This document shows, piece by piece, positions 1-64,000 of a DNA stretch of 64,000 nucleotides. Where the stretch lies: NCBI GenBank assembly GCA_945861435.1, contig CAMAUX010000022.1:1-64000 (forward strand), read 5' to 3'. The notes beneath the pieces are model-generated. The model was not told where the DNA came from and made no database searches. It was given only the letters and a program-made list of their open reading frames with translations. The position numbers were made by a program, and so were the translations under genes. This stretch comes from Chthoniobacter flavus (GTDB lineage: Bacteria > Verrucomicrobiota > Verrucomicrobiia > Chthoniobacterales > Chthoniobacteraceae). The stretch's first letter is position 1. The number at the start of each line of letters is the position of its first letter.

Positions 1-67
1 GCTCAAGACAGTCTTGTCTGCGGTTTTTGGTGAAAGCGCTCGGGCAAAGTCCAACAAACACTTCGCA

Positions 68-307
68 ATGCCCCAAAGCCGCTACCCTCGCCGAATCCGC
101 CTCCACATCATTCCTTGAATCCCGTTTCCTAAGTCCGACGGGCTGCTAGGTTTCGAGATTGTCCGCAAGAGTGGCAGCCACATCGTCCTGCGCCGCGGTC
201 CGTCAGGCTGCGTGGTCCCAAATCATCGGGAAATCAAAACGTCCACTCACGCCAGCGTCCCGCGCCTGACTCATGCGACTCCCAAGGAGTTCATCTCCGC
301 GCTTTGA
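68..307 (+). pseudogene. hicA-like toxin gene remnant with an in-frame stop
   Basis: From about 131 to the TGA at 305-307 the frame reads GLLGFEIVRKSGSHIVLRR and then VVPNH, ending in EFISAL. This is the recognisable core of HicA mRNA interferases: a Gly-Phe-Glu strand, then the GSH motif carrying the catalytic His. An ATG at 68 lies in the same frame, but a TGA at 116-118 interrupts it, and no start codon lies between that stop and the conserved core. The N-terminal alpha/beta segment normally rich in PPISG-type residues is not recognisable. No hicB antitoxin gene follows before the next gene, which is on the opposite strand. A decayed toxin-antitoxin remnant is the best reading. Sequencing error at the TGA, or translation from a non-standard start, is the alternative. 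Confidence 0.6.
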
Positions 308-413
308 ACCTCACACGCGCTCAGCGGCGTCACAAGGCGACCGCACCGGTTCCGGACACAAACGCCCCTCGCTCCCACCCCACCCAGCCTCCGCCCTCCT
401 GAACTCAGGCCCC

Positions 414-1316
414 TCAGGGAGCTGAACTCAGGGCAGCCCGAAATCCGTAGTCGCAGTCGCAGTCGGCCGGGTCGTTGAAGTTGCGAGTCCCCACCGCGCA
501 GTAGTCCCCGTTGTAGCTCCCGCTCCCGCCACGGAAAACCCGGTTCGTGCCCGAATAGATATCAAAGCACCATTCCCACACATTCCCGCTCATATCATGC
601 ATACCCAGTTCACTCGCAGCCTTGGTCCCAACCAATTGCGTCCCACCCCCAGAGTTACCATTATACCACACCGCCGCGTCGATATCGTCGCTGCCACTGT
701 AAGTGTACCCCTTCGTCTGCGTTCCTCCACGCGCTGCCCACTCCCACTCCTTTTCACTCGGCAGCCGGTACCCATCCGCTGACGTATCGACCTCAGGCAC
801 CAATTCCCCAGTCCGGTACACCGCCCCATCAGAGAGCTTGTACACAGGCGTCTTCCCCTCCCTCTCACTGCGCGCATTGCACCACTTCAACGCCTGATAC
901 CACGTCACATCCGTCACAGGATAATTGCTCCCATTCCCAGCCCCCACCCCATCGAGATCATAGCCCTTGTTCGCCACACTCCAATCTCGCACCTGCTCAA
1001 ACTCCCCCCACTGCACAGGATATTTCCCAATATAAAACGTGCTCACTTCCACAGGCCCCAGTCCTGAAGAAGCAGGCAGCACGCCTCCGTCAACCCTGCA
1101 AAAGTCCCCCATGAAGGGCGCTGACTCACCAGCAGCAGCAGCTTTGAACGCAGCCAGGAGCCGCTTTCGCTCCCCAACTTTCTCAATCCCAATGTCCTTC
1201 AGATCGCCCTCGGACAGTTCACAAAGAATCGAGTCCCGGACGCCTTGATCCGTAAATGCCTCAAAGAGATGCTCGAGTTGTTCTCCTGCTAGAATCGATC
1301 TGAGATTTCTGTCCAT
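414..1316 (-). CDS. SAM domain plus FGE-sulfatase/C-type-lectin-fold protein
   Basis: About 300 residues. Residues 1-60 resemble a sterile alpha motif (LEHLFEAFTDQGV, LSEGDLKDIGI, ERKRLL), a protein-protein interaction fold. The rest is an FGE-sulfatase (SUMF1-like) domain with the DMSGNVWEWC and VFRGGSG motifs and a terminal GFR. The two copper-binding Cys of true formylglycine-generating enzymes are absent, so the protein is probably not catalytic. The segment between RGGS and GFR (about 438-530) is rich in Tyr, Asn, Asp, Cys and Phe encoded by NNC codons. That is how variable regions of diversity-generating-retroelement target proteins look. The frame could begin at a TTG at 1358, but ATG 1316 is preferred because the SAM fold starts there. 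An AT-rich stretch (1345-1425) upstream probably holds the promoter. The function is unknown. Confidence 0.8.
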   Translation of the reverse strand: MDRNLRSILAGEQLEHLFEAFTDQGVRDSILCELSEGDLKDIGIEKVGERKRLLAAFKAAAAGESAPFMGDFCRVDGGVLPASSGLGPVEVSTFYIGKYPVQWGEFEQVRDWSVANKGYDLDGVGAGNGSNYPVTDVTWYQALKWCNARSEREGKTPVYKLSDGAVYRTGELVPEVDTSADGYRLPSEKEWEWAARGGTQTKGYTYSGSDDIDAAVWYNGNSGGGTQLVGTKAASELGMHDMSGNVWEWCFDIYSGTNRVFRGGSGSYNGDYCAVGTRNFNDPADCDCDYGFRAALSSAP

Positions 1317-1450
1317 GACGGGAGGTGCTTGCAACTGACTGCTCGAACTGAACAACAAACAGTCAATTGTTAAAACATAAAAAAACTAATATGCGCTATA
1401 TATTTACACAAAACATAAACCCGCTACCATTACCCACCCCCCACAGCCCT

Positions 1451-1705
1451 TCACAAGATGAGCGCCCACTCCCACGCCGCAGGGGGGATGCGTAAGCTCT
1501 CCCGGAACACCTCCAGCGAACCGGCCAGGTCCCGGATAGCGGCTGCGCGGGCGGCACAGTACGCGCGCTCCCCTCCACCAATGTCGGCACTGCGTGCCTG
1601 TTCCACTTCGTTCTCCAGCAAGCCGTGCACGCCCTCGGTCACAGATTCCCAGACCGGGTCGCCCCTTGCCTCGGCCTCAATCTGGCCGAAGGCGAGCGCG
1701 CTCAT
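1451..1705 (-). CDS. Small hypothetical protein downstream of a response regulator
   Basis: 84 residues from an ATG at 1705 (a TTG lies one codon earlier), beginning 18 bp after the response regulator stop. It has no signal peptide, no membrane segment and no recognised domain. The composition is Ala/Glu/Arg-rich and mostly predicted helical (ENEVEQARSADIGGG, AYCAARAAAIRDLAG). Close spacing on the same strand suggests it is the third gene of the two-component operon. It could be a small scaffold or terminase-like fragment, but I do not recognise the family. It is real rather than a shadow mainly because of spacing and codon use. Confidence 0.5.
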   Translation of the reverse strand: MSALAFGQIEAEARGDPVWESVTEGVHGLLENEVEQARSADIGGGERAYCAARAAAIRDLAGSLEVFRESLRIPPAAWEWALIL

Positions 1706-1723
1706 CAAAACCTGAGTTCCCGC

Positions 1724-2416
1724 TCAACGACCCGCCCGCTCGCGGTACCGATAGCCCACCCCGCGCACCGTCTCAATCCACTCGGGCTCGGCCGGGTTGC
1801 GCTCGATCTTCTTGCGCAACTTCGCGATGTGCTGGTCCAGCGTCCGCGATTCCGGGAAGTACTCGATCCCCCAGCAGCGATCGAGCAGCGTGTCCCGTCC
1901 CACCACCTCGCCGCGCCGCTCAAAGAGCACCTCCAACAACGCCGCCTCACGCGGCGAGATGTCGATGGATTCCTCGCCGCGCACCACCCTCAACTCGCGC
2001 GGGTAGACCACCAGATCCCCAAATTCAAACCGCCTCGTATCCCCCTTCTCCCGCGCCTGCACCCGCCTCCACACCGCAAGAATGCGTGCCAGCAATTCCG
2101 CCTTTCCAAAGGGTTTCCGAATAAAATCATCCGCCCCCAACCGCAACCCCACCACCACGTCCACCTCCTCGTTCTTCGCGGAAAGAAACAGGATCGGCAC
2201 CCGCGCATCCGCGGCGCGCACCCTTCGGCAAACCTCGTACCCATCCACCTCCGGCATCATCACATCGAGGCACAGCAGATCCGGTGCATCCGCCTGCCAC
2301 CGCTCAAGCGCCTCCCGCCCGTTGCGCGCCAGAACCGTCCGGAAACCCTCCGAGCGCGCACACGCATCGAGCGCCTGCAACGTCAGCGGATCATCATCGG
2401 CGAACAGGATCTTCAT
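1724..2416 (-). CDS. OmpR/PhoB-family response regulator
   Basis: 230 residues. The receiver domain (1-115) has the acidic pocket ADDD at 6-9, phosphoacceptor Asp51 in LCLDVMMPE, Ser79 and Lys101 in IRKPFG. The C-terminal winged helix (about 130-230) has the typical ISPREAALLEVL and VRGVGYRYR motifs of DNA-binding OmpR regulators. The start is ATG 2416, whose first bases overlap the kinase stop codon (ATGA at 2416-2413), so translation is probably coupled to the upstream histidine kinase. It should be phosphorylated by that kinase and regulate transcription. Targets cannot be told from the sequence. Confidence 0.95.
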   Translation of the reverse strand: MKILFADDDPLTLQALDACARSEGFRTVLARNGREALERWQADAPDLLCLDVMMPEVDGYEVCRRVRAADARVPILFLSAKNEEVDVVVGLRLGADDFIRKPFGKAELLARILAVWRRVQAREKGDTRRFEFGDLVVYPRELRVVRGEESIDISPREAALLEVLFERRGEVVGRDTLLDRCWGIEYFPESRTLDQHIAKLRKKIERNPAEPEWIETVRGVGYRYRERAGR

Positions 2417-3996
2417 GCCACGGAAAGCATGCCCGGCACCGCGCACGCCGGAAGCTCCAATTCGAAAACCGCACCGCCCTCCGATGAAATCACACGCAAC
2501 GCCCCCCCCATCGCCCGCGCAATATCACGCGCAATGCACAGCCCCAGCCCCGTGCCCGTCACCCCGTCGCGCACATGATCGCTCAGCCGCTCAAATGGCT
2601 CGAAAACCCGCTCCCATGCGGCCCGCGGGATTCCCGGCCCATGATCCCGCACCCGCACCCATAGGCGCGCCCCATCCCACTGCATCGCGATCTGCACGGG
2701 CCCGCCCGGCGCGTACTTCTCAGCATTGGAGAGCAGATTCGCGAGGATCTGCGCCAGTGCGTCCCCGTCGATCAACAGGGAATCCGTCACCAACCCCTCG
2801 GTCTCCACGCGCATCCCGCGTCTCTCGAATCCCGCGGCAAACTGTTCCACCACCGCCGCAACCACGCTCGCCGGACAACACGCACCCGGACGCGCACGCA
2901 ACCCTCGCCGTTCCCGCTCCGAGAACGTCAGCACGTTCTCAATCAAACGCGCCAGCCGCCGCACCTCCTCCCGCACCAACGCCAGCGGACGTGCCTCCTC
3001 CTCCACCTCCTGAGCATCCGCAGCAAGATCGAGATTGAGCAGGATATTGGTGAGCGGGGTGCGCAGTTCATGCGACACCCGGTTCACAAACGACACCCGC
3101 TGCGATGCCAGCACACGGGCTCTCCGCCCCTGCACATACAGAATCAACCCGAGCCCCGCCACCAACACCGCCGCCACTCCTGCGCCCACCAGCACGCCCG
3201 TCCGATACACCACCCGCGTCGTGCGCGGATCCCATGCCAGAAGATCCCAATCCCCAAACCGACTGCGCAACGGCAAGACCAGATCCGGCGCAAATCCCGG
3301 CACCGCACCGTTCGAGAACACCTCGGCCCCCGAACGACTCCTCAACCGCTCGGCACCGTTCTCCCAGTGCAAAACATGGAACGCCTCCGACATCCCGCGC
3401 AGATGATCCGTCACCACCGTCTCTAAAACTGCACGATCCAACAGCATCACGACCAACTCCCTTGGCGAGACCGCCTGCCAATACACCAACGGCCATGCGG
3501 GCTCCGTGCGCCATCCACTGCGGGCTCCCGAACCAAGGAGCTCTGCCGCGTCCAGAATCAGCGGGGTCCTCACCGTCCAGGGACGGGGCGGCGAAAACAC
3601 CGGCATGGGAATACGCACCCCCGGATTGGCGCCCACGGTGACATGCAAGCCCTCCGCGCCGCGTTCAGTCCCAGGCCCCCCCCCACGCGAACGCGCAGCG
3701 TCTCCCGAAGTCGGATCCAACACCGACACCTGCACGATTCCCGCAACGCGTTGTGCTTCACTTCGGATCACAAACACCTCCGTCGAAGCATTGAGCGCAA
3801 CCACGCGCAGATGGCTTTCATACAGGACTCCCAGCCGGTCGAGCTCCTCCTGGAACACCGAGGCGCATCGCATCAGCGGTTCTCGATCGCGCTCATGGCG
3901 CACCTGCTCTTCCCGCCGCGAAAGCATCACGCCGCCGCCGCCGATTACCGCGGCAATTCCCAGCAGCAGACAAAGCGTTGCGCGTGCTCCCAGCAT
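2413..3996 (-). CDS. Membrane sensor histidine kinase
   Basis: 527 residues. There are two membrane segments, near residues 5-25 and 265-290 (GVAAVLVAGLGLILYV), bracketing a periplasmic sensor region of about 240 residues that matches no named sensor fold. The cytoplasmic part has a HisKA dimerisation helix with the phospho-accepting His in VSHELRTPL. It is followed by a HATPase_c domain with the N box (ANLLSNAEKY), G1 (DHGPGIP) and G2 (GTGLGLCIA). The start ATG 3996 has a good ribosome-binding site (AAGGGA, about 8 nt upstream). It is the first gene of a two-component operon with the regulator at 1724-2416. The stimulus is unknown. The large, unclassified periplasmic region is the part worth modelling. 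Confidence 0.95.
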   Translation of the reverse strand: MLGARATLCLLLGIAAVIGGGGVMLSRREEQVRHERDREPLMRCASVFQEELDRLGVLYESHLRVVALNASTEVFVIRSEAQRVAGIVQVSVLDPTSGDAARSRGGGPGTERGAEGLHVTVGANPGVRIPMPVFSPPRPWTVRTPLILDAAELLGSGARSGWRTEPAWPLVYWQAVSPRELVVMLLDRAVLETVVTDHLRGMSEAFHVLHWENGAERLRSRSGAEVFSNGAVPGFAPDLVLPLRSRFGDWDLLAWDPRTTRVVYRTGVLVGAGVAAVLVAGLGLILYVQGRRARVLASQRVSFVNRVSHELRTPLTNILLNLDLAADAQEVEEEARPLALVREEVRRLARLIENVLTFSERERRGLRARPGACCPASVVAAVVEQFAAGFERRGMRVETEGLVTDSLLIDGDALAQILANLLSNAEKYAPGGPVQIAMQWDGARLWVRVRDHGPGIPRAAWERVFEPFERLSDHVRDGVTGTGLGLCIARDIARAMGGALRVISSEGGAVFELELPACAVPGMLSVA

Positions 3997-4030
3997 AACG
4001 GCTCCCTTCTTCAGCCTCTGGAAGCCCCAC

Positions 4031-5509
4031 TCACCGTGCCTCGTTCAGAAACCGCACAAACACCAGCACGGCACGCCCTTCATCCTTGCGCCCATCGACG
4101 CCGGAACCCACCGGCGCACTCAGCGTCCCCACCAGCGTCTGCTGCCCCACCGCAGCCCGCTGTCTGCACTTGAGCTCGCGCGACTCGAAAAGAGGTTGTG
4201 CCGGCCACTCCATTGCCACCCCCTCCACCTTGAGCGATCCTCGATGCACCACACTCGAAAGGTTCTGCGCGACCACAATCCCGCCATCCCCCTCGACCTC
4301 GAGCTCAAACTCAACCCGCACCCCCACGTTGCGCGTCTCAAACCTAGACGCCCATGCAGCGCCCCATCCATTCACGCCGCTGACAGACTTTGCCTTTCCA
4401 GTCGCCACGGCTTTTCCCCTCCCGGATGCCGCATCCTTTTTCCCCGCCTCCTCAACCACCTCTCCCCGCCCTCCCCGAGACTGATCATTGTCCTCGGAAT
4501 TCTTCTCCCCGGAATCTGGCGGCGTGAATTCCGTTGGGTAGTGCACTTCGGAGAACCCGGAACTCCCCACCCTCTGACCGCTGGACGCATCCGCCACCAC
4601 CATGTCGTCAATCCGCGCCCGGCCCTCCTCCATAAGCGTGCGCACTTGTTCCCATGCCGCATCCGCGATCCCTGCACCTTTGAAGAGGTCCCGCCCGAGC
4701 GCCCGATCCATGGAGCAAAAGGTGTACTGCACCTTCCATCCACCCGCCGGAACCGCCCCGCCAGTCACTCCACTCTTCCCCGTCCCTGCTCGCACCGCAT
4801 GCACCGTCAAAAATCCAAGGCGCATCTCCCTCTGTGCCCCGCCAAGCGCCCCAGCATCCGCTGAAAGGGTCCCCACAAAGTGCGGCTCACCCACCGGAAT
4901 CAACGCCGAAACCTGCAACTCCTCAACGCCAAAGAGCGGCTGCGCCCACGGCAGCAGACCGGGCTTCAGCGCTTCCTCACGGAATCCGCCAAAACGGACC
5001 GACCGCGGGTTCATCGTGACATTCACGCTCCGCTCGTCGGAACCCGCAGACAGTTCCATCTCAAACGCCTCCCCCACCGCACGCATCTCAAAAGCCGTGG
5101 GAAACGCCGACAACCCAGCCGCCCTCGGCGCATCGTACTCAGTCGGATACCGAACCTCGTCCACCGACTGAACCACGACGCGCTCCCCACCAACAGACGC
5201 CACACTTTGGAGAACCTCCAGACGCGCCCTCCCTTCCTTCTCCAAACCCTGCACGCGCTGGTACAACGCAGCCGACTTCATCTCCTCCTGCAGCAACGCG
5301 AACGCCCCCTCACCCGCCATCGAGTACACCTCAAACACCGTCTGATACCCCAGCACCTGCCCACCCGTCACGGCAGCGGAACCCTTGGCTGCGGCCTCGC
5401 CCCGTTCTTTTACAAAGGGATCCGATCTCTGCGGAGTCTGTCCGAAACCACAAGGCACGCCACACAGCAGCGCGCCGGCGATCGTAATCAGCGGGAGAAT
5501 CTTGTTCAT
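4031..5509 (-). CDS. Secreted two-repeat protein of unknown function
   Basis: 492 residues with an N-terminal signal peptide (ITIAGALLCGVPCGFG, cleavage near residue 23). I recognise no named family. The protein contains two homologous halves. Each has an EGRAR segment, then an EVRYPTEY or EVHYPTEF motif, a segment beginning FETRNVGV or FEMRAVGE, and a late block (QPLFGVEEL in one, QPLFESREL in the other) followed by a VGTLSA strand. The same order in both halves indicates an internal duplication. A Lys/Glu/Asp-rich linker (about residues 325-375) sits in the second half. It is probably periplasmic or outer-membrane associated. The ATG at 5509 is immediately preceded by a short inverted repeat in the mRNA leader. 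Confidence 0.75.
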   Translation of the reverse strand: MNKILPLITIAGALLCGVPCGFGQTPQRSDPFVKERGEAAAKGSAAVTGGQVLGYQTVFEVYSMAGEGAFALLQEEMKSAALYQRVQGLEKEGRARLEVLQSVASVGGERVVVQSVDEVRYPTEYDAPRAAGLSAFPTAFEMRAVGEAFEMELSAGSDERSVNVTMNPRSVRFGGFREEALKPGLLPWAQPLFGVEELQVSALIPVGEPHFVGTLSADAGALGGAQREMRLGFLTVHAVRAGTGKSGVTGGAVPAGGWKVQYTFCSMDRALGRDLFKGAGIADAAWEQVRTLMEEGRARIDDMVVADASSGQRVGSSGFSEVHYPTEFTPPDSGEKNSEDNDQSRGGRGEVVEEAGKKDAASGRGKAVATGKAKSVSGVNGWGAAWASRFETRNVGVRVEFELEVEGDGGIVVAQNLSSVVHRGSLKVEGVAMEWPAQPLFESRELKCRQRAAVGQQTLVGTLSAPVGSGVDGRKDEGRAVLVFVRFLNEAR

Positions 5510-5510
5510 T

Positions 5511-5534
5511 GGGGGATAAACTATCTATTCCCCC
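5511..5534 (-). promoter_or_regulatory. Inverted repeat abutting the start codon
   Basis: GGGGGA at 5511-5516 pairs with TCCCCC at 5529-5534 across a 12-nt loop. In the minus-strand transcript the hairpin would end one base before ATG 5509, where a ribosome-binding site would be. This could limit ribosome access or be a protein-binding site. No function is proven. Confidence 0.35.
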
Positions 5535-5629
5535 ATCCGCTGGGTGACCGGCAAGTACAGCCAGTGTAATAGTTTTGTAAATCAAGCCGCCTCGCCCGCC
5601 CAGTCATCCGCCTTACCCTCACACAGCCC

Positions 5630-5857
5630 ATGGATAAGAAGCCCCAGATCCCCTGCGCCACCTGCGGGAAACCCACGAACTTCTTCTCCCCACCCACCGG
5701 CCCCTTCTGCTGCCAGCGCTGCCAACTCGTGGATCTCGGACGCTGGCTCAATGAGGAATACCGCATCAGCGAACCCCTGACCCCAGATCACCTCGAGGAA
5801 TACGCAGACCTCTCGGGCGATTCCCTCGACCACGCCGAGGACGACGGCTCACACTAA
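5630..5857 (+). CDS. yacG: DNA gyrase inhibitor YacG
   Basis: 75 residues, the usual size of YacG. It carries the zinc-binding set CATCGKP and CCQRC (four Cys) followed by the conserved [12 protein letters not shown] segment, and an acidic C-terminal tail. YacG binds GyrB and inhibits gyrase in the cytoplasm. It is a monocistronic gene between two minus-strand genes, starting at ATG 5630. The family assignment is secure. The regulatory role in this organism is inferred from E. coli. Confidence 0.93.
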
Positions 5858-5873
5858 TTTCCACGGGCCCGCT

Positions 5874-6917
5874 TCACGGTGCCTGCCCATCCCGCACACA
5901 CCGGAACCCAAGGTGCGCAAACGCCGCGCCGGCCTGCTGCCTCATCCGCGAACCCGTGCGGTATCCTTTGCTATAGACATCATTGCACAGGAACGATCCT
6001 CCGCGCACCACGCGCTCCGAGCCAGTCGAAGGCCCCGGAGGATTCTCCCGCGCACTGTGGCTGTAATAGTCCGCTCCGTAATAATCCGCGCACCATTCCC
6101 ACACATTACCCGCCATATCATGCAGGCCGAAACCGTTGGCGAGAAAACTCGCCACAGGCGCCAAACCCTTGAATCCATCCTCACCCACATCCTGTTGGGG
6201 AAAGCGCCCCTGCCACAGGTTCGCCATCCAACGTCCCTCGGGCAGCTTCTCGCGTCCCCACACATAAGGCACGTGGATAAGCCCGCCACGGGCTGCGAAC
6301 TCCCACTCCGCCTCGGTCGGAAGCCGCTTGCCCGCCCACTTCGCATAGGCGCACGCATCCTCCCATGCCACCTGCACCACAGGATGTTTCCCGCGCCCAT
6401 CCAAATCCGAACGCGGGCCCTCCGGATGCCGCCAGCTCGCACCAGGCGTAAGCTTCCACCACTGCATCACATCAGAGAAATTCTCCACCCTCTCCGGCGC
6501 GCTGAACGTGTATCCGCCCACCGCCGCGCCGGAACCTTCCACGGGCCGCTCCGCCACGGTCACGTACCCAGTGGCATCCACGAAGCGGCCGAACTGCTCA
6601 TTAGTCACCTCGGTGCGGTCCATCCAAAAACCGCCCACTTTTACATCATGCAAAGGCTGCTCATCGGGCTGCCCGTCATTGGCCCCCATCGTGAACTTCC
6701 CCGCCGCAATCCACACCATCCCCCCGGACGCATCGGAATTGCGCACAGCCGTCGCATTGCGCAGACGCCGGATGCGCATCGCCTCCCGGCTCACCCACAG
6801 CGTGCTCATGAGGATGAGCCCCAGCAGCAGTCCTGAGATGATCAACGCCGTGCGCGTGGCTGGCGTCATGAACCGACGTTCCGAAGGATCAGGAGTGGGA
6901 TTGGACACGACGTCCAT
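5874..6917 (-). CDS. Membrane-anchored FGE-like (SUMF1) protein
   Basis: 347 residues. A single N-terminal membrane helix (about 23-43, TALIISGLLLGLILMSTLW) is followed by an FGE-sulfatase domain starting at GGMVWIAAGKFTMG, with DRTEVTNEQFGRFV, RLPTEAEWEFAARGG and DMAGNVWEWC. In true formylglycine-generating enzymes two Cys five residues apart bind Cu(I). Here the first is present (GGSFLC) but the position of the second is Ser (NDVYS). Conversion of sulfatase Cys to formylglycine is therefore doubtful. No sulfatase gene is in the window. It is more likely an extracytoplasmic member of the wider SUMF1 group. ATG 6917 is the first Met of the frame. Confidence 0.88.
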   Translation of the reverse strand: MDVVSNPTPDPSERRFMTPATRTALIISGLLLGLILMSTLWVSREAMRIRRLRNATAVRNSDASGGMVWIAAGKFTMGANDGQPDEQPLHDVKVGGFWMDRTEVTNEQFGRFVDATGYVTVAERPVEGSGAAVGGYTFSAPERVENFSDVMQWWKLTPGASWRHPEGPRSDLDGRGKHPVVQVAWEDACAYAKWAGKRLPTEAEWEFAARGGLIHVPYVWGREKLPEGRWMANLWQGRFPQQDVGEDGFKGLAPVASFLANGFGLHDMAGNVWEWCADYYGADYYSHSARENPPGPSTGSERVVRGGSFLCNDVYSKGYRTGSRMRQQAGAAFAHLGFRCVRDGQAP

Positions 6918-6977
6918 TCTCCAAATGTCCCCCGGAAAAGCCAGCGCTCCGACGCCACTCCCTCCCGTTCACCCCGT

Positions 6978-7751
6978 TCACGGTACGTAACGCTTCACCC
7001 TCGCCTGCCACCCCGGCAGCCACCGCTCCTCCCGCCGCTCCGGCGGTGCATTGCGAACACGTCTCGCCAGCACCTCCGATGCGCTCTTGGAAAAAGCGGT
7101 CACCGGATCGCCTTTCTCAGCCATCTGCTCGAGCACCGCCAGCAATCCCCAGCCCTGCCCCTGGTAACGCTCCGTCGGACTCGTCCCCTCGCCCTTGAAG
7201 TTCACATAATCAATCAGCGCAAACGTCCCCGCCCCACTCTGCGCAAGCCGGTCAAAATTGGCCCTCACCTTGGCGCGCGCAGCCGGCGACGTCTCCGCCA
7301 GCATTTTCGGGAGCGCCTCCCGCATCCGCTGCGCAAGGAACTCGCTCTGCAACGCCACCGTCGTCGCCAACAACTCGCGCAACTGCTCCATCCGCGCCCC
7401 CTTGAAATCACGCTGAAACTCCGCCTTCGTCTTCCATGGACACGCCGACGCCCCACGCAGCCACTCCGGAAGCGTCACCCCACGGCCGCCGAGAAAACGC
7501 ACCAGATGCGGAAAGCTCTCTTCAAAGGGCCCCTTCGCCCCGGCCGGATACCAGATGAAATGCCCGATCCCAAGGGAAGCGAACGCCTCTCCCTCATTCC
7601 ACGAAGTAAGTCCGTCGCGCGTTCCAGCACACTCATTCTGCCAAACTTTTCGCCCCACGGACTCTAGTTCCGCCGGAGCAAGTCCCCCTGCAAAAGCCCC
7701 TGCGACACTCACCATCATCAAACTAATGAACAGCTTCGCCTTCATCATCAT
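6978..7751 (-). CDS. Conserved secreted protein, function unknown
   Basis: 257 residues with a clear signal peptide (residues 4-21). The mature part has motifs such as GLTSWNEGEAFASLGIGHFIWYP and LIDYVNFKGEG. These are strongly conserved-looking and recall a family of exported proteins of unknown function found in several Gram-negative phyla. Repeated acidic and aromatic residues could form a lysozyme-like active site (the E in WNEGE, the N/F in YVNFKGEG), but this is speculation. Three ATG codons in a row (7751, 7748, 7745) follow a good ribosome-binding site (AAGGTGG). It is divergent from the Gfo/Idh gene, with 94 bp of shared upstream DNA. Confidence 0.75.
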   Translation of the reverse strand: MMMKAKLFISLMMVSVAGAFAGGLAPAELESVGRKVWQNECAGTRDGLTSWNEGEAFASLGIGHFIWYPAGAKGPFEESFPHLVRFLGGRGVTLPEWLRGASACPWKTKAEFQRDFKGARMEQLRELLATTVALQSEFLAQRMREALPKMLAETSPAARAKVRANFDRLAQSGAGTFALIDYVNFKGEGTSPTERYQGQGWGLLAVLEQMAEKGDPVTAFSKSASEVLARRVRNAPPERREERWLPGWQARVKRYVP

Positions 7752-7845
7752 TCACCACCTTAGCGCATCTTTACAAATTACAAGGCCCCCCTCACCCCCA
7801 TCTTTTTCCCTGACTTGCAACGCGCACGTCTCCTACGGTTCCCAC

Positions 7846-8919
7846 ATGCAGAAATCTGACGGGATGAATTACGCCCCCAAGGGCAAACCGGCACCAGTCG
7901 TCCAGCCCGGCGAGTTCGTATTCGCCGCGGCGGCTCTCGACCACGGCCATATCTACGGCCAGTGCAACGGGCTCATCGAAGCCGGTGGCCAGCTGCGCTA
8001 CGTCTTTGATCCAGATCCAGCCAAGGTCGAGCGCTTCTGCACCACTTATCCCGACGCCAAACCCCTGCCCAGCCTCGACGCACTTCTGGAAAAATCCGAC
8101 GTCCATCTCGTCACCGGCGCCGCCGTCCCTAGCGAACGCGGACCCCTCGGCCTTCGTGTCATGGATGCGGGTAAGGATTACTTCACCGACAAGACCCCTT
8201 TCACCACCCTCGCTCAGCTGGAGGCTGCACGCGCCAAGGTCCGGGAGACCGGCCGCAAGTACATGGTGTATTACAGCGAGCGGCTCCACGTGGAATGCGC
8301 CGTGCGCGCCGGCCAGCTCATCGAGGAAGGCGCCATCGGCCGCGTCGTCCAAGTCCTCGGCATGGGCCCCCACCGCAGCTCCCCCGCCACGCGCCCCGCT
8401 TGGTTCTGGTCGCAGGAAAAAACCGGCGGCATCCTCTGCGACATCGGCTCCCACCAGTTCGAACAGTTCCTCCATTTCTCAGGCGCAAAGAGCGCCACCG
8501 TGGTCAACGCGCAGGTGGCCAACTACCATCACAAGCAATATCCGGAGTTCGAAGACTGGGGTGAGGCCAACCTCGTCGCCGACAACGGCGCCACCAACTA
8601 CATCCGCGTCGACTGGCTCAACCCCGCCGGACTGCGCACATGGGGCGACGGCCGCACCTTCATCCTTGGCACCGAGGGCTACATCGAACTGCGCAAATAC
8701 CTCGATCTCGCGCGCGACGCCGAGGGCGACCAACTTCTCCTCGTCGATCACAAGGGCGAACACCACCTGCGCTGCCACGGACAGGTCGGCTTCCCCTTCT
8801 TCGGCGCCCTCATCCTCGACTGCCTCAACCGCACCGAAAAAGCCATGACCCAAGAGCATGCTTTTCGAGCAGCAGAACTTTGCCTACAAGCTCAGGCAAT
8901 GGCGCGGCGCATCGAATAA
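7846..8919 (+). CDS. Gfo/Idh/MocA-family NAD(P)-dependent oxidoreductase
   Basis: About 357 residues from ATG 7846. The N-terminal Rossmann half begins VFAAAALDHGHIYGQ. A glycine-rich turn is weaker than usual, but the family pattern (FDPDPAKVERF, KDYFTDKTPF in place of the usual EKP) is present. The C-terminal alpha/beta half contains GGILCDIGSHQFEQFL, where Asp and His are the usual catalytic and substrate residues. Such enzymes oxidise or isomerise sugars, inositols or their derivatives. The substrate cannot be told. An ATG at 7864 is a possible alternative start. The gene stands alone on the plus strand. Confidence 0.88.
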   Translation: MQKSDGMNYAPKGKPAPVVQPGEFVFAAAALDHGHIYGQCNGLIEAGGQLRYVFDPDPAKVERFCTTYPDAKPLPSLDALLEKSDVHLVTGAAVPSERGPLGLRVMDAGKDYFTDKTPFTTLAQLEAARAKVRETGRKYMVYYSERLHVECAVRAGQLIEEGAIGRVVQVLGMGPHRSSPATRPAWFWSQEKTGGILCDIGSHQFEQFLHFSGAKSATVVNAQVANYHHKQYPEFEDWGEANLVADNGATNYIRVDWLNPAGLRTWGDGRTFILGTEGYIELRKYLDLARDAEGDQLLLVDHKGEHHLRCHGQVGFPFFGALILDCLNRTEKAMTQEHAFRAAELCLQAQAMARRIE

Positions 8920-8963
8920 GCGGCGCAGCGTCCCCTCAACAAATAAACATAACAAACCCCACC

Positions 8964-9071
8964 ATGAAAACCATCCTCAGCGCCCTCGTCGTCGCCATCC
9001 TCGCTCTCAGCGCCACCGCCTGCCATTCCTCCGCCAAAAAGGAGGAGTGCTGCAGCGGCCACAAAAAGTAA
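8964..9071 (+). CDS. Tiny Cys-rich lipoprotein (35 aa)
   Basis: 35 codons from ATG 8964. A signal sequence (ILSALVVAILALS) ends in a lipobox ATAC, so the mature lipoprotein would have only about 16 residues: C, a short linker, then EECCSGHKK. The vicinal Cys plus His could bind metal. It sits 44 bp downstream of the Gfo/Idh gene and 43 bp upstream of glnB. Small lipoproteins of this type are easily missed. The clear signal peptide/lipobox and good position argue it is real. Confidence 0.65.
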   Translation: MKTILSALVVAILALSATACHSSAKKEECCSGHKK

Positions 9072-9099
9072 TCCCTCGGCCACGCAATTCTCCGGCTGA

Positions 9100-9453
<354 letters not shown>

Positions 9454-9481
9454 GCGCCTCTAGAAAAGCTAAGTAAAGAAG

Positions 9482-9519
9482 GCCCGTCCAAGCGTCACTG
9501 CTGGGACGGGCTTTTCTTT
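9482..9519 (+). terminator. Intrinsic terminator of glnB
   Basis: An 8-bp perfect stem (GCCCGTCC at 9482-9489 with GGACGGGC at 9504-9511) is followed by TTTTCTTTT. The loop contains the stop codon (9495-9497) of the convergent kinase gene on the other strand, so the element also forms the 3' end of that gene. Confidence 0.85.
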
Positions 9520-12509
9520 TCCCCACCGCCATCGGGCGACTGCGGCGCCGCCGCTGGCTTGTCCACTGGCTTGTCCACTGGCTTGTCCACTGGCTTGTCC
9601 ACTGGCTTATCCGCTGGCTCATCCGCTGGCTTATCCGCTGTCACTGGGATCGCACTCCCCTCAGGACGACTCGGACGTTCCGGCCTCGCCTGCCCTTCAA
9701 ACAGTTTCTTACCCCCACCCGGACGCATTCCAGCCGGCGGCGGCAGCGGCTTCCCATCAAGCGCCGAACCTTCTTTCCAAAACCTCTCCACTGGCATCGA
9801 GACCCGGCCCCGGGTAATCCAACGCAGACCCGGATGGTCCCGCAAAAAATTGATCTCCTTGGCGTGTCCCGGAAGGACGACCCGCTCCAGCGAGGGGATT
9901 TTCAGCAACACACGCAGATCGCTAATGTTCGGACACCCATCGAGCACCAGTTCCTTCAAGGGCATCTGTGCAAGCGGTGTGAGGTCCTCCACTGGAGTCC
10001 TGCTGAGATCCAACTGCACCAAGCGCAGGCCGCTGAGCGCCGCAAGATCCCTTGCCCCCTGACAGCCTGCCATCGACAGGTTTTTCAAGGGGAGCTTCCG
10101 CAGCGGTTGCAGATTCATCACCTTCGTGTCCCCAATACGGAGAGTCTCCAGTGGCATCCCCTCCAACGGCTTGATGTCCGCCAACGGCGTGTTCTCCGCG
10201 GAAAAACTCTTCAGCGGCATCCCCGCCAGCGGCCGCAAGTCGGTCACGGTCGTCCGGTTGATGGAAAGCTCGCGCAGCTTGAAGTCCCGCAGAAACCCGA
10301 GCTCGTTCAGCTTCGCGTCATCCAGTGCCATGCTCCCAATCGGCACGTTCACCAACTGATTCCAGTGGGGAGACCCGTTCTTGGCGGGATTGAACCCGTT
10401 GAGATCCACGTGCAGCGAGCCGTCTTCGTTGGTGCTGATACGCCCCTTGAAATTGTGCCGGGAAAGAAGAGCGCGCCATGGACTTTCCACCGTGTTGAGA
10501 CTCCTACCAGCCCCCATGGCCGCGTTGGCCTCATCGAAACGCTTCTGCGCAATCAGGCCGGCTTCAAACTCCAAGAGCACCCCCATCGACAGCCCCTCCT
10601 TCTCCATCCGTGTAAGCAAACGCTGCGTGAAGTCGAGATTCAGCCGGGCCTTCTCAAGCTTCGGGTTACGCTCAAACGCATCCCGATACGCCGCGACTGC
10701 ATCGTCCCAACGAAACAGCGATTGAAGAATATGCCCGCGCAGCAGGTGATAATCAGGCGCATTGGGCACTTGCTGAATGGCGTAGTCGACCTTACCGAGC
10801 GCCTCTTCAAACTTCCGATCTTCGACCAAATTCTGCGCCTCATCGTAGTACGTGGGTGCGACTCCTCGCAGTTCATTGAGCCGCTCATCGGCAAGCTGCG
10901 CATTCTTCTCCGCCAACTCCCGGTTGCGCTCCGCTTGCTCCGCGATGCCCTGCGCCTGCTTCTTCTCCTGGCTGAGTTCGTAGATGAAACCCAGCACCAC
11001 CACGTTGAAGAGCACGAACGCGATCCCCACCAACGCCACCTCCCCCTTGTGGCGCCCCATGAACAGAAGGAGGTGCTGGATCAGGCTCGCCCTCTCCGCC
11101 TTCGTGGGAAATCCCCCCTGCCACGCCGTGATGTCCGCCTGCATCTCCTCCACACTCTGGTAACGACGCCCCGGCTCGAGCTCCATCGCCTTCATCGCCA
11201 CCGCCGAAAGTCCGGGCGGAACACGCTGCCCCGGGCAGTGCACCAACTCCACCCCATCTCCCCCAGCAGTGTCCGGCCTCCTGCGCCCTTCAAAGCTGGA
11301 AGGCGGCGCAATCACCCCGCTCAAGATCTTCTCCAGCACTTCCATCACCGTGTGCCCCACCACCGGGGCCCGCAAGGTAAGGATCGCGTAAAGAATCTCC
11401 CCAAGCACAAACACATCGGAACGGGCATCAACCTTGTCCAACTCCCCGCGGGCCTGCTCCGGTGAAACATAGGGCGGCGTCCCCACCACCAAACCCGTCA
11501 TCGTCTCAAATCCACGCCCGGTCTCGCCATCCTGCATCGCCGCCTCCAAGGCGAACTCACCATGGGAAGTCGGTTCGTGATCGGCATGGGCAAGGTGCTT
11601 CGCAAGCCCCCAGTCCATCACCAGCACCTCCCCATACGCACCAATCATCACGTTCTCCGGCTTCAGATCCCGATGCACCACCGCCTTCGAATGGGCGAAC
11701 GCCACCGCATCGCAGATCTTCTGAAAAATACCCACCAGCATCGCCAACGGATACTTCTCCACCGTCGGCTGGTGCCCGTCCCTCAACCCCCGCAGCACCT
11801 CGTCGAGCGTGGTACCCCGGACGTGCTTCATCACATAAAACGTCTCCCCCTGCTCATCGATACCCAGCTCGTAAACAGGCACGATATTCGGGTGCTCCAG
11901 CTGACCGGTAAGCTGCGCCTCATCAATGAAACGCAGCAGATTCTCCCGCGAAAACTGCGTCCCCGTCTTCATCACCTTCATCGCCACGGTGCGCCGGATG
12001 CGCATGTCGCGCGCCTGCATCACCATCCCCATCCCCCCCCGCCCAATCGTCGTCACCACCCGGTACTTCGTCCCCGCCAGCATCTGGCGAACTGGCTCCA
12101 AACCAAGGTCCGCATCCCACAACGCCTCAGCCAACTGGCGCGCCGCCGACTCCCGCAGCCCCACCCGCAGCCTCGCCATCCCAATCTGAATCTCCTGATC
12201 CGCCCGCACCCGGGTCGGAATCTGAACCTGCACACCGTCAATAAATACACCGTTGCTGCTGCCAGTGTCTTCAATGAGTAATTCAAAACCATTGAGCGTC
12301 AGCCGCGCGTGATGACGCGACACCTCGTCGACATCAATCACCATGTGGCAGGTCGGATCCCGCCCCAGAATGTACTCGCCCTGCTCAATGGCGAACTTCT
12401 CCTTCAGCGTCTGATTGATGAAGACGAAGACGTCCGCAAGGATCGGTTCCGGAGTTGGAACGTCCACCGCACCATCCCCACGAGCAGCCGGTTCCGAGCG
12501 CTCAATCAC
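9495..12509 (-). CDS. FHA - Ser/Thr protein kinase - TM - TPR - LRR-like receptor kinase
   Basis: 1004 residues from a GTG at 12509. Domains in order are: an FHA phosphopeptide-binding domain (about 35-120: ILGRDPTC, SRHHARL, TGSSNGVFIDG); a Hanks-type kinase (about 150-470) with IGRGGMGMV, VAMKVMK, HRDLKPENV and DWG in place of DFG; a membrane helix (about 495-517); a charged coiled coil (EKKQAQGIAEQAERNRELAEK); TPR-like helices; and a leucine-rich-like repeat region with LRPLAGMPL and LKPLEGMPL-type repeats. The tail ends in 12-bp-repeat-encoded DKPV units. It probably senses outside signals through the C-terminal repeats and phosphorylates cytoplasmic partners. The DWG motif is common in PVC kinases and compatible with activity. 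Confidence 0.92.
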   Translation of the reverse strand: MIERSEPAARGDGAVDVPTPEPILADVFVFINQTLKEKFAIEQGEYILGRDPTCHMVIDVDEVSRHHARLTLNGFELLIEDTGSSNGVFIDGVQVQIPTRVRADQEIQIGMARLRVGLRESAARQLAEALWDADLGLEPVRQMLAGTKYRVVTTIGRGGMGMVMQARDMRIRRTVAMKVMKTGTQFSRENLLRFIDEAQLTGQLEHPNIVPVYELGIDEQGETFYVMKHVRGTTLDEVLRGLRDGHQPTVEKYPLAMLVGIFQKICDAVAFAHSKAVVHRDLKPENVMIGAYGEVLVMDWGLAKHLAHADHEPTSHGEFALEAAMQDGETGRGFETMTGLVVGTPPYVSPEQARGELDKVDARSDVFVLGEILYAILTLRAPVVGHTVMEVLEKILSGVIAPPSSFEGRRRPDTAGGDGVELVHCPGQRVPPGLSAVAMKAMELEPGRRYQSVEEMQADITAWQGGFPTKAERASLIQHLLLFMGRHKGEVALVGIAFVLFNVVVLGFIYELSQEKKQAQGIAEQAERNRELAEKNAQLADERLNELRGVAPTYYDEAQNLVEDRKFEEALGKVDYAIQQVPNAPDYHLLRGHILQSLFRWDDAVAAYRDAFERNPKLEKARLNLDFTQRLLTRMEKEGLSMGVLLEFEAGLIAQKRFDEANAAMGAGRSLNTVESPWRALLSRHNFKGRISTNEDGSLHVDLNGFNPAKNGSPHWNQLVNVPIGSMALDDAKLNELGFLRDFKLRELSINRTTVTDLRPLAGMPLKSFSAENTPLADIKPLEGMPLETLRIGDTKVMNLQPLRKLPLKNLSMAGCQGARDLAALSGLRLVQLDLSRTPVEDLTPLAQMPLKELVLDGCPNISDLRVLLKIPSLERVVLPGHAKEINFLRDHPGLRWITRGRVSMPVERFWKEGSALDGKPLPPPAGMRPGGGKKLFEGQARPERPSRPEGSAIPVTADKPADEPADKPVDKPVDKPVDKPVDKPAAAPQSPDGGGEKKSPSQQ
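9553..9636 (-). repeat. Seven 12-bp tandem repeats encoding DKPV/DEPA
   Basis: Seven in-frame units of the form (A/G)CTGGCTTGTCC run end to end, four of them identical apart from the first base. They encode the tail repeat DKPV with variants DKPA/DEPA. As the unit is a multiple of three, copy-number change would lengthen or shorten the kinase tail without a frameshift. Confidence 0.9.
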
Positions 12510-12593
12510 AGCGTGTTTGTTGCGAAAGGCGCCACGCAGTCAGAATAATCGATGGTCCGATAGTCGGATGTGCCGATGGGAGCCTCTTCCACA

Positions 12594-12884
12594 CTACAGC
12601 CCAGGAATAGCCATCGCCCCACCAGCAGCAGGATCTGCTCCCATCCCCGGAATCGCTGGAGCGGGAGGCAACGTCATCGGATCTAAGGGAAGTGCGGGGT
12701 TCCCAGAATTCGTGTCGCTCTGTTTGGGCGAAACGGGGGCCGTCTTGATGTTGGTCGCCACCGGCCGCACAAACCGATTGCGCCTGTACGAGTACACATC
12801 GGAGTAAGTCGTCTTGCAGCCCCCAAGACTGCAGACAAGCAGCGCGGCGAAGACCAGCGGACGGATACGTTGCAGGGGAAACAT
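12594..12884 (-). CDS. Small proline-rich lipoprotein
   Basis: 96 residues from ATG 12884, with a signal sequence (LVFAALLVCSLGGC) containing lipobox LGGC. The mature part starts KTTYSDVYSYRRNRFVRP and ends in a Pro/Ala/Gly-rich tail (LPPAPAIPGMGADPAAGG). The frame can be extended to 12986 but the extra residues do not look like a signal peptide. It lies between the kinase gene (85 bp apart) and the toroid genes, same strand. The family is not recognised. It may be an outer-membrane-anchored accessory. Confidence 0.65.
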   Translation of the reverse strand: MFPLQRIRPLVFAALLVCSLGGCKTTYSDVYSYRRNRFVRPVATNIKTAPVSPKQSDTNSGNPALPLDPMTLPPAPAIPGMGADPAAGGAMAIPGL

Positions 12885-13020
12885 AAAACTTGTTGTGGAG
12901 CACTCTGCTCGCATCGTCAACCTCCGGGGCGGAGGAGGATTCCCCACCCTCACAGGATGCCAATCTAACGAAGGCAAACGTCGCATGGAGACACTCCGCT
13001 CTTAGGAGGCACAAAGAGCC

Positions 13021-14478
13021 TCATTTCGTCGTGGGCATGTAACGGTAAAAAACCTCCAGCATCAGAATGCAAAGTGTCGTCCGATACACCTGGCCGCTCA
13101 CCCCGGCAGGACCATGCATCTTTCCGCCCGGTTCAGGCCACGATCCATCAGGGCCCTGGGCCCCAGAAACCTCTTCCTGAAACCACTTGTTCCACTTACT
13201 CCACGCGCTGCCGCCGAACATCAGACAAGCCTGTGTGTTGTAATACCACGCGTACAGGTCCGCGTGCTCTCCCTTGTACTTCACAGGGTATTTGGTGTCG
13301 GTCTCCTTCAAAATATACTCAATCCCCTCCTTCACCACCTTGTCCTTGTCCTGCTTCCAGAAATACGTGCACAGCACACCCACCCCGGTGAGACTGTATT
13401 TGTCCCCCTTCGTCGTGTATCCAAACCCGCCATTCGGACCCTGAACCCGCTTGAGATTGAGCATCGCCTTGTCGAGCGCATCATCCACACCAGCAATCTT
13501 CAAACCGGTCAGATGCGCAGCCTTCAATGCCTGAATCTGCCAGCCACTCACCGACGTGTCGCTGTTGGGCCCCTTGTCGTACCCGTATTGCCACCCACCG
13601 TCGGGCGCCTGCCCATCCACCACGTACTTCACCGCCTGACGCAGCACCTCCGCATAGCGCTCATCCTTCGTCATCGTGTAATATTCGCCCAGCGCATAGG
13701 TGAGGATCCCGTGCTCGTACACGCCCGGTTGCCCAAAGGCGGCCGCATCGCACATGCGCCCTTGGTTCGTCTTGCCCTTCGCCAGCGCCCAGTCCAACGC
13801 CTTCTTCACCGTCGGCCCAAACTCCGGCGCCTCAGGCGTCTCCCCGTGCCCCAGAAAACACAGAATCGCGAGCCCTGTCATCGCCGTCTTGTTGGAATCG
13901 CCCCAGCTTCCGTCCTCCTTCTGCGTCCCCTTCAGCCAACGAAGCCCCTGCATCACCGCCTTCTCACTCTTCTCCTTCCCTCCCACCTTCATCGCCGCCA
14001 TCGTGCGCGCGGTGCCACCTGCACGCCCGGCCATCGTGGATGGAAGCCCCTTGGCAATCCCTGTCCCAAGGCTCTTGGGTATATCCGTGCTCATCTTCAC
14101 ATCCCCCATCGGCTTCATCACAGGCACGGGCGCCGTCGTCATCGTGAAACTCGTCGCCGTCGTCGTCGTACTCGTAATGGCCGAAACCGAAGGAGCACTG
14201 ATTTGCGGTTGGTCCGGAGTGAAGTTCTGCTGCTGACTCACATCCGGCGGCTGCTCCGGCGGCGCCTGCACTGCAGAGTCCGATCCCACCACGCCGCCCT
14301 CAGCCACAAAATCCGGCGGTTCGGCCGTCTGATGAAACAACACTACGCTCCCGCCCACAAACACGATGAAGAGGTGCACCAGCACCGACACCGTGAAGAA
14401 TCGGGAGGCGGCAAGCTTCTCCTGAAGCCATACACTGAAGGGGACCTTCGGATTTATCTGCGAGATCGTGTCTTCCAT
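13021..14478 (-). CDS. TonB-like-anchored squalene-cyclase-fold (toroid) protein, copy 1
   Basis: About 485 residues from ATG 14478. Residues 25-50 form a membrane helix (FTVSVLVHLFIVFVGGSVVLF). A Pro/Thr-rich extracytoplasmic linker follows, then an alpha-alpha toroid of prenyltransferase/squalene-oxidase repeats (QW-like: EDGSWGD, DGGWQYGYD, NGGFGY, DGSWPEPGG). The Asp-rich catalytic motif of true squalene-hopene cyclases (DxDD) is not visible, so enzymatic cyclase activity is doubtful. The family is common in Planctomycetes and Verrucomicrobia and is usually annotated prenyltransferase/squalene oxidase repeat-containing protein. It is a near-identical tandem copy of 14706-16163. Confidence 0.9.
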   Translation of the reverse strand: MEDTISQINPKVPFSVWLQEKLAASRFFTVSVLVHLFIVFVGGSVVLFHQTAEPPDFVAEGGVVGSDSAVQAPPEQPPDVSQQQNFTPDQPQISAPSVSAITSTTTTATSFTMTTAPVPVMKPMGDVKMSTDIPKSLGTGIAKGLPSTMAGRAGGTARTMAAMKVGGKEKSEKAVMQGLRWLKGTQKEDGSWGDSNKTAMTGLAILCFLGHGETPEAPEFGPTVKKALDWALAKGKTNQGRMCDAAAFGQPGVYEHGILTYALGEYYTMTKDERYAEVLRQAVKYVVDGQAPDGGWQYGYDKGPNSDTSVSGWQIQALKAAHLTGLKIAGVDDALDKAMLNLKRVQGPNGGFGYTTKGDKYSLTGVGVLCTYFWKQDKDKVVKEGIEYILKETDTKYPVKYKGEHADLYAWYYNTQACLMFGGSAWSKWNKWFQEEVSGAQGPDGSWPEPGGKMHGPAGVSGQVYRTTLCILMLEVFYRYMPTTK

Positions 14479-14705
14479 AGGTTGCAAGGAACTTGGGCGT
14501 TAGGTGGTGGGCGAGTACGTAGCTACGCCCGTTCAGAACGTCCGGGGCGCAGGCTGAAAACCAGTCAGCTCTAAAAGTCTCCGATAAGACATACAACCCT
14601 ATCTAATGCCGCCCGATCACAGCGTCAATCTCCCCGTCCCCTAACTAAACACCACCATCGAGGTGGAACTCGCCAGCGCAACCCACCAAATGCGACGCCA
14701 TCCGC

Positions 14706-16163
14706 CTACTTAGTCGTGGGCATGTAACGGTAGAACACCTCCAGCATGAGGATGCAAAGTGTCGTCCGGTACACCTGTGCAGTCGCTCCTCCAGGACCAT
14801 GCATCTTACCTCCCGACTCAGGCCATGATCCATCAGGGCTCTGTGCTCCCGAAATCTCGTCCTGAAACCATTTGTTCCACTTGCTCCACGCGCTGCCGCC
14901 GAACATCAGACAAGCCTGTGTGTTGTAATACCACGCGTACAGGTCCGCGTGCTCTCCCTTGTACTTCACAGGGTATTTGGTGTCGGTCTCCTTCAAAATA
15001 AACTCAATCCCCTCCTTCACCACCTTGTCCTTGTCCTGCTTCCAGAAATACGTGCAGAGCACACCCACACCCGTGAGACTGTAACGGTCCTCAGCCTTCC
15101 GATATCCAAACCCGCCGTTCTTTCCCTGAACCCGCTTGAGATTGAGCATCGCCTTGTCGAGCGCCTCATCCACACCAGCAATCTTGAGTCCGGTGAGATG
15201 CGCAGCCTTCAACGCCTGAATCTGCCAGCCACTCACCGACGTGTCGCTGTCGGGCCCCTTGTCATACCCGTATTGCCACCCACCGTCGGGCGCCTGCCCA
15301 TCCACAACGTGCTTCACCGCCTGACGCAGCACCTCCGCATAGCGCTCATCCTTCGTCATCGTGTAATATTCGCCCAGCGCATAGGTGAGGATCCCGTGCT
15401 CGTACACGCCCGGTTGCCCAAAGCCGGCCGCATCGCACATGCGCCCCTGGTTCGCCTTGCCCTTCGCCAGCGCCCAGTCCAACGCCTTCTTCACTGTCGG
15501 CCCAAACTCCGGCGCCTCAGGCGTCTCCCCGTGCCCGAGAAAACACAGGATCGCGAGCCCGGTCATCGCCGTCTTGTTGGAGTCGCCCCAGCTTCCGTCG
15601 GCCTTCTGCGTCCCCTTCAGCCAACGAAGCCCCTGCATCACCGCCTTCTCACTCTTCTCCTTCCCTCCCACCTTCATCGCCGCCATCGTGCGCGCGGTGC
15701 CACCTGCGCGCCCAGCCATCGTGGATGGAAGCCCCTTGGCAATCCCTGTCCCAAGGCTCTTGGGAATGTCCGTGCTCATCTTCACATCCCCCATCGGCTT
15801 CATCACTGGCACGGGCGCCGTCGTCATCGTGAAACTCGTCGCCGTCGTCGTCGTGCTCGTGATGGCCGAGACCGTCGGAGCGCTGATCTGCGGCTGGTCC
15901 GGAGTGAAGTTCTGCTGCTGGCTCACATCCGGCGGCTGCTCCGGCGGCGCCTGCACTGCAGAGTCCGATCCCACCACGCCGCCCTCAGCCACAAAATCCG
16001 GCGGTTCGGCCGTCTGATGAAACAACACTACGCTCCCGCCCACAAACACGATGAAGAGATGCACCAGCACCGACACCGTGAAGAATCGGGAGGCGGCAAG
16101 CTTCTCCTGAAGCCATACACTGAAGGGGACCTTCGGATTTACCTGCGAGATTGTGTCTTCCAT
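14706..16163 (-). CDS. TonB-like-anchored squalene-cyclase-fold (toroid) protein, copy 2
   Basis: About 485 residues from ATG 16163, with the same architecture as copy 1: an N-terminal membrane helix near residues 25-50, a Pro/Thr linker with ITSTTTTATSFTMTTAPV, then toroid repeats. Differences from copy 1 include RKAEDRYSL for TKGDKYSL, a few substitutions in the linker and toroid (SVSAI/TVSAI, KTNQG/KANQG) and changes at the very C-terminus (PESGGKMHGPGGATAQ). Strong conservation with clustered changes suggests recent duplication with gene conversion. It is co-oriented with copy 1 and probably with the lipoprotein and kinase downstream, but 227 bp between the copies allow a separate promoter. 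Confidence 0.9.
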   Translation of the reverse strand: MEDTISQVNPKVPFSVWLQEKLAASRFFTVSVLVHLFIVFVGGSVVLFHQTAEPPDFVAEGGVVGSDSAVQAPPEQPPDVSQQQNFTPDQPQISAPTVSAITSTTTTATSFTMTTAPVPVMKPMGDVKMSTDIPKSLGTGIAKGLPSTMAGRAGGTARTMAAMKVGGKEKSEKAVMQGLRWLKGTQKADGSWGDSNKTAMTGLAILCFLGHGETPEAPEFGPTVKKALDWALAKGKANQGRMCDAAGFGQPGVYEHGILTYALGEYYTMTKDERYAEVLRQAVKHVVDGQAPDGGWQYGYDKGPDSDTSVSGWQIQALKAAHLTGLKIAGVDEALDKAMLNLKRVQGKNGGFGYRKAEDRYSLTGVGVLCTYFWKQDKDKVVKEGIEFILKETDTKYPVKYKGEHADLYAWYYNTQACLMFGGSAWSKWNKWFQDEISGAQSPDGSWPESGGKMHGPGGATAQVYRTTLCILMLEVFYRYMPTTK

Positions 16164-16372
16164 AGGTGCAATCAATTAGAGCATTAGGGCACTGAGGTGT
16201 GGCGGGGGGGGAGGGAGAGGAGGAAAACCTGAGCCCGTTCCGAAAGATCGGTCCGCAGGTCGAAAACACATAAAACATAACAGTCCCCATGGAGGAAACA
16301 CCAGCGGGAAATAGCCTGCAAAACAGCTCGAAAACGAGCCCATTCCCACAACCGAAAACCGTCGCCGAAACC

Positions 16373-16837
16373 TCAGAAACCGCGCTCCAACTCACCCAGC
16401 GTCGATACAAACTGCTGAACCGTCGCCGCCCTCCGCAGCTTCCCCTCCGTTTCCGGATTTTTGAGGATCCGCGTCAGCACCCCCACCACCCTCAGATAGT
16501 CTGCGTTAAGTTCTGGCGGGAGCCCGATGCAGAAAATGTAACGCACCGGCAGTGCGCATTGAGGAAAAACGACCCCCTCCGACGAACGCCCTGCGCTCAT
16601 CACCATCCCCCGCACAGACGAGCCGCGGGCGTGCGAAATGCACACCCCAAACCCGCATGCTGGCTCCCCTGCACACGGGGCGGCATCCCTCAGCCCGCCC
16701 AACAAACTCTCCCACCGCAGCACGCAAGGATCGCTCCTCAGAAGCCCCGCCACCGCATCCAGAGCGGATGCCGCGTTCAAGCTGCCCATCTCAAGCAGCA
16801 CCTTCTCTCGGCCAAGCAGACTGGAGATTGAGATCAT
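16373..16837 (-). CDS. PTS EIIA-like (PtsN-type) protein
   Basis: 154 residues with the fold of PTS EIIA type 2 (fructose/nitrogen) proteins. The phospho-accepting His69 lies in GFGVCISHARGSSV, and helices near the end read LRVVGVLTRILKNPETEGKLRRA. The start is ATG 16837, which overlaps the nadK stop (ATGA, 16837-16834), so translation is coupled. A GTG at 16855 is possible but would extend into nadK. No EIIBC permease genes lie nearby, suggesting a regulatory EIIA-Ntr-like role in nitrogen/potassium or carbon control. The exact role is uncertain. Confidence 0.8.
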   Translation of the reverse strand: MISISSLLGREKVLLEMGSLNAASALDAVAGLLRSDPCVLRWESLLGGLRDAAPCAGEPACGFGVCISHARGSSVRGMVMSAGRSSEGVVFPQCALPVRYIFCIGLPPELNADYLRVVGVLTRILKNPETEGKLRRAATVQQFVSTLGELERGF

Positions 16838-17700
16838 ACCGCGGTACCGCTCCACTTAAGCTTCTGGCGCAGCACCTCGAAGAACGTCGTTCCCTTCAGC
16901 AGCACCAAGGGGAGGCTATCGGCCGCCCGCCGCGCCACGATGCGGTCCCCTGCCCTAAGCGGCATGGAACGCTGACCATCCAGCGTAAGAAACGCGTCCC
17001 CCGGCCGGCACGCGGGCACAATCTCCACCACAGACGCCTCGCTCACTATCACAGGCCGCATGGTGAGTACATGAGGGCAAATGGGACAAATCACGAACAC
17101 CCCGCTCTCCGGTGCAAGAACCGGCCCCCCGGCGCTCAGCGAATACGCGGTGGAACCCGTAGGCGTCGCCACGATGAGCCCGTCCGCGCTGTATTCGCTG
17201 AGCCTCGCTCCACCGATCAGAACATCGATGCGAATGAGGCGGGAGAGCTCCCCCCGGCTCACCACCAGATCATTAAGCGCCCGCTCCATGAGCGCCGGAG
17301 CGCCATCCCGGACCAACTCCACCTCCAGAAGCGTGCGGGCACTCAGTGTGTATTCGCCATGGAGCAGCGACTCGATCGCCGCAGCCCATGCCTCGGAAGT
17401 CACGGAGGTGAGGAACCCCAGTGAACCAAGATTGATTCCACAAACCGGCGGCAAGGCACGCCCCAGTTCATGGACCGCCTGCAACAATGTGCCATCTCCA
17501 CCAAGCACCACCACGATGTCGCTCTCCGCCGCCAAAGCATGCGCGGGCACCCCAGGCCCCGCTCCAACCAACTCCGCCGTGCGCTCCTCAAGAACACAAA
17601 CGCCCTGCTGACGCCCCACCTCGCTGCGAATGGCCTCCACCAATGCAGCCGCCCCCGGCTTGGACCCATTGGCAATCAGAGCGAGCCGACGCGTAGACAT
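16834..17700 (-). CDS. nadK: NAD kinase
   Basis: 288 residues from ATG 17700. It contains the catalytic GGDGTLL motif (Asp in DIVVVLGGDG), NLGSLGFLT, and the ligand motif TPTGSTAYSLSAGGP. The enzyme phosphorylates NAD to NADP in the cytoplasm. Its start lies inside the end of tlyA (25-bp overlap) and its stop overlaps the EIIA start, so it is tightly coupled in a four-gene operon. The earlier in-frame start (17766) would extend far into tlyA and is unlikely. Confidence 0.95.
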   Translation of the reverse strand: MSTRRLALIANGSKPGAAALVEAIRSEVGRQQGVCVLEERTAELVGAGPGVPAHALAAESDIVVVLGGDGTLLQAVHELGRALPPVCGINLGSLGFLTSVTSEAWAAAIESLLHGEYTLSARTLLEVELVRDGAPALMERALNDLVVSRGELSRLIRIDVLIGGARLSEYSADGLIVATPTGSTAYSLSAGGPVLAPESGVFVICPICPHVLTMRPVIVSEASVVEIVPACRPGDAFLTLDGQRSMPLRAGDRIVARRAADSLPLVLLKGTTFFEVLRQKLKWSGTAV

Positions 17701-18422
17701 GCGAGAAACTCCTTGTTGCCGTGACCACCAAGAATCGGCGACTCGATGACCCCGTCCCACCGACAACCGCCATGCCCCGCAACCCAGTCCCGAATCTTCG
17801 CGACCGCACGCTCATGGAGGGTCGTATCCCTCACGATGCCCCCGCGCCCAACCTCACCCTGGGAGAGTTCAAACTGCGGCTTGATCAAAGGGATCACAAC
17901 CCCACCAGCACGCACCAACGCCACGGCGGGCGGCAAGATCAAACTCAGCGAAATGAAGGACACGTCCACCACACACAGCTCCACGGGCTCAGGGATGTCC
18001 TCTCCGGTCAGATAGCGCGCATTGAGCTTCTCACGCACCACCACCCGCGGATCGCTGCGGATTTTCCAGTCCATCTGCGAATGCCCCACATCCACCGCGT
18101 ACACCTTCGATGCTCCATGCTGCAGCAGGCAGTCGGTAAACCCTCCCGTGGATGCACCCACATCAAGACACACCCACCCCGCAGGATTGACCCCGAATGC
18201 GCGCAGCGCCTCCTCCATTTTAAGCCCACCACGGCCCACATAGCGCTCCGCCTGCTCTACCACTAATTCCACCTCCACCCCCACCCGGGTTCCCGCCTTG
18301 TCCATCACCCCCCCCTCCACCCTCACCTGCCCTGCCATGATCGCGCGCTGCGCCTTCTCACGACTTTCAAAAAAACCGCGAGCAACCAGCAACTGATCCA
18401 GACGTTGCTTCGCTGCAGACAT
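17676..18422 (-). CDS. tlyA: TlyA-family rRNA 2'-O-methyltransferase
   Basis: 248 residues. An S4 RNA-binding domain (residues 3-60, QRLDQLLVARGFFESREKA) is followed by an FtsJ-like methyltransferase with the SAM site LDVGASTGGFTD, a KDKE-type series including KIRSDPR, DVSFISL and LIKPQFE. TlyA enzymes 2'-O-methylate rRNA (16S C1409 and/or 23S C1920) and are also called hemolysin-like. The start ATG 18422 is preferred over the 18464 codon, which would extend into the upstream gene. The 3' end overlaps the nadK start. Confidence 0.93.
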   Translation of the reverse strand: MSAAKQRLDQLLVARGFFESREKAQRAIMAGQVRVEGGVMDKAGTRVGVEVELVVEQAERYVGRGGLKMEEALRAFGVNPAGWVCLDVGASTGGFTDCLLQHGASKVYAVDVGHSQMDWKIRSDPRVVVREKLNARYLTGEDIPEPVELCVVDVSFISLSLILPPAVALVRAGGVVIPLIKPQFELSQGEVGRGGIVRDTTLHERAVAKIRDWVAGHGGCRWDGVIESPILGGHGNKEFLACLRVGSL

Positions 18423-18429
18423 GCCCGCT

Positions 18430-19518
18430 TCAGCCAACCGTCTCGTCCAGCGTCGCCGCAACATTCACAGCGTCGATCAACTGGCGCACCCGCCCAAAAT
18501 TGCGCCGATGCGGACTGAGCACCAGCCTCGGGACACCGGCCAGATCCGGTTCGTTCTGCTCCTCAGGCAATGCACCGGAAGCCATCACAGGCCTGCCCTG
18601 CAAGAGATCCGCAAAGTCCGCGGCGATCTTTTCGATGGCGGCCGGGGTCAGTTGCCGGTTGAGCCGGATGACCATCCGGGCACCCACCCAACGATAGGAG
18701 CGGAAGTTATGGTAAAACTTGGCGATCTCGCTGACGGCCTCGTCCACATCGCGCGCAATCTTGAAAAGGTGGAAGTCGTCTTGGGAAACCAATCCCAACT
18801 TCAAAAGATACTCGGCCAGGAAACTCAGCCACGTGTCCCAGTAATGACCGCCGGGCCGGTCCAACAACACTACGGGAATCACGCGCGCCTTCCCCGTCTG
18901 CATCAACGTGAGCACCTCAAACCCCTCGTCCATCGTGCCGAAACCGCCCGGAAAAAGCGCGATGGCGTGCGTCTCCTTCAGGAAGTTCAGCTTCCGGGTG
19001 AAGAAGTAATTAAAATTGATCAGCTTCGCGTCGCCATCAATGACCTCGTTTGCGCGCTGCTCGAACGGCAGCCGGATATTGAGCCCAAACCCGTTCTCGC
19101 GCCCAGCCCCACGCTGCGCTGCGCCCATGATCCCGTCTCCTCCACCGGTCACCATCATGTAGCCGGACTCACTCATCTGGCGTCCGAAAAGCTCCGCCTG
19201 CACTGCCTCGGGTTCATCCTGCGCCGTGCGAGCACTTCCAAACACCGCCACCTTCCGCCTGTGACGGAACGGGGCAAACACCCGCGAAGCATAACGCAGT
19301 TCATTCACCGAACGGTTGAACAACTTCAGGTCAGCCGGACTGATCTGGTCCCGCGCCATCTTGAAGGCACCCATCACCAACTGCTCGATCAGCTCAGGAG
19401 AATGCGGGCAGTTCCAACTGGCCACCAGTTCCTTGATGCGCAGATCCATCTGCGGATCACCCGTGGAGCCGCGTTGCGAGGGAAGGGCATGAATGCCGCC
19501 TGCCGTGAAATCTTGCAC
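18430..19518 (-). CDS. LOG-family nucleotide-binding protein
   Basis: 362 residues with a Rossmann-like fold. The LOG/lysine-decarboxylase-like signature PGGFGTMDE is near residue 190, with a GGGDGIMGAA motif upstream. The C-terminal extension beyond the core (about 120 residues) resembles the larger PpnN-like members that cleave purine nucleotide monophosphates. The start is either GTG 19518 or ATG 19449; the first is kept because its N-terminus looks conserved. It lies 7 bp upstream of tlyA, making it the promoter-proximal gene of LOG-tlyA-nadK-EIIA. Whether the activity is that of PpnN or cytokinin-type LOG is inferred only. Confidence 0.85.
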   Translation of the reverse strand: MQDFTAGGIHALPSQRGSTGDPQMDLRIKELVASWNCPHSPELIEQLVMGAFKMARDQISPADLKLFNRSVNELRYASRVFAPFRHRRKVAVFGSARTAQDEPEAVQAELFGRQMSESGYMMVTGGGDGIMGAAQRGAGRENGFGLNIRLPFEQRANEVIDGDAKLINFNYFFTRKLNFLKETHAIALFPGGFGTMDEGFEVLTLMQTGKARVIPVVLLDRPGGHYWDTWLSFLAEYLLKLGLVSQDDFHLFKIARDVDEAVSEIAKFYHNFRSYRWVGARMVIRLNRQLTPAAIEKIAADFADLLQGRPVMASGALPEEQNEPDLAGVPRLVLSPHRRNFGRVRQLIDAVNVAATLDETVG

Positions 19519-19663
19519 AGTGGAGAATCCGGAGTTTGGGGAAGTTGGGGGTTGAGCAGAGATGAACCTGATACAAACTAACAGAGCCTGCTCAACCGAA
19601 CACCGCCCACCCTAGTACATCAGGGCGGACACTCAATCCCCAACTCCAACCCTGCCTCCTCCC

Positions 19664-20680
19664 ATGATTGTCGTGATGCGCCCCAACACCCCCCGCGAGA
19701 AAATCGACGAGGTTCTCAAGGAAGTGCAGCGCCTCGGCTACGATCCAAGGCCCATCTTCGGTTCCGAACAAACCATCATCGCTGCAATCGGCGACGAACG
19801 CACCCACCACACCCTCGAATCCCTCACGGTCTTCGCCGATGTCGAGAAGGTCATGCCCGTCCAGAAACGCTACAAACTCGTCAGCCGCGAGTCCCATCCC
19901 GCCAACTCCGTCATCAACGTCGACGGGGTTCCTGTCGGCGGACCGAAGTTCTGCGTCATGGCGGGCCCCTGCTCTGTCGAAAGCGCCGACCAACTCCTCA
20001 CCACCGCTCGAGCCGTCAAGGCCGCCGGAGCCACCATTCTCCGCGGAGGCGCCTACAAACCACGCACGTCCCCCTACGAATTCCAAGGCCTCGGCAGGGA
20101 AGGGCTCAGACTGCTCCAGGAAGCCAAGGACGAAACAGGCCTCAAGATCATCACCGAGGTGCTCAGCGAACGCCACGTCGAGCACGTCGCGCAAACCGCC
20201 GACATCCTCCAAGTCGGCGCCCGCAACGCCCAGAACTTCCAGCTTCTCATCGAGTGCGCGAAATCCGGCAAACCCGTGCTTCTCAAGCGCGGCCTCTGCG
20301 AACGCATCGACGAGTGGCTGCTCGCGGCCGAATACATCCTCGCCCACGGCAACCCCAACGTCCTCTTCTGCGAACGCGGCATCCGCACCTTTGAGACTTA
20401 CACACGCAACACCCTCGACCTCGCAGCGGTGGCAATCATCAAGAAGGAAAGCCACCTCCCCGTCATCATCGACCCCAGCCAGGGCTGCGGCAGGGCCGAC
20501 CTCGTGCGCGCGCTCTGCTGTGGAGCCGCAGCCATGGGCGCCGATGGCCTGCTCATCGAAGTCCACCCAAACCCCGCCGAGGCCCTTAGCGACGGACAAC
20601 AGCAACTCGACTTCCAAGGTTTCAGCCAGTTGATGGCGCAACTCCATCCCCTCCTCGCGGTCACCGAACGCTGCATCTAG
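19664..20680 (+). CDS. aroF: 3-deoxy-7-phosphoheptulonate synthase
   Basis: 338 residues with a ferredoxin-like regulatory N-domain (about 1-70, MIVVMRPNTPREKID) and a class I-beta DAHP synthase barrel. Motifs are MAGPCSVES, GGAYKPRTSPYEFQG, LLKRG and IDPSQGCGR. It catalyses the first step of the shikimate pathway (PEP + erythrose 4-phosphate). The N-terminal domain usually gives feedback control by an aromatic amino acid; which one cannot be told. It is the first gene of a likely aroF-sufE-tatD transcript (50-bp and 18-bp gaps). Confidence 0.95.
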   Translation: MIVVMRPNTPREKIDEVLKEVQRLGYDPRPIFGSEQTIIAAIGDERTHHTLESLTVFADVEKVMPVQKRYKLVSRESHPANSVINVDGVPVGGPKFCVMAGPCSVESADQLLTTARAVKAAGATILRGGAYKPRTSPYEFQGLGREGLRLLQEAKDETGLKIITEVLSERHVEHVAQTADILQVGARNAQNFQLLIECAKSGKPVLLKRGLCERIDEWLLAAEYILAHGNPNVLFCERGIRTFETYTRNTLDLAAVAIIKKESHLPVIIDPSQGCGRADLVRALCCGAAAMGADGLLIEVHPNPAEALSDGQQQLDFQGFSQLMAQLHPLLAVTERCI

Positions 20681-20730
20681 AGCGCGAAGCGCAACGCACT
20701 CGCCCGACACCACACACCTCCGCCGCACGC

Positions 20731-21144
20731 ATGAGCGTCAGCGAAAAGCACCACAACCTCTGTCAAAGACTTGCCCTCATAGAGGATTCCCAAGAACGCC
20801 TCGCCGCAGTGCTTGAGCGCTCACAAAAGCTGCCCAAAATTCCAGAGTCCGAACGCACCGAAGCCCGCCGCATCCAAGGATGCGTCTCGCGAGTCTGGCT
20901 CATCGGAGAATGGATCGGGGATCAATGCCACTTTCGTATCGATGCCGATTCCGCACTGGTCCGCGCCCTCGCCGCTCTGGTGTGCGAACCTTTCCACGGG
21001 GGTTCGCCCGTTGAAATCCTCGCTCACCACGGCGACATCCTCGCAGACCTCAACCTCTCCGCACAACTCACCCCCACCCGCCTGCAAGGCCTCGCAAGCG
21101 TGCGCGAGGCCGTCCGCGCCTTCGCTGCGGCACACACCCGCTGA
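20731..21144 (+). CDS. sufE: SufE-family cysteine desulfuration protein
   Basis: 137 residues. Cys51 lies in RRIQGCVSRVWL, the SufE acceptor motif for persulfide sulfur from SufS. The rest shows the short beta strand and helical SufE pattern (HGGSPVEIL, LTPTRLQGL). It supplies sulfur for iron-sulfur cluster assembly in the cytoplasm. The gene sits between aroF and tatD rather than beside sufS, which is a common arrangement in this group. Confidence 0.9.
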   Translation: MSVSEKHHNLCQRLALIEDSQERLAAVLERSQKLPKIPESERTEARRIQGCVSRVWLIGEWIGDQCHFRIDADSALVRALAALVCEPFHGGSPVEILAHHGDILADLNLSAQLTPTRLQGLASVREAVRAFAAAHTR

Positions 21145-21162
21145 AACAGCACTTCCCCGCAT

Positions 21163-21960
21163 ATGCTGCTGGACGCCCACAACCATCTGCAGGATGTCCG
21201 TCTCGCCCCGCACCTCGACACCCTGCTTCCCGCACTCGCACAACTCCGCGTCCGCCGTGCAGTGGTCAACGGCACGGAAGAAGCAGACTGGCCGCGAGTC
21301 GCAGAACTCGCTGCACGCTTCCCATGGATCCAGCCCTCCTTCGGCCTCCACCCATGGCAGGTCGCCCACCGATCCCCCCTGTGGCTTGATCACCTGCGCT
21401 CCCTTCTCGAAGCTCATCCCCATGCGGGCGTCGGCGAGGTCGGACTCGACCGCTGGATCCGCCCCGCAAACATCCGAGAGCAACACGAGGTCCTCGAACC
21501 CCAACTCGCACTCGCCGCTGAACTCGAGCGCCCGCTTTCCCTTCACTGCCTCAAGGCATGGGGCGGCCTCCGTGAACTCCTCGAACACTCGCCGCTCCCG
21601 AAACGCGGCTTCCTCCTCCACTCCTACAGCGGCCCCGCGGAACTGATCCAGCCCTTCATCAAGCTGGGAGCCTACTTCTCCTTCTCCGCGCATTTCCTCC
21701 ACACGCGAAAGCACGCACAACGCACGCTCTTCGCACTCATGCCGCGGGAGCGACTCCTCGTCGAAACCGACTCACCCGACATGAGCCCGCCATCGGAGCT
21801 TTGCGAACACCCCCTCACCGACACGAACGGCCACCCTCTGAACCACCCGGCCCATATCAGCCTAGCCTACCGAAGCCTCGCAGAAACGCTGGGCGTCGAT
21901 CCCGTGGTGCTCGAACGCGAAATCGCAGAAAACTACGCCCGACTCTTCGGCCCCGGATAG
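21163..21960 (+). CDS. tatD: TatD-family metal-dependent hydrolase
   Basis: 265 residues, a TIM-barrel metallohydrolase. Metal ligands appear in LLDAHNHLQD, FGLHPW, GEVGLD, LHCLKAWGG (the usual HxR/His region) and ETDSPDMSP. The family includes DNases and aminoacyl deacylases. The fold is certain while the in vivo substrate is not. Start ATG 21163, 18 bp after sufE. The C-terminus ends REIAENYARLFG, typical of TatD. Confidence 0.9.
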   Translation: MLLDAHNHLQDVRLAPHLDTLLPALAQLRVRRAVVNGTEEADWPRVAELAARFPWIQPSFGLHPWQVAHRSPLWLDHLRSLLEAHPHAGVGEVGLDRWIRPANIREQHEVLEPQLALAAELERPLSLHCLKAWGGLRELLEHSPLPKRGFLLHSYSGPAELIQPFIKLGAYFSFSAHFLHTRKHAQRTLFALMPRERLLVETDSPDMSPPSELCEHPLTDTNGHPLNHPAHISLAYRSLAETLGVDPVVLEREIAENYARLFGPG

Positions 21961-21976
21961 ACGCGGCGCAAGAAGC

Positions 21977-22750
21977 TCATTCCCCGAGCGCAATGCGGCG
22001 CACCACCTCCCCTGCGGCGGCAAAACCAAACGTGCCCGTCACCGAAACCGCGCTTCCAAACCCACTTGCGCAATCGAGTTTCAAAGGCCCACCCTGCTCC
22101 TTCTCAGCGCACGCGGAACCATCACTCCACGGATAAAACGGCTTCTCCACTGAGAACACCGAAGCCACCCCGTAATGCTCCGCGGCCGGAAATCCGAACT
22201 CGAGCCTCAGCACCCGGCGCACCTGCCTCAGCAATGGATCGCACACCGACTTGCCCAAGTCCGCCAGTCGCAGCGCAGTCGCATCGCGACGCCCACCGGC
22301 AGCCCCCACCGTGATCACCGGCAGCGCGCGCGCGCGACATCCGGCGATGAGCCGGCACTTGTTGGCCACGTGGTCGATGGCATCCACGACAAACTGGTAA
22401 CCAGGCTCAAGCAGGCGCGCCTCGTTCTTGGAGGTGAAAAACTCCACGCGCCGCTCGACCCTGCACTCCGGATTGATCAGAGCCACCCGCTCAGCGAGCA
22501 CATCCACCTTGGACCTGCCCACCTGGCCCTCGGTGGCTGGGAGCTGCCGGTTCGTGTTGGTCACACAAACATCGTCCATGTCCACCAGCGTCAGCGCCCC
22601 CACCCCCGTGCGCGCCAGAGCCTCGACGCTCCATGACCCCACACCCCCAAGGCCCACCACCGCCACATGAGCCGCCCGCAACCGCTCCAACCCCGCCACC
22701 CCGTAAAGCCGGGCGATCCCTCCAAAACGCTCTGCGTATCCAGACCCCAC
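21977..22750 (-). CDS. tcdA: tRNA threonylcarbamoyladenosine dehydratase
   Basis: About 257 residues. An E1-like ThiF/MoeB fold has nucleotide motif VVGLGGVGSW, NRQLPA and the acidic DAID region. The family-specific start is AERFGGIARLYG. TcdA cyclises t6A37 in tRNA to the cyclic form. The frame opens with a TTG inside hslO, but a GTG at 22750, just 4 nt after the hslO stop, has a ribosome-binding-site-like sequence and is the preferred start. It is part of CYTH-hslO-tcdA. Confidence 0.88.
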   Translation of the reverse strand: MGSGYAERFGGIARLYGVAGLERLRAAHVAVVGLGGVGSWSVEALARTGVGALTLVDMDDVCVTNTNRQLPATEGQVGRSKVDVLAERVALINPECRVERRVEFFTSKNEARLLEPGYQFVVDAIDHVANKCRLIAGCRARALPVITVGAAGGRRDATALRLADLGKSVCDPLLRQVRRVLRLEFGFPAAEHYGVASVFSVEKPFYPWSDGSACAEKEQGGPLKLDCASGFGSAVSVTGTFGFAAAGEVVRRIALGE

Positions 22751-22754
22751 CGTT

Positions 22755-23594
22755 CTACCCTGCCTTCCCTGAAGACCCACCGGCACCAGCCGCCACAAAG
22801 GCTTCGAGAGCCTCGCGAGTGATCACGTGGCGGGCCCCGCACCGCGGACATCCCACCCTCACCGCTGCATCCCCCTCGAAAAGCGCGGCCGGATCTTTCT
22901 GCATCATCGGCGCCAACACGCCAAGAAGCCGCTCATGGCTGCAACCGCACTGCCACTGGTACACCCTCGTCTCAAGAAGGCTCAGCGTCTCGTTCTGATC
23001 GATCAGCCCCACCGCGGCATCATCAAGCCCGTCGAACCACTCCATGTCGCAGTCGGGCTGGGCACTCACCATCACATAATCTTCCGGGCCCACTTCAAAA
23101 AAGCGCGCCGGCCGCTGTTCACTACGCTGGTAATACTGCTCCACGATCCGGAAGGAATCTACCGGCTGGATCTCCACGGAACTGCGACGCGGCTCCCCAC
23201 GTTCACGCACCATGTCGGCAAGAAAAAGACTGCACCCATCCGCCCGGACATTCTCCGTGAACAACTGGCCCACCACCCGGCCGAGCCTGTTGTCACCGGT
23301 GACAAAGAGGTTCATGAGCGGCTCGTGCAAATGGATCGTCCACGCCCATGTCTCATTCCAAGGGCGCGAAGCCATGTGCAGGGTGAGCGCCGCCAGCGCC
23401 TCCTTGAGCCGCCCATCGTCCTCGGGCGCATGCTGGTAGCCGTGCTGCCCCTGGTGCAGGTAATACTCCAAGTAAAGCCCTCCGAACTGCGCCCGCGTCA
23501 GCAACGCGTTGCGCCCCCGTACAAAATAACTGCGCACCTCCACGCAATCCGGCCCACCATCGGCGCCCGCTTCAGAGGAAGGTTTCACGTCCAT
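22755..23594 (-). CDS. hslO: Hsp33-like redox-regulated chaperone
   Basis: 279 residues. The N-terminal domain belongs to the Hsp33 family (ARFFEVGPEDYVMVS in the middle, LHEPLMNLF). The C-terminus has the redox switch CGC and CPRC, four Cys that hold zinc when reduced. Under oxidation the protein becomes a holdase. The start ATG 23594 overlaps the CYTH gene stop by 10 bp, and tcdA follows after 4 bp. Confidence 0.9.
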   Translation of the reverse strand: MDVKPSSEAGADGGPDCVEVRSYFVRGRNALLTRAQFGGLYLEYYLHQGQHGYQHAPEDDGRLKEALAALTLHMASRPWNETWAWTIHLHEPLMNLFVTGDNRLGRVVGQLFTENVRADGCSLFLADMVRERGEPRRSSVEIQPVDSFRIVEQYYQRSEQRPARFFEVGPEDYVMVSAQPDCDMEWFDGLDDAAVGLIDQNETLSLLETRVYQWQCGCSHERLLGVLAPMMQKDPAALFEGDAAVRVGCPRCGARHVITREALEAFVAAGAGGSSGKAG

Positions 23595-24052
23595 CGCGAA
23601 TAGGGGTTCTCCATCAGACTTGAGTTGTAATAGCGCGGATCACCGGTCACCTCGGCCCCGACCCATGCAGGGCGCTCCACTTCTTGGGAAGCCGACTCCA
23701 GTTCCACCTCCGCAATCACCAAGCCGGTGTTCTCCCCAAGAAATTCATCCACCTCCCACACCACCGGTCCGCTGGGAATCCGATAACGCCGTTTGTCCAC
23801 CAGCGGCTTCGTGCACAGCGTCTCGAGCATCTCCACCGCATCCGCGTACGGCACCTCCACCTCGTACTCCGGCCGTTCAATCCCCACGACCCGCCCTTTC
23901 ACCGTCAGCCAACCCTTGCCACCCGCCGTACGCACCCGCACCACGCATTGCCCCGTCCGAGCCAGATAGCCCTGACGAATCTGCACGGGCTCGGCGAGCG
24001 AGCGCCAATGCCCGCCCACGACCAAAAACTTGCGCTCAATTTCCACAGCCAT
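23585..24052 (-). CDS. CYTH (triphosphate tunnel metalloenzyme) domain protein
   Basis: 155 residues from ATG 24052. It begins with the signature EIERKFLV (E-x-E-x-K) and has RVRTAGGKGWLTVKG and EVDEF strands of the beta-tunnel that binds triphosphates and divalent metals. Members act on inorganic triphosphate or related polyphosphates. It is an isolated CYTH domain without a CHAD domain. It overlaps hslO by 10 bp. A TTM-fold relative (VTC, 29520-30302) is in the same window but not in the same operon. Confidence 0.88.
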   Translation of the reverse strand: MAVEIERKFLVVGGHWRSLAEPVQIRQGYLARTGQCVVRVRTAGGKGWLTVKGRVVGIERPEYEVEVPYADAVEMLETLCTKPLVDKRRYRIPSGPVVWEVDEFLGENTGLVIAEVELESASQEVERPAWVGAEVTGDPRYYNSSLMENPYSRWT

Positions 24053-24157
24053 CTCAGCCCCCAAACCCACCGGGATTCGCGCCCGATGTCAATGGGAAGC
24101 CCCGTCCCCAGAACGCTTGCCTCAAGCCACTCCACCTTGTTTGATGCTCAGCCAGTA

Positions 24158-24469
24158 ATGGCTTTTTTCGAACTGCTCTTCGCCGGCGGCATGATCTACC
24201 TCCTGTACCGCTTCGTCGCCTCGTGGTTTCTCAGGCGCCCCCCCTCAGAGCGGTCCTTCATGTTCCGAACCCTGCTGATCGGCGTCCTGCTCGCATTCAT
24301 CCTTCTCGTCGCTTTCCTCTTTGCTCCAAACAAGGCACGGCTCCTCCTGCTCCTGCCAGCGCTCCTCGGCATCTCCGCAGTCGCCAAGCTGTGGCGCGAC
24401 GGCCGCGCACGCATGCGCCGCAATGCCGAACGCGACGACGCATTCGAGCGCATGAAGCGCGTCAACTGA
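24158..24469 (+). CDS. Small membrane protein
   Basis: 103 residues from ATG 24158. There are two or three hydrophobic segments: residues 3-25 (LLFAGGMIYLLYRFVASWFL), about 38-58 (TLLIGVLLAFILLVAFLFA) and 62-78 (ARLLLLLPALLGIS). The C-terminal tail is Arg-rich, presumably cytoplasmic. Further in-frame ATGs at 24086 and 24092 give a longer leader. It has no recognised family. It is divergent from the CYTH operon and convergent with nothing; glgP starts 197 bp downstream on the same strand. Confidence 0.6.
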   Translation: MAFFELLFAGGMIYLLYRFVASWFLRRPPSERSFMFRTLLIGVLLAFILLVAFLFAPNKARLLLLLPALLGISAVAKLWRDGRARMRRNAERDDAFERMKRVN

Positions 24470-24665
24470 CACTCCACCCATCGGTGGACACCCCCACGGA
24501 AAACTCCCGTGAATCCACAACCTCCGCTCGATGCATCGGTGAACCCCAATCCCCCCACCACAGGCCTCTGCAAGGGGGATTACGCTCTTGCCACAGTGCC
24601 CTTCAGTACTAGCTTTTAAGCCGTTCACCCCCCTGAACGCCCAATCCAAACACACAAGGGAAAAC

Positions 24666-27239
24666 ATGCAGCCTCTCCACATCTTCAACGTCGTCCCAAA
24701 GCTCCCAGCTGAACTGGAGCCCATGCGGACCATCCTCTCGAACCTCTGGTGGACCTGGCAACCACATGTCCGCGCCCTCTTCCGGCATCTCGATCCCGAA
24801 CTCTGGCACCAAACCAACCACAACCCGCTGCGCATGCTGCAACTCTGCAGGCAGGCTCGCCTGGAGGAAGTCGCCAAAGACGACGAGTTCCTCGCTCGCC
24901 TGGACACCGTCAAAGCCCAGTTCGACTCCTACTGCTCATCCAAGGACACCTACGGACAGAAGCGCCCCAAATCCCCCTTTTCAAAAACCACGCCGCTGGC
25001 CTATTTCTCCGCCGAGTTCGGCTTCCACGAGTCCTTCCCCATCTATTCTGGCGGCCTCGGCATCCTCTCCGGCGACCACTGCAAGTCGGCCTCAGACCTC
25101 GGCCTGGACTTCGTCGCCTTCTCGCTGCTCTACCGCCACGGCTACTTCCGCCAGCAGATCAACAAGGATGGCGCTCAGGAAAGCATCCGCCTCAACCAGA
25201 ACTTCAGCCACCTCCCGCTCGCCGATGCACACGACTCGGCTGGACTCCCCCTCACGGTCGGCGTGGAAATCCTCGGACGCACCGTCCGCGCCAAGGTCTG
25301 GAAGGTCTCCATCGGCCGCATCACCCTCTTCCTTCTCGACACCGACATCCCCGACAATTCTGAGGAGGACCGCCAGATCACCGCCCAACTCTACGGCGGC
25401 GACCATGAGATGCGCATCCGCCAGGAGATCGTCCTCGGCATCGGCGGCATCCACGCCCTCAACGCCATGGGCATCAAGCCTGCGGCTTATCACATGAACG
25501 AGGGCCATGCCGCATTCATCTCTCTGGAACTCGTGCGCCGCGCCGTGGCCGAGCAGAACCTCGACTTTTACTCCGCACTTCAGGTGGTTGCAGCTTCCAA
25601 CATCTTCACCACCCACACCCCGGTGCCCGCAGGCAACGACGCCTTCCCGCTGGACCTCATGCGCAAGTATTTCGGGGACTTCCCAACAAAACTCGGCATC
25701 AACTTTGAAACCTTTGCCAGCTTCGGCCAGACGCGCAACGACCCCGCCGAACCCTTCTCGATGACCATCCTCGCCCTGCGCACCAGCCGCCACGCCAACG
25801 GCGTCAGCGCACTGCACGGCCGCGTCAGCCAGGGCCTCTGGAAAGATGTCTGGCAGGGCGTTCCTGAAAGTGAAGTCCCCATCACCAGCATCACCAACGG
25901 CATCCACACCAAGACCTGGATGGCCCCGGAATTCTCCGCCCTCTACGACAAATACCTCCCAGGCTGGGAGGACAACCTTACCGAACCCGAATTCTGGCGC
26001 GGCGTATTCGAGATTCCCGACGAAGAACTCTGGTCCATCCACTGCAAACTCAAAAACCGCCTCGTCGACTTCGTACGTGAACGAGTCCGCCGCCAACGCA
26101 CCCGTATCGGCGAAACCCCCGAAAGCCTCCGCAGCGTCAGCAGACTCCTCAACCCGGAGGTTCTCACCATCGGCTTCGCCCGCCGCTTCGCGACATACAA
26201 ACGCGCCACACTTCTGTTCCGCGATCCCGAACGGCTTCATCGCCTTCTGGCCAACACCGAGCGCCCGGTGCAATTCGTCTTCGCAGGCAAGGCCCATCCC
26301 AAGGACGAACCCGGCCAGCACTTCATTCGCGACGTCTACCGCTTCTCGCGCATGCCGGAGTTCCAAGACCGCATCGTCTTCCTCGAAGACTACGACCACT
26401 ACGTAGGCCGCCGCCTCTACCAAGGTGTCGACCTCTGGCTCAACAACCCGCGCCGACCACTGGAGGCCAGCGGCACCAGTGGCATGAAACTGCCCCCCAA
26501 CGGCGGCCTCAACCTCAGCGTCCTCGATGGCTGGTGGTGCGAGGGCTACAACGGCCGCAACGGCTGGTCCATCGGTGCCGAAATTCCAGAAACCACCGCC
26601 GTCATCGATCCCGCACGCGAAGACGAGATCGACATCGCCAGCCTCTTCCATGTGCTCGAGACACAGGTCGTCCCCCTCTACTACGCCAAGCCGGACGGTC
26701 GCCTCCCCATCGCATGGCTCCAACTCATGCGCGAGTCCATCCGCAGCATCACCCCCGCCTTCAACACCCATCGCATGGTCAAGGAGTACTGCGAACGCCT
26801 TTACGAACCCGCCGCCCGTGCCGGCGCGGTGCTCGGCGCAAACTCAGGCGAGAAGGCGCTCGAACTCAGCCGCTGGAAGGATTCCATCCGAAAGAACTGG
26901 CCCACCGTCCGCATCGGCGAGGTCCAGATGGGCGAAAACGCCAGCAGCATCCTCGTGGGCGAATCACTCGAGGTCAGCGCCACCGTGCACCTCGGCTCCC
27001 TCAAGCCCGATGACGTATCCGTCCAAGCTTACTTCGGCGAGGCCATGGACAACCACATCGCCCAGCCACAAACCGTCAACCTTAGCCTCAAGAAGAAGCT
27101 CGATACAGACCGCCATCTCTACACAGGCACCATCCCCGCCAGGGAAAGTGGCAGTTACGGACTCAACCTCCGGGTGATCCCCACCCACCGACATCTCACG
27201 CAGGCCCACGAACTGCGACTCATCACCTGGGCGCGCTGA
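24666..27239 (+). CDS. glgP: Alpha-glucan (glycogen/maltodextrin) phosphorylase
   Basis: 857 residues from ATG 24666 (ribosome-binding site AGGGA). The long form of GT35 phosphorylases starts with the DUF3417-type N-domain (LWWTWQPHVRALFRHL) and has the catalytic-domain motifs YHMNEGHAAF, TTHTPVPAGND and ASGTSGMKLPPNGG, whose Lys binds pyridoxal phosphate. It releases glucose 1-phosphate from storage glucans. No other glg gene is near. A possible regulatory N-domain phosphorylation is not visible. Confidence 0.96.
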   Translation: MQPLHIFNVVPKLPAELEPMRTILSNLWWTWQPHVRALFRHLDPELWHQTNHNPLRMLQLCRQARLEEVAKDDEFLARLDTVKAQFDSYCSSKDTYGQKRPKSPFSKTTPLAYFSAEFGFHESFPIYSGGLGILSGDHCKSASDLGLDFVAFSLLYRHGYFRQQINKDGAQESIRLNQNFSHLPLADAHDSAGLPLTVGVEILGRTVRAKVWKVSIGRITLFLLDTDIPDNSEEDRQITAQLYGGDHEMRIRQEIVLGIGGIHALNAMGIKPAAYHMNEGHAAFISLELVRRAVAEQNLDFYSALQVVAASNIFTTHTPVPAGNDAFPLDLMRKYFGDFPTKLGINFETFASFGQTRNDPAEPFSMTILALRTSRHANGVSALHGRVSQGLWKDVWQGVPESEVPITSITNGIHTKTWMAPEFSALYDKYLPGWEDNLTEPEFWRGVFEIPDEELWSIHCKLKNRLVDFVRERVRRQRTRIGETPESLRSVSRLLNPEVLTIGFARRFATYKRATLLFRDPERLHRLLANTERPVQFVFAGKAHPKDEPGQHFIRDVYRFSRMPEFQDRIVFLEDYDHYVGRRLYQGVDLWLNNPRRPLEASGTSGMKLPPNGGLNLSVLDGWWCEGYNGRNGWSIGAEIPETTAVIDPAREDEIDIASLFHVLETQVVPLYYAKPDGRLPIAWLQLMRESIRSITPAFNTHRMVKEYCERLYEPAARAGAVLGANSGEKALELSRWKDSIRKNWPTVRIGEVQMGENASSILVGESLEVSATVHLGSLKPDDVSVQAYFGEAMDNHIAQPQTVNLSLKKKLDTDRHLYTGTIPARESGSYGLNLRVIPTHRHLTQAHELRLITWAR

Positions 27240-27745
27240 ACCGCACTTCCATCATCACGCTGAATTCAGCCTAACACCGTGAATGGACGGCCCACGGAAC
27301 GGACCGCACGGAAGGAATGGGGGAGAATGAGAGTCTGTTGCGTGGTCCGTGCATTCAGTGCGTTCCGTGGGCTATTGGGAACTCTCCGGGTTCAGGCGAC
27401 TGCTGAGTCCTATCAGTGCCTGGGTACTTGGGGGTAACAGCCATGTCGTTACCGACTTTGAAGATCGCTCAGAGACTCACCCAACGGGTGAGACTGAAGC
27501 GGGATGATTTTAAGCCGCAAATTCCGTTTCCACAGAAACTCACATCAGATCCGCCGATTTTTCATCGCCGCATTGAGGTTCAGACAACGCCCGCGCCCCG
27601 CAAACGACGCTGGGCGCTGGCTCAAGAGCCCATGAGCCTTCTGGGCGGAGGGCTCCCACACCGCCATGATCAGCCCTTCTTCACCAGTCCACGCAGCTCG
27701 CCTCAACGCCCGCTAGCAGCCCCAATCACCGCCCCCCTCCGTTGC
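27240..27745. other. 506-bp intergenic region with inverted repeat
   Basis: No convincing gene was found. Open frames here (for example one from 27416) have no conserved motif, no signal peptide and run into the reverse-strand gene. The first half carries the inverted repeat at 27290-27372. The second half (27400-27740) has plain GC-rich sequence with short inverted pieces only. It could hold a remnant of a mobile element or an untranslated RNA. Nothing more can be supported. Confidence 0.5.
27290..27372. repeat. Long imperfect inverted repeat downstream of glgP
   Basis: The 12-bp arm GCCCACGGAACG (27290-27301) has an exact reverse complement, CGTTCCGTGGGC, at 27361-27372. A second inner pair is CACGGA (27306-27311) with TCCGTG (27346-27351). 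Transcribed in either direction it would form a long stem-loop. It lies between the glgP stop and the end of the HlyD-type gene, so it could terminate either or be a repeated extragenic element. Confidence 0.6.
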
Positions 27746-28837
27746 TCAGCGCAACACGAGATCCACCAATTCCCCAGGTCGCACTCGCAGGTCCGGCGGA
27801 CAGGAGATCTCCACCGGAATTCCAATCTCCGGAGAAAGGGCCATCGCGCTCCCCTGCGCAATGTGGGCGGCTAGGTCCGCCGAAATCGGCACGTAACCCA
27901 CCCCCACGTGAAGGATCTCACCGCGCCCCGACTGCCTACGGGCCGACCTCGTGCGCACCTCAACCGGCGTTCCAGCCACCGGCTCAATCTGCGAGGACTG
28001 CCTCAGGTATCCCACGATCCGCTCCGCGTAGGGAGACTGAATCTGCACCACGGCAGTGCCGGGAAGAAGATTCTCCCCCGGCCGATGCAGCACGGCCACC
28101 ACCATCCCGTCGATGGGCGCCGTGAGATTCATCAGCCCGAGGTTCTGCTCGATCGAGCGGAGCTTCTCTTCCTGCGAAGCAAGCAGCTTGGCGATCGGAT
28201 CCTCCTGCTGCGGCAGGTTGAGCCGTGCGGGGGCTTTGAGAGAGTCCAATTCGCGCCCCAGTTCCTCCACCAAACGATTGCGCTCCTCGACCTGCGCCTC
28301 GGAAGCCTGCTTCGCCCTGAGCCGGTCATCAAAGGTCCGGCTGGTGATGGAGTTCGTCTCCAAAAGCTTCTGGGCCCGCTCCAGATCGGTGCCAGCGTAC
28401 TGGAGCGTGATCCGCGCCGTGGCCAGATCGACTTTCTGCTGCAGCCATGCAAGCCGAAGACGCTGGTAATCAAATGCATCGCGCCGCGCGCTTTTCTGCG
28501 GATCGAGACTGGCCTGACCGAGCTCGAGCTCCGTGCGCATCAACTCCAACGCCGTGCGCGTGTCATCCGGGCGCACCACGGCCACCGGATCACCCGCCTT
28601 CACCAACTGGAAGCGAGTCACGCTGAGCTCCACCAACGCCCCCCCCACCGGCGTGACAACCTCGGAACGCACCGGCTCCACCTGACCAACAAAACTCGCC
28701 GGGCTGGTGGTCTCCCGCCAGAGAATCAGGACCCCCACCATGGCGGCACCGAACATCAGCAGGGGCAGCACTCTCACCCGGAGCTGCTGCCAGCGTCGGT
28801 GCGGCGGAATCGGAATCGGACTAAAGTCTTGCTCCAT
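27746..28837 (-). CDS. HlyD-type periplasmic adaptor/membrane fusion protein
   Basis: 363 residues. One N-terminal membrane helix (about 23-42, VLPLLMFGAAMVGVLILW) precedes an adaptor with a biotinyl/lipoyl-like strand pair (FVGQVEPVRSEVVTPVGGALVEL ... GLMNLTAPIDGMVVAV) flanking a coiled-coil hairpin of about 150 residues. The TAPIDGMV motif is typical. Usually such proteins link an inner-membrane pump to an outer-membrane channel. No pump ATPase or TolC is next to it. Instead it is the third gene behind VTC and DUF4956 (start 3 bp after the DUF4956 stop), so it probably works with them. Confidence 0.85.
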   Translation of the reverse strand: MEQDFSPIPIPPHRRWQQLRVRVLPLLMFGAAMVGVLILWRETTSPASFVGQVEPVRSEVVTPVGGALVELSVTRFQLVKAGDPVAVVRPDDTRTALELMRTELELGQASLDPQKSARRDAFDYQRLRLAWLQQKVDLATARITLQYAGTDLERAQKLLETNSITSRTFDDRLRAKQASEAQVEERNRLVEELGRELDSLKAPARLNLPQQEDPIAKLLASQEEKLRSIEQNLGLMNLTAPIDGMVVAVLHRPGENLLPGTAVVQIQSPYAERIVGYLRQSSQIEPVAGTPVEVRTRSARRQSGRGEILHVGVGYVPISADLAAHIAQGSAMALSPEIGIPVEISCPPDLRVRPGELVDLVLR

Positions 28838-28840
28838 GGG

Positions 28841-29527
28841 TCAAACTTCTGATTCGTCCTCAGCCACGATGCTCGTCACACGGGTGACACCGGGAAAACC
28901 ACGCAGCTCACTGAGCATCAGTTCGGATCGGTTCGGGTCGCGCAGCAGCAGACGGTAGGAAAGGTCCGCCCCCGGCCGGTTTTCATGAATACGCTGACTG
29001 GCGCAGTGGCTGCGCTGGCTGTGACGTCCGAGCAGGCGCACAAGGTCCCCGAGTTCACCGAGACTGCGCTCCCACTGGATGTTGACGATCACATCGTAGC
29101 GCTTCCTCACACCGAAAGCGCTGGCGTGAAGATACAGGATGATGCCTGAGACAAAGGCGCATCCAAGGGCGGCGGTTGCGTAGCGCTGGGCACCACAGGC
29201 CATGCCCAACACGATGGCCGCGAGGACAAAGGTCGTGTCGAGAGTGTCGCGCAACACATTGCGAAACCGCACGATCGCGAGCACCGCCATGAGCCCAAAA
29301 GCGGTGACGATGTTGTTGGAAAGAACCATGAGGACCAGAGACACCAGCACCGGCATCATGATCAGCGAGTTGACGAAGGAGCGCGAATAGGAAAGGCCGC
29401 TGTGCGTTGCCATGTACACCCACGCGAGCACCTGACCACACGAAAAGGACAGCAGCAACGAAAGCAGCAGGAGCCGGTAGTCCACCGGAGAAACCACGAA
29501 ATCGCCCTTGAAGAACCAGTCAGGCAT
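28841..29527 (-). CDS. DUF4956 membrane protein
   Basis: About 228 residues from ATG 29527 (ATG 29533 is the alternative), overlapping the VTC stop. It has at least four membrane segments in the first 150 residues (YRLLLLSLLLSFSCGQVLAW, SLIMMPVLVSLVLMVL, IVTAFGLMAVLAIVRF, ALGCAFVSGIILYL). The family hallmark AVLAIVRFRNVLRDTLDTTF is present. The cytoplasmic C-terminus has a ferredoxin-like pattern (DVIVNIQWERSL). DUF4956 genes are found next to VTC polyphosphate polymerase genes in many bacteria, so a partner role in polymer synthesis or export is an inference. Confidence 0.88.
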   Translation of the reverse strand: MPDWFFKGDFVVSPVDYRLLLLSLLLSFSCGQVLAWVYMATHSGLSYSRSFVNSLIMMPVLVSLVLMVLSNNIVTAFGLMAVLAIVRFRNVLRDTLDTTFVLAAIVLGMACGAQRYATAALGCAFVSGIILYLHASAFGVRKRYDVIVNIQWERSLGELGDLVRLLGRHSQRSHCASQRIHENRPGADLSYRLLLRDPNRSELMLSELRGFPGVTRVTSIVAEDESEV

Positions 29528-30302
29528 AAGCATCGGGATGCTGCTTGGCGGACCCGCCTTCGTGACGGGTGAAACTCTCAAGACCGTTAAGCTCAATCCC
29601 CCCGACGTACTTGGCCCCCCCGCACTGCATGAGGCCAAACACCGAGACGAGCTCCCGGAACCAGTTGGGAAAGCGGTCCGTGAACTTGAGCTCAAGAACA
29701 AGCTGCGATCCGAAGACATACACCGGACTGTCCATCCTCGTGCGGAAGTCGACGTCGAACTGGGGCTCGGCACGAACCTCACTGTCCATGGTCACGCGCA
29801 CGGAGTTGTCGTGCTCGCTGATCCACGCCTCGCGCCGGTAAGCCACATGAGACCTTGGCGTGGCATTGAGCTGCTGCATGATGCGGCAAAACTCGGCAAG
29901 GTCGTGCTGGTCGCGAGGATTATGGGAGACGACCAGCGCCGGATCCGGCAGGTGCCCCGCCATGAGGTCCGCCACCGCCGCACGCTTCACGGCGCACCGA
30001 CTCTTGAGAACGATGTTGTTCATGCACCGCTTGAACTCGAAGAAAATCGGGGATGCCGGGTCATCGTTGTAAAATCTCAACCGTAGCTTGTACCGATTCT
30101 TGTCCCCATTGATCGCACTGTAGTACGTCTCCATCCCGTCTGAATCCAGATAGATGCTGTGAATGTCGTAGGCGAAGTCCTCCGGAGACGCGAACCCGTC
30201 AGCCACCAGATAGCTGCTCACAAAGTCGCGGATCGGCACCACCTGCTCCCGCCCAATCATGTACTTGAGCTCGTAGCGCTGCCTCTGAAGGTTGTGCTTC
30301 AT
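29520..30302 (-). CDS. VTC-domain polyphosphate polymerase-like protein
   Basis: 260 residues of the VTC (vacuolar transporter chaperone) catalytic fold, a triphosphate tunnel enzyme. It has basic and acidic tunnel strands such as RYELKYM, NRYKLRLRFYND, FFEFKR and LVLELKFTDRFP. In yeast Vtc4 this domain makes polyphosphate from ATP. Bacterial copies next to DUF4956 are predicted to do the same at the membrane. It is the first gene of a three-gene operon (VTC, DUF4956, HlyD). The start ATG 30302 follows a 247-bp gap to the divergent EVE gene. Catalysis is inferred from family only. Confidence 0.88.
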   Translation of the reverse strand: MKHNLQRQRYELKYMIGREQVVPIRDFVSSYLVADGFASPEDFAYDIHSIYLDSDGMETYYSAINGDKNRYKLRLRFYNDDPASPIFFEFKRCMNNIVLKSRCAVKRAAVADLMAGHLPDPALVVSHNPRDQHDLAEFCRIMQQLNATPRSHVAYRREAWISEHDNSVRVTMDSEVRAEPQFDVDFRTRMDSPVYVFGSQLVLELKFTDRFPNWFRELVSVFGLMQCGGAKYVGGIELNGLESFTRHEGGSAKQHPDAYA

Positions 30303-30549
30303 GACACCTCAATCGCACGCTGCCCCCACCGCGGAAGGCGACTCTCCACCCCGCTCACCAAGGCGGTTTTGAACCAGTTCAATGGCATTTTTTGTGGGGG
30401 TGAGAACGGAGGGAATGAAAACCAACCGAGAACTGGCCAACGTCAGGATTCATTAGGGGGAGAAACCGATTGCATCGTCAACCGCTTTCACTCCCGGAAC
30501 TGGGTTGATTTCGCTTGTCCTGCGACCCCGTTTGCCGCACTCCGGACCG

Positions 30550-30966
30550 ATGCCCGCCACCCCGCAGCACTGGATGGTCAAATCCGAGCCCGCAGCCTAT
30601 TCATGGGCGCAGTTCCTCAAGGATCAGCGCACCGCATGGACGGGCGTCAGAAACTTCCAAGCCCGCAACAACCTCCGCTCCATGAAGACGGGGGACCTCG
30701 CGCTCTTCTACCACAGCGTCACTGAAAAGGCCGTCGTCGGCATCGCACAGGTGGTGGCCACGGCCTATCCGGACCCCACCGCCTCGGAAGCCGGGTGGGA
30801 TTGCGTCGACCTCGCCCCCGTCAAAACACTGCCTCGCCCCGTCCCCCTCGAAGAGATCAAAGCGAGCGCCGCGCTTTGTGACATCGCGCTCCTGCGCCAG
30901 TCGCGCCTCTCGGTCCTCCCCGTCACGAAAGCCGAGTACGACGCGCTGCTGGCGCTCGGCCGCTGA
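30550..30966 (+). CDS. EVE-domain protein
   Basis: 138 residues from ATG 30550. The EVE (PUA-like) fold begins HWMVKSEPAAYSW, followed by TAWTGVRNFQARNNLR and MKTGDLALFYHS. EVE proteins bind modified nucleobases in nucleic acids. Bacterial stand-alone forms resemble the human THYN1 type. It is probably cytoplasmic. It is transcribed away from VTC, with mpl 69 bp downstream. Confidence 0.88.
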   Translation: MPATPQHWMVKSEPAAYSWAQFLKDQRTAWTGVRNFQARNNLRSMKTGDLALFYHSVTEKAVVGIAQVVATAYPDPTASEAGWDCVDLAPVKTLPRPVPLEEIKASAALCDIALLRQSRLSVLPVTKAEYDALLALGR

Positions 30967-31035
30967 ATCGTCACGCCATCCGCAGGTTGCGCTTCCGATC
31001 AAACCCCGGCTAGCCTCCGGCCCCATTTCCACCTT

Positions 31036-32421
31036 ATGAAGAACGACATCCGCCACATCCACTTTCTGGGAGTCTGCGGCACCGCAATGGGCGCGGTGGC
31101 CAGCGCCATGGACGCACTCGGCTACAAGGTCACCGGATCGGATGCAAAGGTGTACCCCCCCATGTCCACCTTTTTGGAAAAGCGCGGCATCAAGCTCACA
31201 GAGGGCTACCGTGCTGAGAACCTCCCCACCGATGCGGACCTGATTGTGGTGGGCAACGCCATCTCCCGCGGCAACTCGGAACTGGAGGCGGTGCTCAACC
31301 GCAAACTGCCCTACATCTCACTCCCCGAAGTCCTCAAGCAGTTCTTCCTCCGCGGGAAACACAACCTCGTGGTGACGGGCACCCACGGAAAAACCACCAC
31401 CACCTCCCTGCTCACCTGGATCCTGCAGTGCGCGCAACTCGCGCCCGCCTACATGATCGGCGGCATCGCCAACAACCTCGGCCAAGGCTGCTCGCTCCAC
31501 GAATCCCGACACGTCGTTCTCGAGGGCGACGAATACGACACGGCCTTCTTCGACAAACGCTCCAAGTTCCTTCACTACCTCCCCGAACTCGTCGTGGTGA
31601 ACAACATCGAGTTCGACCACGCCGATATCTTCCGCGACCTGGACGAGATCAAGCTCAGCTTCCGGCGCCTTCTCAACATCGTTCCCAGCGAGGGCATGGT
31701 GCTCATCAACGGGGATGACCCCAACTGCCGCGAAGTCGCTCAGGACTGCCGCGCACAATTGATCGAAGTCGGCTTCTCCGCCAACTGCGCACGCCAGATC
31801 CACAACGCCGCATACAGCGCCAGCGGCAGCCGATTCACTCTGCTCGACACCGCCTTCGAACTCGCGCTCGTCGGCGAATACAACGTGCGCAACGCGGCCA
31901 TGGCCATCTCCGCCGCCCATTTCTACGGGGTGCCCCTCGACGTCATCCAGCGCGCCGTCGCAAGCTTCACCGGCGTGCGCAGGCGTCAGGAGGTGCGTGG
32001 CGAGGTGCGCGGCATCACCGTGGTCGATGACTTCGGCCATCACCCCACCGCACTCCGCGAGACCCTCCGCGGCCTCCGCCACCAGTACGCCGGCCGCCGC
32101 CTCTGGGCTCTCTTTGAACCGCGCTCCAACACCACCCGCCGCTCCGTCTTTCAGCAGGCCCTCCCCGAGGCTCTCGCAGAGGCCGACGGTGTGATCCTCG
32201 CCCAGGTCGCCCGTCTCGACCAACTCCCCGAAGATGTGCGGCTCAAGCCAGAGCAGGTCATCGCCGAAATTGCCGCCATGGGCAAACCAGCCTTCTACGA
32301 ACCCGGCGTCAACGAGATCATCGCGCGCCTCAAGCCTCTGGTGCGGGAAGGCGATGTGGTGGTGATCTTCAGCAACGGCGGCTTCGACAACATCCACCAG
32401 CGGCTCCTCGCCGAACTCTAG
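31036..32421 (+). CDS. mpl: UDP-N-acetylmuramate:L-alanyl-gamma-D-glutamyl-meso-diaminopimelate ligase
   Basis: 461 residues, a Mur ligase fold. The N-terminal nucleotide motif is HFLGVCGTAMGAV, the P-loop GTHGKTTTTSLL, and the C-terminal VVDDFGHHPTA motif is typical of MurC/Mpl. The EGDEYDTAFFDKRSKFLHY signature separates Mpl from MurC. It recycles tripeptide from the cell wall by attaching it to UDP-MurNAc. It implies a peptidoglycan wall with diaminopimelate in this organism. Confidence 0.94.
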   Translation: MKNDIRHIHFLGVCGTAMGAVASAMDALGYKVTGSDAKVYPPMSTFLEKRGIKLTEGYRAENLPTDADLIVVGNAISRGNSELEAVLNRKLPYISLPEVLKQFFLRGKHNLVVTGTHGKTTTTSLLTWILQCAQLAPAYMIGGIANNLGQGCSLHESRHVVLEGDEYDTAFFDKRSKFLHYLPELVVVNNIEFDHADIFRDLDEIKLSFRRLLNIVPSEGMVLINGDDPNCREVAQDCRAQLIEVGFSANCARQIHNAAYSASGSRFTLLDTAFELALVGEYNVRNAAMAISAAHFYGVPLDVIQRAVASFTGVRRRQEVRGEVRGITVVDDFGHHPTALRETLRGLRHQYAGRRLWALFEPRSNTTRRSVFQQALPEALAEADGVILAQVARLDQLPEDVRLKPEQVIAEIAAMGKPAFYEPGVNEIIARLKPLVREGDVVVIFSNGGFDNIHQRLLAEL

Positions 32422-32465
32422 CCCAGCTCATCGGCAGCTCATCGGCCGCCCCCTCCAGGGCGCCG

Positions 32466-32924
32466 TCAGACTCCCCCGCCCGCCTGACGCACCGCCTCGT
32501 ACAGGACAATGCCCGCCGCCGTCGCAAGATTCAGACTCCGAGTCTGCGGCTGCATCGGGATCGTCACGCAGTTGCCCACCTCCGCAGCGAGCAACTCCTC
32601 CGGCAACCCCCTCGTCTCTCGACCAAACACCAGAAAGTCTCCCGGTGCAAACCGCGCCTCCCAAAAGCTGCGGCCGGTTTTTGTGGTGAGAAAAAAATAG
32701 CGGGCCTCCGGGGATTGCGCCGCACGCAATTCTGCAAAGCCAGTCCACAGGCTCACCTGCACGTGCTTCCAGTAGTCGAGACCCGCACGTCGGATGGCGC
32801 GGTCATCGATCGAAAACCCCAGCGGCTGCACCAAGTGCAACCGGGACCCCGTGGCAAGGCACAGGCGTCCAATGCTCCCGGTGTTGTGCGGGATCTCAGG
32901 CTCGATGAGGACGACGTTAAACAT
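32466..32924 (-). CDS. trmL: tRNA (cytidine(34)-2'-O)-methyltransferase
   Basis: 152 residues, a small SPOUT methyltransferase of the TrmL type. It begins MFNVVLIEPEIPHNTGSIGR, the knot contains FLVFGRETRGLP, and the C-terminal motif is MQPQTRSLNLATAAGI. It methylates the wobble nucleotide of two leucine tRNAs. It stands alone on the minus strand between mpl and the membrane protein. Confidence 0.93.
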   Translation of the reverse strand: MFNVVLIEPEIPHNTGSIGRLCLATGSRLHLVQPLGFSIDDRAIRRAGLDYWKHVQVSLWTGFAELRAAQSPEARYFFLTTKTGRSFWEARFAPGDFLVFGRETRGLPEELLAAEVGNCVTIPMQPQTRSLNLATAAGIVLYEAVRQAGGGV

Positions 32925-33043
32925 GCAGCCACCCTGCGCGTCCCTGCGATCTGAAGGGTGAAGGCGCTGAGGTGTCCCTCTCCTCTGGCCGTTGTTCGAG
33001 CCTTGGTCAATCCGTCTCCACGCATCGCACCAAACCGTGCCCC

Positions 33044-34690
33044 ATGGAACGCCCCCCTTTCCTGCGGATTCACATTTTCAAAGCCCTGCTGAAGGCGCAG
33101 TTGCAGTGCCTCGCAGCCACCTGCAGCCAACATCGCTGGATGCGCGCATCGGGTACGATCCTCGCCGCCACTCTCCTTCTAGCCCTTGGCGAACTGGCAG
33201 CCGCGTCTCTGGAGCCCATGAAAGGCCGCGGAGAAGACGGCTCCTTCACTCTCGAAGATTGGCTGCATGGCTGGTTTGCCTCCGCCCTGTTGCTGCTGGT
33301 GGCTACAGCTGCCGGGCTCTGCCACGGGACCATCCGCCAGACTCGAGAAATCGAATGGCTGCGTTCCCTGTCTCTTCTCCCCTGCGAGGTGGAAACCGCT
33401 TTGCTCACCGGCGTCCTCCCGCGCATCGCCGGACTCGCCGCGATCCTCCTGATTCCGGCCTTCCATGCCGCAGGAGTGCATGATTCCGGCCGACTGTGGA
33501 AGGTGGGCTGGGCCCTCCTGTTCCTCCCCCCCACCAGCCTCCTTGCGCTAAGCATCGGCGCGCTCCTTGCACGGGCTCTCCGGCACTGGCGCGGACGCTG
33601 CCTGCTGGTGACCACACTCGCACTCGCGAGCATGGGACTGGCAGCCTCCACGCTTCCAGAACCGAGCGCCCCAATCGCCAGCAGCTCGCAACCATTTCTA
33701 CGCGTCCTCCATCATCCCGCCCTTCCTTCCGCGCAACTCGCTCGCGCGGCACTGGGAGCCGCACGACGCGATACGCCCAGCGCGCTGCGAACCCTTGCGC
33801 TGCTGTGGGCGGCGGCATTCACGGGCACCGCTGCCACGCTTGCAATGGCCGCCCGTTCCAGCAGTCGATCGCACCCGAACGTCTCTGAATATCGGGCAGG
33901 CGCCATTGGCCCGGAGTCTCAGCCCACCGACGCGAGCCGGCTCTGCCATCCGGGCCTCCGGGCCAGCCTCGCTTTTGCACGAAAGGACTGGCGGACGTTC
34001 TGGCAGGACCCGCTGCAGTGGGGGCACCTGCTCTGGATCCTTCTGCTGGCCAATCTCCAACTACTCGCCATCCAGCACGCAGCACCGGAGATCGTGCAAC
34101 TCATCCCACAACGCGGACTCCCTGGCATGGTGGCTGCCCTGTGCATGCTGACGGCCCCTCCACTGGCCACGCGGTTCATCTACCCCCTTCCCTGCAACGA
34201 ACGGCCCCGGATGTGGATGATTGCGGGGGCACCGTGGGGAGTCCGCGCGATGATCCGCTCCCAGTTCATCCTGGGCTGCGGCGCGCTCTTCGCAATCAGT
34301 GCGTGGATGCAAACCGCCGCCTGCACTTCGCTCGGGCTGGAATGGCGGGCACAACTGCCTCTGCTCCTTGTCACCTGCTCCTCCTCTGCAGCGTCCACCT
34401 CCATCGCACTCGTGGCGGCGGCATGCTTTCCCGCACCCTTCTCAGAGGACCCGGCGCGCATGGCATCCGGCCTCCGCGCAACAGTGGCGCTAGTCGCGGG
34501 CCTTGCGCACGCCCTGGGCTGCGCCGTGATTGAATGCCTGCCAGCTGTAGACCATCCAAGCCTTGCTTCCACAGCGCTGCCTCACGCGTGCCATGCGGCA
34601 TGCATCGCCCTCAACCTTGCAGTCACCGCGGGCCTTCTTTCCATCGCGACCACCCAGATGCGCCGGCACAGCACGACCGCCACCGGATGA
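33044..34690 (+). CDS. ABC-2-like polytopic membrane protein
   Basis: 548 residues from ATG 33044. About 10-12 hydrophobic segments are arranged in two halves of similar layout, each preceded by a short charged cytoplasmic stretch. This resembles fused ABC-2 type permeases with two six-helix units. No ATPase gene lies beside it. The nearest is the ATP-binding protein at 38847 on the same strand, 4.2 kb away, which lacks a permease of its own. Pairing is speculative. Substrate unknown. Confidence 0.6.
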   Translation: MERPPFLRIHIFKALLKAQLQCLAATCSQHRWMRASGTILAATLLLALGELAAASLEPMKGRGEDGSFTLEDWLHGWFASALLLLVATAAGLCHGTIRQTREIEWLRSLSLLPCEVETALLTGVLPRIAGLAAILLIPAFHAAGVHDSGRLWKVGWALLFLPPTSLLALSIGALLARALRHWRGRCLLVTTLALASMGLAASTLPEPSAPIASSSQPFLRVLHHPALPSAQLARAALGAARRDTPSALRTLALLWAAAFTGTAATLAMAARSSSRSHPNVSEYRAGAIGPESQPTDASRLCHPGLRASLAFARKDWRTFWQDPLQWGHLLWILLLANLQLLAIQHAAPEIVQLIPQRGLPGMVAALCMLTAPPLATRFIYPLPCNERPRMWMIAGAPWGVRAMIRSQFILGCGALFAISAWMQTAACTSLGLEWRAQLPLLLVTCSSSAASTSIALVAAACFPAPFSEDPARMASGLRATVALVAGLAHALGCAVIECLPAVDHPSLASTALPHACHAACIALNLAVTAGLLSIATTQMRRHSTTATG

Positions 34691-34691
34691 A

Positions 34692-35876
34692 CTACCCGCC
34701 CTCGCTAAGACGCTTCTTCGGGGCCGTGAAAAGCTGGCTGTGCGCCTCGGAAAGGACCGAGGGGATGGCGTCTGCAAAGGGATGACCAGCGAGCGCCGTG
34801 CGCACCGCCGCTGCGTCGAATTGCGCGGCGTTATGCCCCGGAAACCAATGCCCGGCATTCCCCATGAGGTTGTAGCGCATCTTCCCCCATTCGAAGAGGT
34901 CGAAGGCTTTGGAGAACGTCCATAGACGAAGGATCTCCTGTACATTGAGCTCCCCCGGCATCCTCTCGTAATTAGGCAGATTTTCGAGCGCATGGGCGCA
35001 CCAGTCAGCCCCCAGCACGCGCACCATCTCCTCGCGAAGGCGCTGTTCCATCGGAGCCACGGTGCGCGCAGCGTCCTCGTAAAACTCGAGCGCGGCCACG
35101 TGCGTGTCGAAGTCCGAGGGCTTTGCAGCGCCCACGCTCAGCGTGTGCACCTCCGGACGCGCAAGGCAGTAGAGGTCGTTGAAAACAATCGGATCCAGCG
35201 GCGCACAAAGGGATGTGAACTTCGCGGAGGGACTCTGGAGCATGCCCCCCTTGTCGGTGGGACTGATGATGAACACGCCCATGTCGCGAGCCCGCGCGGC
35301 CTCCACAGCCGCCCAGTGGTAGTCGTTCACGAAGTACCAGTGGAGGTTCACGTAGTCGAATGCGTCCGTCTTCACCGCATCCAGAATCACGTCGCTGGTC
35401 GCGTGCGTGCTGAAGCCAATGTGCCGGCAGCGTCCCTCGCGCTGAAGACGCTGCATCACCTCAAGACAGCCCCCCTTGCGGATGCTCCAATCGAGAAGCT
35501 CCCGGTTGTTGATGCCATGCAGGGAGAGCAGGTCGACATGCTCCAGTTTTAGAAAGCGCATCGAGGTCTCGAACGTCTCAAGGAACGCCTTCGGGTCCGC
35601 GAAAGGTGCCACCTTCGTCTGCACGATGAGCTTCTCGCGCGGGAGCTTCGGCAGCAACCACCCGAGCTGCATCTCGCTCGTCCCATAACCGCGCGCCGTT
35701 TCAATGTGATTGATCCCCAGCTCCAATGCCCGCAGCACGGTGGCCTCAAGGTTGCGCTGGTTCTCCTCAGGAATCTGCTCAGGCGCACAGTCCTCCCACG
35801 CATGCTGATAACGCATGCCCCCGCATGAAAACACGGGCATCTGGAGCCCCGTCCGGCCAAAGCGTCGATACTTCAT
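34692..35876 (-). CDS. Aldo/keto reductase, COG1453-like with degenerate C-domain
   Basis: 394 residues. The TIM barrel (1-270) has the start MKYRRFGRTGLQMPVFSCGG. The catalytic set is partly altered: the usual DxxxxYG is ETARGYG, with Lys (KVAP) and His (SLHGIN) in their normal places. Related COG1453 proteins end in a 4Fe-4S ferredoxin-like domain. Here the C-terminal region keeps its layout (LNVQEILRLW, LFEWGKMRYNLMGNAG) but lacks the CxxC clusters. It probably acts on a small carbonyl compound. The change of Asp to Glu is known in this subfamily. Confidence 0.85.
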   Translation of the reverse strand: MKYRRFGRTGLQMPVFSCGGMRYQHAWEDCAPEQIPEENQRNLEATVLRALELGINHIETARGYGTSEMQLGWLLPKLPREKLIVQTKVAPFADPKAFLETFETSMRFLKLEHVDLLSLHGINNRELLDWSIRKGGCLEVMQRLQREGRCRHIGFSTHATSDVILDAVKTDAFDYVNLHWYFVNDYHWAAVEAARARDMGVFIISPTDKGGMLQSPSAKFTSLCAPLDPIVFNDLYCLARPEVHTLSVGAAKPSDFDTHVAALEFYEDAARTVAPMEQRLREEMVRVLGADWCAHALENLPNYERMPGELNVQEILRLWTFSKAFDLFEWGKMRYNLMGNAGHWFPGHNAAQFDAAAVRTALAGHPFADAIPSVLSEAHSQLFTAPKKRLSEGG

Positions 35877-35957
35877 GAAGCCGCAGAGACTGGGATCAAT
35901 GCGCGCCCGCGTCCACCGTTTTGCAAAGCCCCCCGCCCCTCCGTCCGCCCCCTGCCG

Positions 35958-36830
35958 CTACCTCTTCGCCGCCGGAGCCGGGATCCGCTTGAACCTACGG
36001 GTGATATCCACAAGGGACTGCTCCACCCCCATGCGCTCAAGACTGGAAGCGCCCACAAAGCCCACACAGTCCGTGTGCTCGTTCACATAGGCCGCGTCCT
36101 CAGGCGTGGCGATGGGGCCCCCGTGGGAAAGGAAAAAGATGTCGTTCCTCACCGAACGCGCCGCACTGATGATGGCCCTCGTCCGCTCCACCGCAGCCTC
36201 CATCGTCACCACCGCGCCGGTTACTCCGATGGAACCTCCAACGGTGGTTCCCACATGGGCGATGATCGCGTCCGCTCCAGCCTCCGCCATCGCGCGCGCC
36301 TCCTCCGGGCACGCCACGTACACGATCGTGAACAGGTCCATCCTCCGCGCGAGCGCCACCATCTCAAACTCCTTCTTCACACTCATCCCGGTCTCCTCCA
36401 GCACCCCCCGGAACTGGCCGTCCACGATGGTGTGGGTCGGGAAGTTGTTCACCCCGGAAAAGCCCATCTCCTTCACGCGCCCCAACCAGTGCCACATGCG
36501 GCGGCGCGGATCGGTCGCGTGCACCCCGCAGATGACGGGGATCTCCTCGACAATGGGCAGCACCTCATACTCGCCGATATCCATGGCCACCTGATTCGCG
36601 TCGCCATAGGCCATCAACCCCGCTGTGGAACCATGCCCCGCCATGCGAAAACGCCCGGAATTGTAGATGATGAGGAGGTCTGCCCCCCCCTTCTCGATAA
36701 ACTTCGCACTGATTCCCGTACCCGCTCCAGCCGCGATGAGCGGCTCGCCTCTGTCCAGCGTCGCCTGCAGGCGCTCGCGCACTTCAATCCTTGTGTAGGG
36801 GTTTCCTTTGCCGGTCCACGGGTTGGGCAT
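35958..36830 (-). CDS. TIM-barrel PEP-hydrolase-like protein
   Basis: About 290 residues from ATG 36830. The barrel has GISAKFIEKGGADLLIIYNSGRF near the start, then EIPVICGVHATDP, GVNNFPT and ADAIIAHVGTT. It is a member of the phosphoenolpyruvate-hydrolase-like family (PF09370-type), sometimes fused to regulators in other bacteria. Metal and substrate are not certain. The frame extends to 37031 with no better start. The ATG at 36857 is the alternative. Confidence 0.75.
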   Translation of the reverse strand: MPNPWTGKGNPYTRIEVRERLQATLDRGEPLIAAGAGTGISAKFIEKGGADLLIIYNSGRFRMAGHGSTAGLMAYGDANQVAMDIGEYEVLPIVEEIPVICGVHATDPRRRMWHWLGRVKEMGFSGVNNFPTHTIVDGQFRGVLEETGMSVKKEFEMVALARRMDLFTIVYVACPEEARAMAEAGADAIIAHVGTTVGGSIGVTGAVVTMEAAVERTRAIISAARSVRNDIFFLSHGGPIATPEDAAYVNEHTDCVGFVGASSLERMGVEQSLVDITRRFKRIPAPAAKR

Positions 36831-36950
36831 GGTGAATGGGGTTTGAGTCCTCCTCATCCTCAGCCACCCACGCCCTGCATGGAAGCCTTTGTGCTTCCGC
36901 CATCCATCATGGCGGAGTCCCGACCTCACCCAACACCACGCGTCCATGAC

Positions 36951-36989
36951 AAAAAAAAAGCCGGCCGCGGAAGACGCAGCCGGCTTTTT
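36951..36989 (-). terminator. Bidirectional intrinsic terminator
   Basis: AGCCGGC (36959-36965) pairs with GCCGGCT (36979-36985) across a 13-nt loop. On the minus strand it is followed by nine T (A run on the plus strand, 36951-36959), so it best terminates the gene at 37007-37327. It also has TTTTT on the plus side. Confidence 0.8.
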
Positions 36990-37006
36990 CGCAAGGGATG
37001 ACAAGG

Positions 37007-37327
37007 CTATTTCAGACCGCACAGACGCCACATTCCCGGCAGCACGGCACGGCGGCCAATGCCTTGGAAAAGGACGCTGGAAACCCTGTCCTTGGCCGCG
37101 ACCTCCCAGCCGTTTTCAGTGGCAAAACCATGCAGGCGCTGAAGTTTTTCCGTCGGTGAAAGGCGCTCAGCGGCCCAGAGCCCCTCCAGTTCCACGCCAT
37201 CGCAGATGTGGAATCCCCGCTGGCTGATGCCTGCGGAAACAATCGCCGAGAGCTCGGCGGGACTAATGGGAGCACAGGAAGCCGATGCAGTTTCTGGAAG
37301 GGGCGGAGTAGGAAGTGTTGCAATCAT
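37007..37327 (-). CDS. Hypothetical protein
   Basis: 106 residues from ATG 37327 (an upstream TTG at 37348 is possible). Pro/Ala-rich start, then ELSAIVSAGISQRGFHICDGVEL and a weakly helical C-terminus ending RLCGLK. No domain is recognised. A strong terminator begins 18 bp after the stop, and the next upstream gene (folA, same strand) ends 98 bp away, so it may be its own transcript. Overlapping frames on the same strand (37012-37323) look like shadows. Confidence 0.5.
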   Translation of the reverse strand: MIATLPTPPLPETASASCAPISPAELSAIVSAGISQRGFHICDGVELEGLWAAERLSPTEKLQRLHGFATENGWEVAAKDRVSSVLFQGIGRRAVLPGMWRLCGLK

Positions 37328-37425
37328 GATCAAGAAACCATGCCGCAATCCGCCCTCTCAGGCCTACCCGAGCGACCCCTCATGCCCTAGGAAGACCACG
37401 CCCGAGCAGCCCCGAGCGCCGATGA

Positions 37426-37986
37426 TCAGGTGGTGGGATTCCTGCGATAATGACGCACCTCGAACTCCGGCTGCTTCAGCACCACCCCGGCCAGATGAAA
37501 CTCCTGTTCAAAGGCGGGAAAGAAGGCGTCTCCCTCCACCTCCCGATCCACGAGGCTGAGGTAGAGATCGGAACAGTCATCCAGCATCTGCCCGTAAAGC
37601 TCGGCCCCACCGATCAAGTACACCTCGCGGGCGCACGGGGAAGACACCGAACGCCGCAGGATGCCGAGTTCCGAGCACATCCACACCTCGTTCGGAGCAA
37701 GGGAATCGATCGGCGCACATTCCTCGGTGCGCGGCCGCCATTGGCCACCACCGTCCTCCCAAAGCGAGCTGCACTGGGCCACAAGCGCGGCGGGATTGCG
37801 CGTGAGCACCACATGCGTGCGGCGCGCAAGCGGCCGACCAAGACTCAGGAAAGTCTTGCTCCCCATCACCACCACCCCGTCGAGCGTGAGTTGCTTGAAC
37901 CACCGGAAGTCCTCCGGCAAATGCCAGGGAATCCTGCCCTCGCGCCCAATCACGCGGTTCGCCGACATGGCTGCCACAGCCTTCAT
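37426..37986 (-). CDS. folA: Dihydrofolate reductase
   Basis: 186 residues. It begins with the NADPH/substrate motif AVAAMSANRVIG, GRIPWHLPEDFRWF (catalytic Glu/Asp position in PEDFRW), VVVMGSKTF and the late VYLIGGAELYGQML. It reduces dihydrofolate for thymidylate and purine synthesis. It lies 3 bp after thyA, which is the usual thyA-folA pair. The protein has a longer loop (about 75-120) than E. coli DHFR. Confidence 0.94.
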   Translation of the reverse strand: MKAVAAMSANRVIGREGRIPWHLPEDFRWFKQLTLDGVVVMGSKTFLSLGRPLARRTHVVLTRNPAALVAQCSSLWEDGGGQWRPRTEECAPIDSLAPNEVWMCSELGILRRSVSSPCAREVYLIGGAELYGQMLDDCSDLYLSLVDREVEGDAFFPAFEQEFHLAGVVLKQPEFEVRHYRRNPTT

Positions 37987-37989
37987 CCC

Positions 37990-38784
37990 CTACACGGCGA
38001 TCGGCGCCTTGATCGCCGGATGCGGATCGTAGCCGCCCAGCACGAAGTCCTCGAAACGGAACCCGTCAATCTCCCGCACCGCAGGATTGAGGCTCATGGT
38101 CGGCAGAGCCTTCGGCTCGCGGCTCAGCTGCAGATCGGCCTGCTCGAGATGGTTTGCGTAAAGATGAAGGTCTCCAAAGGTGTGCACAAAGTCGCCCACC
38201 TCCAAATCGCATACCTGCGCCACCATGAGGGTGAGGAGCGCATAGCTGGCGATGTTGAAGGGAACCCCAAGAAAAAGATCCGCGCTGCGCTGGTAAAGCT
38301 GGCAGCTCAGCCGCCCACGAGCCACGTAGAACTGGAACAGCGCGTGGCAGGGCGGCAGCGCCATCTGAGCCACCTCCCCCGGATTCCACGCACTCACCAC
38401 GTGCCGCCGACTGTCCGGATTGCTGCGGATCTGCTCAACCACCTCCCGGATCTGGTTCACCGAACGCCCGTCCGCCGTGCGCCAGTCGCACCACTGCGCC
38501 CCGTACACCCGCCCGAGGTCACCCTCCGCATCAGCCCACTCATCCCAAATCGTCACCCCATTCTCGCGCAGGTAACCGACGTTGGTGTCCCCGCGCAAAA
38601 ACCAAAGCAATTCGTGGATGATCGAGCGCAGGTGCAACTTCTTGGTCGTCAGCAGCGGGAACCCCTCGCGAAGGTTGAAGCGCGCCTGCGCTCCGAATAC
38701 CGAGTAGGTGCCGGTGCCCGTGCGGTCCGGCTTGAAAATGCCCTGCTCTTTCACAAGGCGGAGGAGGTCGAGGTAGGCGCGCAT
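37990..38784 (-). CDS. thyA: Thymidylate synthase
   Basis: 264 residues, the classical ThyA length. It has the Arg of RTGTGT, a catalytic Cys in [13 protein letters not shown] and a conserved [12 protein letters not shown] and [12 protein letters not shown]. It converts dUMP to dTMP with methylenetetrahydrofolate. It is the first gene of the thyA-folA operon and divergent from the ABC gene (62 bp apart). Confidence 0.96.
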
Positions 38785-38846
38785 GAAATAGTCCGGAATG
38801 CTGGCCGCGGCCTCAGGCCCTGTCGAGAACGGAGCCCCAGCGCAAG

Positions 38847-39608
38847 ATGATTGAGTTCCACAACGCCTGCGTCTCCATGGGAAACAGACGCATCGTGCAC
38901 CGACTCAGCCTCCACGTCGCACCCGGGGAATGTCTCGTGCTCGCCGGCCCCAATGGCGCAGGAAAGTCCACCGTGCTGCGCCTCGCCGCCGGACTGCTGC
39001 ACGCAAGCGAGGGATGGGTGCGCACGGGCAACACGAGTCCCGCAATTCCCAAAACCCCCGCCGCCCCCACCCGCACCGCCTTCGTCCCGGAACACCCGTT
39101 CCTTTACGACGCGCTCACCCCGCGCCAACACCTCGCCTTTGTCGGCGACATCTTCCGCCTGCCTCCCACCCTGCAGCAGGAACGTGCAGCCTTTCTCAGC
39201 GACGTCCTCGGCCTGAAGGACTGCGAGCACTCACCCATCGGCTCCCTCTCCCGGGGCAACCGCCAGCGGGTGGCGTTGTGCGGAGCGCTCCTTCCCGATC
39301 CAGAACTGCTATTGCTCGACGAACCATTCAACACACTCGACCCCCTGTGCTCCGCAGCCCTTGTGCAGGAACTCAAACGCCGCATGCACGACGGCATGAG
39401 CCTGCTCCTCGCCACCCATCAATTCTCCCTCGCAGAGCAACTCAGCCACCGCGTTGCCATCCTCTGCCACGGAAGCCTCGCCGCCGAGGGAACACCCGTC
39501 ATGCTCCGCTCCCAAGCAGGCGGCCCGCACACTCTGGAGGAGGCCTGCCAGCACTTGATGCAGACCCATGCCACGGCAGAACCCCTGCCAAACGCACCCC
39601 TTCCGTGA
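38847..39608 (+). CDS. ABC transporter ATP-binding protein
   Basis: 253 residues with Walker [10 protein letters not shown], signature [13 protein letters not shown] (LSRGN in place of LSGGQ), Walker [10 protein letters not shown] and switch His in LLATHQF. There is no neighbouring permease gene on either side (tgt follows 46 bp later). The divergent Walker context and C-terminal extension suggest an ABC-2 exporter ATPase. The polytopic protein at 33044-34690 is a possible partner. Substrate unknown. Confidence 0.88.
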
Positions 39609-39654
39609 CACTTCCGACTCGCACCCCCGCAATCGTCGTCTAGGGTCCCGCCCG

Positions 39655-40758
39655 ATGTTTGAACTGCTAGCCACCGACTCCCAGACCAAGGCGCGCCTCG
39701 GCCGCCTCACCACGGCACGAGGGATCATCGAGACCCCCATCTTCATGCCCGTGGGCACCCAAGGCACGGTCAAGGCCGTGTCCCCGGACGAACTCCGGAA
39801 AATGCGCGCCCAAGTGATCCTTGGAAACACCTACCACCTCTTCGTGCGCCCAGGCATGGAGGTGATGGAACACTTCGGCGGCCTCCACAGCTTCATGGGC
39901 TGGGACGGCCCCATCCTCACCGACTCCGGAGGTTTCCAAGTCTTCTCCCTCGCCAAACTGCGCAAGATCACCGAGGAGGGCGTGCATTTTCAAAACCACC
40001 TCGACGGAAGCCCCTGCTTCCTCGGCCCGCGCGAAGCCATGCAGATCCAGGCAACGCTCGGAAGCGACATCGCCATGGTGTTTGACGAGTGCCCCCCCTA
40101 CCCCTGCGAGCACGACTACGCAGCGCGCAGCCTCGAGCGCACCCTGCGCTGGGCCGCCCAGTGCAGGCAGGTGCCCATGCCACACAAGGTCTTCGGCATC
40201 GTACAGGGCGCCACCTTTCCAGAACTGCGCAGACAAAGCGCCGAGGCCCTCGTCTCCATCGGCTTTGACGGCTACGCCATCGGCGGCGTCAGCGTCGGCG
40301 AACCCCAGAACGAGATGCTCGCCGCCGTCGAGTCCAGCGAACCGTTCCTCCCCGCCGACAAACCCCGCTATGCAATGGGACTGGGCACACCTCCGCAGAT
40401 GGTGGAGATGGTGGCCCGCGGCGTGGACATGTTCGACGTCGTGCTGCCCACACGCCTCGCCCGCAACGGAACAGCGTTCACAAAAAACGGCACCATCAAC
40501 CTGAAGAACGCCTGCTTCACCAAAGACCGCGGACCGATTGAAGAGGGATGCGGATGCCCTGCCTGCCGCCAGTTCACCCGCGGGTACCTCAGGCACCTCG
40601 TGAAGGCGGAGGAGATTCTGGGACTAAGGCTGATCAGCCTCCACAACCTTGCATTTTACCTCGGCCTGATGAGCGAGGTCAGGGCGCGGATTGCTAACGG
40701 CACCTTCGCTCAATTTCGTCACGAATTTATTGCAAACTATAGAGACCATAGGGAATAG
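39655..40758 (+). CDS. tgt: Queuine tRNA-ribosyltransferase
   Basis: 367 residues from ATG 39655. Barrel motifs are GTQGTVKAV, LTDSGGFQVFSL (catalytic Asp) and IGGVSVGEP. The zinc site is CGCPACRQF plus the His of LISLHNLAF. It exchanges guanine 34 for preQ1 in tRNAs. It is 46 bp downstream of the ABC ATPase, same strand. No other queuosine gene is in the window. Confidence 0.96.
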   Translation: MFELLATDSQTKARLGRLTTARGIIETPIFMPVGTQGTVKAVSPDELRKMRAQVILGNTYHLFVRPGMEVMEHFGGLHSFMGWDGPILTDSGGFQVFSLAKLRKITEEGVHFQNHLDGSPCFLGPREAMQIQATLGSDIAMVFDECPPYPCEHDYAARSLERTLRWAAQCRQVPMPHKVFGIVQGATFPELRRQSAEALVSIGFDGYAIGGVSVGEPQNEMLAAVESSEPFLPADKPRYAMGLGTPPQMVEMVARGVDMFDVVLPTRLARNGTAFTKNGTINLKNACFTKDRGPIEEGCGCPACRQFTRGYLRHLVKAEEILGLRLISLHNLAFYLGLMSEVRARIANGTFAQFRHEFIANYRDHRE

Positions 40759-40903
40759 TGTGTATGCAGGGTTTAGCGCGTGTGGCGTTTGCGCTTGGTC
40801 CATGGGACACCTGATATCCGGCTGGATTGCTTGAATTAGCCGGGCGTCGGCGGGGTCCCGGACGGGTGAAAAACCGCCCGCTAGCTATCCATGTATATCT
40901 TAT

Positions 40904-40911
40904 CTAATTAG
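40904..40911. promoter_or_regulatory. AT-rich palindrome upstream of the RHH gene
   Basis: CTAATTAG is a perfect 8-bp palindrome within an AT-rich stretch (40890-40925) in an otherwise GC-rich 207-bp gap, 55 bp before the RHH start. RHH proteins often bind such sites near their own promoter. This is a suggestion only. Confidence 0.35.
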
Positions 40912-40965
40912 TTAAAAGAACTTGCAGTTGAGACATTTTTAACGCACCAGAAACCCACATAAGTC

Positions 40966-41145
40966 ATGAGCAAATACACCGCATTCCGTTGCCCCGAAGA
41001 TCTCCTCGACCTCGCCAAGGTGAAGGCCAAGAAGGATCGCCGCTCCCTGAGCAACTACATCATCACTCTCATCGAGAAGGATGTGGATCCCGTCGAACTG
41101 AAGGAAGAGCAGGCCGCCAAGCCCGCCAAGGGCAAGAAGGGCTAA
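40966..41145 (+). CDS. Small ribbon-helix-helix (CopG/Arc-like) protein
   Basis: 59 residues. The N-terminal beta strand YTAFRCPEDLLDLA and helix-loop-helix RRSLSNYIITLIEKDV form a typical RHH DNA-binding fold. A Lys/Ala-rich tail follows (AAKPAKGKKG). No toxin gene is adjacent on the same strand, so it is likely a stand-alone regulator. The AT-rich stretch upstream with palindrome CTAATTAG (40904-40911) may be its operator. A 9-bp stem hairpin sits 31 bp after the stop. Confidence 0.8.
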   Translation: MSKYTAFRCPEDLLDLAKVKAKKDRRSLSNYIITLIEKDVDPVELKEEQAAKPAKGKKG

Positions 41146-41342
41146 GCCTTCCGCAGTCGACATCCAATTAGCCTGTGGGCTGGGTTCTTACGACCCAGCC
41201 CATGGGCCTCCCCCCGGGCCTTCATCACCACTGCCCGGTCTGCGATAACGCAGAACTCAGGGGCCACAGGTAGCGTCATCTTCGCTTCCTCTCCATCCGA
41301 CACACTCTCCCAATCACGGGGGATCTTGGTCGGATGATTCAT
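41142..41342 (-). CDS. Possible small ORF, doubtful
   Basis: 66 codons from ATG 41342 on the minus strand, overlapping the last codon of the RHH gene and containing its hairpin. Codon use is acceptable and the sequence (APEFCVIADRAVVMKARGE) is not obviously random, but there is no ribosome-binding site and no known family. Kept only as a possibility. Confidence 0.2.
   Translation of the reverse strand: MNHPTKIPRDWESVSDGEEAKMTLPVAPEFCVIADRAVVMKARGEAHGLGRKNPAHRLIGCRLRKA
41177..41201 (+). terminator. Hairpin after the RHH gene
   Basis: GGGCTGGGT (41177-41185) pairs perfectly with ACCCAGCCC (41193-41201) across a 7-nt loop. There is no T-run, so it is a weak or Rho-dependent-type terminator, or an RNA-stabilising stem. 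Confidence 0.5.
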
Positions 41343-41416
41343 TCAGCATTTCGCGTCCTCCGTCCACTGCGCGACGCTGATTGGTTTGCGGCTAGCATCC
41401 GCCCGGCGGCAGCCGA

Positions 41417-42229
41417 TCAAAACCCGCAACGGGAACGCACGTCCTCCCATGTGGAGGCTTTCGAAAGTAGTCCCGCGAGATAGCCGTCCACGGCAGGCAA
41501 GTTCTCGACTTGCTCGATCCTCTCAGGATTCTCCAAACGCGAAAACAGCGCGCGCGCGATCGCGGTTTTGCGCACCCACTTGTCCCCGAACCCCGCGGGC
41601 TGATTGGAGGACCAGAAGTGCACCTCCTCAATCCCACCTTCCGTGCGCCGCCCGAGATAAACGACGGAGTGCCCGCGCTCAGACCTTCCTATTTCCTCGG
41701 TCCAAAAGATTTTCAGGAAGTCTCCCGGCTGTGCCTTCTCAAAGTCAGTGAAGTTGGAACCCAGCTTCAACTCGGAAAAAAGACGGGCGGTTCCAGGACC
41801 ATTGGCATTCCAGCGACCCCAAACGCCGGCCCCGTCTTTCTGCCCCCTCACCAGCAGCGCGCCAGCGGTTCCAGAACTGATGGGCTTCCCTCTCGATTTG
41901 GAGAGTTGATCGAGCGCGGTGACAAAAACGAGATAGGTGGCCCCTGAGCAGTAACTGGGCTTGGCGACCCCTGCATCAATTTCCAACCCCATGGGAGTCT
42001 TCCCAATGGCCTTGCACAGGGCCGCACTCGCCGCCGCATTCGCTGCGTACCGCCCGCCGACTGGCATCGACTTGATGGCTTCCAGTACCGCTTGGTTGGC
42101 CACCAATCGACTGGACTCCCCGGATAACTCCACGGCCTCCACCCGCCCGCCCATACCCCACAGCAAGCCGACAGCGATGCAGGCAACCCAGCGAAAGGGA
42201 GTGTGAGGGAGAAGGGAGTTCACAAACAT
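41417..42229 (-). CDS. Secreted protein, possible NlpC/P60-like fold
   Basis: 270 residues from ATG 42229. A signal peptide lies in residues 10-30 (VACIAVGLLWGMGGRVEA). A Cys in KPSYCSGATYLVFVTAL, a GDFLKIFW strand and a His in SERGHSVVYLG come in the Cys-then-His order seen in NlpC/P60 and CHAP peptidases. No close family is recognised, so amidase activity is a hypothesis. A charged C-terminal end follows. It is the only gene between the RHH and Sel1 genes on this strand. Confidence 0.6.
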   Translation of the reverse strand: MFVNSLLPHTPFRWVACIAVGLLWGMGGRVEAVELSGESSRLVANQAVLEAIKSMPVGGRYAANAAASAALCKAIGKTPMGLEIDAGVAKPSYCSGATYLVFVTALDQLSKSRGKPISSGTAGALLVRGQKDGAGVWGRWNANGPGTARLFSELKLGSNFTDFEKAQPGDFLKIFWTEEIGRSERGHSVVYLGRRTEGGIEEVHFWSSNQPAGFGDKWVRKTAIARALFSRLENPERIEQVENLPAVDGYLAGLLSKASTWEDVRSRCGF

Positions 42230-42346
42230 CGAGCCCTCGCCTTCATGCAAGGAACTCGTCGCAGCTATATCGAGTATCTAGATCCCTAATTCAACTATTT
42301 GAATGACCAAAGGCCGCGCACCGATTTCTCAGTCTATTTGAGAACC

Positions 42347-42895
42347 TTACCTGCGCTTCCTGTGTTCCTCGATCTGAGCCGCCAGTTTGGTAAAGCGCGC
42401 CTTGCCTTGCGCGATCTGTGCCGCAGTCAGTTCCTTCTCCAGCATTGCCTTGTGCTTGCCGCTATACGGCGAATACCCGGAACCGGCCGCGAGACAAATC
42501 CACGCATACCCTTCCACGAAGTCCCTCGGCACACCGTCCCCGTCTAAATACAGGGTTCCAAGAAACTCCTGCCCGCCCCAGTGCCCCTGCTCGGCCGCCT
42601 TCCGATACCACTGCGCCGCGACGCCCGGGTTTTTCGCGGTCCCCTGCCCGTTGGCATACGCGCAGCCCACCTCAAACTGCGCCTCTGCCCCCCCCTTCTC
42701 GGCCGCCATTCGGAACCACTTCAACGCCTCAGCCGCATCCTTTGCCACCCCGTTCCCATTGGCATAGGCCTTTCCCACCATCAACTGCGCATTCGCGTCC
42801 CCTGCCTCCGCCCCCTTGCGCCACTCCTCCACGCTGGAGGGCGTGCAGCACGAAAACAGCACGCAAATCAATAAGGCGGTGAGGGTGCGCCACAT
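42347..42895 (-). CDS. Sel1-repeat lipoprotein
   Basis: 182 residues. The signal peptide has a lipobox-like LFSCC (residues 13-17). Three to four Sel1/TPR-like repeats follow, for example AQLMVGKAYANGNGVAKD, AQFEVGCAYANGQGTAKN and GQEFLGTLYLDGDGVPRD. The C-terminal tail is Lys/Gln-rich. Sel1 proteins scaffold protein complexes. The predicted location is the inner or outer membrane facing the periplasm. Confidence 0.88.
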   Translation of the reverse strand: MWRTLTALLICVLFSCCTPSSVEEWRKGAEAGDANAQLMVGKAYANGNGVAKDAAEALKWFRMAAEKGGAEAQFEVGCAYANGQGTAKNPGVAAQWYRKAAEQGHWGGQEFLGTLYLDGDGVPRDFVEGYAWICLAAGSGYSPYSGKHKAMLEKELTAAQIAQGKARFTKLAAQIEEHRKRR

Positions 42896-42973
42896 AGACC
42901 GCGAACCCTGCCCCGCCCCGCAGCCTTATTCAACCCGCTTGTGAAGGCTCTTCACTGCACACGCACACACCCC

Positions 42974-43006
42974 CCAGAGTTTAGGGTATGCCGCCAGAGT
43001 TTAGGG
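42974..43006 (+). repeat. Two 13-bp direct repeats upstream of the NAAA-like gene
   Basis: CCAGAGTTTAGGG occurs at 42974-42986 and 42994-43006 (20-bp spacing, about two helical turns), 84 bp before ATG 43090. Such spaced direct repeats are typical of transcription factor binding sites. They could be operators for this gene or part of the divergent Sel1 promoter. Confidence 0.4.
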
Positions 43007-43089
43007 ACTGAATGCACATCAAACCGCAGTTCCCACGAGAGATTCACCGCAGAATCACGAAACCTCTCGTGCCGAATCCACACCTCCCC

Positions 43090-44178
43090 ATGAAAACCGT
43101 CCCCCATTACCGCATCGACCTCGAACTCCCCGAAGAAGACCGCTGGCGGCACGTCATCCAAAAGGAAAAAGCCGCCGCGGGGGCCGTCCTGCGGGAAGCC
43201 CTCGACGTGGTGCGCGACTACATCCCCACGCGTGCGCTGCAGAAACTCGCCGCGACAGCATTTGAAACGCTCTACCGCGCATCCGGCGGCCTCTACATGG
43301 ACGAGATGCAGGCGTGGGCCAGCGCACTGCGCATCCCGCTCGGGGAAATGGTGATGATTCAGTGCTCCTACGAGCTCTCTCATGCGGATCTGCGCAAGCT
43401 CCTCCCCAAATTCCCCAACCTCCGCGACATGTTCCGATTCCCGCGCCTCGGATGCACCATCGGCATCCACGATGTCCCGGGCCACGGCCTCACCCATTTC
43501 CGCTCCCTGGACTGGCCATTGGAAACCGCCGGCGCCGCCACCCGCCTTTTCACGTTCGATCAAGACGGCCGCGAGTTCATCACCGCGGGCATCGCAGGCT
43601 ACACCGGAGTGCTTTCTGGAATGCTCCCGGGCGCCTACTCCGTGAGCATGAACTGGGCTCCTTGCGAAGCCAACCCGCGCTTCGAATTCGGCCCCGCCTT
43701 CCTCCTGCGCCATGTGCTGGAAACCTGCGACACATACGCCGAGGCGCGCCGTGCCCTGCGCGACACCGAACTCTCCGCCAACGTCTTCTTCGCCCTCTGC
43801 GGCGCCAAAGCCGGCGAAGCCTGCGTGATTGAACGCACCACCACCGAGGCCGCCGTCCGTAATTACCGCGGCAAGCCCTTGGTCCAAGGCAACCACTTCG
43901 TTTCCCCGAAGTTCGCCCACCTCAACCCCTGCGATACGGAGATGGAGTGCTCGCAGGATGAAGACGACGAGGACGACGACGACGACGGCTCACTCATCGA
44001 AGACAGCGAAGGCCGCGCTTCCGTCCTCTGCCACCTCCTCAGTGCCAACCGCGCAAAGTATTCCAGACGCACCATGGGGCCCATCATCCGCTCCCATCCT
44101 GTCTGCAACGATCTCACCGTCCACTCCGTCATCTACTGTCCAGCCCAAGGAACCACCGACATCTGGCCCGGCAATTGA
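43090..44178 (+). CDS. Ntn-hydrolase of the NAAA/acid-ceramidase/acyl-CoA:6-APA type
   Basis: 362 residues from ATG 43090. The catalytic nucleophile Cys lies in RLGCTIGIHD, inside the conserved pattern ending HFRSLDWPLE. Such proteins are autoprocessed to free the Cys. The N-terminal 110 residues are helical. A stretch of about 20 acidic residues (QDEDDEDDDDDG, about 283-302) is inserted in the C-terminal half. There is no clear signal peptide. The substrate (N-acyl amide or bile-salt-like) cannot be told. Confidence 0.8.
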   Translation: MKTVPHYRIDLELPEEDRWRHVIQKEKAAAGAVLREALDVVRDYIPTRALQKLAATAFETLYRASGGLYMDEMQAWASALRIPLGEMVMIQCSYELSHADLRKLLPKFPNLRDMFRFPRLGCTIGIHDVPGHGLTHFRSLDWPLETAGAATRLFTFDQDGREFITAGIAGYTGVLSGMLPGAYSVSMNWAPCEANPRFEFGPAFLLRHVLETCDTYAEARRALRDTELSANVFFALCGAKAGEACVIERTTTEAAVRNYRGKPLVQGNHFVSPKFAHLNPCDTEMECSQDEDDEDDDDDGSLIEDSEGRASVLCHLLSANRAKYSRRTMGPIIRSHPVCNDLTVHSVIYCPAQGTTDIWPGN

Positions 44179-44263
44179 CCCGCAGCCCATCCGCGGCCAG
44201 TATTCAGGCCTGCGAAGGGGACCCGCATCGCGGCACCATCCCCCGCCCCACCCTCACACCAGC

Positions 44264-44602
44264 ATGGACTCCAGAGACCATTCCGACGCCTACAAACCGG
44301 CTGAATTCCTAGGCAAAGTCGCCTCCACCGCGCGCAGCATCGGACGGACCTCCGCGGAGAAACTGCTCGTCATGTATCACGCCCTCCGGGACTCCGACAC
44401 ACCCACATGGGCCAAGACCACGCTCGTCGCGGCCCTCGGCTATTACGTGTTCCCGTTCGACGCGATTCCGGATTTCATCCCCATCGTCGGCTACAGCGAC
44501 GACTTCATGGTGGTGGCAGGCGCAATTGCCACCGTCGCCTGTCACATCAAGCCCGAGCACAAGGAGCGCGCACGCGCGCAGGCTGCAGCTTGGTTTGATT
44601 AG
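44264..44602 (+). CDS. DUF1232 (YkvA-type) protein
   Basis: 112 residues from ATG 44264. The family motif YVFPFDAIPDFIPIVGYSDD is present near residues 65-85, flanked by hydrophobic helices that suggest membrane association. The function of DUF1232 is unknown, though it is sometimes linked to membrane stress. It follows the NAAA-like gene by 85 bp on the same strand. Confidence 0.85.
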   Translation: MDSRDHSDAYKPAEFLGKVASTARSIGRTSAEKLLVMYHALRDSDTPTWAKTTLVAALGYYVFPFDAIPDFIPIVGYSDDFMVVAGAIATVACHIKPEHKERARAQAAAWFD

Positions 44603-44736
44603 GAAAATCCTCCCCTCTCGCCGCCGGGTGAAAGGCCCATGGACTTCATGGACCTGGTGAGCGGGGGCGCCAGCTACGCGCGCACCGTAGCGCACCGGCT
44701 TTCTTCAATCTGCGACGCGGGCGCGCGATGAGGCCG

Positions 44737-44799
44737 GTCGTCCATGTCGTCCATGTCGTCCATGTCGTCCATGTCGTCCATGTCGTCCATGTCGTCCAT
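44737..44799 (+). repeat. Seven exact 9-bp tandem repeats (GTCGTCCAT)
   Basis: Seven uninterrupted copies of GTCGTCCAT (63 bp) lie 2 bp beyond the stop codon of the DUF445 gene (minus strand) and 134 bp after the DUF1232 gene. On the minus strand each unit reads ATGGACGAC, so a reading frame through it would encode MDD repeats. It is a likely hypermutable minisatellite. Confidence 0.9.
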
Positions 44800-44801
44800 C
44801 G

Positions 44802-46040
44802 CTACCACAGCACCTTCTGCACAGCGTGCAGCACCAACCCAGCCGTCCCTCCCACCACCGTTCCGCTGATCCGGATAAACTGCAGGTCATCGCCCACGGC
44901 ATCCTCCACCTTCGCCACCAACTGCTGCACGTCCCATCCCTGCACCGTCGTCGCGATGAGCCTTCCCACGGCATCCCGGTGTTTTTCCACCGCATCGAGC
45001 ACGAGCCCTCTCAAGCTCCTGTTGAGTCCCTCGCGCAACCCTGCATCGGCCTCGAGCCGCGCACCGATCCCCTTCAGAAACTGCGCCACCGCCGCCTGCA
45101 CACGCGAATCGCCAGAACCCAGATCCGCGAGCAACGTCGCACGAATCCCTCCCCAAAGCCGGCCCGCGTACTCCAGAAGCGCAGGATCATTGAGCAACCG
45201 CATCTTGATTTCCTCGCCCTTGGCAAAGTACTCCGGCGACTCCCGCAACTTCTCCACCTCGCCCCGCAGCCATTCGCGGAACTGCCTGCGCAGCTCATGC
45301 TGCGGATCACCCGCCACCTCTGTGAGGTTCTTGCACACCCGCTCCACCGTGCGCTCCGCCACGTAATCCGCGATCCCGCCGCGCATCTTGCCCACCAGAG
45401 GCCAGTCCGGAAGCGGCACCTCCCGGTAAATCTCCTCCCGGATTCTTTCCCGGTTGGCCACCACCAGTTCCGCGCCCATTTGCAGCACATGATTGAGCAC
45501 CGCCTCATGCGCACCATCCCGCGTCGCCAGTTCCAGCACCTCGCCCAGCGCGGGAGCCGCCGGCAACCGCGCCACCATCGCGCGCACCTGCTCAAGCACC
45601 ACCGCCGCCACCCGCGTCTCATCAAACGCCTCAAGCACCTTGGGTAAAAGCGCAGCCGCCCGCGCCGCAATCTCCTCCGCTCTTCCCTGCAGAAACCCGG
45701 CCGCGTTCGACGCTAAATCCACCCGTTCCACCCAGGGCCCCAAGGCCGCCCGGGTCAGAAAATTCTCCTCCACAAACCGGCCCAGCGTCACCCCCATCTC
45801 CGCCTTGCGCTTGGGGAGGATCGCCGTGTGCGGGATCGGCAACCCCAGCGGATGCCGGAACAGCGCCACCACCGCGAACCAGTCCGCCAGCGCCCCCACC
45901 ATTGCGGCCTCGGTGAACGCCCGCACCCACTCCATCCAAGGCAGGCGGGTTTCCAAAGAACGCGAAACCGCAAACACCACCGACACCAAAACCAGAAGCC
46001 CCGTCGCCAGAACCCGGGGCCGCAAAAAGCGCGCATTCAT
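44802..46040 (-). CDS. DUF445 family membrane protein
   Basis: 412 residues. Membrane segments lie near residues 10-27 and around 40-60 (AFTEAAMVGALADWFAVVALF), the DUF445 signature including GALADWFAVVALFRHPLG. A long central helical region carries RIREEIYREVPLPDWP and a final hydrophobic piece (TVVGGTAGLVLHAV). The family is of unknown function and sits in the inner membrane. Start ATG 46040. A tandem repeat follows the stop codon. Confidence 0.9.
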   Translation of the reverse strand: MNARFLRPRVLATGLLVLVSVVFAVSRSLETRLPWMEWVRAFTEAAMVGALADWFAVVALFRHPLGLPIPHTAILPKRKAEMGVTLGRFVEENFLTRAALGPWVERVDLASNAAGFLQGRAEEIAARAAALLPKVLEAFDETRVAAVVLEQVRAMVARLPAAPALGEVLELATRDGAHEAVLNHVLQMGAELVVANRERIREEIYREVPLPDWPLVGKMRGGIADYVAERTVERVCKNLTEVAGDPQHELRRQFREWLRGEVEKLRESPEYFAKGEEIKMRLLNDPALLEYAGRLWGGIRATLLADLGSGDSRVQAAVAQFLKGIGARLEADAGLREGLNRSLRGLVLDAVEKHRDAVGRLIATTVQGWDVQQLVAKVEDAVGDDLQFIRISGTVVGGTAGLVLHAVQKVLW

Positions 46041-46145
46041 AACATCGAAGAGTAACTCATAGAACGTGTCATTTGCCTAAAGTACAGCCGCACCTGAATT
46101 ACCTCCAACGAAGGAGCATGCGCCCCCCTTCGCGAACGCCGCTTC

Positions 46146-47087
46146 CTAACGGGCTTCCTTCGCGCCTTGAGAATTGCCTTCCGCCGAGGAAGCAGACGCC
46201 CCCCCCTCTGCCGGCTTGGGCTTTACGCCCTCTGCGCCAGCAGAAGCGGTCCCACCGGTCACCGCCGCACCTTTAGTCACGCCGGAATCAACCGCCACCC
46301 GCTCCTCTTTTTTTTTGGCAACCGCCAAAAGCAACCACAGCACCGCGATTGCACCCGCGATAACAAACAGCACCCCATTACGATTCCACGGTTTCGGCAC
46401 GGCAGGGGAGCCCCCAGTGTCCCGAAGAGACGGCTGAGGGAACGAGGGAAGAACCGCAACATCCGCCTCATCACAGATGCGACCTTGCGCCGCTGAATCG
46501 TACGGATGACCGATCACCACCCTCAGACCGTCCCGGGCGCCCAACTCCCTGCCCTCGAGCTTCGACACCAGCTCCGCGAACCCACCGCCCTCCGGTCTCC
46601 GGTAGTGGTTTCGCACGCGGCCAAGCTCGCCTGAAGTGCCTGCGTCACTCGGCAGGCCATCAATGAAAGCGCGCACCCTCTCCACATCAAAATCCCACTC
46701 GGGATCGCTCTTCGCCCGGGAAATCAGAGACACGAGCTCCCTTGCCCTCGCCTCCCAATCCTTCAAAAAAGCACATGCAATCGCACGCGCCTGCTCCTGC
46801 GTGAGCTCAAAGAGTGCAAACTTGACGTAGATGGGCCCTGGCGAAACCTCAGAGCGGTACTCGCTGGGCAACCCGCTAAGCAGGGCCGAAAACTGCCCAT
46901 CCAATTGCGCGATTACCACCCCGGGAATGTCGCCTGCCAAAGTGTCCTCCAGTTGGCGAAGGCTTCGATGATCCCGAACGTGGCGATCAGGCACAGTGTC
47001 ATTACGATCCAGCCAAGACGCCTTCCAATGGTATCCATTTTCACGGGAGTAACCCCGCGTCAGAACAGCGAATTTCCCCTTATACAT
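46146..47087 (-). CDS. Tail-anchored protein of the GTPase operon
   Basis: About 313 residues from ATG 47087, which overlaps the stop of the preceding GTPase gene by 8 nt (ATG 47117 is the alternative). A folded N-terminal part (about 1-200: FAVLTRGYSRENGYHW, PGPIYVKFALFELT, ARELVSLISRAKSD) is not recognised. A single membrane helix (near residues 230-252, NGVLFVIAGAIAVLWLLLAV) is followed by Lys and an Ala/Gly/Ser-rich tail. This looks like a tail-anchored membrane protein. It is the last gene of the operon and probably ties the two GTPases to the membrane. Confidence 0.75.
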   Translation of the reverse strand: MYKGKFAVLTRGYSRENGYHWKASWLDRNDTVPDRHVRDHRSLRQLEDTLAGDIPGVVIAQLDGQFSALLSGLPSEYRSEVSPGPIYVKFALFELTQEQARAIACAFLKDWEARARELVSLISRAKSDPEWDFDVERVRAFIDGLPSDAGTSGELGRVRNHYRRPEGGGFAELVSKLEGRELGARDGLRVVIGHPYDSAAQGRICDEADVAVLPSFPQPSLRDTGGSPAVPKPWNRNGVLFVIAGAIAVLWLLLAVAKKKEERVAVDSGVTKGAAVTGGTASAGAEGVKPKPAEGGASASSAEGNSQGAKEAR

Positions 47088-48069
47088 CGAAAATGAGGTC
47101 GCTGACTTTTCTGCCATCTGCCGTCGACTCAGACATCTTTTTCAACATTCCACCAAGCTTTTCAATTGCTTCCGTCCGGTCTGTTCCGAGTCCGAGCATT
47201 GTCGCAAGCGTATCAATAATTGTTTTCTCCCCATCGATCTTCTTTTTCGACGCCTCCAGAATCTTCCCAATGATCCAACGCAATGGCACTGAACAGTATC
47301 GCGGAGCGTAACCCACCTCGACCCGCCGAAACGTCACGATCGGCACTCCTGTATCTTGATCTTCCCGGAGGTCGTTGAAAACGATGTTTCCAACCGTTTC
47401 CACCGCACAGGCGTTCGCCTTAAGCGCCCGCAGTCTCTCATAGCTTTCCTTCAGCTTTGCCCGCAGTTCGTCTTCTCCGAACTTCCCTTTAAGACCCTTT
47501 CCTGCGGCCGCCCGCAAATACGTTTCCGCCTTGACAGCAACTACAAGAACCAATGGGGGAACAGCTCTTTCATGACACCTCCTATATATGTTGTCGCATA
47601 TCAACTTAGGATTATTAACTAGCTTGTTATACTTGCCTTGATTTTCCATCAGCGCGACTGCATCTACTGCGACAAGAATCACATCCGCTTCTTGGAGCAG
47701 TTTGTCTGCAACCTCGGTTCTCCCTTTCCCCACGTACCACTCCCCCGGAAGGTCGACAAAATGAAGGTGGATCTTGGGAATGCCGCGAAAAGTGGGATGG
47801 GCCAGCGTGAAAGGAAACTCCTTTTTGTCCATCGTGGATTCTGGCCCAAGAGCCACCTCCGTCCTCATTCCCGGCCCTGTCGCCATGCGTTCCAACCGGG
47901 CCCTACTTTCTTCGAGGACAGCATCTGGTGCCGAATCGTCCCCCAAAAACTCAAATCCCGATTTCCTGACCTCCTGCTGAATCCGGGCCGCCATTGCGGC
48001 AAGCAGCGAGGTCTTCCCCACGCGACTGGGGGCGGTCATCACTATCTTAATGGTAATATCGTCGGGCAT
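47080..48069 (-). CDS. P-loop GTPase (TRAFAC-like)
   Basis: 329 residues. Walker A is TAPSRVGKTSLLA (residues 12-24), with a G3/Walker B-like HFVDLPGEW, and a G4-like VVAVKAE near residues 175-181. The overall layout (early P-loop, a long variable insertion, DLPGEW) resembles the small GTPases found in recently described bacterial NTPase conflict systems, but the family is not certain. It lies 15 bp downstream of the dynamin-like gene and overlaps the next gene. No signal peptide or membrane helix. Confidence 0.75.
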   Translation of the reverse strand: MPDDITIKIVMTAPSRVGKTSLLAAMAARIQQEVRKSGFEFLGDDSAPDAVLEESRARLERMATGPGMRTEVALGPESTMDKKEFPFTLAHPTFRGIPKIHLHFVDLPGEWYVGKGRTEVADKLLQEADVILVAVDAVALMENQGKYNKLVNNPKLICDNIYRRCHERAVPPLVLVVAVKAETYLRAAAGKGLKGKFGEDELRAKLKESYERLRALKANACAVETVGNIVFNDLREDQDTGVPIVTFRRVEVGYAPRYCSVPLRWIIGKILEASKKKIDGEKTIIDTLATMLGLGTDRTEAIEKLGGMLKKMSESTADGRKVSDLIFDV

Positions 48070-48084
48070 GTCGTGTGGGGTGAG

Positions 48085-50244
48085 TTAGTTGGCTTTCGTG
48101 AGTTTTCGCAGCGAGGCGACGGCCGCATTCCAGTCCCGCAGTAACTGGGCTTGGTCTTCCAGTCTCCCAAACTCCTCCGGCCACACCTCGCCACGATGAT
48201 CGTCGTAAAAAAGCTCCCACCGGTCCTTCGCCTTGTCCGAGCCACCCTCGTGCACCACGAGATCCTCAAAGTCCTGCACCAAAGCAAACCGCGCCATTGC
48301 AGGTTCCGCGCTCAGGTCTTCCAGAGGCTCACGCATTCCATTGCGGGCATTGTGCCATCCCAAGGTCAGGTCCGCGTTCACCACTTCCACGCCCGACCCC
48401 GGAGCGAAAGAGATCCCTCCCTCAGAAGCGCTGTCGAGGATGTCGAGGCAGGACCGAACCCGCGGCTGAATAAATCCGCGGAACGACAGCTTCGCGCTCA
48501 GCAACAACTCGATGGCGTTCACCACCGGTGCCCCCCCGTCCCCGCACTGTTTCCAGCGCTCCAACAAAGTCATCCACGCTTCCGCCTCGGGCTTGCCCTC
48601 AAGAAACTTCAGACGCCCTCCCCCGGAAGACCGGAATATTTCCAGAACCTCGCTGCGCAGCTTTACAAAGCTCGCATCCAAGCTCGAATCCAACTCGTCC
48701 AAGCCGCGGGAAATGGCCACCCGCAGCGCATGCACTTTTTGGGCGAAGTAGACCGCCCCGCCTCCCGGACCAAACTTGTCTGAGAGCAAGTGACCCGGCC
48801 CCTTCTCCATCAACGCCATCGCCTGCCTCACCGCGCCCAGAAACTCGTCGTCGGACTGGTCCCTTTTTGCCCGGTAAACATCGACCAGATTTTTGAGCCT
48901 CTCGCAGATCGAGTCCCATACAGGCCCGAATACCTTTTTCAAAAGGCGCTGGTCCGTCGTCGCCGCCCTGGGCAGCACGCCCGACGCCGCCTCCACAAGC
49001 GCCCGGAGTTTGTCCTCCCCATTCTTCACCCGCTCCAAGCTCCCTGCGAAAAGCTTCTGATCCAGCCTGCTAATGTTGCCGGCCACGTCATCCAGAATTT
49101 GCTCCACGCACGCCGCCACGGCAGCTTGATTCATGCAGTTCGCGGTCAGCAAGAGCCGCGTCCGCATCGTGCTCCCCTCCAGCTCACGCCGGAAAAACGG
49201 CAGGTTGTCCGAAGTATTGGGATTATCGTTGATGACAAAATAAGACCACTCGGCGGGCGTGAGACTGGGGATCGCCCTTTTGACGAGGCCATGCAGGTTC
49301 GTGTCCGCAGGATCAATCGCACGCGTAGCTGGCGTCATCCGCAGGAAAATCACAACGTCCAGAGACTCCCCCACGGTCTTCACCAATCGATCCTCAGCTC
49401 CGCTCAGGAAATCCCCAAGCCCCGGGGTGTCCGCGAGCGCTATGCTCCCCACATCAGACTGCGGGAACCGACACTTGATTTGCACCATCTCCACCGCAAT
49501 CCAGTTGGTCAGCTTGCGCTCATTCGCATCCTTCTGCGCCACGTAGGAACGGATCTCCTCCCGCGGAACCCGCTTCACGCGCCCCGTCAGCAGGCTGCGG
49601 TACGCGCTCAACGATTGCTGGTAGTACCGCAGCTTCTTGAGATGTTCCTCGTCCGTCGTTGGATCCTTCGATTCCGCAGCCGGGGCCTCGGGCAGAGGGA
49701 CCGCCGCAAATTCATCCAGAGACAAAGGCGCCTCCCCCAACTGGAGTCGCTTGAAAAAGGGCTCCACAACCCAGTCCAGAAAATTCCGCTCCGTGTAGAA
49801 CGTGATGTCTGCGTACGTCTCCGGGGAATCGTGATTGGTAACAATCGAGGGCGCCCCCGTGCAGTGATCCCCCGCCGCCGCCGGAATCTCCTCATTGGTA
49901 AGCCCGGTGATCTGCTGCAGCAGCGTGCTCTTCCCCTGCCCCGCGCGCCCCGCAACCCCAATATTCAGGGTTGGCCGCGCGAAGCGCGCCGCCAGTCTCT
50001 CACACTCCCTCGTCGCATCGGTGACCGCGTCACGGACCGCATCGACCTGCGAACTCAACCCCTGCAGCTTGTCGGCATATTCGCGATCCACCTTCCGGGC
50101 GCTGTTTGCGATGCAAACTTTGAACGTATCCAGTTCTTTGAACACGTCCCCCAGCCTTGCACTCTCCTTGCGGGCCCGTTCCGCCATGGGCTTGCGCGAT
50201 TCAATGATGCTCTGGATTTTTTGTGCACGGGATGCGGTGGTCAT
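48085..50244 (-). CDS. Dynamin-like large GTPase
   Basis: About 719 residues from ATG 50244. Helical N-terminus (about 1-95), then a GTPase domain with G1 GVAGRAGQGKSTLLQ, G2 Thr after GDHC, G3 LADTPGLGD and an ND-type G4 (VINDNP). A long alpha-helical region follows (about 370-720) that could be the stalk. No membrane helix. It is similar in layout to bacterial dynamin-like proteins and to LeoA-type GTPases, and it heads a three-gene operon with 47080 and 46146. The start is chosen at MTTASRAQK; an earlier in-frame codon at 50289 would only add a short leader. Confidence 0.82.
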   Translation of the reverse strand: MTTASRAQKIQSIIESRKPMAERARKESARLGDVFKELDTFKVCIANSARKVDREYADKLQGLSSQVDAVRDAVTDATRECERLAARFARPTLNIGVAGRAGQGKSTLLQQITGLTNEEIPAAAGDHCTGAPSIVTNHDSPETYADITFYTERNFLDWVVEPFFKRLQLGEAPLSLDEFAAVPLPEAPAAESKDPTTDEEHLKKLRYYQQSLSAYRSLLTGRVKRVPREEIRSYVAQKDANERKLTNWIAVEMVQIKCRFPQSDVGSIALADTPGLGDFLSGAEDRLVKTVGESLDVVIFLRMTPATRAIDPADTNLHGLVKRAIPSLTPAEWSYFVINDNPNTSDNLPFFRRELEGSTMRTRLLLTANCMNQAAVAACVEQILDDVAGNISRLDQKLFAGSLERVKNGEDKLRALVEAASGVLPRAATTDQRLLKKVFGPVWDSICERLKNLVDVYRAKRDQSDDEFLGAVRQAMALMEKGPGHLLSDKFGPGGGAVYFAQKVHALRVAISRGLDELDSSLDASFVKLRSEVLEIFRSSGGGRLKFLEGKPEAEAWMTLLERWKQCGDGGAPVVNAIELLLSAKLSFRGFIQPRVRSCLDILDSASEGGISFAPGSGVEVVNADLTLGWHNARNGMREPLEDLSAEPAMARFALVQDFEDLVVHEGGSDKAKDRWELFYDDHRGEVWPEEFGRLEDQAQLLRDWNAAVASLRKLTKAN

Positions 50245-50431
50245 GGGTTGTGGGGCGCGTGGGCCTGTGACCGCCTTTCGCCATCCCACCGCTCATCTCT
50301 CGGGGTTTTTTCAAAAAAACTCCGGTTTGCACCCGATTGCCAAAAACCGCTCCCGCCCCTCCTTCCTCGCGATTATCCCACGAGAAATCCAGAGTGCCCT
50401 CGTAAGAGGTCGTAGGATTCATCTCCACCCC

Positions 50432-51079
50432 ATGGCCAGCGCATATCCCGACACCCCAGCCACCCTTTTGGAAAAACTCGCACACCGGGAACTCGAAGCC
50501 CCATGGCATGAGGCCTGGCAGACTTTCACCGACCTCTACCTGCCAGCCATCCGTTGGTCCGTCCTCCGATCCTTCGCCCGCTGCAACTGGCACCGCACCC
50601 CGGACCACATGGTCGAGGACGTGATCTCCGACGTCGTGGTCGCCCTCGTGCGCGGACAGGAGAAGTTCCATTACAACCCCGAGGAGGGCCGTTTCAGGAA
50701 CTACATCAAGCAACTCGTCCACTGGAAGGTGATCGACCGCATCAAGTCCCATCCCGGCCGCATCGAGGCCGGCATGGACGGACTCGACGCGCACACCGAT
50801 GAGTCCGTCGAAAACGGCCTCGAATCCCTCGCCCGCCGCGAAGACGAGGCGTGGGAAGCCTCCACCCTCGGCCTCCTCCTCGAGGAGGTCCGCCGCCGCG
50901 TCAGCCCCCAGACCTACATGGTCTTTGAAATGACCAAGCTCCAAAACCGTCCCGCAGAGGACGTCATGGAGGAAATGGGCATGACGCGTTCCGCCGTCGA
51001 CAACGCCAATCACAGGGTCATGAAGGCGCTGAGCCGCCTCGCCTCCACCACCGCATTCAAACGGGAGCTGATGTCATGA
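50432..51079 (+). CDS. RNA polymerase sigma factor (ECF-like)
   Basis: 215 residues from ATG 50432. Sigma-2 region includes DLYLPAIRWSVLRSFAR and YNPEEGRFRNYIKQLVHWKVIDRIKSH; sigma-4 region (about 150-215) includes VSPQTYMVFEMTKLQNRPAEDVMEEMG and a helix-turn-helix NANHRVMKAL. It should recruit RNA polymerase to a specific promoter set. Its stop overlaps the next start (ATGA). It is divergent from the dynamin-like gene (187 bp apart), so it could also control that operon. This is not shown. Confidence 0.88.
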   Translation: MASAYPDTPATLLEKLAHRELEAPWHEAWQTFTDLYLPAIRWSVLRSFARCNWHRTPDHMVEDVISDVVVALVRGQEKFHYNPEEGRFRNYIKQLVHWKVIDRIKSHPGRIEAGMDGLDAHTDESVENGLESLARREDEAWEASTLGLLLEEVRRRVSPQTYMVFEMTKLQNRPAEDVMEEMGMTRSAVDNANHRVMKALSRLASTTAFKRELMS

Positions 51080-51282
51080 GCGAAATCTGGGAACGCGTCA
51101 TCCTCGAAACCTCCGCACCACCACTCTCCCCGGGCCTCGAGCAGGAGGCCATCGAAGCGCTGCGGCGCGCACGGATCTTCCTTGAAAAAGCCGCGCATGA
51201 CCCGGAACTGGCCCGCGCCCGCGACGCCATCGCAAGGCGCCTGCGCTCGTCCGACCCCGGCGGCTCCACCCCGCAGGCCTGA
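51076..51282 (+). CDS. 68-residue protein coupled to the sigma factor
   Basis: 68 residues. ATG 51076 overlaps the sigma stop (ATGA), so it is co-translated. Helical, charged (LEQEAIEALRRARIFLEKAAHD, RARDAIARRLR), no Cys zinc site and no membrane helix. Position suggests an anti-sigma or regulator, but no family is recognised. Confidence 0.6.
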   Translation: MSEIWERVILETSAPPLSPGLEQEAIEALRRARIFLEKAAHDPELARARDAIARRLRSSDPGGSTPQA

Positions 51283-51513
51283 CCCCCGAGCCGAACGCGA
51301 GGTATCCTCAGCCACCGCACTGCGGCGCGCAGCCCGCCGCGCTCCGAGCGCGCAGTGGCAGGGGCGGCACCCGCCGCACGCCACCCCCGCACACCACCGC
51401 CGGCCGCATCCAGCCGCGCGCCCACAAGCAGCAATCCCTGCGTGACACACCCACGGCCGGACATTTGAAATACCGCTCGCTCGGTCCCGGTCGACATCAT
51501 TAAACAGAAAGCG

Positions 51514-53151
51514 ATGCCTCCCACCCCGGCCGCCGCCACCCCGCCAGAACTCCTCAGGTTTCTGGGCTCCGGGGGCTTCGGCGAGGTCTGGCTCGTACGC
51601 GACACCGCCGGCACTCTCAAGGCCCTCAAGCGCATCCCAGCAAACGCGCGGCGCGCAATTGCCCGCGAGGAGGAGGCGCTCCTCGCCTTCCAACGCTCTA
51701 TCGGCCGGATCACCAGCCCCAACATCCTCCCCATCGAACACGTCTTCAGAACCTCCGAAGCCCTCTGCTACCTCATGCCGCTGGCCGATGGCACGGGGGC
51801 ACTCAGTCCGGAAGACCCCGCATGGAAACCCCGCACCCTCGAGGAACTCACCCGGCAGCAGCGCACACAGCCGCGCTGGTTCTCCGGCGCACAGATCCGC
51901 CACCTGCTCACGCCCGTGGTCGACGCCGCCACCGCACTCTCCCACGCCGGACTCGTCCACCGCGACATCAAGCCCTCGAACATCCTCTTCCGCAATGGCT
52001 CGCCCTGCCTCGCTGACTTCGGACTCCTCCACGCCGACTCCCCCACCCTCAGCGCCATCGGCACCCCGGGATTCTTCGCCCCAAGCTGGTACCTGGAAAC
52101 AGGCGGCAATCCGGACCTCTGGGGCCTCGCCTGCGTCCTCTACACCCTCCTCTCCGGCAACAGCCCGGACAAACTCGGCCGACCCGCCTACCGCTGGCCA
52201 CCCACCGGCGAAGCGGCACTCCCGGCTCACACACGGGCCGAATGGCTGCGCCTCCACCGCGTCGTCCAGCGCGCCACCCACGAGCAACCCACCGAGCGCT
52301 ACCTCAGGCTCGAGGATTTCCGGGCCGCTCTGATGGCCACGGCCAAGCCACCCGCGCCGCCACTGCGCGGAATCCTTGCCGCAACCACGCTCGCAATCCT
52401 CGTCGGAGGAGCCTGCACGGCCTACTTCCTCCGGCTCCCGGGGCCGGCACCCTCGCAGAATCCACCGTCCACCGCCACACAAGCCCCTTCTGCGCCAACC
52501 CCAGAAACACCCTCCCCGGCTGCGCCTGCCCCCCCTCGCTCCCCTGAAAACACCGCGCCCTCCGCAGAACCACCCGGCGCCACCGCGTCCACCCTCCCCA
52601 ATCCAGCCCCCGCACGCCCCTCGAACACAGCGCTTCCGCCCCCGTCCCCAACCGGCCCCCCTCGCCCTGAGGCAGCTTCACCCCCGCCCAACCCCGGATC
52701 GGATCCGATCTTCGGCTCACTCGACACCACCCTCCTGTACTCCGAGCGACGGCCGGGCATGAAGGAGATCAGGCTCAGCTCCCTTCCCACCCACTCCACC
52801 CCCTCGGATGCGGTTTTCACGGCGAGGGAGAAGACGGCAAGCATCGCCATGCATGCCCTCGATGTGCGCCTCACCCCCACGGGCCTCCTCCAAGAACTCG
52901 ATCCCAAACAATGGCCGGAGGTCGTGGAAACGGGCGGCCGCATCGCACGCGGAGAAATCCCGCGTAGCAGCATAAACGCGCACATCGACCGCGTGATGAA
53001 GCCCGTCGACGAGGCCGTGGAAGCCGTGCGCGAACTGGTCGCCGGGAATTACGAGGACATCGTCCGCTACAACAACCTTGTGCGCTGGCGCAACAGTATC
53101 GAGGGATCCGCGTGGATCCACTTCAACGGGTTCATTCCCAACCCCCGCTGA
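51514..53151 (+). CDS. Membrane Ser/Thr protein kinase with Pro-rich linker
   Basis: 545 residues. The Hanks-type kinase (about 10-270) has LGSGGFGEVW, ALKRIPA, HRDIKPSNIL and LADFGLL. A membrane helix follows (about 287-305, LAATTLAILVGGACTAYF). A Pro/Ala/Ser-rich extracytoplasmic linker (about 310-400) leads to a C-terminal helical domain of about 150 residues (TAREKTASIAMHALDVRLTP...) that is not recognised. It follows the sigma/68-aa pair by 231 bp and may share its regulation. Substrate unknown. Confidence 0.9.
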   Translation: MPPTPAAATPPELLRFLGSGGFGEVWLVRDTAGTLKALKRIPANARRAIAREEEALLAFQRSIGRITSPNILPIEHVFRTSEALCYLMPLADGTGALSPEDPAWKPRTLEELTRQQRTQPRWFSGAQIRHLLTPVVDAATALSHAGLVHRDIKPSNILFRNGSPCLADFGLLHADSPTLSAIGTPGFFAPSWYLETGGNPDLWGLACVLYTLLSGNSPDKLGRPAYRWPPTGEAALPAHTRAEWLRLHRVVQRATHEQPTERYLRLEDFRAALMATAKPPAPPLRGILAATTLAILVGGACTAYFLRLPGPAPSQNPPSTATQAPSAPTPETPSPAAPAPPRSPENTAPSAEPPGATASTLPNPAPARPSNTALPPPSPTGPPRPEAASPPPNPGSDPIFGSLDTTLLYSERRPGMKEIRLSSLPTHSTPSDAVFTAREKTASIAMHALDVRLTPTGLLQELDPKQWPEVVETGGRIARGEIPRSSINAHIDRVMKPVDEAVEAVRELVAGNYEDIVRYNNLVRWRNSIEGSAWIHFNGFIPNPR

Positions 53152-53199
53152 GGCCGAACGCCCCGCACTCCGGGGACCAAGCGCACCGGCAACCGCCTT

Positions 53200-54159
53200 T
53201 CAGATCATCTGCTCCAATTTCCTCACGAACGCACCCATGCGGCGGCGCGTGGACACGTCCTCCAAGCCCATCCACTGCATCGTCGGATGGTAAAGCACTC
53301 CGAGCGCTTCGCGGACGAAGGCGGACTCCATGGCAATGGGGTCGTGCACGTTCTCCTCGCCGGTACGGCCCGCAAGGGGGGAGCGTCCCGCCTCCCGCAC
53401 CAAGTCCACCACGTAACTCGCGATGGCAGCCATCTTGTGGTAATTGAGCCGGTCGGGCGTGTCTGTCGGCATGTGGTAATGCGCCCACCGCCCGCACGAG
53501 AGAAACCAGTACGGCACACCGTTGCGGCGGAACACCGCATAGTCGCTCATGTCCCCAATGTACTCATTCAACGTCGGCATCACCCGCAGGCCGCTCGGCT
53601 GCCCAAGCCGCTCCAGCGCCACCGGCAAATCCACATGACTCTCACCCCCGGAGATGAAGACGGTGTTCTTGAGCAGCGGCACGGAAACATCCATTCCCGC
53701 CAACCCCGGAATCTGCTTCGCCCACTGCCCCGCCCCAGCCAGTGACCCGAGGATCTCCGCGGGCACGCTGATATCATGCCCCACCAGATCCATCACCACC
53801 GCCGCATGGATCTCGCGCCGGCCCAGCACATGGTCGGCAAAGAAACGGTTGCTCCCCATTTGTTCACCGAGGAAATACGGGGGCTCCTCCGCGTCAAAAA
53901 GCGCGATCACCACCCCGCGCTCCATGCGCTCCTGCTCGCTGAGCATGCGCCCCACTTGGAGGGCGATCGCCACCGCAGCCGCGTTGTCATCCGCGCACGG
54001 ATGCGGAATCACACTGTCGTAATGCGCCCCGACAAGTACAGGCGCCAGCGCCGGATTGGTCCCGGGCAGCAACCCGACGAGGTTGCAGAACGACTGGCCA
54101 GCGCCTTCGTAGGGCAGTTCGATGGAGTTCCCCACAAAGGGCTCGCAGCCGATCTCCAA
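53200..54159 (-). CDS. M28-family zinc aminopeptidase, N-terminus in doubt
   Basis: 319 residues from the TTG at 54159. Zinc and catalytic residues are in VGAHYDS (His/Asp), CADDNAAAVAIAL (Asp), DAEEPP (Glu pair), VMDLVGHD and YHMPTDTPD (His). The frame is open back to the cimA stop at 54226-54228 and reads LAGLGRARRHLLGRLLEIGCEP, which fits the normal M28 N-terminus, but no ATG or GTG lies there. Relatives usually have another 30-40 residues upstream. The gene may use a CTG/TTG start or depend on cimA translation. It may be 5'-truncated. Confidence 0.8.
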   Translation of the reverse strand: MEIGCEPFVGNSIELPYEGAGQSFCNLVGLLPGTNPALAPVLVGAHYDSVIPHPCADDNAAAVAIALQVGRMLSEQERMERGVVIALFDAEEPPYFLGEQMGSNRFFADHVLGRREIHAAVVMDLVGHDISVPAEILGSLAGAGQWAKQIPGLAGMDVSVPLLKNTVFISGGESHVDLPVALERLGQPSGLRVMPTLNEYIGDMSDYAVFRRNGVPYWFLSCGRWAHYHMPTDTPDRLNYHKMAAIASYVVDLVREAGRSPLAGRTGEENVHDPIAMESAFVREALGVLYHPTMQWMGLEDVSTRRRMGAFVRKLEQMI

Positions 54160-54225
54160 GAGACGGCCCAGCAGATGCCGGCGCGCCCGGCCCAGCCCAG
54201 CAAGAGTTGCGACACCGCCGCGGAC

Positions 54226-55797
54226 TCAGGCCTTCTCCACGCGGCCCAGCTTGAACTCGAAGCTGTCCAGAAGCGCGAGCCAGCTGGCCTCGATGATGTT
54301 GTCGGAAACCCCCACCGTTCCCCAGCCCGACTGCCCGTCGGTGGAACTGATGAGCACGCGCGTCCGCGCCGCCGTGCCCTGGCGGCTGTTGATGATGCGC
54401 ACCTTGTAATCGTCGAGTGCGATCCGGTCGATCTGTGGATAGAAGGGCCTCAGAGCCTTGCGCAATGCCGCATCGAGCGCGTTCACAGGCCCGTCGCCCT
54501 CGGCCACCGTGTACTCCTCGCGCCCACCGACACTGAGGCGCACCGTGGCTTCGCACTTATTCCACAGCCCCTCGCAGTCGCGACGGTAGGAGCAATGATA
54601 CTCATGCGCCTTGAAGAGATCCGGCTGGCGGCCCAGCAGGCGGCGGATCAGCAGCTCGAAGGAACCCTCGGCAGCCTCAAACTCGTACCCCTCGTTTTCC
54701 AGACGCTTCACCTCGGCGAGGATTTTGCCGAGGTCGGCATCGCCTTTCTTGAAGGAAAACCCGAGCCGTTCAGCGATCATGAGCACGTTGCTCTGACCGC
54801 TGAGCTCGGAGATCACGATGGTCTGCTGATTGCCCACGAGCCCTGGCGGGATGTGCTCGTAGGTGCGCGAGAGTTTCTGCACGGCGTTCACATGCATGCC
54901 GCCCTTGTGCGTGAAGGCCGCGGAACCCACGTACGGTGCGCGGATGTCCGGCGTCACATTGGCCATTTCGTCGATGAACATCGAAAGCTCCCGCAAGCGG
55001 TCGATCTGCGGCACCACCTCGATGCCGAGCTTGAGCTGCAGGTTGGGCATCACGCTGGTGAGGTTGCAGTTGCCCACCCGCTCGCCATAGCCGTTGATCG
55101 TGCCCTGCACCTGCACCGCACCGGCCGCGATGGAGGCAAGCGCATTGGCCACGCCCACGCCGCAGTCGTTGTGGGTGTGGATTCCCACCGCCACCCCCAA
55201 CTCGGCGATCACATCGCGGGTCATGCGGCCCACCTCCTCCGGCATCGAGCCGCCGTTGGTGTCGCACAAGACCAGAAGATCCGCCCCGGCGTCCCGAGCG
55301 GCCTTGAGCGTGCGCATGGCGTAGGCCCAGTCGTCCTTGGCTCCGTCGAAGAAATGCTCGGCGTCATAGATCACCTCGCGTCCGTGCTTCTTCAAATGCG
55401 CGACCGTCTCCGAGATCATCGCGAGATTTTCCTCGGGCGACACGTGCAGCACCTCGAGCACCTGCAGGAGCCAGGTCTTGCCGAAAATCGTGACCGCGGA
55501 CGTCTTCGCATCCAGCAGCAACTGCACCTGAGGATCCTTCTCCACCGGCATGTTAGCGCGGCGGGTGCTCCCAAACGCGGCGATCCGGGCCGTCTGCCAT
55601 GTGCGCTTTGCGGCCTCCTCGAAGAAGGCGATGTCCTTCGGGTTCGAGCCCGGCCACCCGCCCTCGATGTAATGAACACCGAATGCATCCAGCTTCTCGG
55701 CCACCCGCAGCTTGTCCGCCACGCTGAAGGAAATGCCCGTCCCTTGCGTTCCGTCTCGCAGGGTGGTGTCGTAGATGGTCACTTTGGGCTGGCTCAT
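54226..55797 (-). CDS. cimA: (R)-citramalate synthase
   Basis: 523 residues. The HMGL-like barrel has IYDTTLRDGTQG, HTHNDCGVGVANALA (metal-binding His) and GERVGNCNLTS. The C-terminal LeuA-type regulatory domain (about 390-520) ends SFEFKLGRVEKA. The citramalate type rather than homocitrate/isopropylmalate is indicated by length and GIHTHNDCG context. It makes citramalate for isoleucine synthesis from pyruvate. The stop codon is followed in the same frame by the M28 peptidase. Confidence 0.93.
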   Translation of the reverse strand: MSQPKVTIYDTTLRDGTQGTGISFSVADKLRVAEKLDAFGVHYIEGGWPGSNPKDIAFFEEAAKRTWQTARIAAFGSTRRANMPVEKDPQVQLLLDAKTSAVTIFGKTWLLQVLEVLHVSPEENLAMISETVAHLKKHGREVIYDAEHFFDGAKDDWAYAMRTLKAARDAGADLLVLCDTNGGSMPEEVGRMTRDVIAELGVAVGIHTHNDCGVGVANALASIAAGAVQVQGTINGYGERVGNCNLTSVMPNLQLKLGIEVVPQIDRLRELSMFIDEMANVTPDIRAPYVGSAAFTHKGGMHVNAVQKLSRTYEHIPPGLVGNQQTIVISELSGQSNVLMIAERLGFSFKKGDADLGKILAEVKRLENEGYEFEAAEGSFELLIRRLLGRQPDLFKAHEYHCSYRRDCEGLWNKCEATVRLSVGGREEYTVAEGDGPVNALDAALRKALRPFYPQIDRIALDDYKVRIINSRQGTAARTRVLISSTDGQSGWGTVGVSDNIIEASWLALLDSFEFKLGRVEKA

Positions 55798-55878
55798 AAG
55801 GAAAAGGAAAAGTCGGCAAGATTAAGCCCCCCTCCCCCCGGCGCGCAAGGAAAGCCCCGCCCCACCGAGGCCCGCCGT

Positions 55879-58167
55879 CTACTGGCTGAAGAACCGGCGG
55901 AAGATCCCACGGTTGTCCACCGACGGCTGGGCGGAAGATTCTCCATCACCGTGTCCGCCACGGCAGGAGGCCCGAGGCACACAGGAAGCCGGCAAATCAG
56001 CAACAAAGCGCGTGCCGGCCTGCTCGCAGAACGGCGTGCTCAGGCAACCCGTGACCGAACACACGGCGACCTTCCGCAGATCCGCAGGGGGTGCGAAAGG
56101 CTTGGCCGGGTACTTGGCCGCGGGCGCCGCATTCATCACATCCACCCAGATCGGGAGTGCCAGCGCCGCCCCATATCCCTTGGGTACGATGGTCTGCGGA
56201 TGATCCAGCCCGACCCACACCGCGCAGGTAAGTGAAGAGGTGTAACCCGCAAACCATGCATCCCGGTAGTCATTCGTCGTGCCCGTCTTCCCAGCGGCGG
56301 GTTTCGTGAAGCCGAGTTCCTTTGCAGGAGCCGCCGTTCCGCGCTCAAACACCTTCTCCATCGTGTTCGTGACCATCCAAGCGGCGCCGGGATTCACTGC
56401 CTGCCGCTTCTGATACCCTGCACGATAAAGTAAGAGCCCTTTCTCATCCTCGATCTTCTCAATGAGGAAGGTCTGCCTGTGCACCCCTTGATTGGCCAGC
56501 ACAGCGTACGCAGAGGCCACTCCGGACACCGTGCTCTCAAACGTCCCCAAATACTCCACGGGCTGGTTGGGCAAACGCGTGAAACCCACAGACTCCGCCA
56601 GCGCCCCCACCGTCTGCAGCCCCGCACGCTCCCCCACCCGCACCGTCATCGTGTTGCGCGACTGAATAAGCCCCTCCTCCATCGGCAGCAGCCCCTTGTT
56701 CTGTCCGTCCGAATTCTCAGGGCGCCACTTGCCCGCCCCGTTGATTTCGCCCTTCTGCAGCGGCCCATCGCTCACCAGCATCCCGGGCGCGAACCCCTTT
56801 GCATAGGCAGCCGCGTAGACAAACGGCTTGAACGTCGAGCCCACCTGACGCGCCGCCTGCGGCAGGATCGCCCTGTTGTACTTGCTCTCCCCATAATCCC
56901 GCCCACCCACCAGTGCACGAATCGCGCCGTCGCGGTTGTCGATCACCATCAGCGCCCCTTGGAGATAAGGCGTCTCCAGCTCCTCCTCCTTCGCCCGTGC
57001 TGAAAACTGAGAACGCTTCGGGTGCGAATACCCGGGCCTCGCCTCCACCTTGCGCAACTGCCGGTCGATGGACTTCTCCGCCGCCGCCTGAAGCTCCGCG
57101 TCAATGGTGGTGTAGATCTTCAGCCCGCCGTCCTCGCGATGTCCCTCGGGGTCGGAAAGCAGGATGTCCAGTTCTCGCCGGACCGCATCCATCGCGTAGT
57201 TCGCCTGCGGTGCAGGCAGCCTCTTGCGGATGACTTTTGCCAGAGGCGTCTTCTTCACCTCCTCCGCCTGATCCTCCGTGATCATGCTCGCCACCGCCTG
57301 CGCCTGCGCCTCCGTGATCTTCTTCTCCTTCACCAAGCGATCCAGCAACCCATCCTGCTTGAATGGAAGCCACGACCAACGCGACTTCTCCTCGCCTTCC
57401 GACACCATCCGCTCCAGCACCGTGTCGCGCTCCCGCTGCGCACCCTTGAGATTGCGCAGGGGAGAGAACCGGCCGGGGCTGCGAATAATCCCCGCGATGG
57501 TCGCCGCCTCTCCGAGATTCAGTTCGCTCGCGTGCTTGTCGAAGTACACCATGCTCGCCGCCTCCAACCCGTAGCAGCCCGATCCGAAACAGATCCGGTT
57601 CAGATAAGACTCGAGAATGATTTCCTTGGAAAAGTTTTGCTCGATGCGAATGGCAAGGAAGGCTTCCTTCAGCTTGCGCCAGATGCTCTTGCGGCTGCTG
57701 AGACGCTCCGGAAAACTGTTGCGTGCAAGCTGCTGCGTCAGCGTGCTCGCACCCTGCGCCGCCCCGCGCCGGATCACATTGCGCAGGATCGCCCGCAGAA
57801 TCCCCATCGGATCCACCCCGCAGTGCGTGAAAAACCGCGAATCCTCGCGTGCCACCAATGCGGCGATGAAGTGCGGGGACACCTCCTTGATCGGCACCAC
57901 GATTCGGTTTTCCCCCTGCAACCGACTGTAAACCTTGCCGTCCCTGTCATACACCGTCGAGCGCTGCGGCATATCCCGAATCGCGGTCAGATCAAACGTC
58001 CCAGCCCACCACCAACCGATCCCGCCCGCCACCAGAGCCACCAGCAGCCCCCCAAAAAAACAACGCCAGAGCCAGCGCCGGATGAATCCGGCCGACTTCC
58101 TCTGATTTTTTTCGATGGAAAGTTTACGGGCCAAGCAGGGGTGGGGGGCTTTCTCTAACCGATCCAC
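55879..58167 (-). CDS. Class A penicillin-binding protein (PBP1A-like)
   Basis: About 762 residues from GTG 58167 (start uncertain; the frame is open to 58371). A short cytoplasmic tail and one membrane helix (near residues 32-55, WRCFFGGLLVALVAGGIGWWW) precede a GT51 transglycosylase (EDSRFFTHCGVDP, GASTLTQQLARN). The transpeptidase has STFK (QVGSTFKPF), SRN and KTGT (GKTGTTNDYRDAW). A Cys-containing C-terminal tail (CSVTGCLSTPFCEQAG) follows. It builds and cross-links peptidoglycan. It is divergent from trmD. Confidence 0.92.
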   Translation of the reverse strand: MDRLEKAPHPCLARKLSIEKNQRKSAGFIRRWLWRCFFGGLLVALVAGGIGWWWAGTFDLTAIRDMPQRSTVYDRDGKVYSRLQGENRIVVPIKEVSPHFIAALVAREDSRFFTHCGVDPMGILRAILRNVIRRGAAQGASTLTQQLARNSFPERLSSRKSIWRKLKEAFLAIRIEQNFSKEIILESYLNRICFGSGCYGLEAASMVYFDKHASELNLGEAATIAGIIRSPGRFSPLRNLKGAQRERDTVLERMVSEGEEKSRWSWLPFKQDGLLDRLVKEKKITEAQAQAVASMITEDQAEEVKKTPLAKVIRKRLPAPQANYAMDAVRRELDILLSDPEGHREDGGLKIYTTIDAELQAAAEKSIDRQLRKVEARPGYSHPKRSQFSARAKEEELETPYLQGALMVIDNRDGAIRALVGGRDYGESKYNRAILPQAARQVGSTFKPFVYAAAYAKGFAPGMLVSDGPLQKGEINGAGKWRPENSDGQNKGLLPMEEGLIQSRNTMTVRVGERAGLQTVGALAESVGFTRLPNQPVEYLGTFESTVSGVASAYAVLANQGVHRQTFLIEKIEDEKGLLLYRAGYQKRQAVNPGAAWMVTNTMEKVFERGTAAPAKELGFTKPAAGKTGTTNDYRDAWFAGYTSSLTCAVWVGLDHPQTIVPKGYGAALALPIWVDVMNAAPAAKYPAKPFAPPADLRKVAVCSVTGCLSTPFCEQAGTRFVADLPASCVPRASCRGGHGDGESSAQPSVDNRGIFRRFFSQ

Positions 58168-58263
58168 GGCCCCTTGGAAACAAGCCACTTCATCCACGCC
58201 CACCACGAATCCGTTTCGACATCCCGCACTCTCCGTGGCTAATTTCCCGCCCCACCCTCTCGC

Positions 58264-58932
58264 GTGCGCGTCGACATCCTTTCCCTCTTCCCGCAGATCG
58301 CCCACTCCGCCTTGAGCGAGAGCATCCTCAAGCGCGCCCAGGAAAAAGGCCTCCTGGAGATCCACTCCCACAATCTACGCGACTGGGCCACCGACAAGCA
58401 CCGCACCACCGACGACACGCCCTACGGCGGCGGACAAGGCATGGTGATGAAGTGCGAACCCTTCTTCGCCGCGGTCGAACAACTGCGCCAACCCCACTCC
58501 CGCGTGGTCCTCATGAGCCCCGCTGGAAAACCCCTCAAGCAGGCGGATGCACAAGCCTTCTCCTCCCTGCCTCATCTCATCCTGCTCTGCGGCCATTACG
58601 AGGGTGTCGACCAGCGCGTCCTCGACCACCTCGTCGATGACGAGGTCTCCATCGGCGATTACGTGCTCACCAATGGCGCACTCGCCGCCGCTGTCTTCGT
58701 CGATGCCATCGCCCGCCTCATCCCCGGCGTCCTCGGCGACTCCCAGTCCGCCCTCGAAGACAGCCACTCCCACGGCCTCCTCGAATTCCCTCACTACACG
58801 CGCCCCGTGGAATTCCGTGGCTCGCGCGTTCCGGACATCCTCCTCAGCGGCAACCACGGCGCCATCGCCCAATGGCGCCGCCAGCAGGCTGAGGCCAAGA
58901 CACGCGCCGTGCGCCCGGATCTCCTTTCCTGA
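58264..58932 (+). CDS. trmD: tRNA (guanine(37)-N1)-methyltransferase
   Basis: 222 residues from GTG 58264. It begins VDILSLFPQ, has the knot motifs TPYGGGQGMVM and LLCGHYEGVDQRV, and GDYVLTNGALAAAVFVDA. TrmD makes m1G37 in tRNA. The usual neighbours rpsP/rimM/rplS are not next to it here. It is the first gene of a transcript with an ABC ATPase 23 bp downstream. Confidence 0.95.
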   Translation: MRVDILSLFPQIAHSALSESILKRAQEKGLLEIHSHNLRDWATDKHRTTDDTPYGGGQGMVMKCEPFFAAVEQLRQPHSRVVLMSPAGKPLKQADAQAFSSLPHLILLCGHYEGVDQRVLDHLVDDEVSIGDYVLTNGALAAAVFVDAIARLIPGVLGDSQSALEDSHSHGLLEFPHYTRPVEFRGSRVPDILLSGNHGAIAQWRRQQAEAKTRAVRPDLLS

Positions 58933-58955
58933 AACTGCCAGCCCTCAACCACCCC

Positions 58956-59783
58956 ATGCCCGCCCCTCGCAGCAAAAAGACCGCGCCTCCCGTCTTGGAG
59001 GTCCGCTCCCTCTGCATCCACCGCGGCGGCACGGAGATTCTCAAAGACCTCTCATGGAGCGTCCACCCCGGAGAACACTGGGTCATCCTCGGCCCCAACG
59101 GCTGCGGCAAAACCTCCCTGCTCAGCGCGCTCACCGGCTACTTCACCCCAAGCGACGGATCCCTCTCCCTGCTCGGCCACGACTTCGGCGAGTCCGACTG
59201 GCGCCTCCTGCGCACCCGCGTCGGCCTCGTGAGCTCCCGCATCCGCCAGATGATGCCGGATGCCGAACCCGCGCTCACCAGCGTGCTCAGCGGCAAATAC
59301 GCCATGCTCGAATTCTGGGGCGACCCCACCGCCGCAGACACCCGGGCCGCCCTCCGCATCCTCCGCCAATTGAAACTCGAGCATCTCGCCCAACGACCAT
59401 GGCGGGTGCTCAGTCAGGGCGAACGCCAGCGCATCCTCATCGGACGCGCCCTCATGGCACGCCCACGCATCCTCATTCTCGACGAACCCTGCGCAGGACT
59501 CGACCCCGTCGCCCGCGAAGGCTTCCTCCACTTCCTTCAGGAGCTCGGCACGCGCAAGGACGCCCCGACCCTCGTGCTGGTCACCCATCATGTGGAAGAG
59601 ATCACCCCCGCGTTCACCCACGCCCTCCTCCTCCAAGCAGGACGCGCGATCGCCGCCGGCCCGATCGGTCGCGTCCTCACCTCCCCTCGCCTTTCCACCG
59701 CCTTTGAGTGCCCGGTCGAGCTGCGCCGCCGCAACGCGCGTTACACATTGCAAATCCGCGGTTCCATCGCCAAAACCCCGTAG
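58956..59783 (+). CDS. ABC transporter ATP-binding protein (YlmA/ModF-like)
   Basis: 275 residues. Walker A GPNGCGKTSLLS, signature VLSQGERQRILIGRAL and Walker B RILILDEPCAGLD, with switch His in LVTHHVEEI. The start reads EVRSLCIHRGGTEILKDLS, typical of ModF/YlmA proteins that lack their own permease. It lies between trmD and the YdjY gene on the same strand. The role is uncertain. Confidence 0.88.
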   Translation: MPAPRSKKTAPPVLEVRSLCIHRGGTEILKDLSWSVHPGEHWVILGPNGCGKTSLLSALTGYFTPSDGSLSLLGHDFGESDWRLLRTRVGLVSSRIRQMMPDAEPALTSVLSGKYAMLEFWGDPTAADTRAALRILRQLKLEHLAQRPWRVLSQGERQRILIGRALMARPRILILDEPCAGLDPVAREGFLHFLQELGTRKDAPTLVLVTHHVEEITPAFTHALLLQAGRAIAAGPIGRVLTSPRLSTAFECPVELRRRNARYTLQIRGSIAKTP

Positions 59784-59813
59784 CGTCCGCCACCCCGTTC
59801 TTCTCTTTCCCGA

Positions 59814-60617
59814 ATGAGAGCGCTCCATCCCGCACACCGCCGCGTCCTCGCACAGGCCAGCACGGCACTGGCGATCTTTCCTGCCCTTCTGCTCCTCAGC
59901 ACCTCGCCGCTCCTGAAGGCCCAGGAACAGCTCGCGGCCGGGCCCAAGGTCGAGGAAATCGAGCCCGGCATTTACCAGATCGGCGCGATGCGTTTGGACA
60001 AGAAGCGCAACACGCTGAGTTTTCCGGCCAAGGTCAACATGAACGAAGGCCTGCTCGAATACCTCATCGTGGGTCCCGAAGGCAGCACCCACGAAAGCCT
60101 TCTGGTCTGCGACATCCCGCCCACCCAGCTGCACTTCGCCATGCTCCTGCTGGGTGCCAAGGGTGCCGCTGGCGCACAAGTCGTCGCACCAGGAGTCCCC
60201 TCCCAGCTCAACGCCGACTACCTCCGCGCCGCCCCCCAGCTACGCGGCGAATCCATCACCATCACCGCTTTCTGGGACCAAAATGGCACCCGCAAAAGCG
60301 CCCCGATCGAGGACTGGCTGCGCAACCCCTCCACGAAAAAAGCCGCGGCTCGGGGCCCGTGGACCTACTCCGGATCCACCATGACCGAGGGCCATCTGCG
60401 AGCCGAACTCGACCACTGCATCGCCTCGCTCGTCACCAATCCCGCCGCCCTCATCAACAATCCCCGCCCGGAGAGCAACGACGACACCGTCTGGGAACCC
60501 GCACCCAAAAAGGTTCCCAAGCCGCAGACCCTGCTTCAAATCGTCCTTCAACTTCCCCTGCCCACCGCTCCTTCCCCCGCACCCGCCCCAAACCCCAGCT
60601 CGAACCCCAAGCCATGA
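59814..60617 (+). CDS. Secreted YdjY-domain protein
   Basis: 267 residues with a signal peptide (residues 10-35). A YdjY-like domain (about 45-200: KRNTLSFPAKVNMNEGLLEYLIVG, HESLLVCDIPPTQLHFAMLLLG) follows, ending in a Pro-rich tail (LPLPTAPSPAPAPN). YdjY domains are known mostly by sequence and are found in extracytoplasmic proteins of planctomycetes and relatives. Its stop overlaps the next ATG (ATGA at 60614-60617), so it is coupled to the toroid gene. Confidence 0.75.
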   Translation: MRALHPAHRRVLAQASTALAIFPALLLLSTSPLLKAQEQLAAGPKVEEIEPGIYQIGAMRLDKKRNTLSFPAKVNMNEGLLEYLIVGPEGSTHESLLVCDIPPTQLHFAMLLLGAKGAAGAQVVAPGVPSQLNADYLRAAPQLRGESITITAFWDQNGTRKSAPIEDWLRNPSTKKAAARGPWTYSGSTMTEGHLRAELDHCIASLVTNPAALINNPRPESNDDTVWEPAPKKVPKPQTLLQIVLQLPLPTAPSPAPAPNPSSNPKP

Positions 60618-61765
60618 ACCGTCCCCTGCTCCTCGCCTGTGCCTCCCTGCTCTTGAGCGCACCCGTCTCCCCTCGTCTCCATGCGGCGGAACCGCTCGCG
60701 CGTGACGTCGCCAACATCTCCTTCCGCAACGAGCTCCAACTCTGCATCGACCGCGGGCTCGCATGGCTCAAGACCCAGCAGAAGCCGGAAGGACACTGGT
60801 CCACGCCGGATCATCCCGCGCTCACGTGCCTGCCTCTCATCGCATTCCACCGCGAACCCACGGGCCGATTCCGTTCTCCGAAACCTGAGTTTCTCGAAAA
60901 CGGCTACGCCTTTGTGCGCGGCCTCGTGAAGCCGGATGGCGGGATCTACGACCGCGGTCTCTCCAACTACAACACCTCACTCGCCCTCATGGCGTTGCTC
61001 ACCACGGACAACCCCAAGGACGAGCCCGTCATCACGCGCGCCCGCTCCTTCATCCTCCAACAGCAGGCGCGCGGAATGGCCGATGAATCCCTCGACGGCG
61101 GCATCGGCTACGGCCCTACCGGCGTGAGCCCAAAGCGCGCACACCCGGACCTCGACAACACCCTCATCTCTCTGGAAGCGCTGCGCGCCTACAAAGCCTC
61201 GCGCCCCAACGCGGAAACCAAGGATGACCTCAACTGGCAGGCCGCCATCGACTTCATCTCCCGCACTCAGAACCTCCCCAGTCACAATCCGAAAGCCAGC
61301 AAAGACCCGGAGAACAAGGGCGGCTTCGTCTACTACCCGGGCCACAGCAACGCCGACCCCGTCGACGGATCCAAGGCCCTCCGCAGCTACGGCTCCATGA
61401 GCTACGCCGGCCTCCTGAGCTTCATCTACGCCGACCTCAAGCGCGACGACACCCGCGTACTCGCGGCCCGCGAGTGGCTCTCCAAAAACTATTCCCTCGA
61501 CGAAAACCCCGGCATGGGACGCGCCGGCTTCTATTACTACCTCCACCTCATGGGCAAGGGCCTCAACGCCGTCGGCGAAGAACAACTCACCCTCGCAGAC
61601 GGCTCCAAAGTCGCATGGGCAAAGGCTCTCGCGCGCAAACTCCTCGACCTCCAGCAGGGCGACGGCTCATGGGTCAACGACTCCGGTCGCTGGATGGAAA
61701 AGGATCCCGTTCTCGTGACCTGCTACTGCCTCCTCACCCTCGAGACCCTCTACCACAAGCTCTGA
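60614..61765 (+). CDS. Secreted prenyltransferase/squalene-cyclase-fold (toroid) protein
   Basis: 383 residues from ATG 60614, with a signal peptide (residues 4-24). QW-type toroid repeats include QKPEGHWSTPDHPAL, DGGIYDRGLSNYNTSLAL, MSYAGLLSF and GDGSWVNDSGRWMEKD. It lacks the DxDD motif of true cyclases. It is a shorter relative of the paired proteins at 13021-16163 but without their N-terminal membrane anchor. Coupling to the YdjY gene suggests the two work together outside the cytoplasm. Confidence 0.85.
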   Translation: MNRPLLLACASLLLSAPVSPRLHAAEPLARDVANISFRNELQLCIDRGLAWLKTQQKPEGHWSTPDHPALTCLPLIAFHREPTGRFRSPKPEFLENGYAFVRGLVKPDGGIYDRGLSNYNTSLALMALLTTDNPKDEPVITRARSFILQQQARGMADESLDGGIGYGPTGVSPKRAHPDLDNTLISLEALRAYKASRPNAETKDDLNWQAAIDFISRTQNLPSHNPKASKDPENKGGFVYYPGHSNADPVDGSKALRSYGSMSYAGLLSFIYADLKRDDTRVLAAREWLSKNYSLDENPGMGRAGFYYYLHLMGKGLNAVGEEQLTLADGSKVAWAKALARKLLDLQQGDGSWVNDSGRWMEKDPVLVTCYCLLTLETLYHKL

Positions 61766-61920
61766 GAGAAGCCCGAGAGGCCCAACTCGCCCAGCCCCGG
61801 ACGCCCTCTTCCGCACCGTCTCCGGCGCATTCCCACGCGTCTTTCCACACGCATCCGGACCGCCCCGCCGGTTCGCAGTTCCAGCGAGCCAAGGGCATCC
61901 AATCCTCGGATCTGGAAACC

Positions 61921-63339
61921 TCAGGCCTTGAGAATCTCGCGCACCACCCGCGCCTCCTCCACCCCGGTGAGCCGCTGGTCGAGCCCTTGGTAACGGAAGG
62001 TAAGCCTGCGGTGGTCGATCCCCAACCGATCGAGGATCGTCGCGTTCAGATCCCGGATGTGCACGGGATTCTCGAGGATGTTGTAGGAGAAGTCGTCCGT
62101 CTTTCCGTACTCGAGCCCCGGCTGCACCCCGCCGCCCGCCAGCCATGTGGTGAAGCACCGACCGTGATGATCGCGTCCGTGATTGTCAGCGCTCAAGGCG
62201 CCCTGACTGTAGATCGTGCGCCCGAACTCACCGCCGCAAACCACGAGCGTGTCTTCAAGCATCCCGCGCTGCTTGAGGTCCTTGATGAGGCCCGCACAGG
62301 CTTGGTCGATGTCCTCGCACTGAAGACGCAGGTTCTTGGGAAGCGCCCCGTGCTGATCCCAACCCTGGTGGTAAATCTGCACAAAACGCACCCCCTGCTC
62401 CGCCATGCGCCGCGCCAGCAGGCAGTCGTACGCAAAGCTCCCGGGCCGCTTCACATCCGGCCCGTAAAGCGAGAGCACCGACTCCGGCTCCTTCGAAACA
62501 TCCACCACCTCCGGCACCGCCGTCTGCATGCGGAACGCCATCTCGTACTGTGAAACACGGGTCAGCGTCTCGGGATCGCCCGAGAGTTCGGCGTCCCCGC
62601 GGTTGAGCGCACCCAGCACGTCGAGCTGCGCCCGCCGGGACTCCCGGTCAAGTCCGTCCGGATTGGACAGGTGCAGCACCGGATCGCCGCCACTGCGGAA
62701 CTGGACCCCCTGGTGACGCGAGGGCAGGAAGCCGCTGCCCCACAGACGCGAGTACAGCGCCTGCTTCTGGCCACGCCCCTGCGCGATCATCACCACGAAC
62801 GCAGGCATGTTCGCATTCTCCGAGCCGAGCCCGTAGCTGAGCCATGCGCCCATGCTGGGACGCCCGGGTTGCTGCGCACCAGTGGCGATGTACGTGATCG
62901 CGGGGTCGTGGTTGATCGCCTCCGTGTGCACCGACTTGATGAGGGTGAGGTCGTCGATGATGGAGGCCGTGTGCGGCAGGATGTCCCCATTCACCCAGCG
63001 CCCCGACTGCCCAAACTGCTTGAACTCGAACATCGGCGCCACACAGGGGAACGCCTTCTGTCCGCTGGTCATCCCGGTGATGCGCTGCCCGTTGCGGATC
63101 GAGTCGGGAAGCTCTTTCCCATGCAGGTCCCGCATCGCCGGCTTGTAGTCGTACGTGTCGATGTGCGAAGGGCCGCCCGCGAGAAACAGGTAGATCAGCC
63201 TCTTCGCTTTGGGCGCAAAGTGCGGTCCCGGCACGGCGCCGGGGGCGGAACCAAACAAGCTGGGATCCACGAGACCGGAGAGCGCAGCGGCTCCCAATGC
63301 GGTGGCTGAGCGGGTGATGAAAGTGCGGCGGGGAAACAT
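61921..63339 (-). CDS. DUF1501 protein
   Basis: 472 residues. A Tat-like signal ([19 protein letters not shown], residues 4-22) is followed by the DUF1501 domain, which has an alkaline-phosphatase-like fold: [59 protein letters not shown] and [12 protein letters not shown]1501 genes are typically paired with DUF1553 (PSD1) genes in PVC bacteria. The partner begins upstream and runs off the window. The substrate is unknown and it lacks a sulfatase Cys signature. Confidence 0.93.
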
Positions 63340-63411
63340 GGCTTCTGGGATGCGGCGGGTGAAATGAACGATTGGGGATCAGCGGCGGGGACGGCGCAGG
63401 AGAATGGGGCG

Positions 63412-64000
63412 CTAGGGCTTGGTGAGAAACTCGTCGAGGTTGAGAATGGTGTTCGCGACCACCGTCCACGCCGCATGCTCGTCGGCTGCCAGCGCGGCGT
63501 TCCGCGGCGACTCGCCAATCGCCAGCAACTGCTTGGCGCGCTCCGGTTGCTGCTGGAAACGGGCACGCTCGCGCTCGAGGAGTCCCGTGAGAAGCTGCTG
63601 CTCCGCCGCCCGCGGCTCGCGCCCCAGCGCGGACCGGATAGCAAAGGAGATGCGTTCGCCCGCCGTGGTTCCGCCCTCTATCAGCACGCGCTGTGCGAAC
63701 GCACGCCCGGCCTCGACAAACTGCGGGTCGTTGAGCGTGACAAGTGCCTGCAATGGCGTGTTGGTCCGGGACCGCCGGCCGGTGCACTTCTCCCGCGTCG
63801 TGGCATCGAACGTGGTCATCGATGGATGCGGCGAGGAACGCTTCCAGTACGTGTACATGGAGCGGCGATAGAGCTTCTCCCCTGAGTCCGGCGTGAACTT
63901 GGAGAGATTCGTATCCAGTGCCACCTCCTCCCAAATCCCCTTGGGCTGATAAGGCTTCACGCTCGGACCGCCGACTGCTGCGTTGAGCAGGCCCGACACC
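63412..64000 (-). CDS. DUF1553/PSD1 protein, partial (C-terminus only)
   Basis: The last about 196 residues of a DUF1553 protein; the rest lies beyond the right edge. Visible motifs are LYRRSMYTYWKRSSPHPSM, REKCTGRRSRTNTPLQAL and DPQFVEAGRAFAQRVL, typical of the C-terminal PSD1 domain. The stop at 63412 is 72 bp before the DUF1501 start, as expected for this pair. Confidence 0.9.
   Translation of the reverse strand, partial: VSGLLNAAVGGPSVKPYQPKGIWEEVALDTNLSKFTPDSGEKLYRRSMYTYWKRSSPHPSMTTFDATTREKCTGRRSRTNTPLQALVTLNDPQFVEAGRAFAQRVLIEGGTTAGERISFAIRSALGREPRAAEQQLLTGLLERERARFQQQPERAKQLLAIGESPRNAALAADEHAAWTVVANTILNLDEFLTKP

Follow-up and report, generated by a model that had tools for sequence, protein, structure and literature searches.

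The gene at positions 414 to 1316 of the window (the whole stretch of DNA that we analysed, 64 kb in length) very probably belongs to a dispersed family of genes that are targeted in trans by a diversity-generating retroelement (DGR), so that its product is a DGR variable protein. What we saw directly is the domain content of the protein, the pattern in its genome's own variable regions (VRs), cassettes in relatives where DGRs target this protein family, and fragments of accessory genes. From these we infer a template and a reverse transcriptase (RT) of this genome, the retirement of the window copy, and a role in sensing. An initial annotation had proposed that this SAM/C-type-lectin protein has a variable region of the DGR type, and this proposal is supported by an A-to-N pattern among the paralogs, by cassettes of template repeat (TR), VR, and RT in relatives, and by a match to TvpA. 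The gene and its domains are:

414-1316, minus strand: SAM plus FGE/C-type-lectin protein, predicted DGR variable protein (older, probably retired target), from the ORF, Pfam, and the TvpA match
1143-1283, minus strand: SAM_2 (sterile alpha motif), residues 12-58, a putative homotypic adaptor (Pfam E 3.8e-8)
432-1055, minus strand: FGE-sulfatase / C-type-lectin-fold domain, residues 88-295 of 300 (Pfam E 5.4e-30)

The ORF runs on the minus strand from an ATG at 1316 to a stop codon at 414-416 (300 amino acids). The FGE-sulfatase domain ends 5 residues short of the C-terminus, and the VR corresponds to residues 258-290. The best match of the protein among solved structures is Treponema denticola TvpA, a DGR product (PDB 2y3c, E 9.2e-23, with an alignment that spans the variable region). 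TvpA is a surface lipoprotein. Both proteins have a C-type-lectin/FGE-type domain with a C-terminal VR, and they align through RVxRGGS...DYCAVGxR...P...GFRxA. Unlike TvpA, the window protein has a SAM domain ahead of the lectin domain, and the same SAM-FGE layout is found in its own paralogs C50 and C30. The window protein does not look like a formylglycine-generating enzyme or an EgtB-like protein, as all of the listed NCBIfam equivalogs were far under their cut-offs. (A structure prediction for the window protein had a mean pLDDT of 65.5, with values below 50 over residues 199-289, and we did not rely on it.)

The strongest signal comes from the paralogs in the same genome. There are 29 FGE-sulfatase matches, of which 18, including the window gene, could be aligned by codon through the C-terminus. 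We treated 11 paralogs as the core set and kept six diverged ones (C62b, C25a, C10, C97, C18, and C102) apart. In the last ~60 alignment columns before the stop, the core paralogs have two kinds of codons. The variable kind comprises 17 columns with at least four amino acids each. At these codons, all four bases are found at positions 1 and 2, and the third base is C in 182 of 187 cases, versus 178 of 793 (22%) upstream, although the columns were chosen partly by a majority of third-base C, which favours this core count (but not the count for the window gene, below). Entropy by codon position is 1.61/1.39/0.13 for the variable codons and 0.76/0.71/1.08 upstream. The other kind is fixed: 26 columns are near-identical in DNA (CGG GTG .. 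CGT GGC GGG AGC TGG ... TGC GCG GTG GGG .. CGG ... CCG ... GGG TTC CGG CTG GCT CTG AGT TCA), and fixed columns 130 (GCG) and 131 (GAG) vary too, in several genes. Where residues are conserved, the codon is identical in 1151 of 1201 pairs (95.8%) within the VR but in only 1067 of 1718 pairs (62.1%) upstream in the same genes. We looked for the third-base-C pattern through the upstream halves of the paralog genes, and it does not extend there. In the six diverged paralogs, 4-11 of 16-17 codons at the core columns end in C.

Two free bases followed by a frozen third are, as judged from these codons, the footprint of one AAC-rich template that is copied with A-specific mutation. We know of no other process that freezes the third base while the first two vary. 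Also, the core paralogs retain A at 40% of the first two positions of their variable codons (149 of 374), which, if the template has AAC at all 17 codons, equals what five TR-VR pairs from relatives retain of their template A's (71 of 174, or 41%) and fits a single mutagenesis step from AAC. Serial copying from VR to VR would presumably have worn down the share of retained A. The targets carry a range of modules:

Core targets by Pfam: kinase (C76); weak TPR (C47); caspase (C62a); SAM (C50 and C30, plus the window protein); HYDIN-type Ig (C44)
Core targets without a Pfam hit in the N-terminus, as called: C93, C25b, C48, C11
Diverged relatives by Pfam: caspase (C62b); Ig/laminin-G (C97); ubiquitin (C18)

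The Pfam scan covered fifteen of the genome's own paralogs (which leaves out C91 and C10) plus four proteins of genomes G003 and G040. In C18 (L051), the ubiquitin domain (E 5.9e-30) is joined to a diverged VR-type FGE domain.

Mapped onto the window gene, the columns give these features:

420-545, minus strand: putative variable region, with columns defined on 11 paralogs and then mapped to the window
545-543, 536-534, 518-516, 515-513, 512-510, 503-501, 488-486, 482-480, 479-477, minus strand: predicted template-variable codons of the window VR, first part
476-474, 473-471, 467-465, 464-462, 458-456, 455-453, 452-450, 449-447, minus strand: predicted template-variable codons, remainder
420-446, minus strand: IMH-like 3' end of the VR (GFR...LSS), diverged, with GGATTTCGGGCTGCC versus the frozen paralog consensus GGGTTCCGGCTGGCT (codon alignment)

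So, the region that had initially been placed at 438-530 is real but slightly wider, running from about 545 down to 420. The initial annotation had also reported Tyr, Asn, Asp, Cys, Ser, and Phe on NNC codons between RGGS and GFR, and this was confirmed: 16 of the 17 window codons are NNC (at columns picked on the paralogs and not on the window), versus 43 of 257 in the rest of the gene (binomial P = 5e-12). It had called the NNC codons suggestive and favoured by high GC. High GC fails as an explanation because third-position C accounts for only 17% elsewhere in the window gene, but the caution is correct for a count on one gene. By a cruder count, which takes every codon from five residues after RGG up to GFR, NNC codons make up 18 of 24 in the window gene, 195 of 270 in the eleven core paralogs, and 70 of 166 in six ordinary FGE genes of the genome. 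As one of those ordinary genes (C5b) has 15 of 24 C-ending codons by this count, NNC in one gene alone is only suggestive; it is the comparison of paralogs that turns it into a strong signal. As a control, a second full-length FGE-sulfatase gene in the window (5874-6917, minus strand, E 2.9e-81) lacks the NNC footprint, as C is the third base in 8 of 27 codons.

At 11 of the 26 fixed codons, the window VR departs from the consensus of the paralogs. These differences amount to 13 base changes, only one of which is at a consensus A, versus 0-8 per gene in the core paralogs. The window VR is therefore tied to the core template by homology and pattern, not by near-identity. The changes extend to the 3' anchor (GGA TTT .. 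GCT GCC). In BPP-1, the IMH, or 3' anchor, guides integration of the cDNA, so the last overwriting of the window gene probably lies further back, and its present sequence may be fixed. Drifted both in its template-fixed bases and in the anchor for homing at the 3' end, the window copy has the marks of an older, retired DGR target, and it probably is one.

The enzyme and the template were not found in the assembly, which is a draft (5.35 Mb in 105 contigs, 96.09% complete) and whose contig C22 starts with the 64 kb of the window. There are three matches to the RVT_1 profile, on C42, C43, and C58, and none on C22. We rejected all three as DGR RTs: C43 encodes an RT of the group II intron type that has a GIIM domain, C58 has a contig-end fragment that by eye resembles a group II intron RT, and C42 encodes a retron-type RT with best PADLOC hits to RT_XIII and RT_X. 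(The C42 protein, L002, has 764 amino acids and a long N-terminal region.) The RTs of BPP-1 and of the congener G003 as queries found nothing in the assembly beyond the group II intron. Two VR queries and a pattern search also found no template repeat. None of the near-copies of the VR has the character of a template, as the strong DNA hits all proved to be either paralogs or remnants of 3' ends (the weakest hits, with E >0.04 over ~15-28 bp, were left out of the one-by-one reading). Two template candidates, at C26:39768-39830 (63 bp) and C15:108123-108168 (46 bp), were rejected as 5'-truncated 3' ends of VR genes. At both loci (L235 on C15 and L041 on C26), the truncated VR end is followed by the downstream element that is discussed below, and we regard them as remnants, which may stem from decay or from aborted homing.

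There are hints of where the machinery might be or have been. The accessory protein of the G003 cassette matches a fragment ~200 bp downstream of the VR gene C93, on the same strand (E 5.3e-6), and, weakly, another ~850 bp downstream of C50, also on the same strand (59% over ~30 amino acids, E 0.10). These fragments suggest that a DGR core may once have stood there. In addition, 6 of the 12 VR genes (11 core plus the window gene) lie at most 3 kb from a contig end, where 11.8% would be expected (P 0.0013). The last-numbered contigs of the assembly are 3,112 and 3,146 bp, and four of the six RT contigs in relatives have lengths of 3,170, 3,240, 3,586, and 6,722 bp. Given such small RT contigs and the position of the VR genes near contig ends, the RT and template could be missing from the assembly without being absent from the genome, and a small contig with the DGR core may be among what is missing. 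The initial annotation had held that the lack of an RT or a template repeat in the genome would refute the DGR reading. That lack does describe the assembly, but the assembly is incomplete and tends to break near VR genes.

In relatives, the same protein family is found together with DGRs. Homologs of the BPP-1 RT (E 2.5e-39 or better) are present in 6 of the 57 genomes that we searched, two of them congeneric. In five of the six, repeat pairs of the TR/VR type, with mismatches mostly at A of one copy, lie beside the RT. Mismatches fall on a template A in 25 of 26 cases in G001, 16 of 19 and 22 of 25 in G003, 18 of 22 in G012, and 22 of 23 in G044; the repeat pair of G053 is known from self-comparison alone. 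(The sixth genome, G020, had no TR/VR pair on its 6.7-kb RT contig.) The template of G044, GSNRVLRGGNWNNNANNCRVANRNNNSPGNSNNNNGFR, is in register with GTNRVFRGGSGSYNGDYCAVGTRNFNDPADCDCDYGFR of the window. The cassette of the congener G003 (L174, G003:C71, 3282-9709) contains, in order, a caspase-FGE target, an HRDC-type accessory gene, an RT (GLPIGSLVSQ), a TR, and a second caspase-FGE target. Its VRs are at the same place in the same family as in the window protein. In contrast to the dispersed family here, that cassette is complete and local, with two VRs that flank the core, and its fixed codons are different (GFRPALVPSR). At L184 (G053:C6), which is perhaps a prophage, the RT is 50% identical to that of BPP-1 and is accompanied by three repeats of 98 bp, of which one is template-like and two are variable-like.

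Across named loci, a DGR-like RT is near the homolog in 4 of 80. The NNC count in homologs elsewhere is high in L094 (14 of 17) and in G040 (L179, 15 of 17) and low in L095 (7 of 17) and L097 (6 of 17), so the footprint is not in every homolog. Of L179, L094, and L095, the Pfam test for SAM covered only L179. Another genome, G034 (loci L240-L255), has eight VR-like DNA matches, and the five that we read at the codon level have a similar footprint with other fixed codons. The assembly of G034 has no strong DGR-like RT and gave just one, weak RT hit (E 1.6e-11).

A further feature counts against the DGR reading. A stretch of ~95 bp after the stop codon is common to C30, C50, C93, C25b, C91, C97, and C44 at 80-97% identity (L044:2408-2525 and paralogs), and simple retrohoming does not explain its conservation. 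Elsewhere in the genome, this stretch has only partial hits, at C11, C15, and C26. It is perhaps a target-site element. A DNA hairpin downstream of the VR was also considered and was dropped for want of a consistent signal: z-scores for the four stretches tested were 1.03 (C30), −2.44 (C48), 0.84 (window), and 3.36 (G003). Only the C48 stretch folds better than its shuffles, and no significant fold was found downstream of the window VR.

Could the pattern have arisen by ordinary evolution of paralogs, that is, by positive selection on the lectin surface combined with GC-rich codon usage and gene conversion? The shared downstream stretches do suggest duplication or conversion of 3' ends, and the C-ending codons of C5b show that an ordinary FGE gene can come close to the window gene by the cruder count. 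But third-position C is scarce outside the VR, both in the paralogs and in the window gene, and the same region is paired with templates in relatives. Also, neither selection nor conversion is known to us to freeze a third-base C at fully variable codons with invariant codons between them. We consider this account barely credible. It is much easier to imagine that the DGR core has truly been lost and that the VRs are fossils, which would have been frozen recently in the eleven core paralogs and earlier in the window copy and the six diverged genes. An assembly of this completeness with neither RT nor TR fits such a loss, as do the accessory fragments by C93 and C50 and the 5'-truncated VR remnants at C26 and C15. 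The congener G003 likewise has a VR of this genome's type (C195), while its own template is of another type. On the other hand, the fixed codons of the core paralogs are little altered, so any loss must be recent, and both the contig sizes and the clustering of VR genes at contig ends point to a gap in the assembly instead. We lean against the loss of the core but regard it as a serious possibility.

Another question is whether a second template, whose fixed bases differ slightly, gave rise to the window VR, in which case the window gene would belong to another DGR set and would not be retired. Its 3' end (GCT GCC CTG AGT TCA GCT CCC) is closer to the C26 remnant than to the core, and it shares a TGG to GGG change with C25b. 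However, the window's set of fixed bases is found in no second intact gene, and the changes to GGA, TTT, CGC, and GTT look like ordinary synonymous drift. A second template therefore seems unlikely to us.

Returning to a single template that acts in trans, we propose the following scheme. One template, AAC-rich at ~17 codons and homologous to the NRV-RGG-W...NNNANNC...NRNNN-P-N-NNNN-GFR of relatives, would be reverse-transcribed with errors at A. The cDNA would then overwrite the terminal ~125-135 bp of every target, with the invariant GFR-LALSS 3' end as its anchor. At least 11 paralogs would carry recent products of this process, on kinase, caspase, SAM, Ig-like, and secreted-looking modules. 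Each target would be a sensor in which the randomised C-type-lectin face binds a ligand and the attached module gives the output. For the window protein, the output would come from the SAM domain, by oligomerisation or by recruitment of SAM partners. The window copy itself would be a settled receptor: 13 of its template-fixed bases have drifted, some of them in the 3' anchor, and its overwriting has most likely ceased. A more speculative extension is that lineages whose families are large (this genome and G034) have no resident template or enzyme; both would come in on a separate and perhaps mobile replicon and mutate a dozen or more targets in trans, so that host receptor sets that share one patch are diversified only during visits. 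We think this improbable.

Systems of this general kind have been described. Passages of Vallota-Eastman et al. (2020, PMC7517822) report dispersed, remote variable proteins in cyanobacteria, with C-type-lectin domains fused to Ser/Thr kinases and orthocaspases, that are diversified from DGRs elsewhere in the genome; they include Nostoc all3226, a paralog that lacks a nearby RT but has remnant TR-VR homology. Compared to the proteins in those passages, the family here is in another phylum, probably Verrucomicrobiota as judged from the closest named hits, and adds SAM and Ig-like modules, and its RT and TR were not found in the draft. Similarly, sections of Dore et al. (2024, PMC10907252) describe conflict-system DGRs of multicellular bacteria, in which FGE/CLec sensors are coupled to adaptor and peptidase (caspase-like) modules. 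The systems of those sections resemble ours in having a diversified FGE/CLec domain with caspase-like and adaptor partners, but our Pfam-scanned target proteins contain no STAND NTPase, MoxR, or vWA domain. DGR-diversified FGE sensors with adaptor or effector domains have been proposed, in parts of PMC10907252, PMC7159879, PMC8195603, and PMC8144416, to be antigen sensors. Given these published dispersed targets and diversified FGE sensors, the kind of system is already known. The present family differs in its SAM partner, in the range of outputs that come under one inferred template, and in having been detected without an RT. In a full-text search of open-licence papers for the wording "diversity-generating retroelement" with "sterile alpha motif", we found no report of SAM as a partner of a DGR-diversified lectin domain.

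Our results suggest that a draft genome can hold a large family of DGR-diversified receptors and that the codon footprint among paralogs can reveal such a family without the RT. Surveys that are centred on the RT would miss it, because the enzyme is not in the assembly. And if kinase, caspase, and SAM-adaptor proteins have one inferred template in common, then the intracellular role of DGR targets could be approached by comparing different outputs on the same patch.

The flanks of the window gene are as follows:

1-149, no strand assigned: end of a multi-copy element, with an identical 149 bp that opens contig C78 and closes contig C33
150-306, plus strand: 5'-truncated HicA-like frame (FEIVRKSGSHIVLRRGPSGCVVPNHREIK...), apparently cut by the repeat at 1-149 (by eye)
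398-409, no strand assigned: 12-bp palindrome-like CCTGAACTCAGG just past the stop codon (from the sequence)

The initial annotation had expected the RT and template outside the window, to its left. No RT match lies on C22, and what adjoins on the left is the 149-bp multi-copy repeat, with no visible DGR core. Window position 1 is the first base of contig C22, and nothing is assembled further left. The reading frame at 150-306 presumably belongs to the HicA family.

Follow-up and report, generated by a model that had tools for sequence, protein, structure and literature searches.

A conserved bacterial three-gene unit of a dynamin, a DO-GTPase and a membrane-anchored protein with a predicted longin-like domain

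The window, a 64,000-nucleotide stretch of a Chthoniobacter flavus contig (CAMAUX010000022.1, assembly GCA_945861435.1), contains three consecutive genes on the minus strand. The first (48085–50244) encodes a 719-residue large GTPase of the dynamin superfamily, the second (47080–48069) a 329-residue small GTPase of the DO-GTPase2 family, and the third (46146–47087) a 313-residue protein with a predicted longin-like N-terminal domain, one membrane helix and a low-complexity tail. The dynamin and DO-GTPase genes are 15 nt apart, and the DO-GTPase and third genes overlap by 8 nt. All three open reading frames had been called by an earlier sequence-only reading, and all are present on this strand. 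The GC content of the DO-GTPase gene, 0.52, is the lowest in the window, and it was the sole gene of the unit with odd composition in the transfer test.

The first protein is a dynamin by fold, as the sequence-only reading had suspected. Its AF2 model has a pLDDT of 91.8, and the G domain plus helical bundle or stalk is recovered by both Foldseek, with SynDLP (E 1.6e-11), BDLP, IniA, the Cj-DLP pair and MxB as best matches, and VIA-align, with Z scores of 23.2 to mitofusin 1 (MFN1), 22.0 to SynDLP and 17.4 to BDLP. The Pfam Dynamin_N match, at 22.9 bits, is below the cut-off. The G1 (GxxxxGKS), G2 (threonine) and G3 (DxxG) motifs are all present. G1 is the P-loop GRAGQGKS at residues 99–106 (49927–49950, minus strand), and G99, G104, K105 and S106 are invariant across 67 dynamin relatives, as are T129 and D272-x-P274-G275. 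In the G4 region, where RD or N/TxxD is expected, N339 is invariant; the window reads N-D-N-P and the relatives vary. The overall fold and the G1–G3 motifs are shared with BDLP, SynDLP, IniA and mitofusin. Unlike these dynamins, the protein has no membrane helix, and in most loci it has the DO-GTPase and the anchor protein as obligate neighbours. No transmembrane-like stretch was found in the window dynamin or its 67 relatives (maximal 19-residue Kyte-Doolittle means of 1.28 and 1.52, respectively), so a link to the membrane would have to come from a partner or from an amphipathic tip.

The second protein had been read as a second P-loop GTPase, and it belongs to the DO-GTPase2 family (PF19993; 40.7 bits against a curated cut-off of 27). 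The same Pfam family is matched by 44 of 48 family members at E ≤ 0.01, and a search of PDB sequences gave no real relative. The P-loop, APSRVGKT, lies at residues 13–20 (48010–48033, minus strand), and its first glycine, residue 13, is conserved in 46 of 48 relatives and replaced by alanine in the window. Kaur et al. (2020; PMC7159879) described a conserved glutamate in the DO-GTPase2 Walker B motif. The window reads D-x-P-G-E at what may be the corresponding position, with glutamate there in only 8 of the 48 relatives. N-terminal zinc ribbons are found on the GTPase in 60% of the described DO-GTPase/GAP1 members (PMC7159879); the window protein lacks them and starts straight at the G domain.

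The third protein matches no Pfam family. A strong hydrophobic helix spans approximately residues 236–267 (46287–46382, minus strand), with a 19-residue Kyte-Doolittle mean of 2.91 at residue 239, and the AF2 model shows it as a single long helix. The sequence-only reading had called the protein tail-anchored. About 50 residues follow the helix, so the window protein is membrane-anchored near its C-terminus and not strictly tail-anchored. Several relatives do have their one membrane helix no more than about 30 residues from the C-terminus, as a tail-anchored protein should, and several end 0–5 residues past the helix. Beyond the membrane the tail varies among species: it may be missing, peptidoglycan-binding, Ig-like (five repeats) or WD40.

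The AF2 model of the third protein has a mean pLDDT of 74, higher across most of the N-terminal domain (residues 1–150; 46638–47087, minus strand). Residues 6–143 are predicted to run b1-b2-a1-b3-b4-b5-a2-a3, which is the longin order, and VIA-align ranks 1–14 are all taken by structures of the longin family, either alone or as part of a complex (Z 4.3–6.3). The best Z, 6.3, is below the safe level of VIA-align, the Foldseek E value is 0.2, and a profile search of PDB sequences with the third family found no real relative, leaving the longin match without sequence support. On the basis of these models, we tentatively describe the domain as longin-like. Its secondary-structure order and best structural matches are those of the longin platforms (Asgard Roadblock-Longin, FLCN–FNIP, GATOR1, TRAPP sedlin and R-SNAREs), and the layout, a putative longin domain followed by a C-terminal membrane helix, resembles that of an R-SNARE. 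The protein differs from these platforms in being bacterial, in being encoded with a dynamin and a DO-GTPase, and in showing no sequence similarity to them that we could find. A stray match to Cas5 (E 0.027) was judged to be chance. An arginine of the strand 4–5 hairpin, kept in 61 of 62 third-protein relatives, is G84 in the window. Together with the alanine in the DO-GTPase P-loop, this suggests that the window copy may work differently or poorly.

We collected 80 relatives with the dynamin alone as query; relatives in genome contigs were found by an alignment-based search, after a single-sequence dynamin query of the same contigs had given no match. In 61 of the 80 loci the dynamin, DO-GTPase and third genes follow one another in this order on one strand, mostly with gaps below 50 nt and with a homologue of the third protein always in the same position, and because so many dynamin relatives keep it, the gene order is not due to chance. 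Three independent profile searches found all three genes, adjacent, in the identical 16 of 146 cyanobacterial genomes. Mantel correlations among the three genes are 0.94, 0.88 and 0.87, with none of 2000 permutations as high, and the genes have a shared history. A lack of conserved co-occurrence had been named beforehand as a finding that would refute the proposal, and co-occurrence is strongly present. The dynamin, DO-GTPase and third protein form one conserved functional unit.

Nine or more bacterial phyla have members that carry the unit. The largest share comes from cyanobacteria, with 43 of the 67 aligned dynamins, and filamentous cyanobacteria and actinomycetes are among the hosts. DO-GTPase systems were originally described as nearly absent from cyanobacteria (Kaur et al., 2020; PMC7159879), and the unit extends DO-GTPases to this group. 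The distribution is patchy and relatives are often plasmid-borne; a search of viral contigs gave no relative. The window's copy has no counterpart in 96 other genomes of its own order, and its nearest relatives, at 36% identity, are planctomycetal. A comparison with two genomes of the same genus gave no clean empty site: both retain the CimA–PBP gene order, and the unit-bearing side differs. In the literature searched we found no earlier description of the three-gene unit, in keeping with the suggestion that the system is undescribed.

An ECF sigma factor and membrane kinase had been noted as divergently transcribed beside the unit. The pair is present and divergent, but no recurrent neighbour family of either kind lies near the relatives, and we do not count it as part of the unit. 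A DUF445 gene was set aside likewise, being missing from same-genus genomes and not recurrent beside relatives. In Akkermansia a gene adjacent to the operon encodes an LRAT acyltransferase that has a membrane helix, and in Nonomuraea CHAT-TPR genes lie directly upstream. Only a minority of 94 sampled neighbour proteins match defence models at E 1e-15, a count that was made without a matched control and gave no strong defence-island signal.

Several described systems come close. With the DO-GTPase/GAP1-N2 systems (PMC7159879) the unit has in common a DO-GTPase2-family GTPase, membrane association, a constant core with variable and sometimes peptidoglycan-binding parts past the membrane helix, and, at times, two GTPase copies. 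The unit differs in having no GAP1 and no zinc-ribbon GTPase that we could see, in the added dynamin, a word that does not occur in the text of Kaur et al., and in being common in cyanobacteria. For want of GAP1, it is not a DO-GTPase/GAP1 system. LeoABC/Eleos is a pair of dynamin-like proteins, LeoA and LeoBC (PMC4159319), and shares with the unit an operon built around a bacterial dynamin-like protein whose helical N-terminus and P-loop are weakly LeoBC-like. The proposed likeness to LeoABC did not hold: the unit has one dynamin and not two, its second GTPase is a DO-GTPase, its partner is a membrane anchor, and the PADLOC models match the dynamin weakly (LeoBC, E 3e-4; LeoA, E 0.014). DynA of Bacillus subtilis (PMC8844932) is a single fused two-subunit dynamin described with neither DO-GTPase nor anchor partners.

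Longin and roadblock domains bind Rag-, Rab- and MglA-type GTPases. The reading we favour, at somewhat less than an even chance, is an accessory, horizontally patchy, membrane-associated envelope module of three parts, in which the anchor senses, the DO-GTPase switches and the dynamin remodels the membrane. The third protein would be an envelope platform, with a predicted cytosolic longin-like domain, one membrane helix and a species-variable outer tail. As to how the partners bind, what triggers them and what results, we infer that the longin-like domain would bind the DO-GTPase, by analogy with longin/roadblock platforms, and that the platform would sense an envelope disturbance or an invader and flip the DO-GTPase switch. 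The GTP-loaded complex would then recruit or unlock the dynamin at the inner membrane, and the dynamin, having no membrane helix of its own, would oligomerise and fuse, seal or constrict the membrane, leading to envelope repair or containment of the invader. The unit would probably let cells remodel or seal the membrane under attack or envelope stress. Besides the gene order, the shared history, the dynamin fold, the DO-GTPase2 membership and the longin-like order and matches, we counted in favour of this mechanism the variable tails, the adjacent membrane or death genes (LRAT acyltransferase, CHAT-TPR) and the precedent of Bacillus DynA, which reportedly confers phage resistance and membrane surveillance (PMC8844932); against it we counted the longin Z of 6.3 and its want of sequence support, and the G84 and P-loop alanine of the window copy.

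A plausible but distinctly less probable reading is an anti-phage or conflict system with the dynamin as effector, in which infection would trip the anchor/DO-GTPase switch and dynamin assembly would damage or seal the inner membrane, so that the infected cell dies or the phage is trapped. Patchy distribution, plasmid carriage, the Nonomuraea CHAT-TPR genes, filamentous cyanobacteria and actinomycetes as hosts, and a core that stays constant while the tails vary, a pattern that Kaur et al. (2020; PMC7159879) describe for DO-GTPase conflict systems, all point this way, whereas the weak PADLOC matches of the dynamin to known systems, the uncontrolled minority of defence-like neighbours and the viral contigs searched, which held no relative, speak against it. 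We consider it improbable that the unit is instead an accessory membrane-traffic or maintenance module of large-genome bacteria, unrelated to conflict and serving vesicle, septum or thylakoid remodelling: the combination of dynamin, small GTPase and longin-like anchor follows eukaryotic trafficking logic and cyanobacteria are richest in it, but the unit is carried by only 16 of 146 cyanobacterial genomes, is missing from all 96 others of the order to which the window belongs, and is often on plasmids. Least credible, and very unlikely, is a DO-GTPase/GAP1 conflict system that has diverged or been reduced, with the third protein as a minimal GAP1, since beyond the common GTPase superfamily and a by-eye likeness to the GAP1-N2 N-terminus (a D-x-x-G-R motif between two strands), comparison of the profiles by hhalign scored no better than shuffled controls (GAP1 alignment of only 4–5 sequences), GAP1-N2 occurs in no triad locus, and the 25 most frequent Pfam matches to the third-protein family include no GAP1 family.

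Bacterial dynamins are mostly known as single proteins or pairs. In the proposed envelope module, a bacterial dynamin comes with a switch GTPase and a membrane anchor of its own, an arrangement kept in nine or more phyla, and the activation and positioning of a bacterial dynamin thereby become directly testable. A broader and more doubtful idea is that the unit may be the bacterial equivalent of the toolkit for membrane traffic in eukaryotes, in which a membrane-anchored platform of longin fold, the small GTPase belonging to it and a dynamin are inherited in one operon across phyla and control membrane remodelling on demand. If this were true, bacteria would have the longin/GTPase/dynamin logic in the form of a self-contained mobile module, and, if the longin fold holds, the unit would be a compact bacterial example of the eukaryotic platform–GTPase–dynamin membrane logic.

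Three genes lie on the minus strand where the sequence-only reading had placed them: a dynamin (P0001, 48085–50244), a DO-GTPase (P0002, 47080–48069) and a third gene encoding a membrane anchor (P0003, 46146–47087). The start codons proposed there (50244, 48069 and 47087) match the N-termini of relatives in alignments. The dynamin and DO-GTPase genes are 15 nt apart, and the DO-GTPase and third genes overlap by 8 nt. We collected 80 loci from named genomes with a profile of the dynamin alone and found the dynamin, the DO-GTPase and the third family in that order on one strand in 61, with median intergenic gaps of about 18 and 11 nt. In 9 of these 61 the GTPase and/or the third gene is present in more than one copy, and several of the 19 remaining loci are on contigs ending near the dynamin. 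In 146 independently sampled cyanobacterial genomes, hits to the third-gene profile (E < 1e-10) and to the dynamin profile coincided with strong DO-GTPase matches in 16 genomes, the three genes being adjacent each time; one further genome has a dynamin without partners. Across 39 loci, the gene distance matrices show pairwise correlations of 0.94, 0.88 and 0.87, well beyond what permutation gives. The kept order, shared genomes and correlated distances bear out the earlier proposal of a single functional unit, and we conclude that the triad is a real, widespread three-component module.

The dynamin tree spans Cyanobacteriota, Planctomycetota, Actinomycetota, Verrucomicrobiota, Pseudomonadota, Chloroflexota, Bacillota, Synergistota, and Thermodesulfobacteriota, and some relatives are plasmid-borne, with one plasmid typed conjugative. 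On a long branch, the window dynamin groups with planctomycetal dynamins, which it matches at 36% identity; a search of 96 other genomes from the same order gave no full-length relative, and the block around the unit is not the same in same-genus genomes. Composition is mixed within the single operon: at 0.521, the GC of the DO-GTPase gene is the lowest among the long window genes, and the dynamin gene is typical (0.604). Divergent from the operon are an ECF-type sigma factor (50432–51079), with no close relative in the seven related genomes searched, and a Ser/Thr kinase with a membrane helix (51514–53151).

P0001 is a dynamin-superfamily GTPase. Its Pfam Dynamin_N score (22.9 bits) is under the 27-bit cut-off, and its AlphaFold2 model, built with 67 relatives (mean pLDDT 91.8), matches SynDLP, BDLP, IniA and the Campylobacter pair by Foldseek (E 1.6e-11 to about 1e-9) and mitofusin 1 (Z 23.2), SynDLP (Z 22.0) and BDLP (Z 17.4) by VIA-align. 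P0002 is a DO-GTPase2 protein (PF19993, 40.7 bits against a 27-bit cut-off).

P0003 matched no Pfam family. AlphaFold2 predicts its N-domain mostly well (order b-b-a-b-b-b-a-a), followed by a linker of low confidence, then a long membrane helix (236–267) and a disordered tail. In structural comparison, ranks 1–14 are all longin-domain proteins or complexes containing them (Asgard Roadblock-Longin, Lst4, sedlin, FLCN-FNIP2, GATOR1, TRAPP, DENND10, and Ykt6), at Z ≤ 6.3, a level that, the tool warns, may reflect a common arrangement; Foldseek alone gives E 0.2. We regard the N-domain as a likely, still putative, longin domain. The post-helix tail ranges from none to about 450 residues across relatives; it carries peptidoglycan-binding domains in L094 and L102, five Ig-like repeats in L043 and WD40 repeats in L061 and L062. 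In loci with a duplicated third gene, the helix is often missing from one copy. Because P0003 carries glycine where 61 of 62 relatives carry arginine, and P0002 has alanine at the first P-loop glycine (glycine in 46 of 48 relatives), the triad in the window may be a specialised or weakened copy.

From these observed parts, an inherited unit with one membrane helix, a dynamin fold and a DO-GTPase, we infer how the triad might work. At the membrane, the predicted longin-like domain would bind the DO-GTPase; the exposed tail would sense the envelope, and the DO-GTPase switch would recruit or release the dynamin for membrane remodelling. Since none of the 67 aligned dynamins has a membrane helix, recruitment by the anchor is an economical reading. 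Extra adjoining genes in some lineages are consistent with membrane attack or regulated death. In Akkermansiaceae (L103:6950–7984, L091:6914–7978) the gene 19 nt upstream of the dynamin encodes a protein whose C-terminus holds a membrane helix; in L103 this protein includes a lecithin retinol acyltransferase (LRAT) domain (E 7.7e-12). In Nonomuraea (L068:644–7926) two genes immediately upstream encode CHAT-TPR proteins of 1570 and 857 aa, the second running 4 nt into the dynamin start. A putative defence role for the module is plausible.

Other gene arrangements were also seen. Termite-gut Planctomycetaceae MAGs (L034, L035, L037, L038, L040) have, between dynamin and DO-GTPase, an inserted gene for a protein of 160–199 aa whose N-terminus contains a membrane helix. 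Six Nostocales loci (L016:12602–13060, L051, L063, L073, L083, L101) encode, just 3′ of the third gene, a 136–197 aa family with no convincing Pfam match. In other Verrucomicrobiota (L028:8149–17269, L026:484–9682, L025:5951–13766), three to four dynamin-like genes stand in tandem, one of them encoding a membrane helix, and DO-GTPase and anchor are absent; these arrays are a dynamin cluster type distinct from the triad.

Profile comparison, against a GAP1 alignment of 4–5 sequences, gave no sign that the third protein is related to GAP1-N2. Kaur et al. 2020 (PMC7159879) described DO-GTPases paired with GAP1 proteins, in systems that they report as nearly absent from cyanobacteria, and do not mention dynamin; the triad loci contain no GAP1-N2. 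The window's own genome has a separate GAP1-N2 locus (G000:C9:71985–72350; L123, 6343–11187), with a 1002 aa GAP1-N2 protein and, upstream, a P-loop protein (610 aa) carrying zinc-ribbon-like motifs; the triad GTPase profile did not detect its GTPase at E < 1. LeoABC (PMC4159319) has two dynamins and neither DO-GTPase nor anchor, whereas the triad has one dynamin plus both. Among openly licensed published papers we found no description of the triad, and it is apparently undescribed so far. The triad is a variant among GTPase-centred membrane systems, itself new, and its core would possibly be more novel if the longin platform is confirmed.
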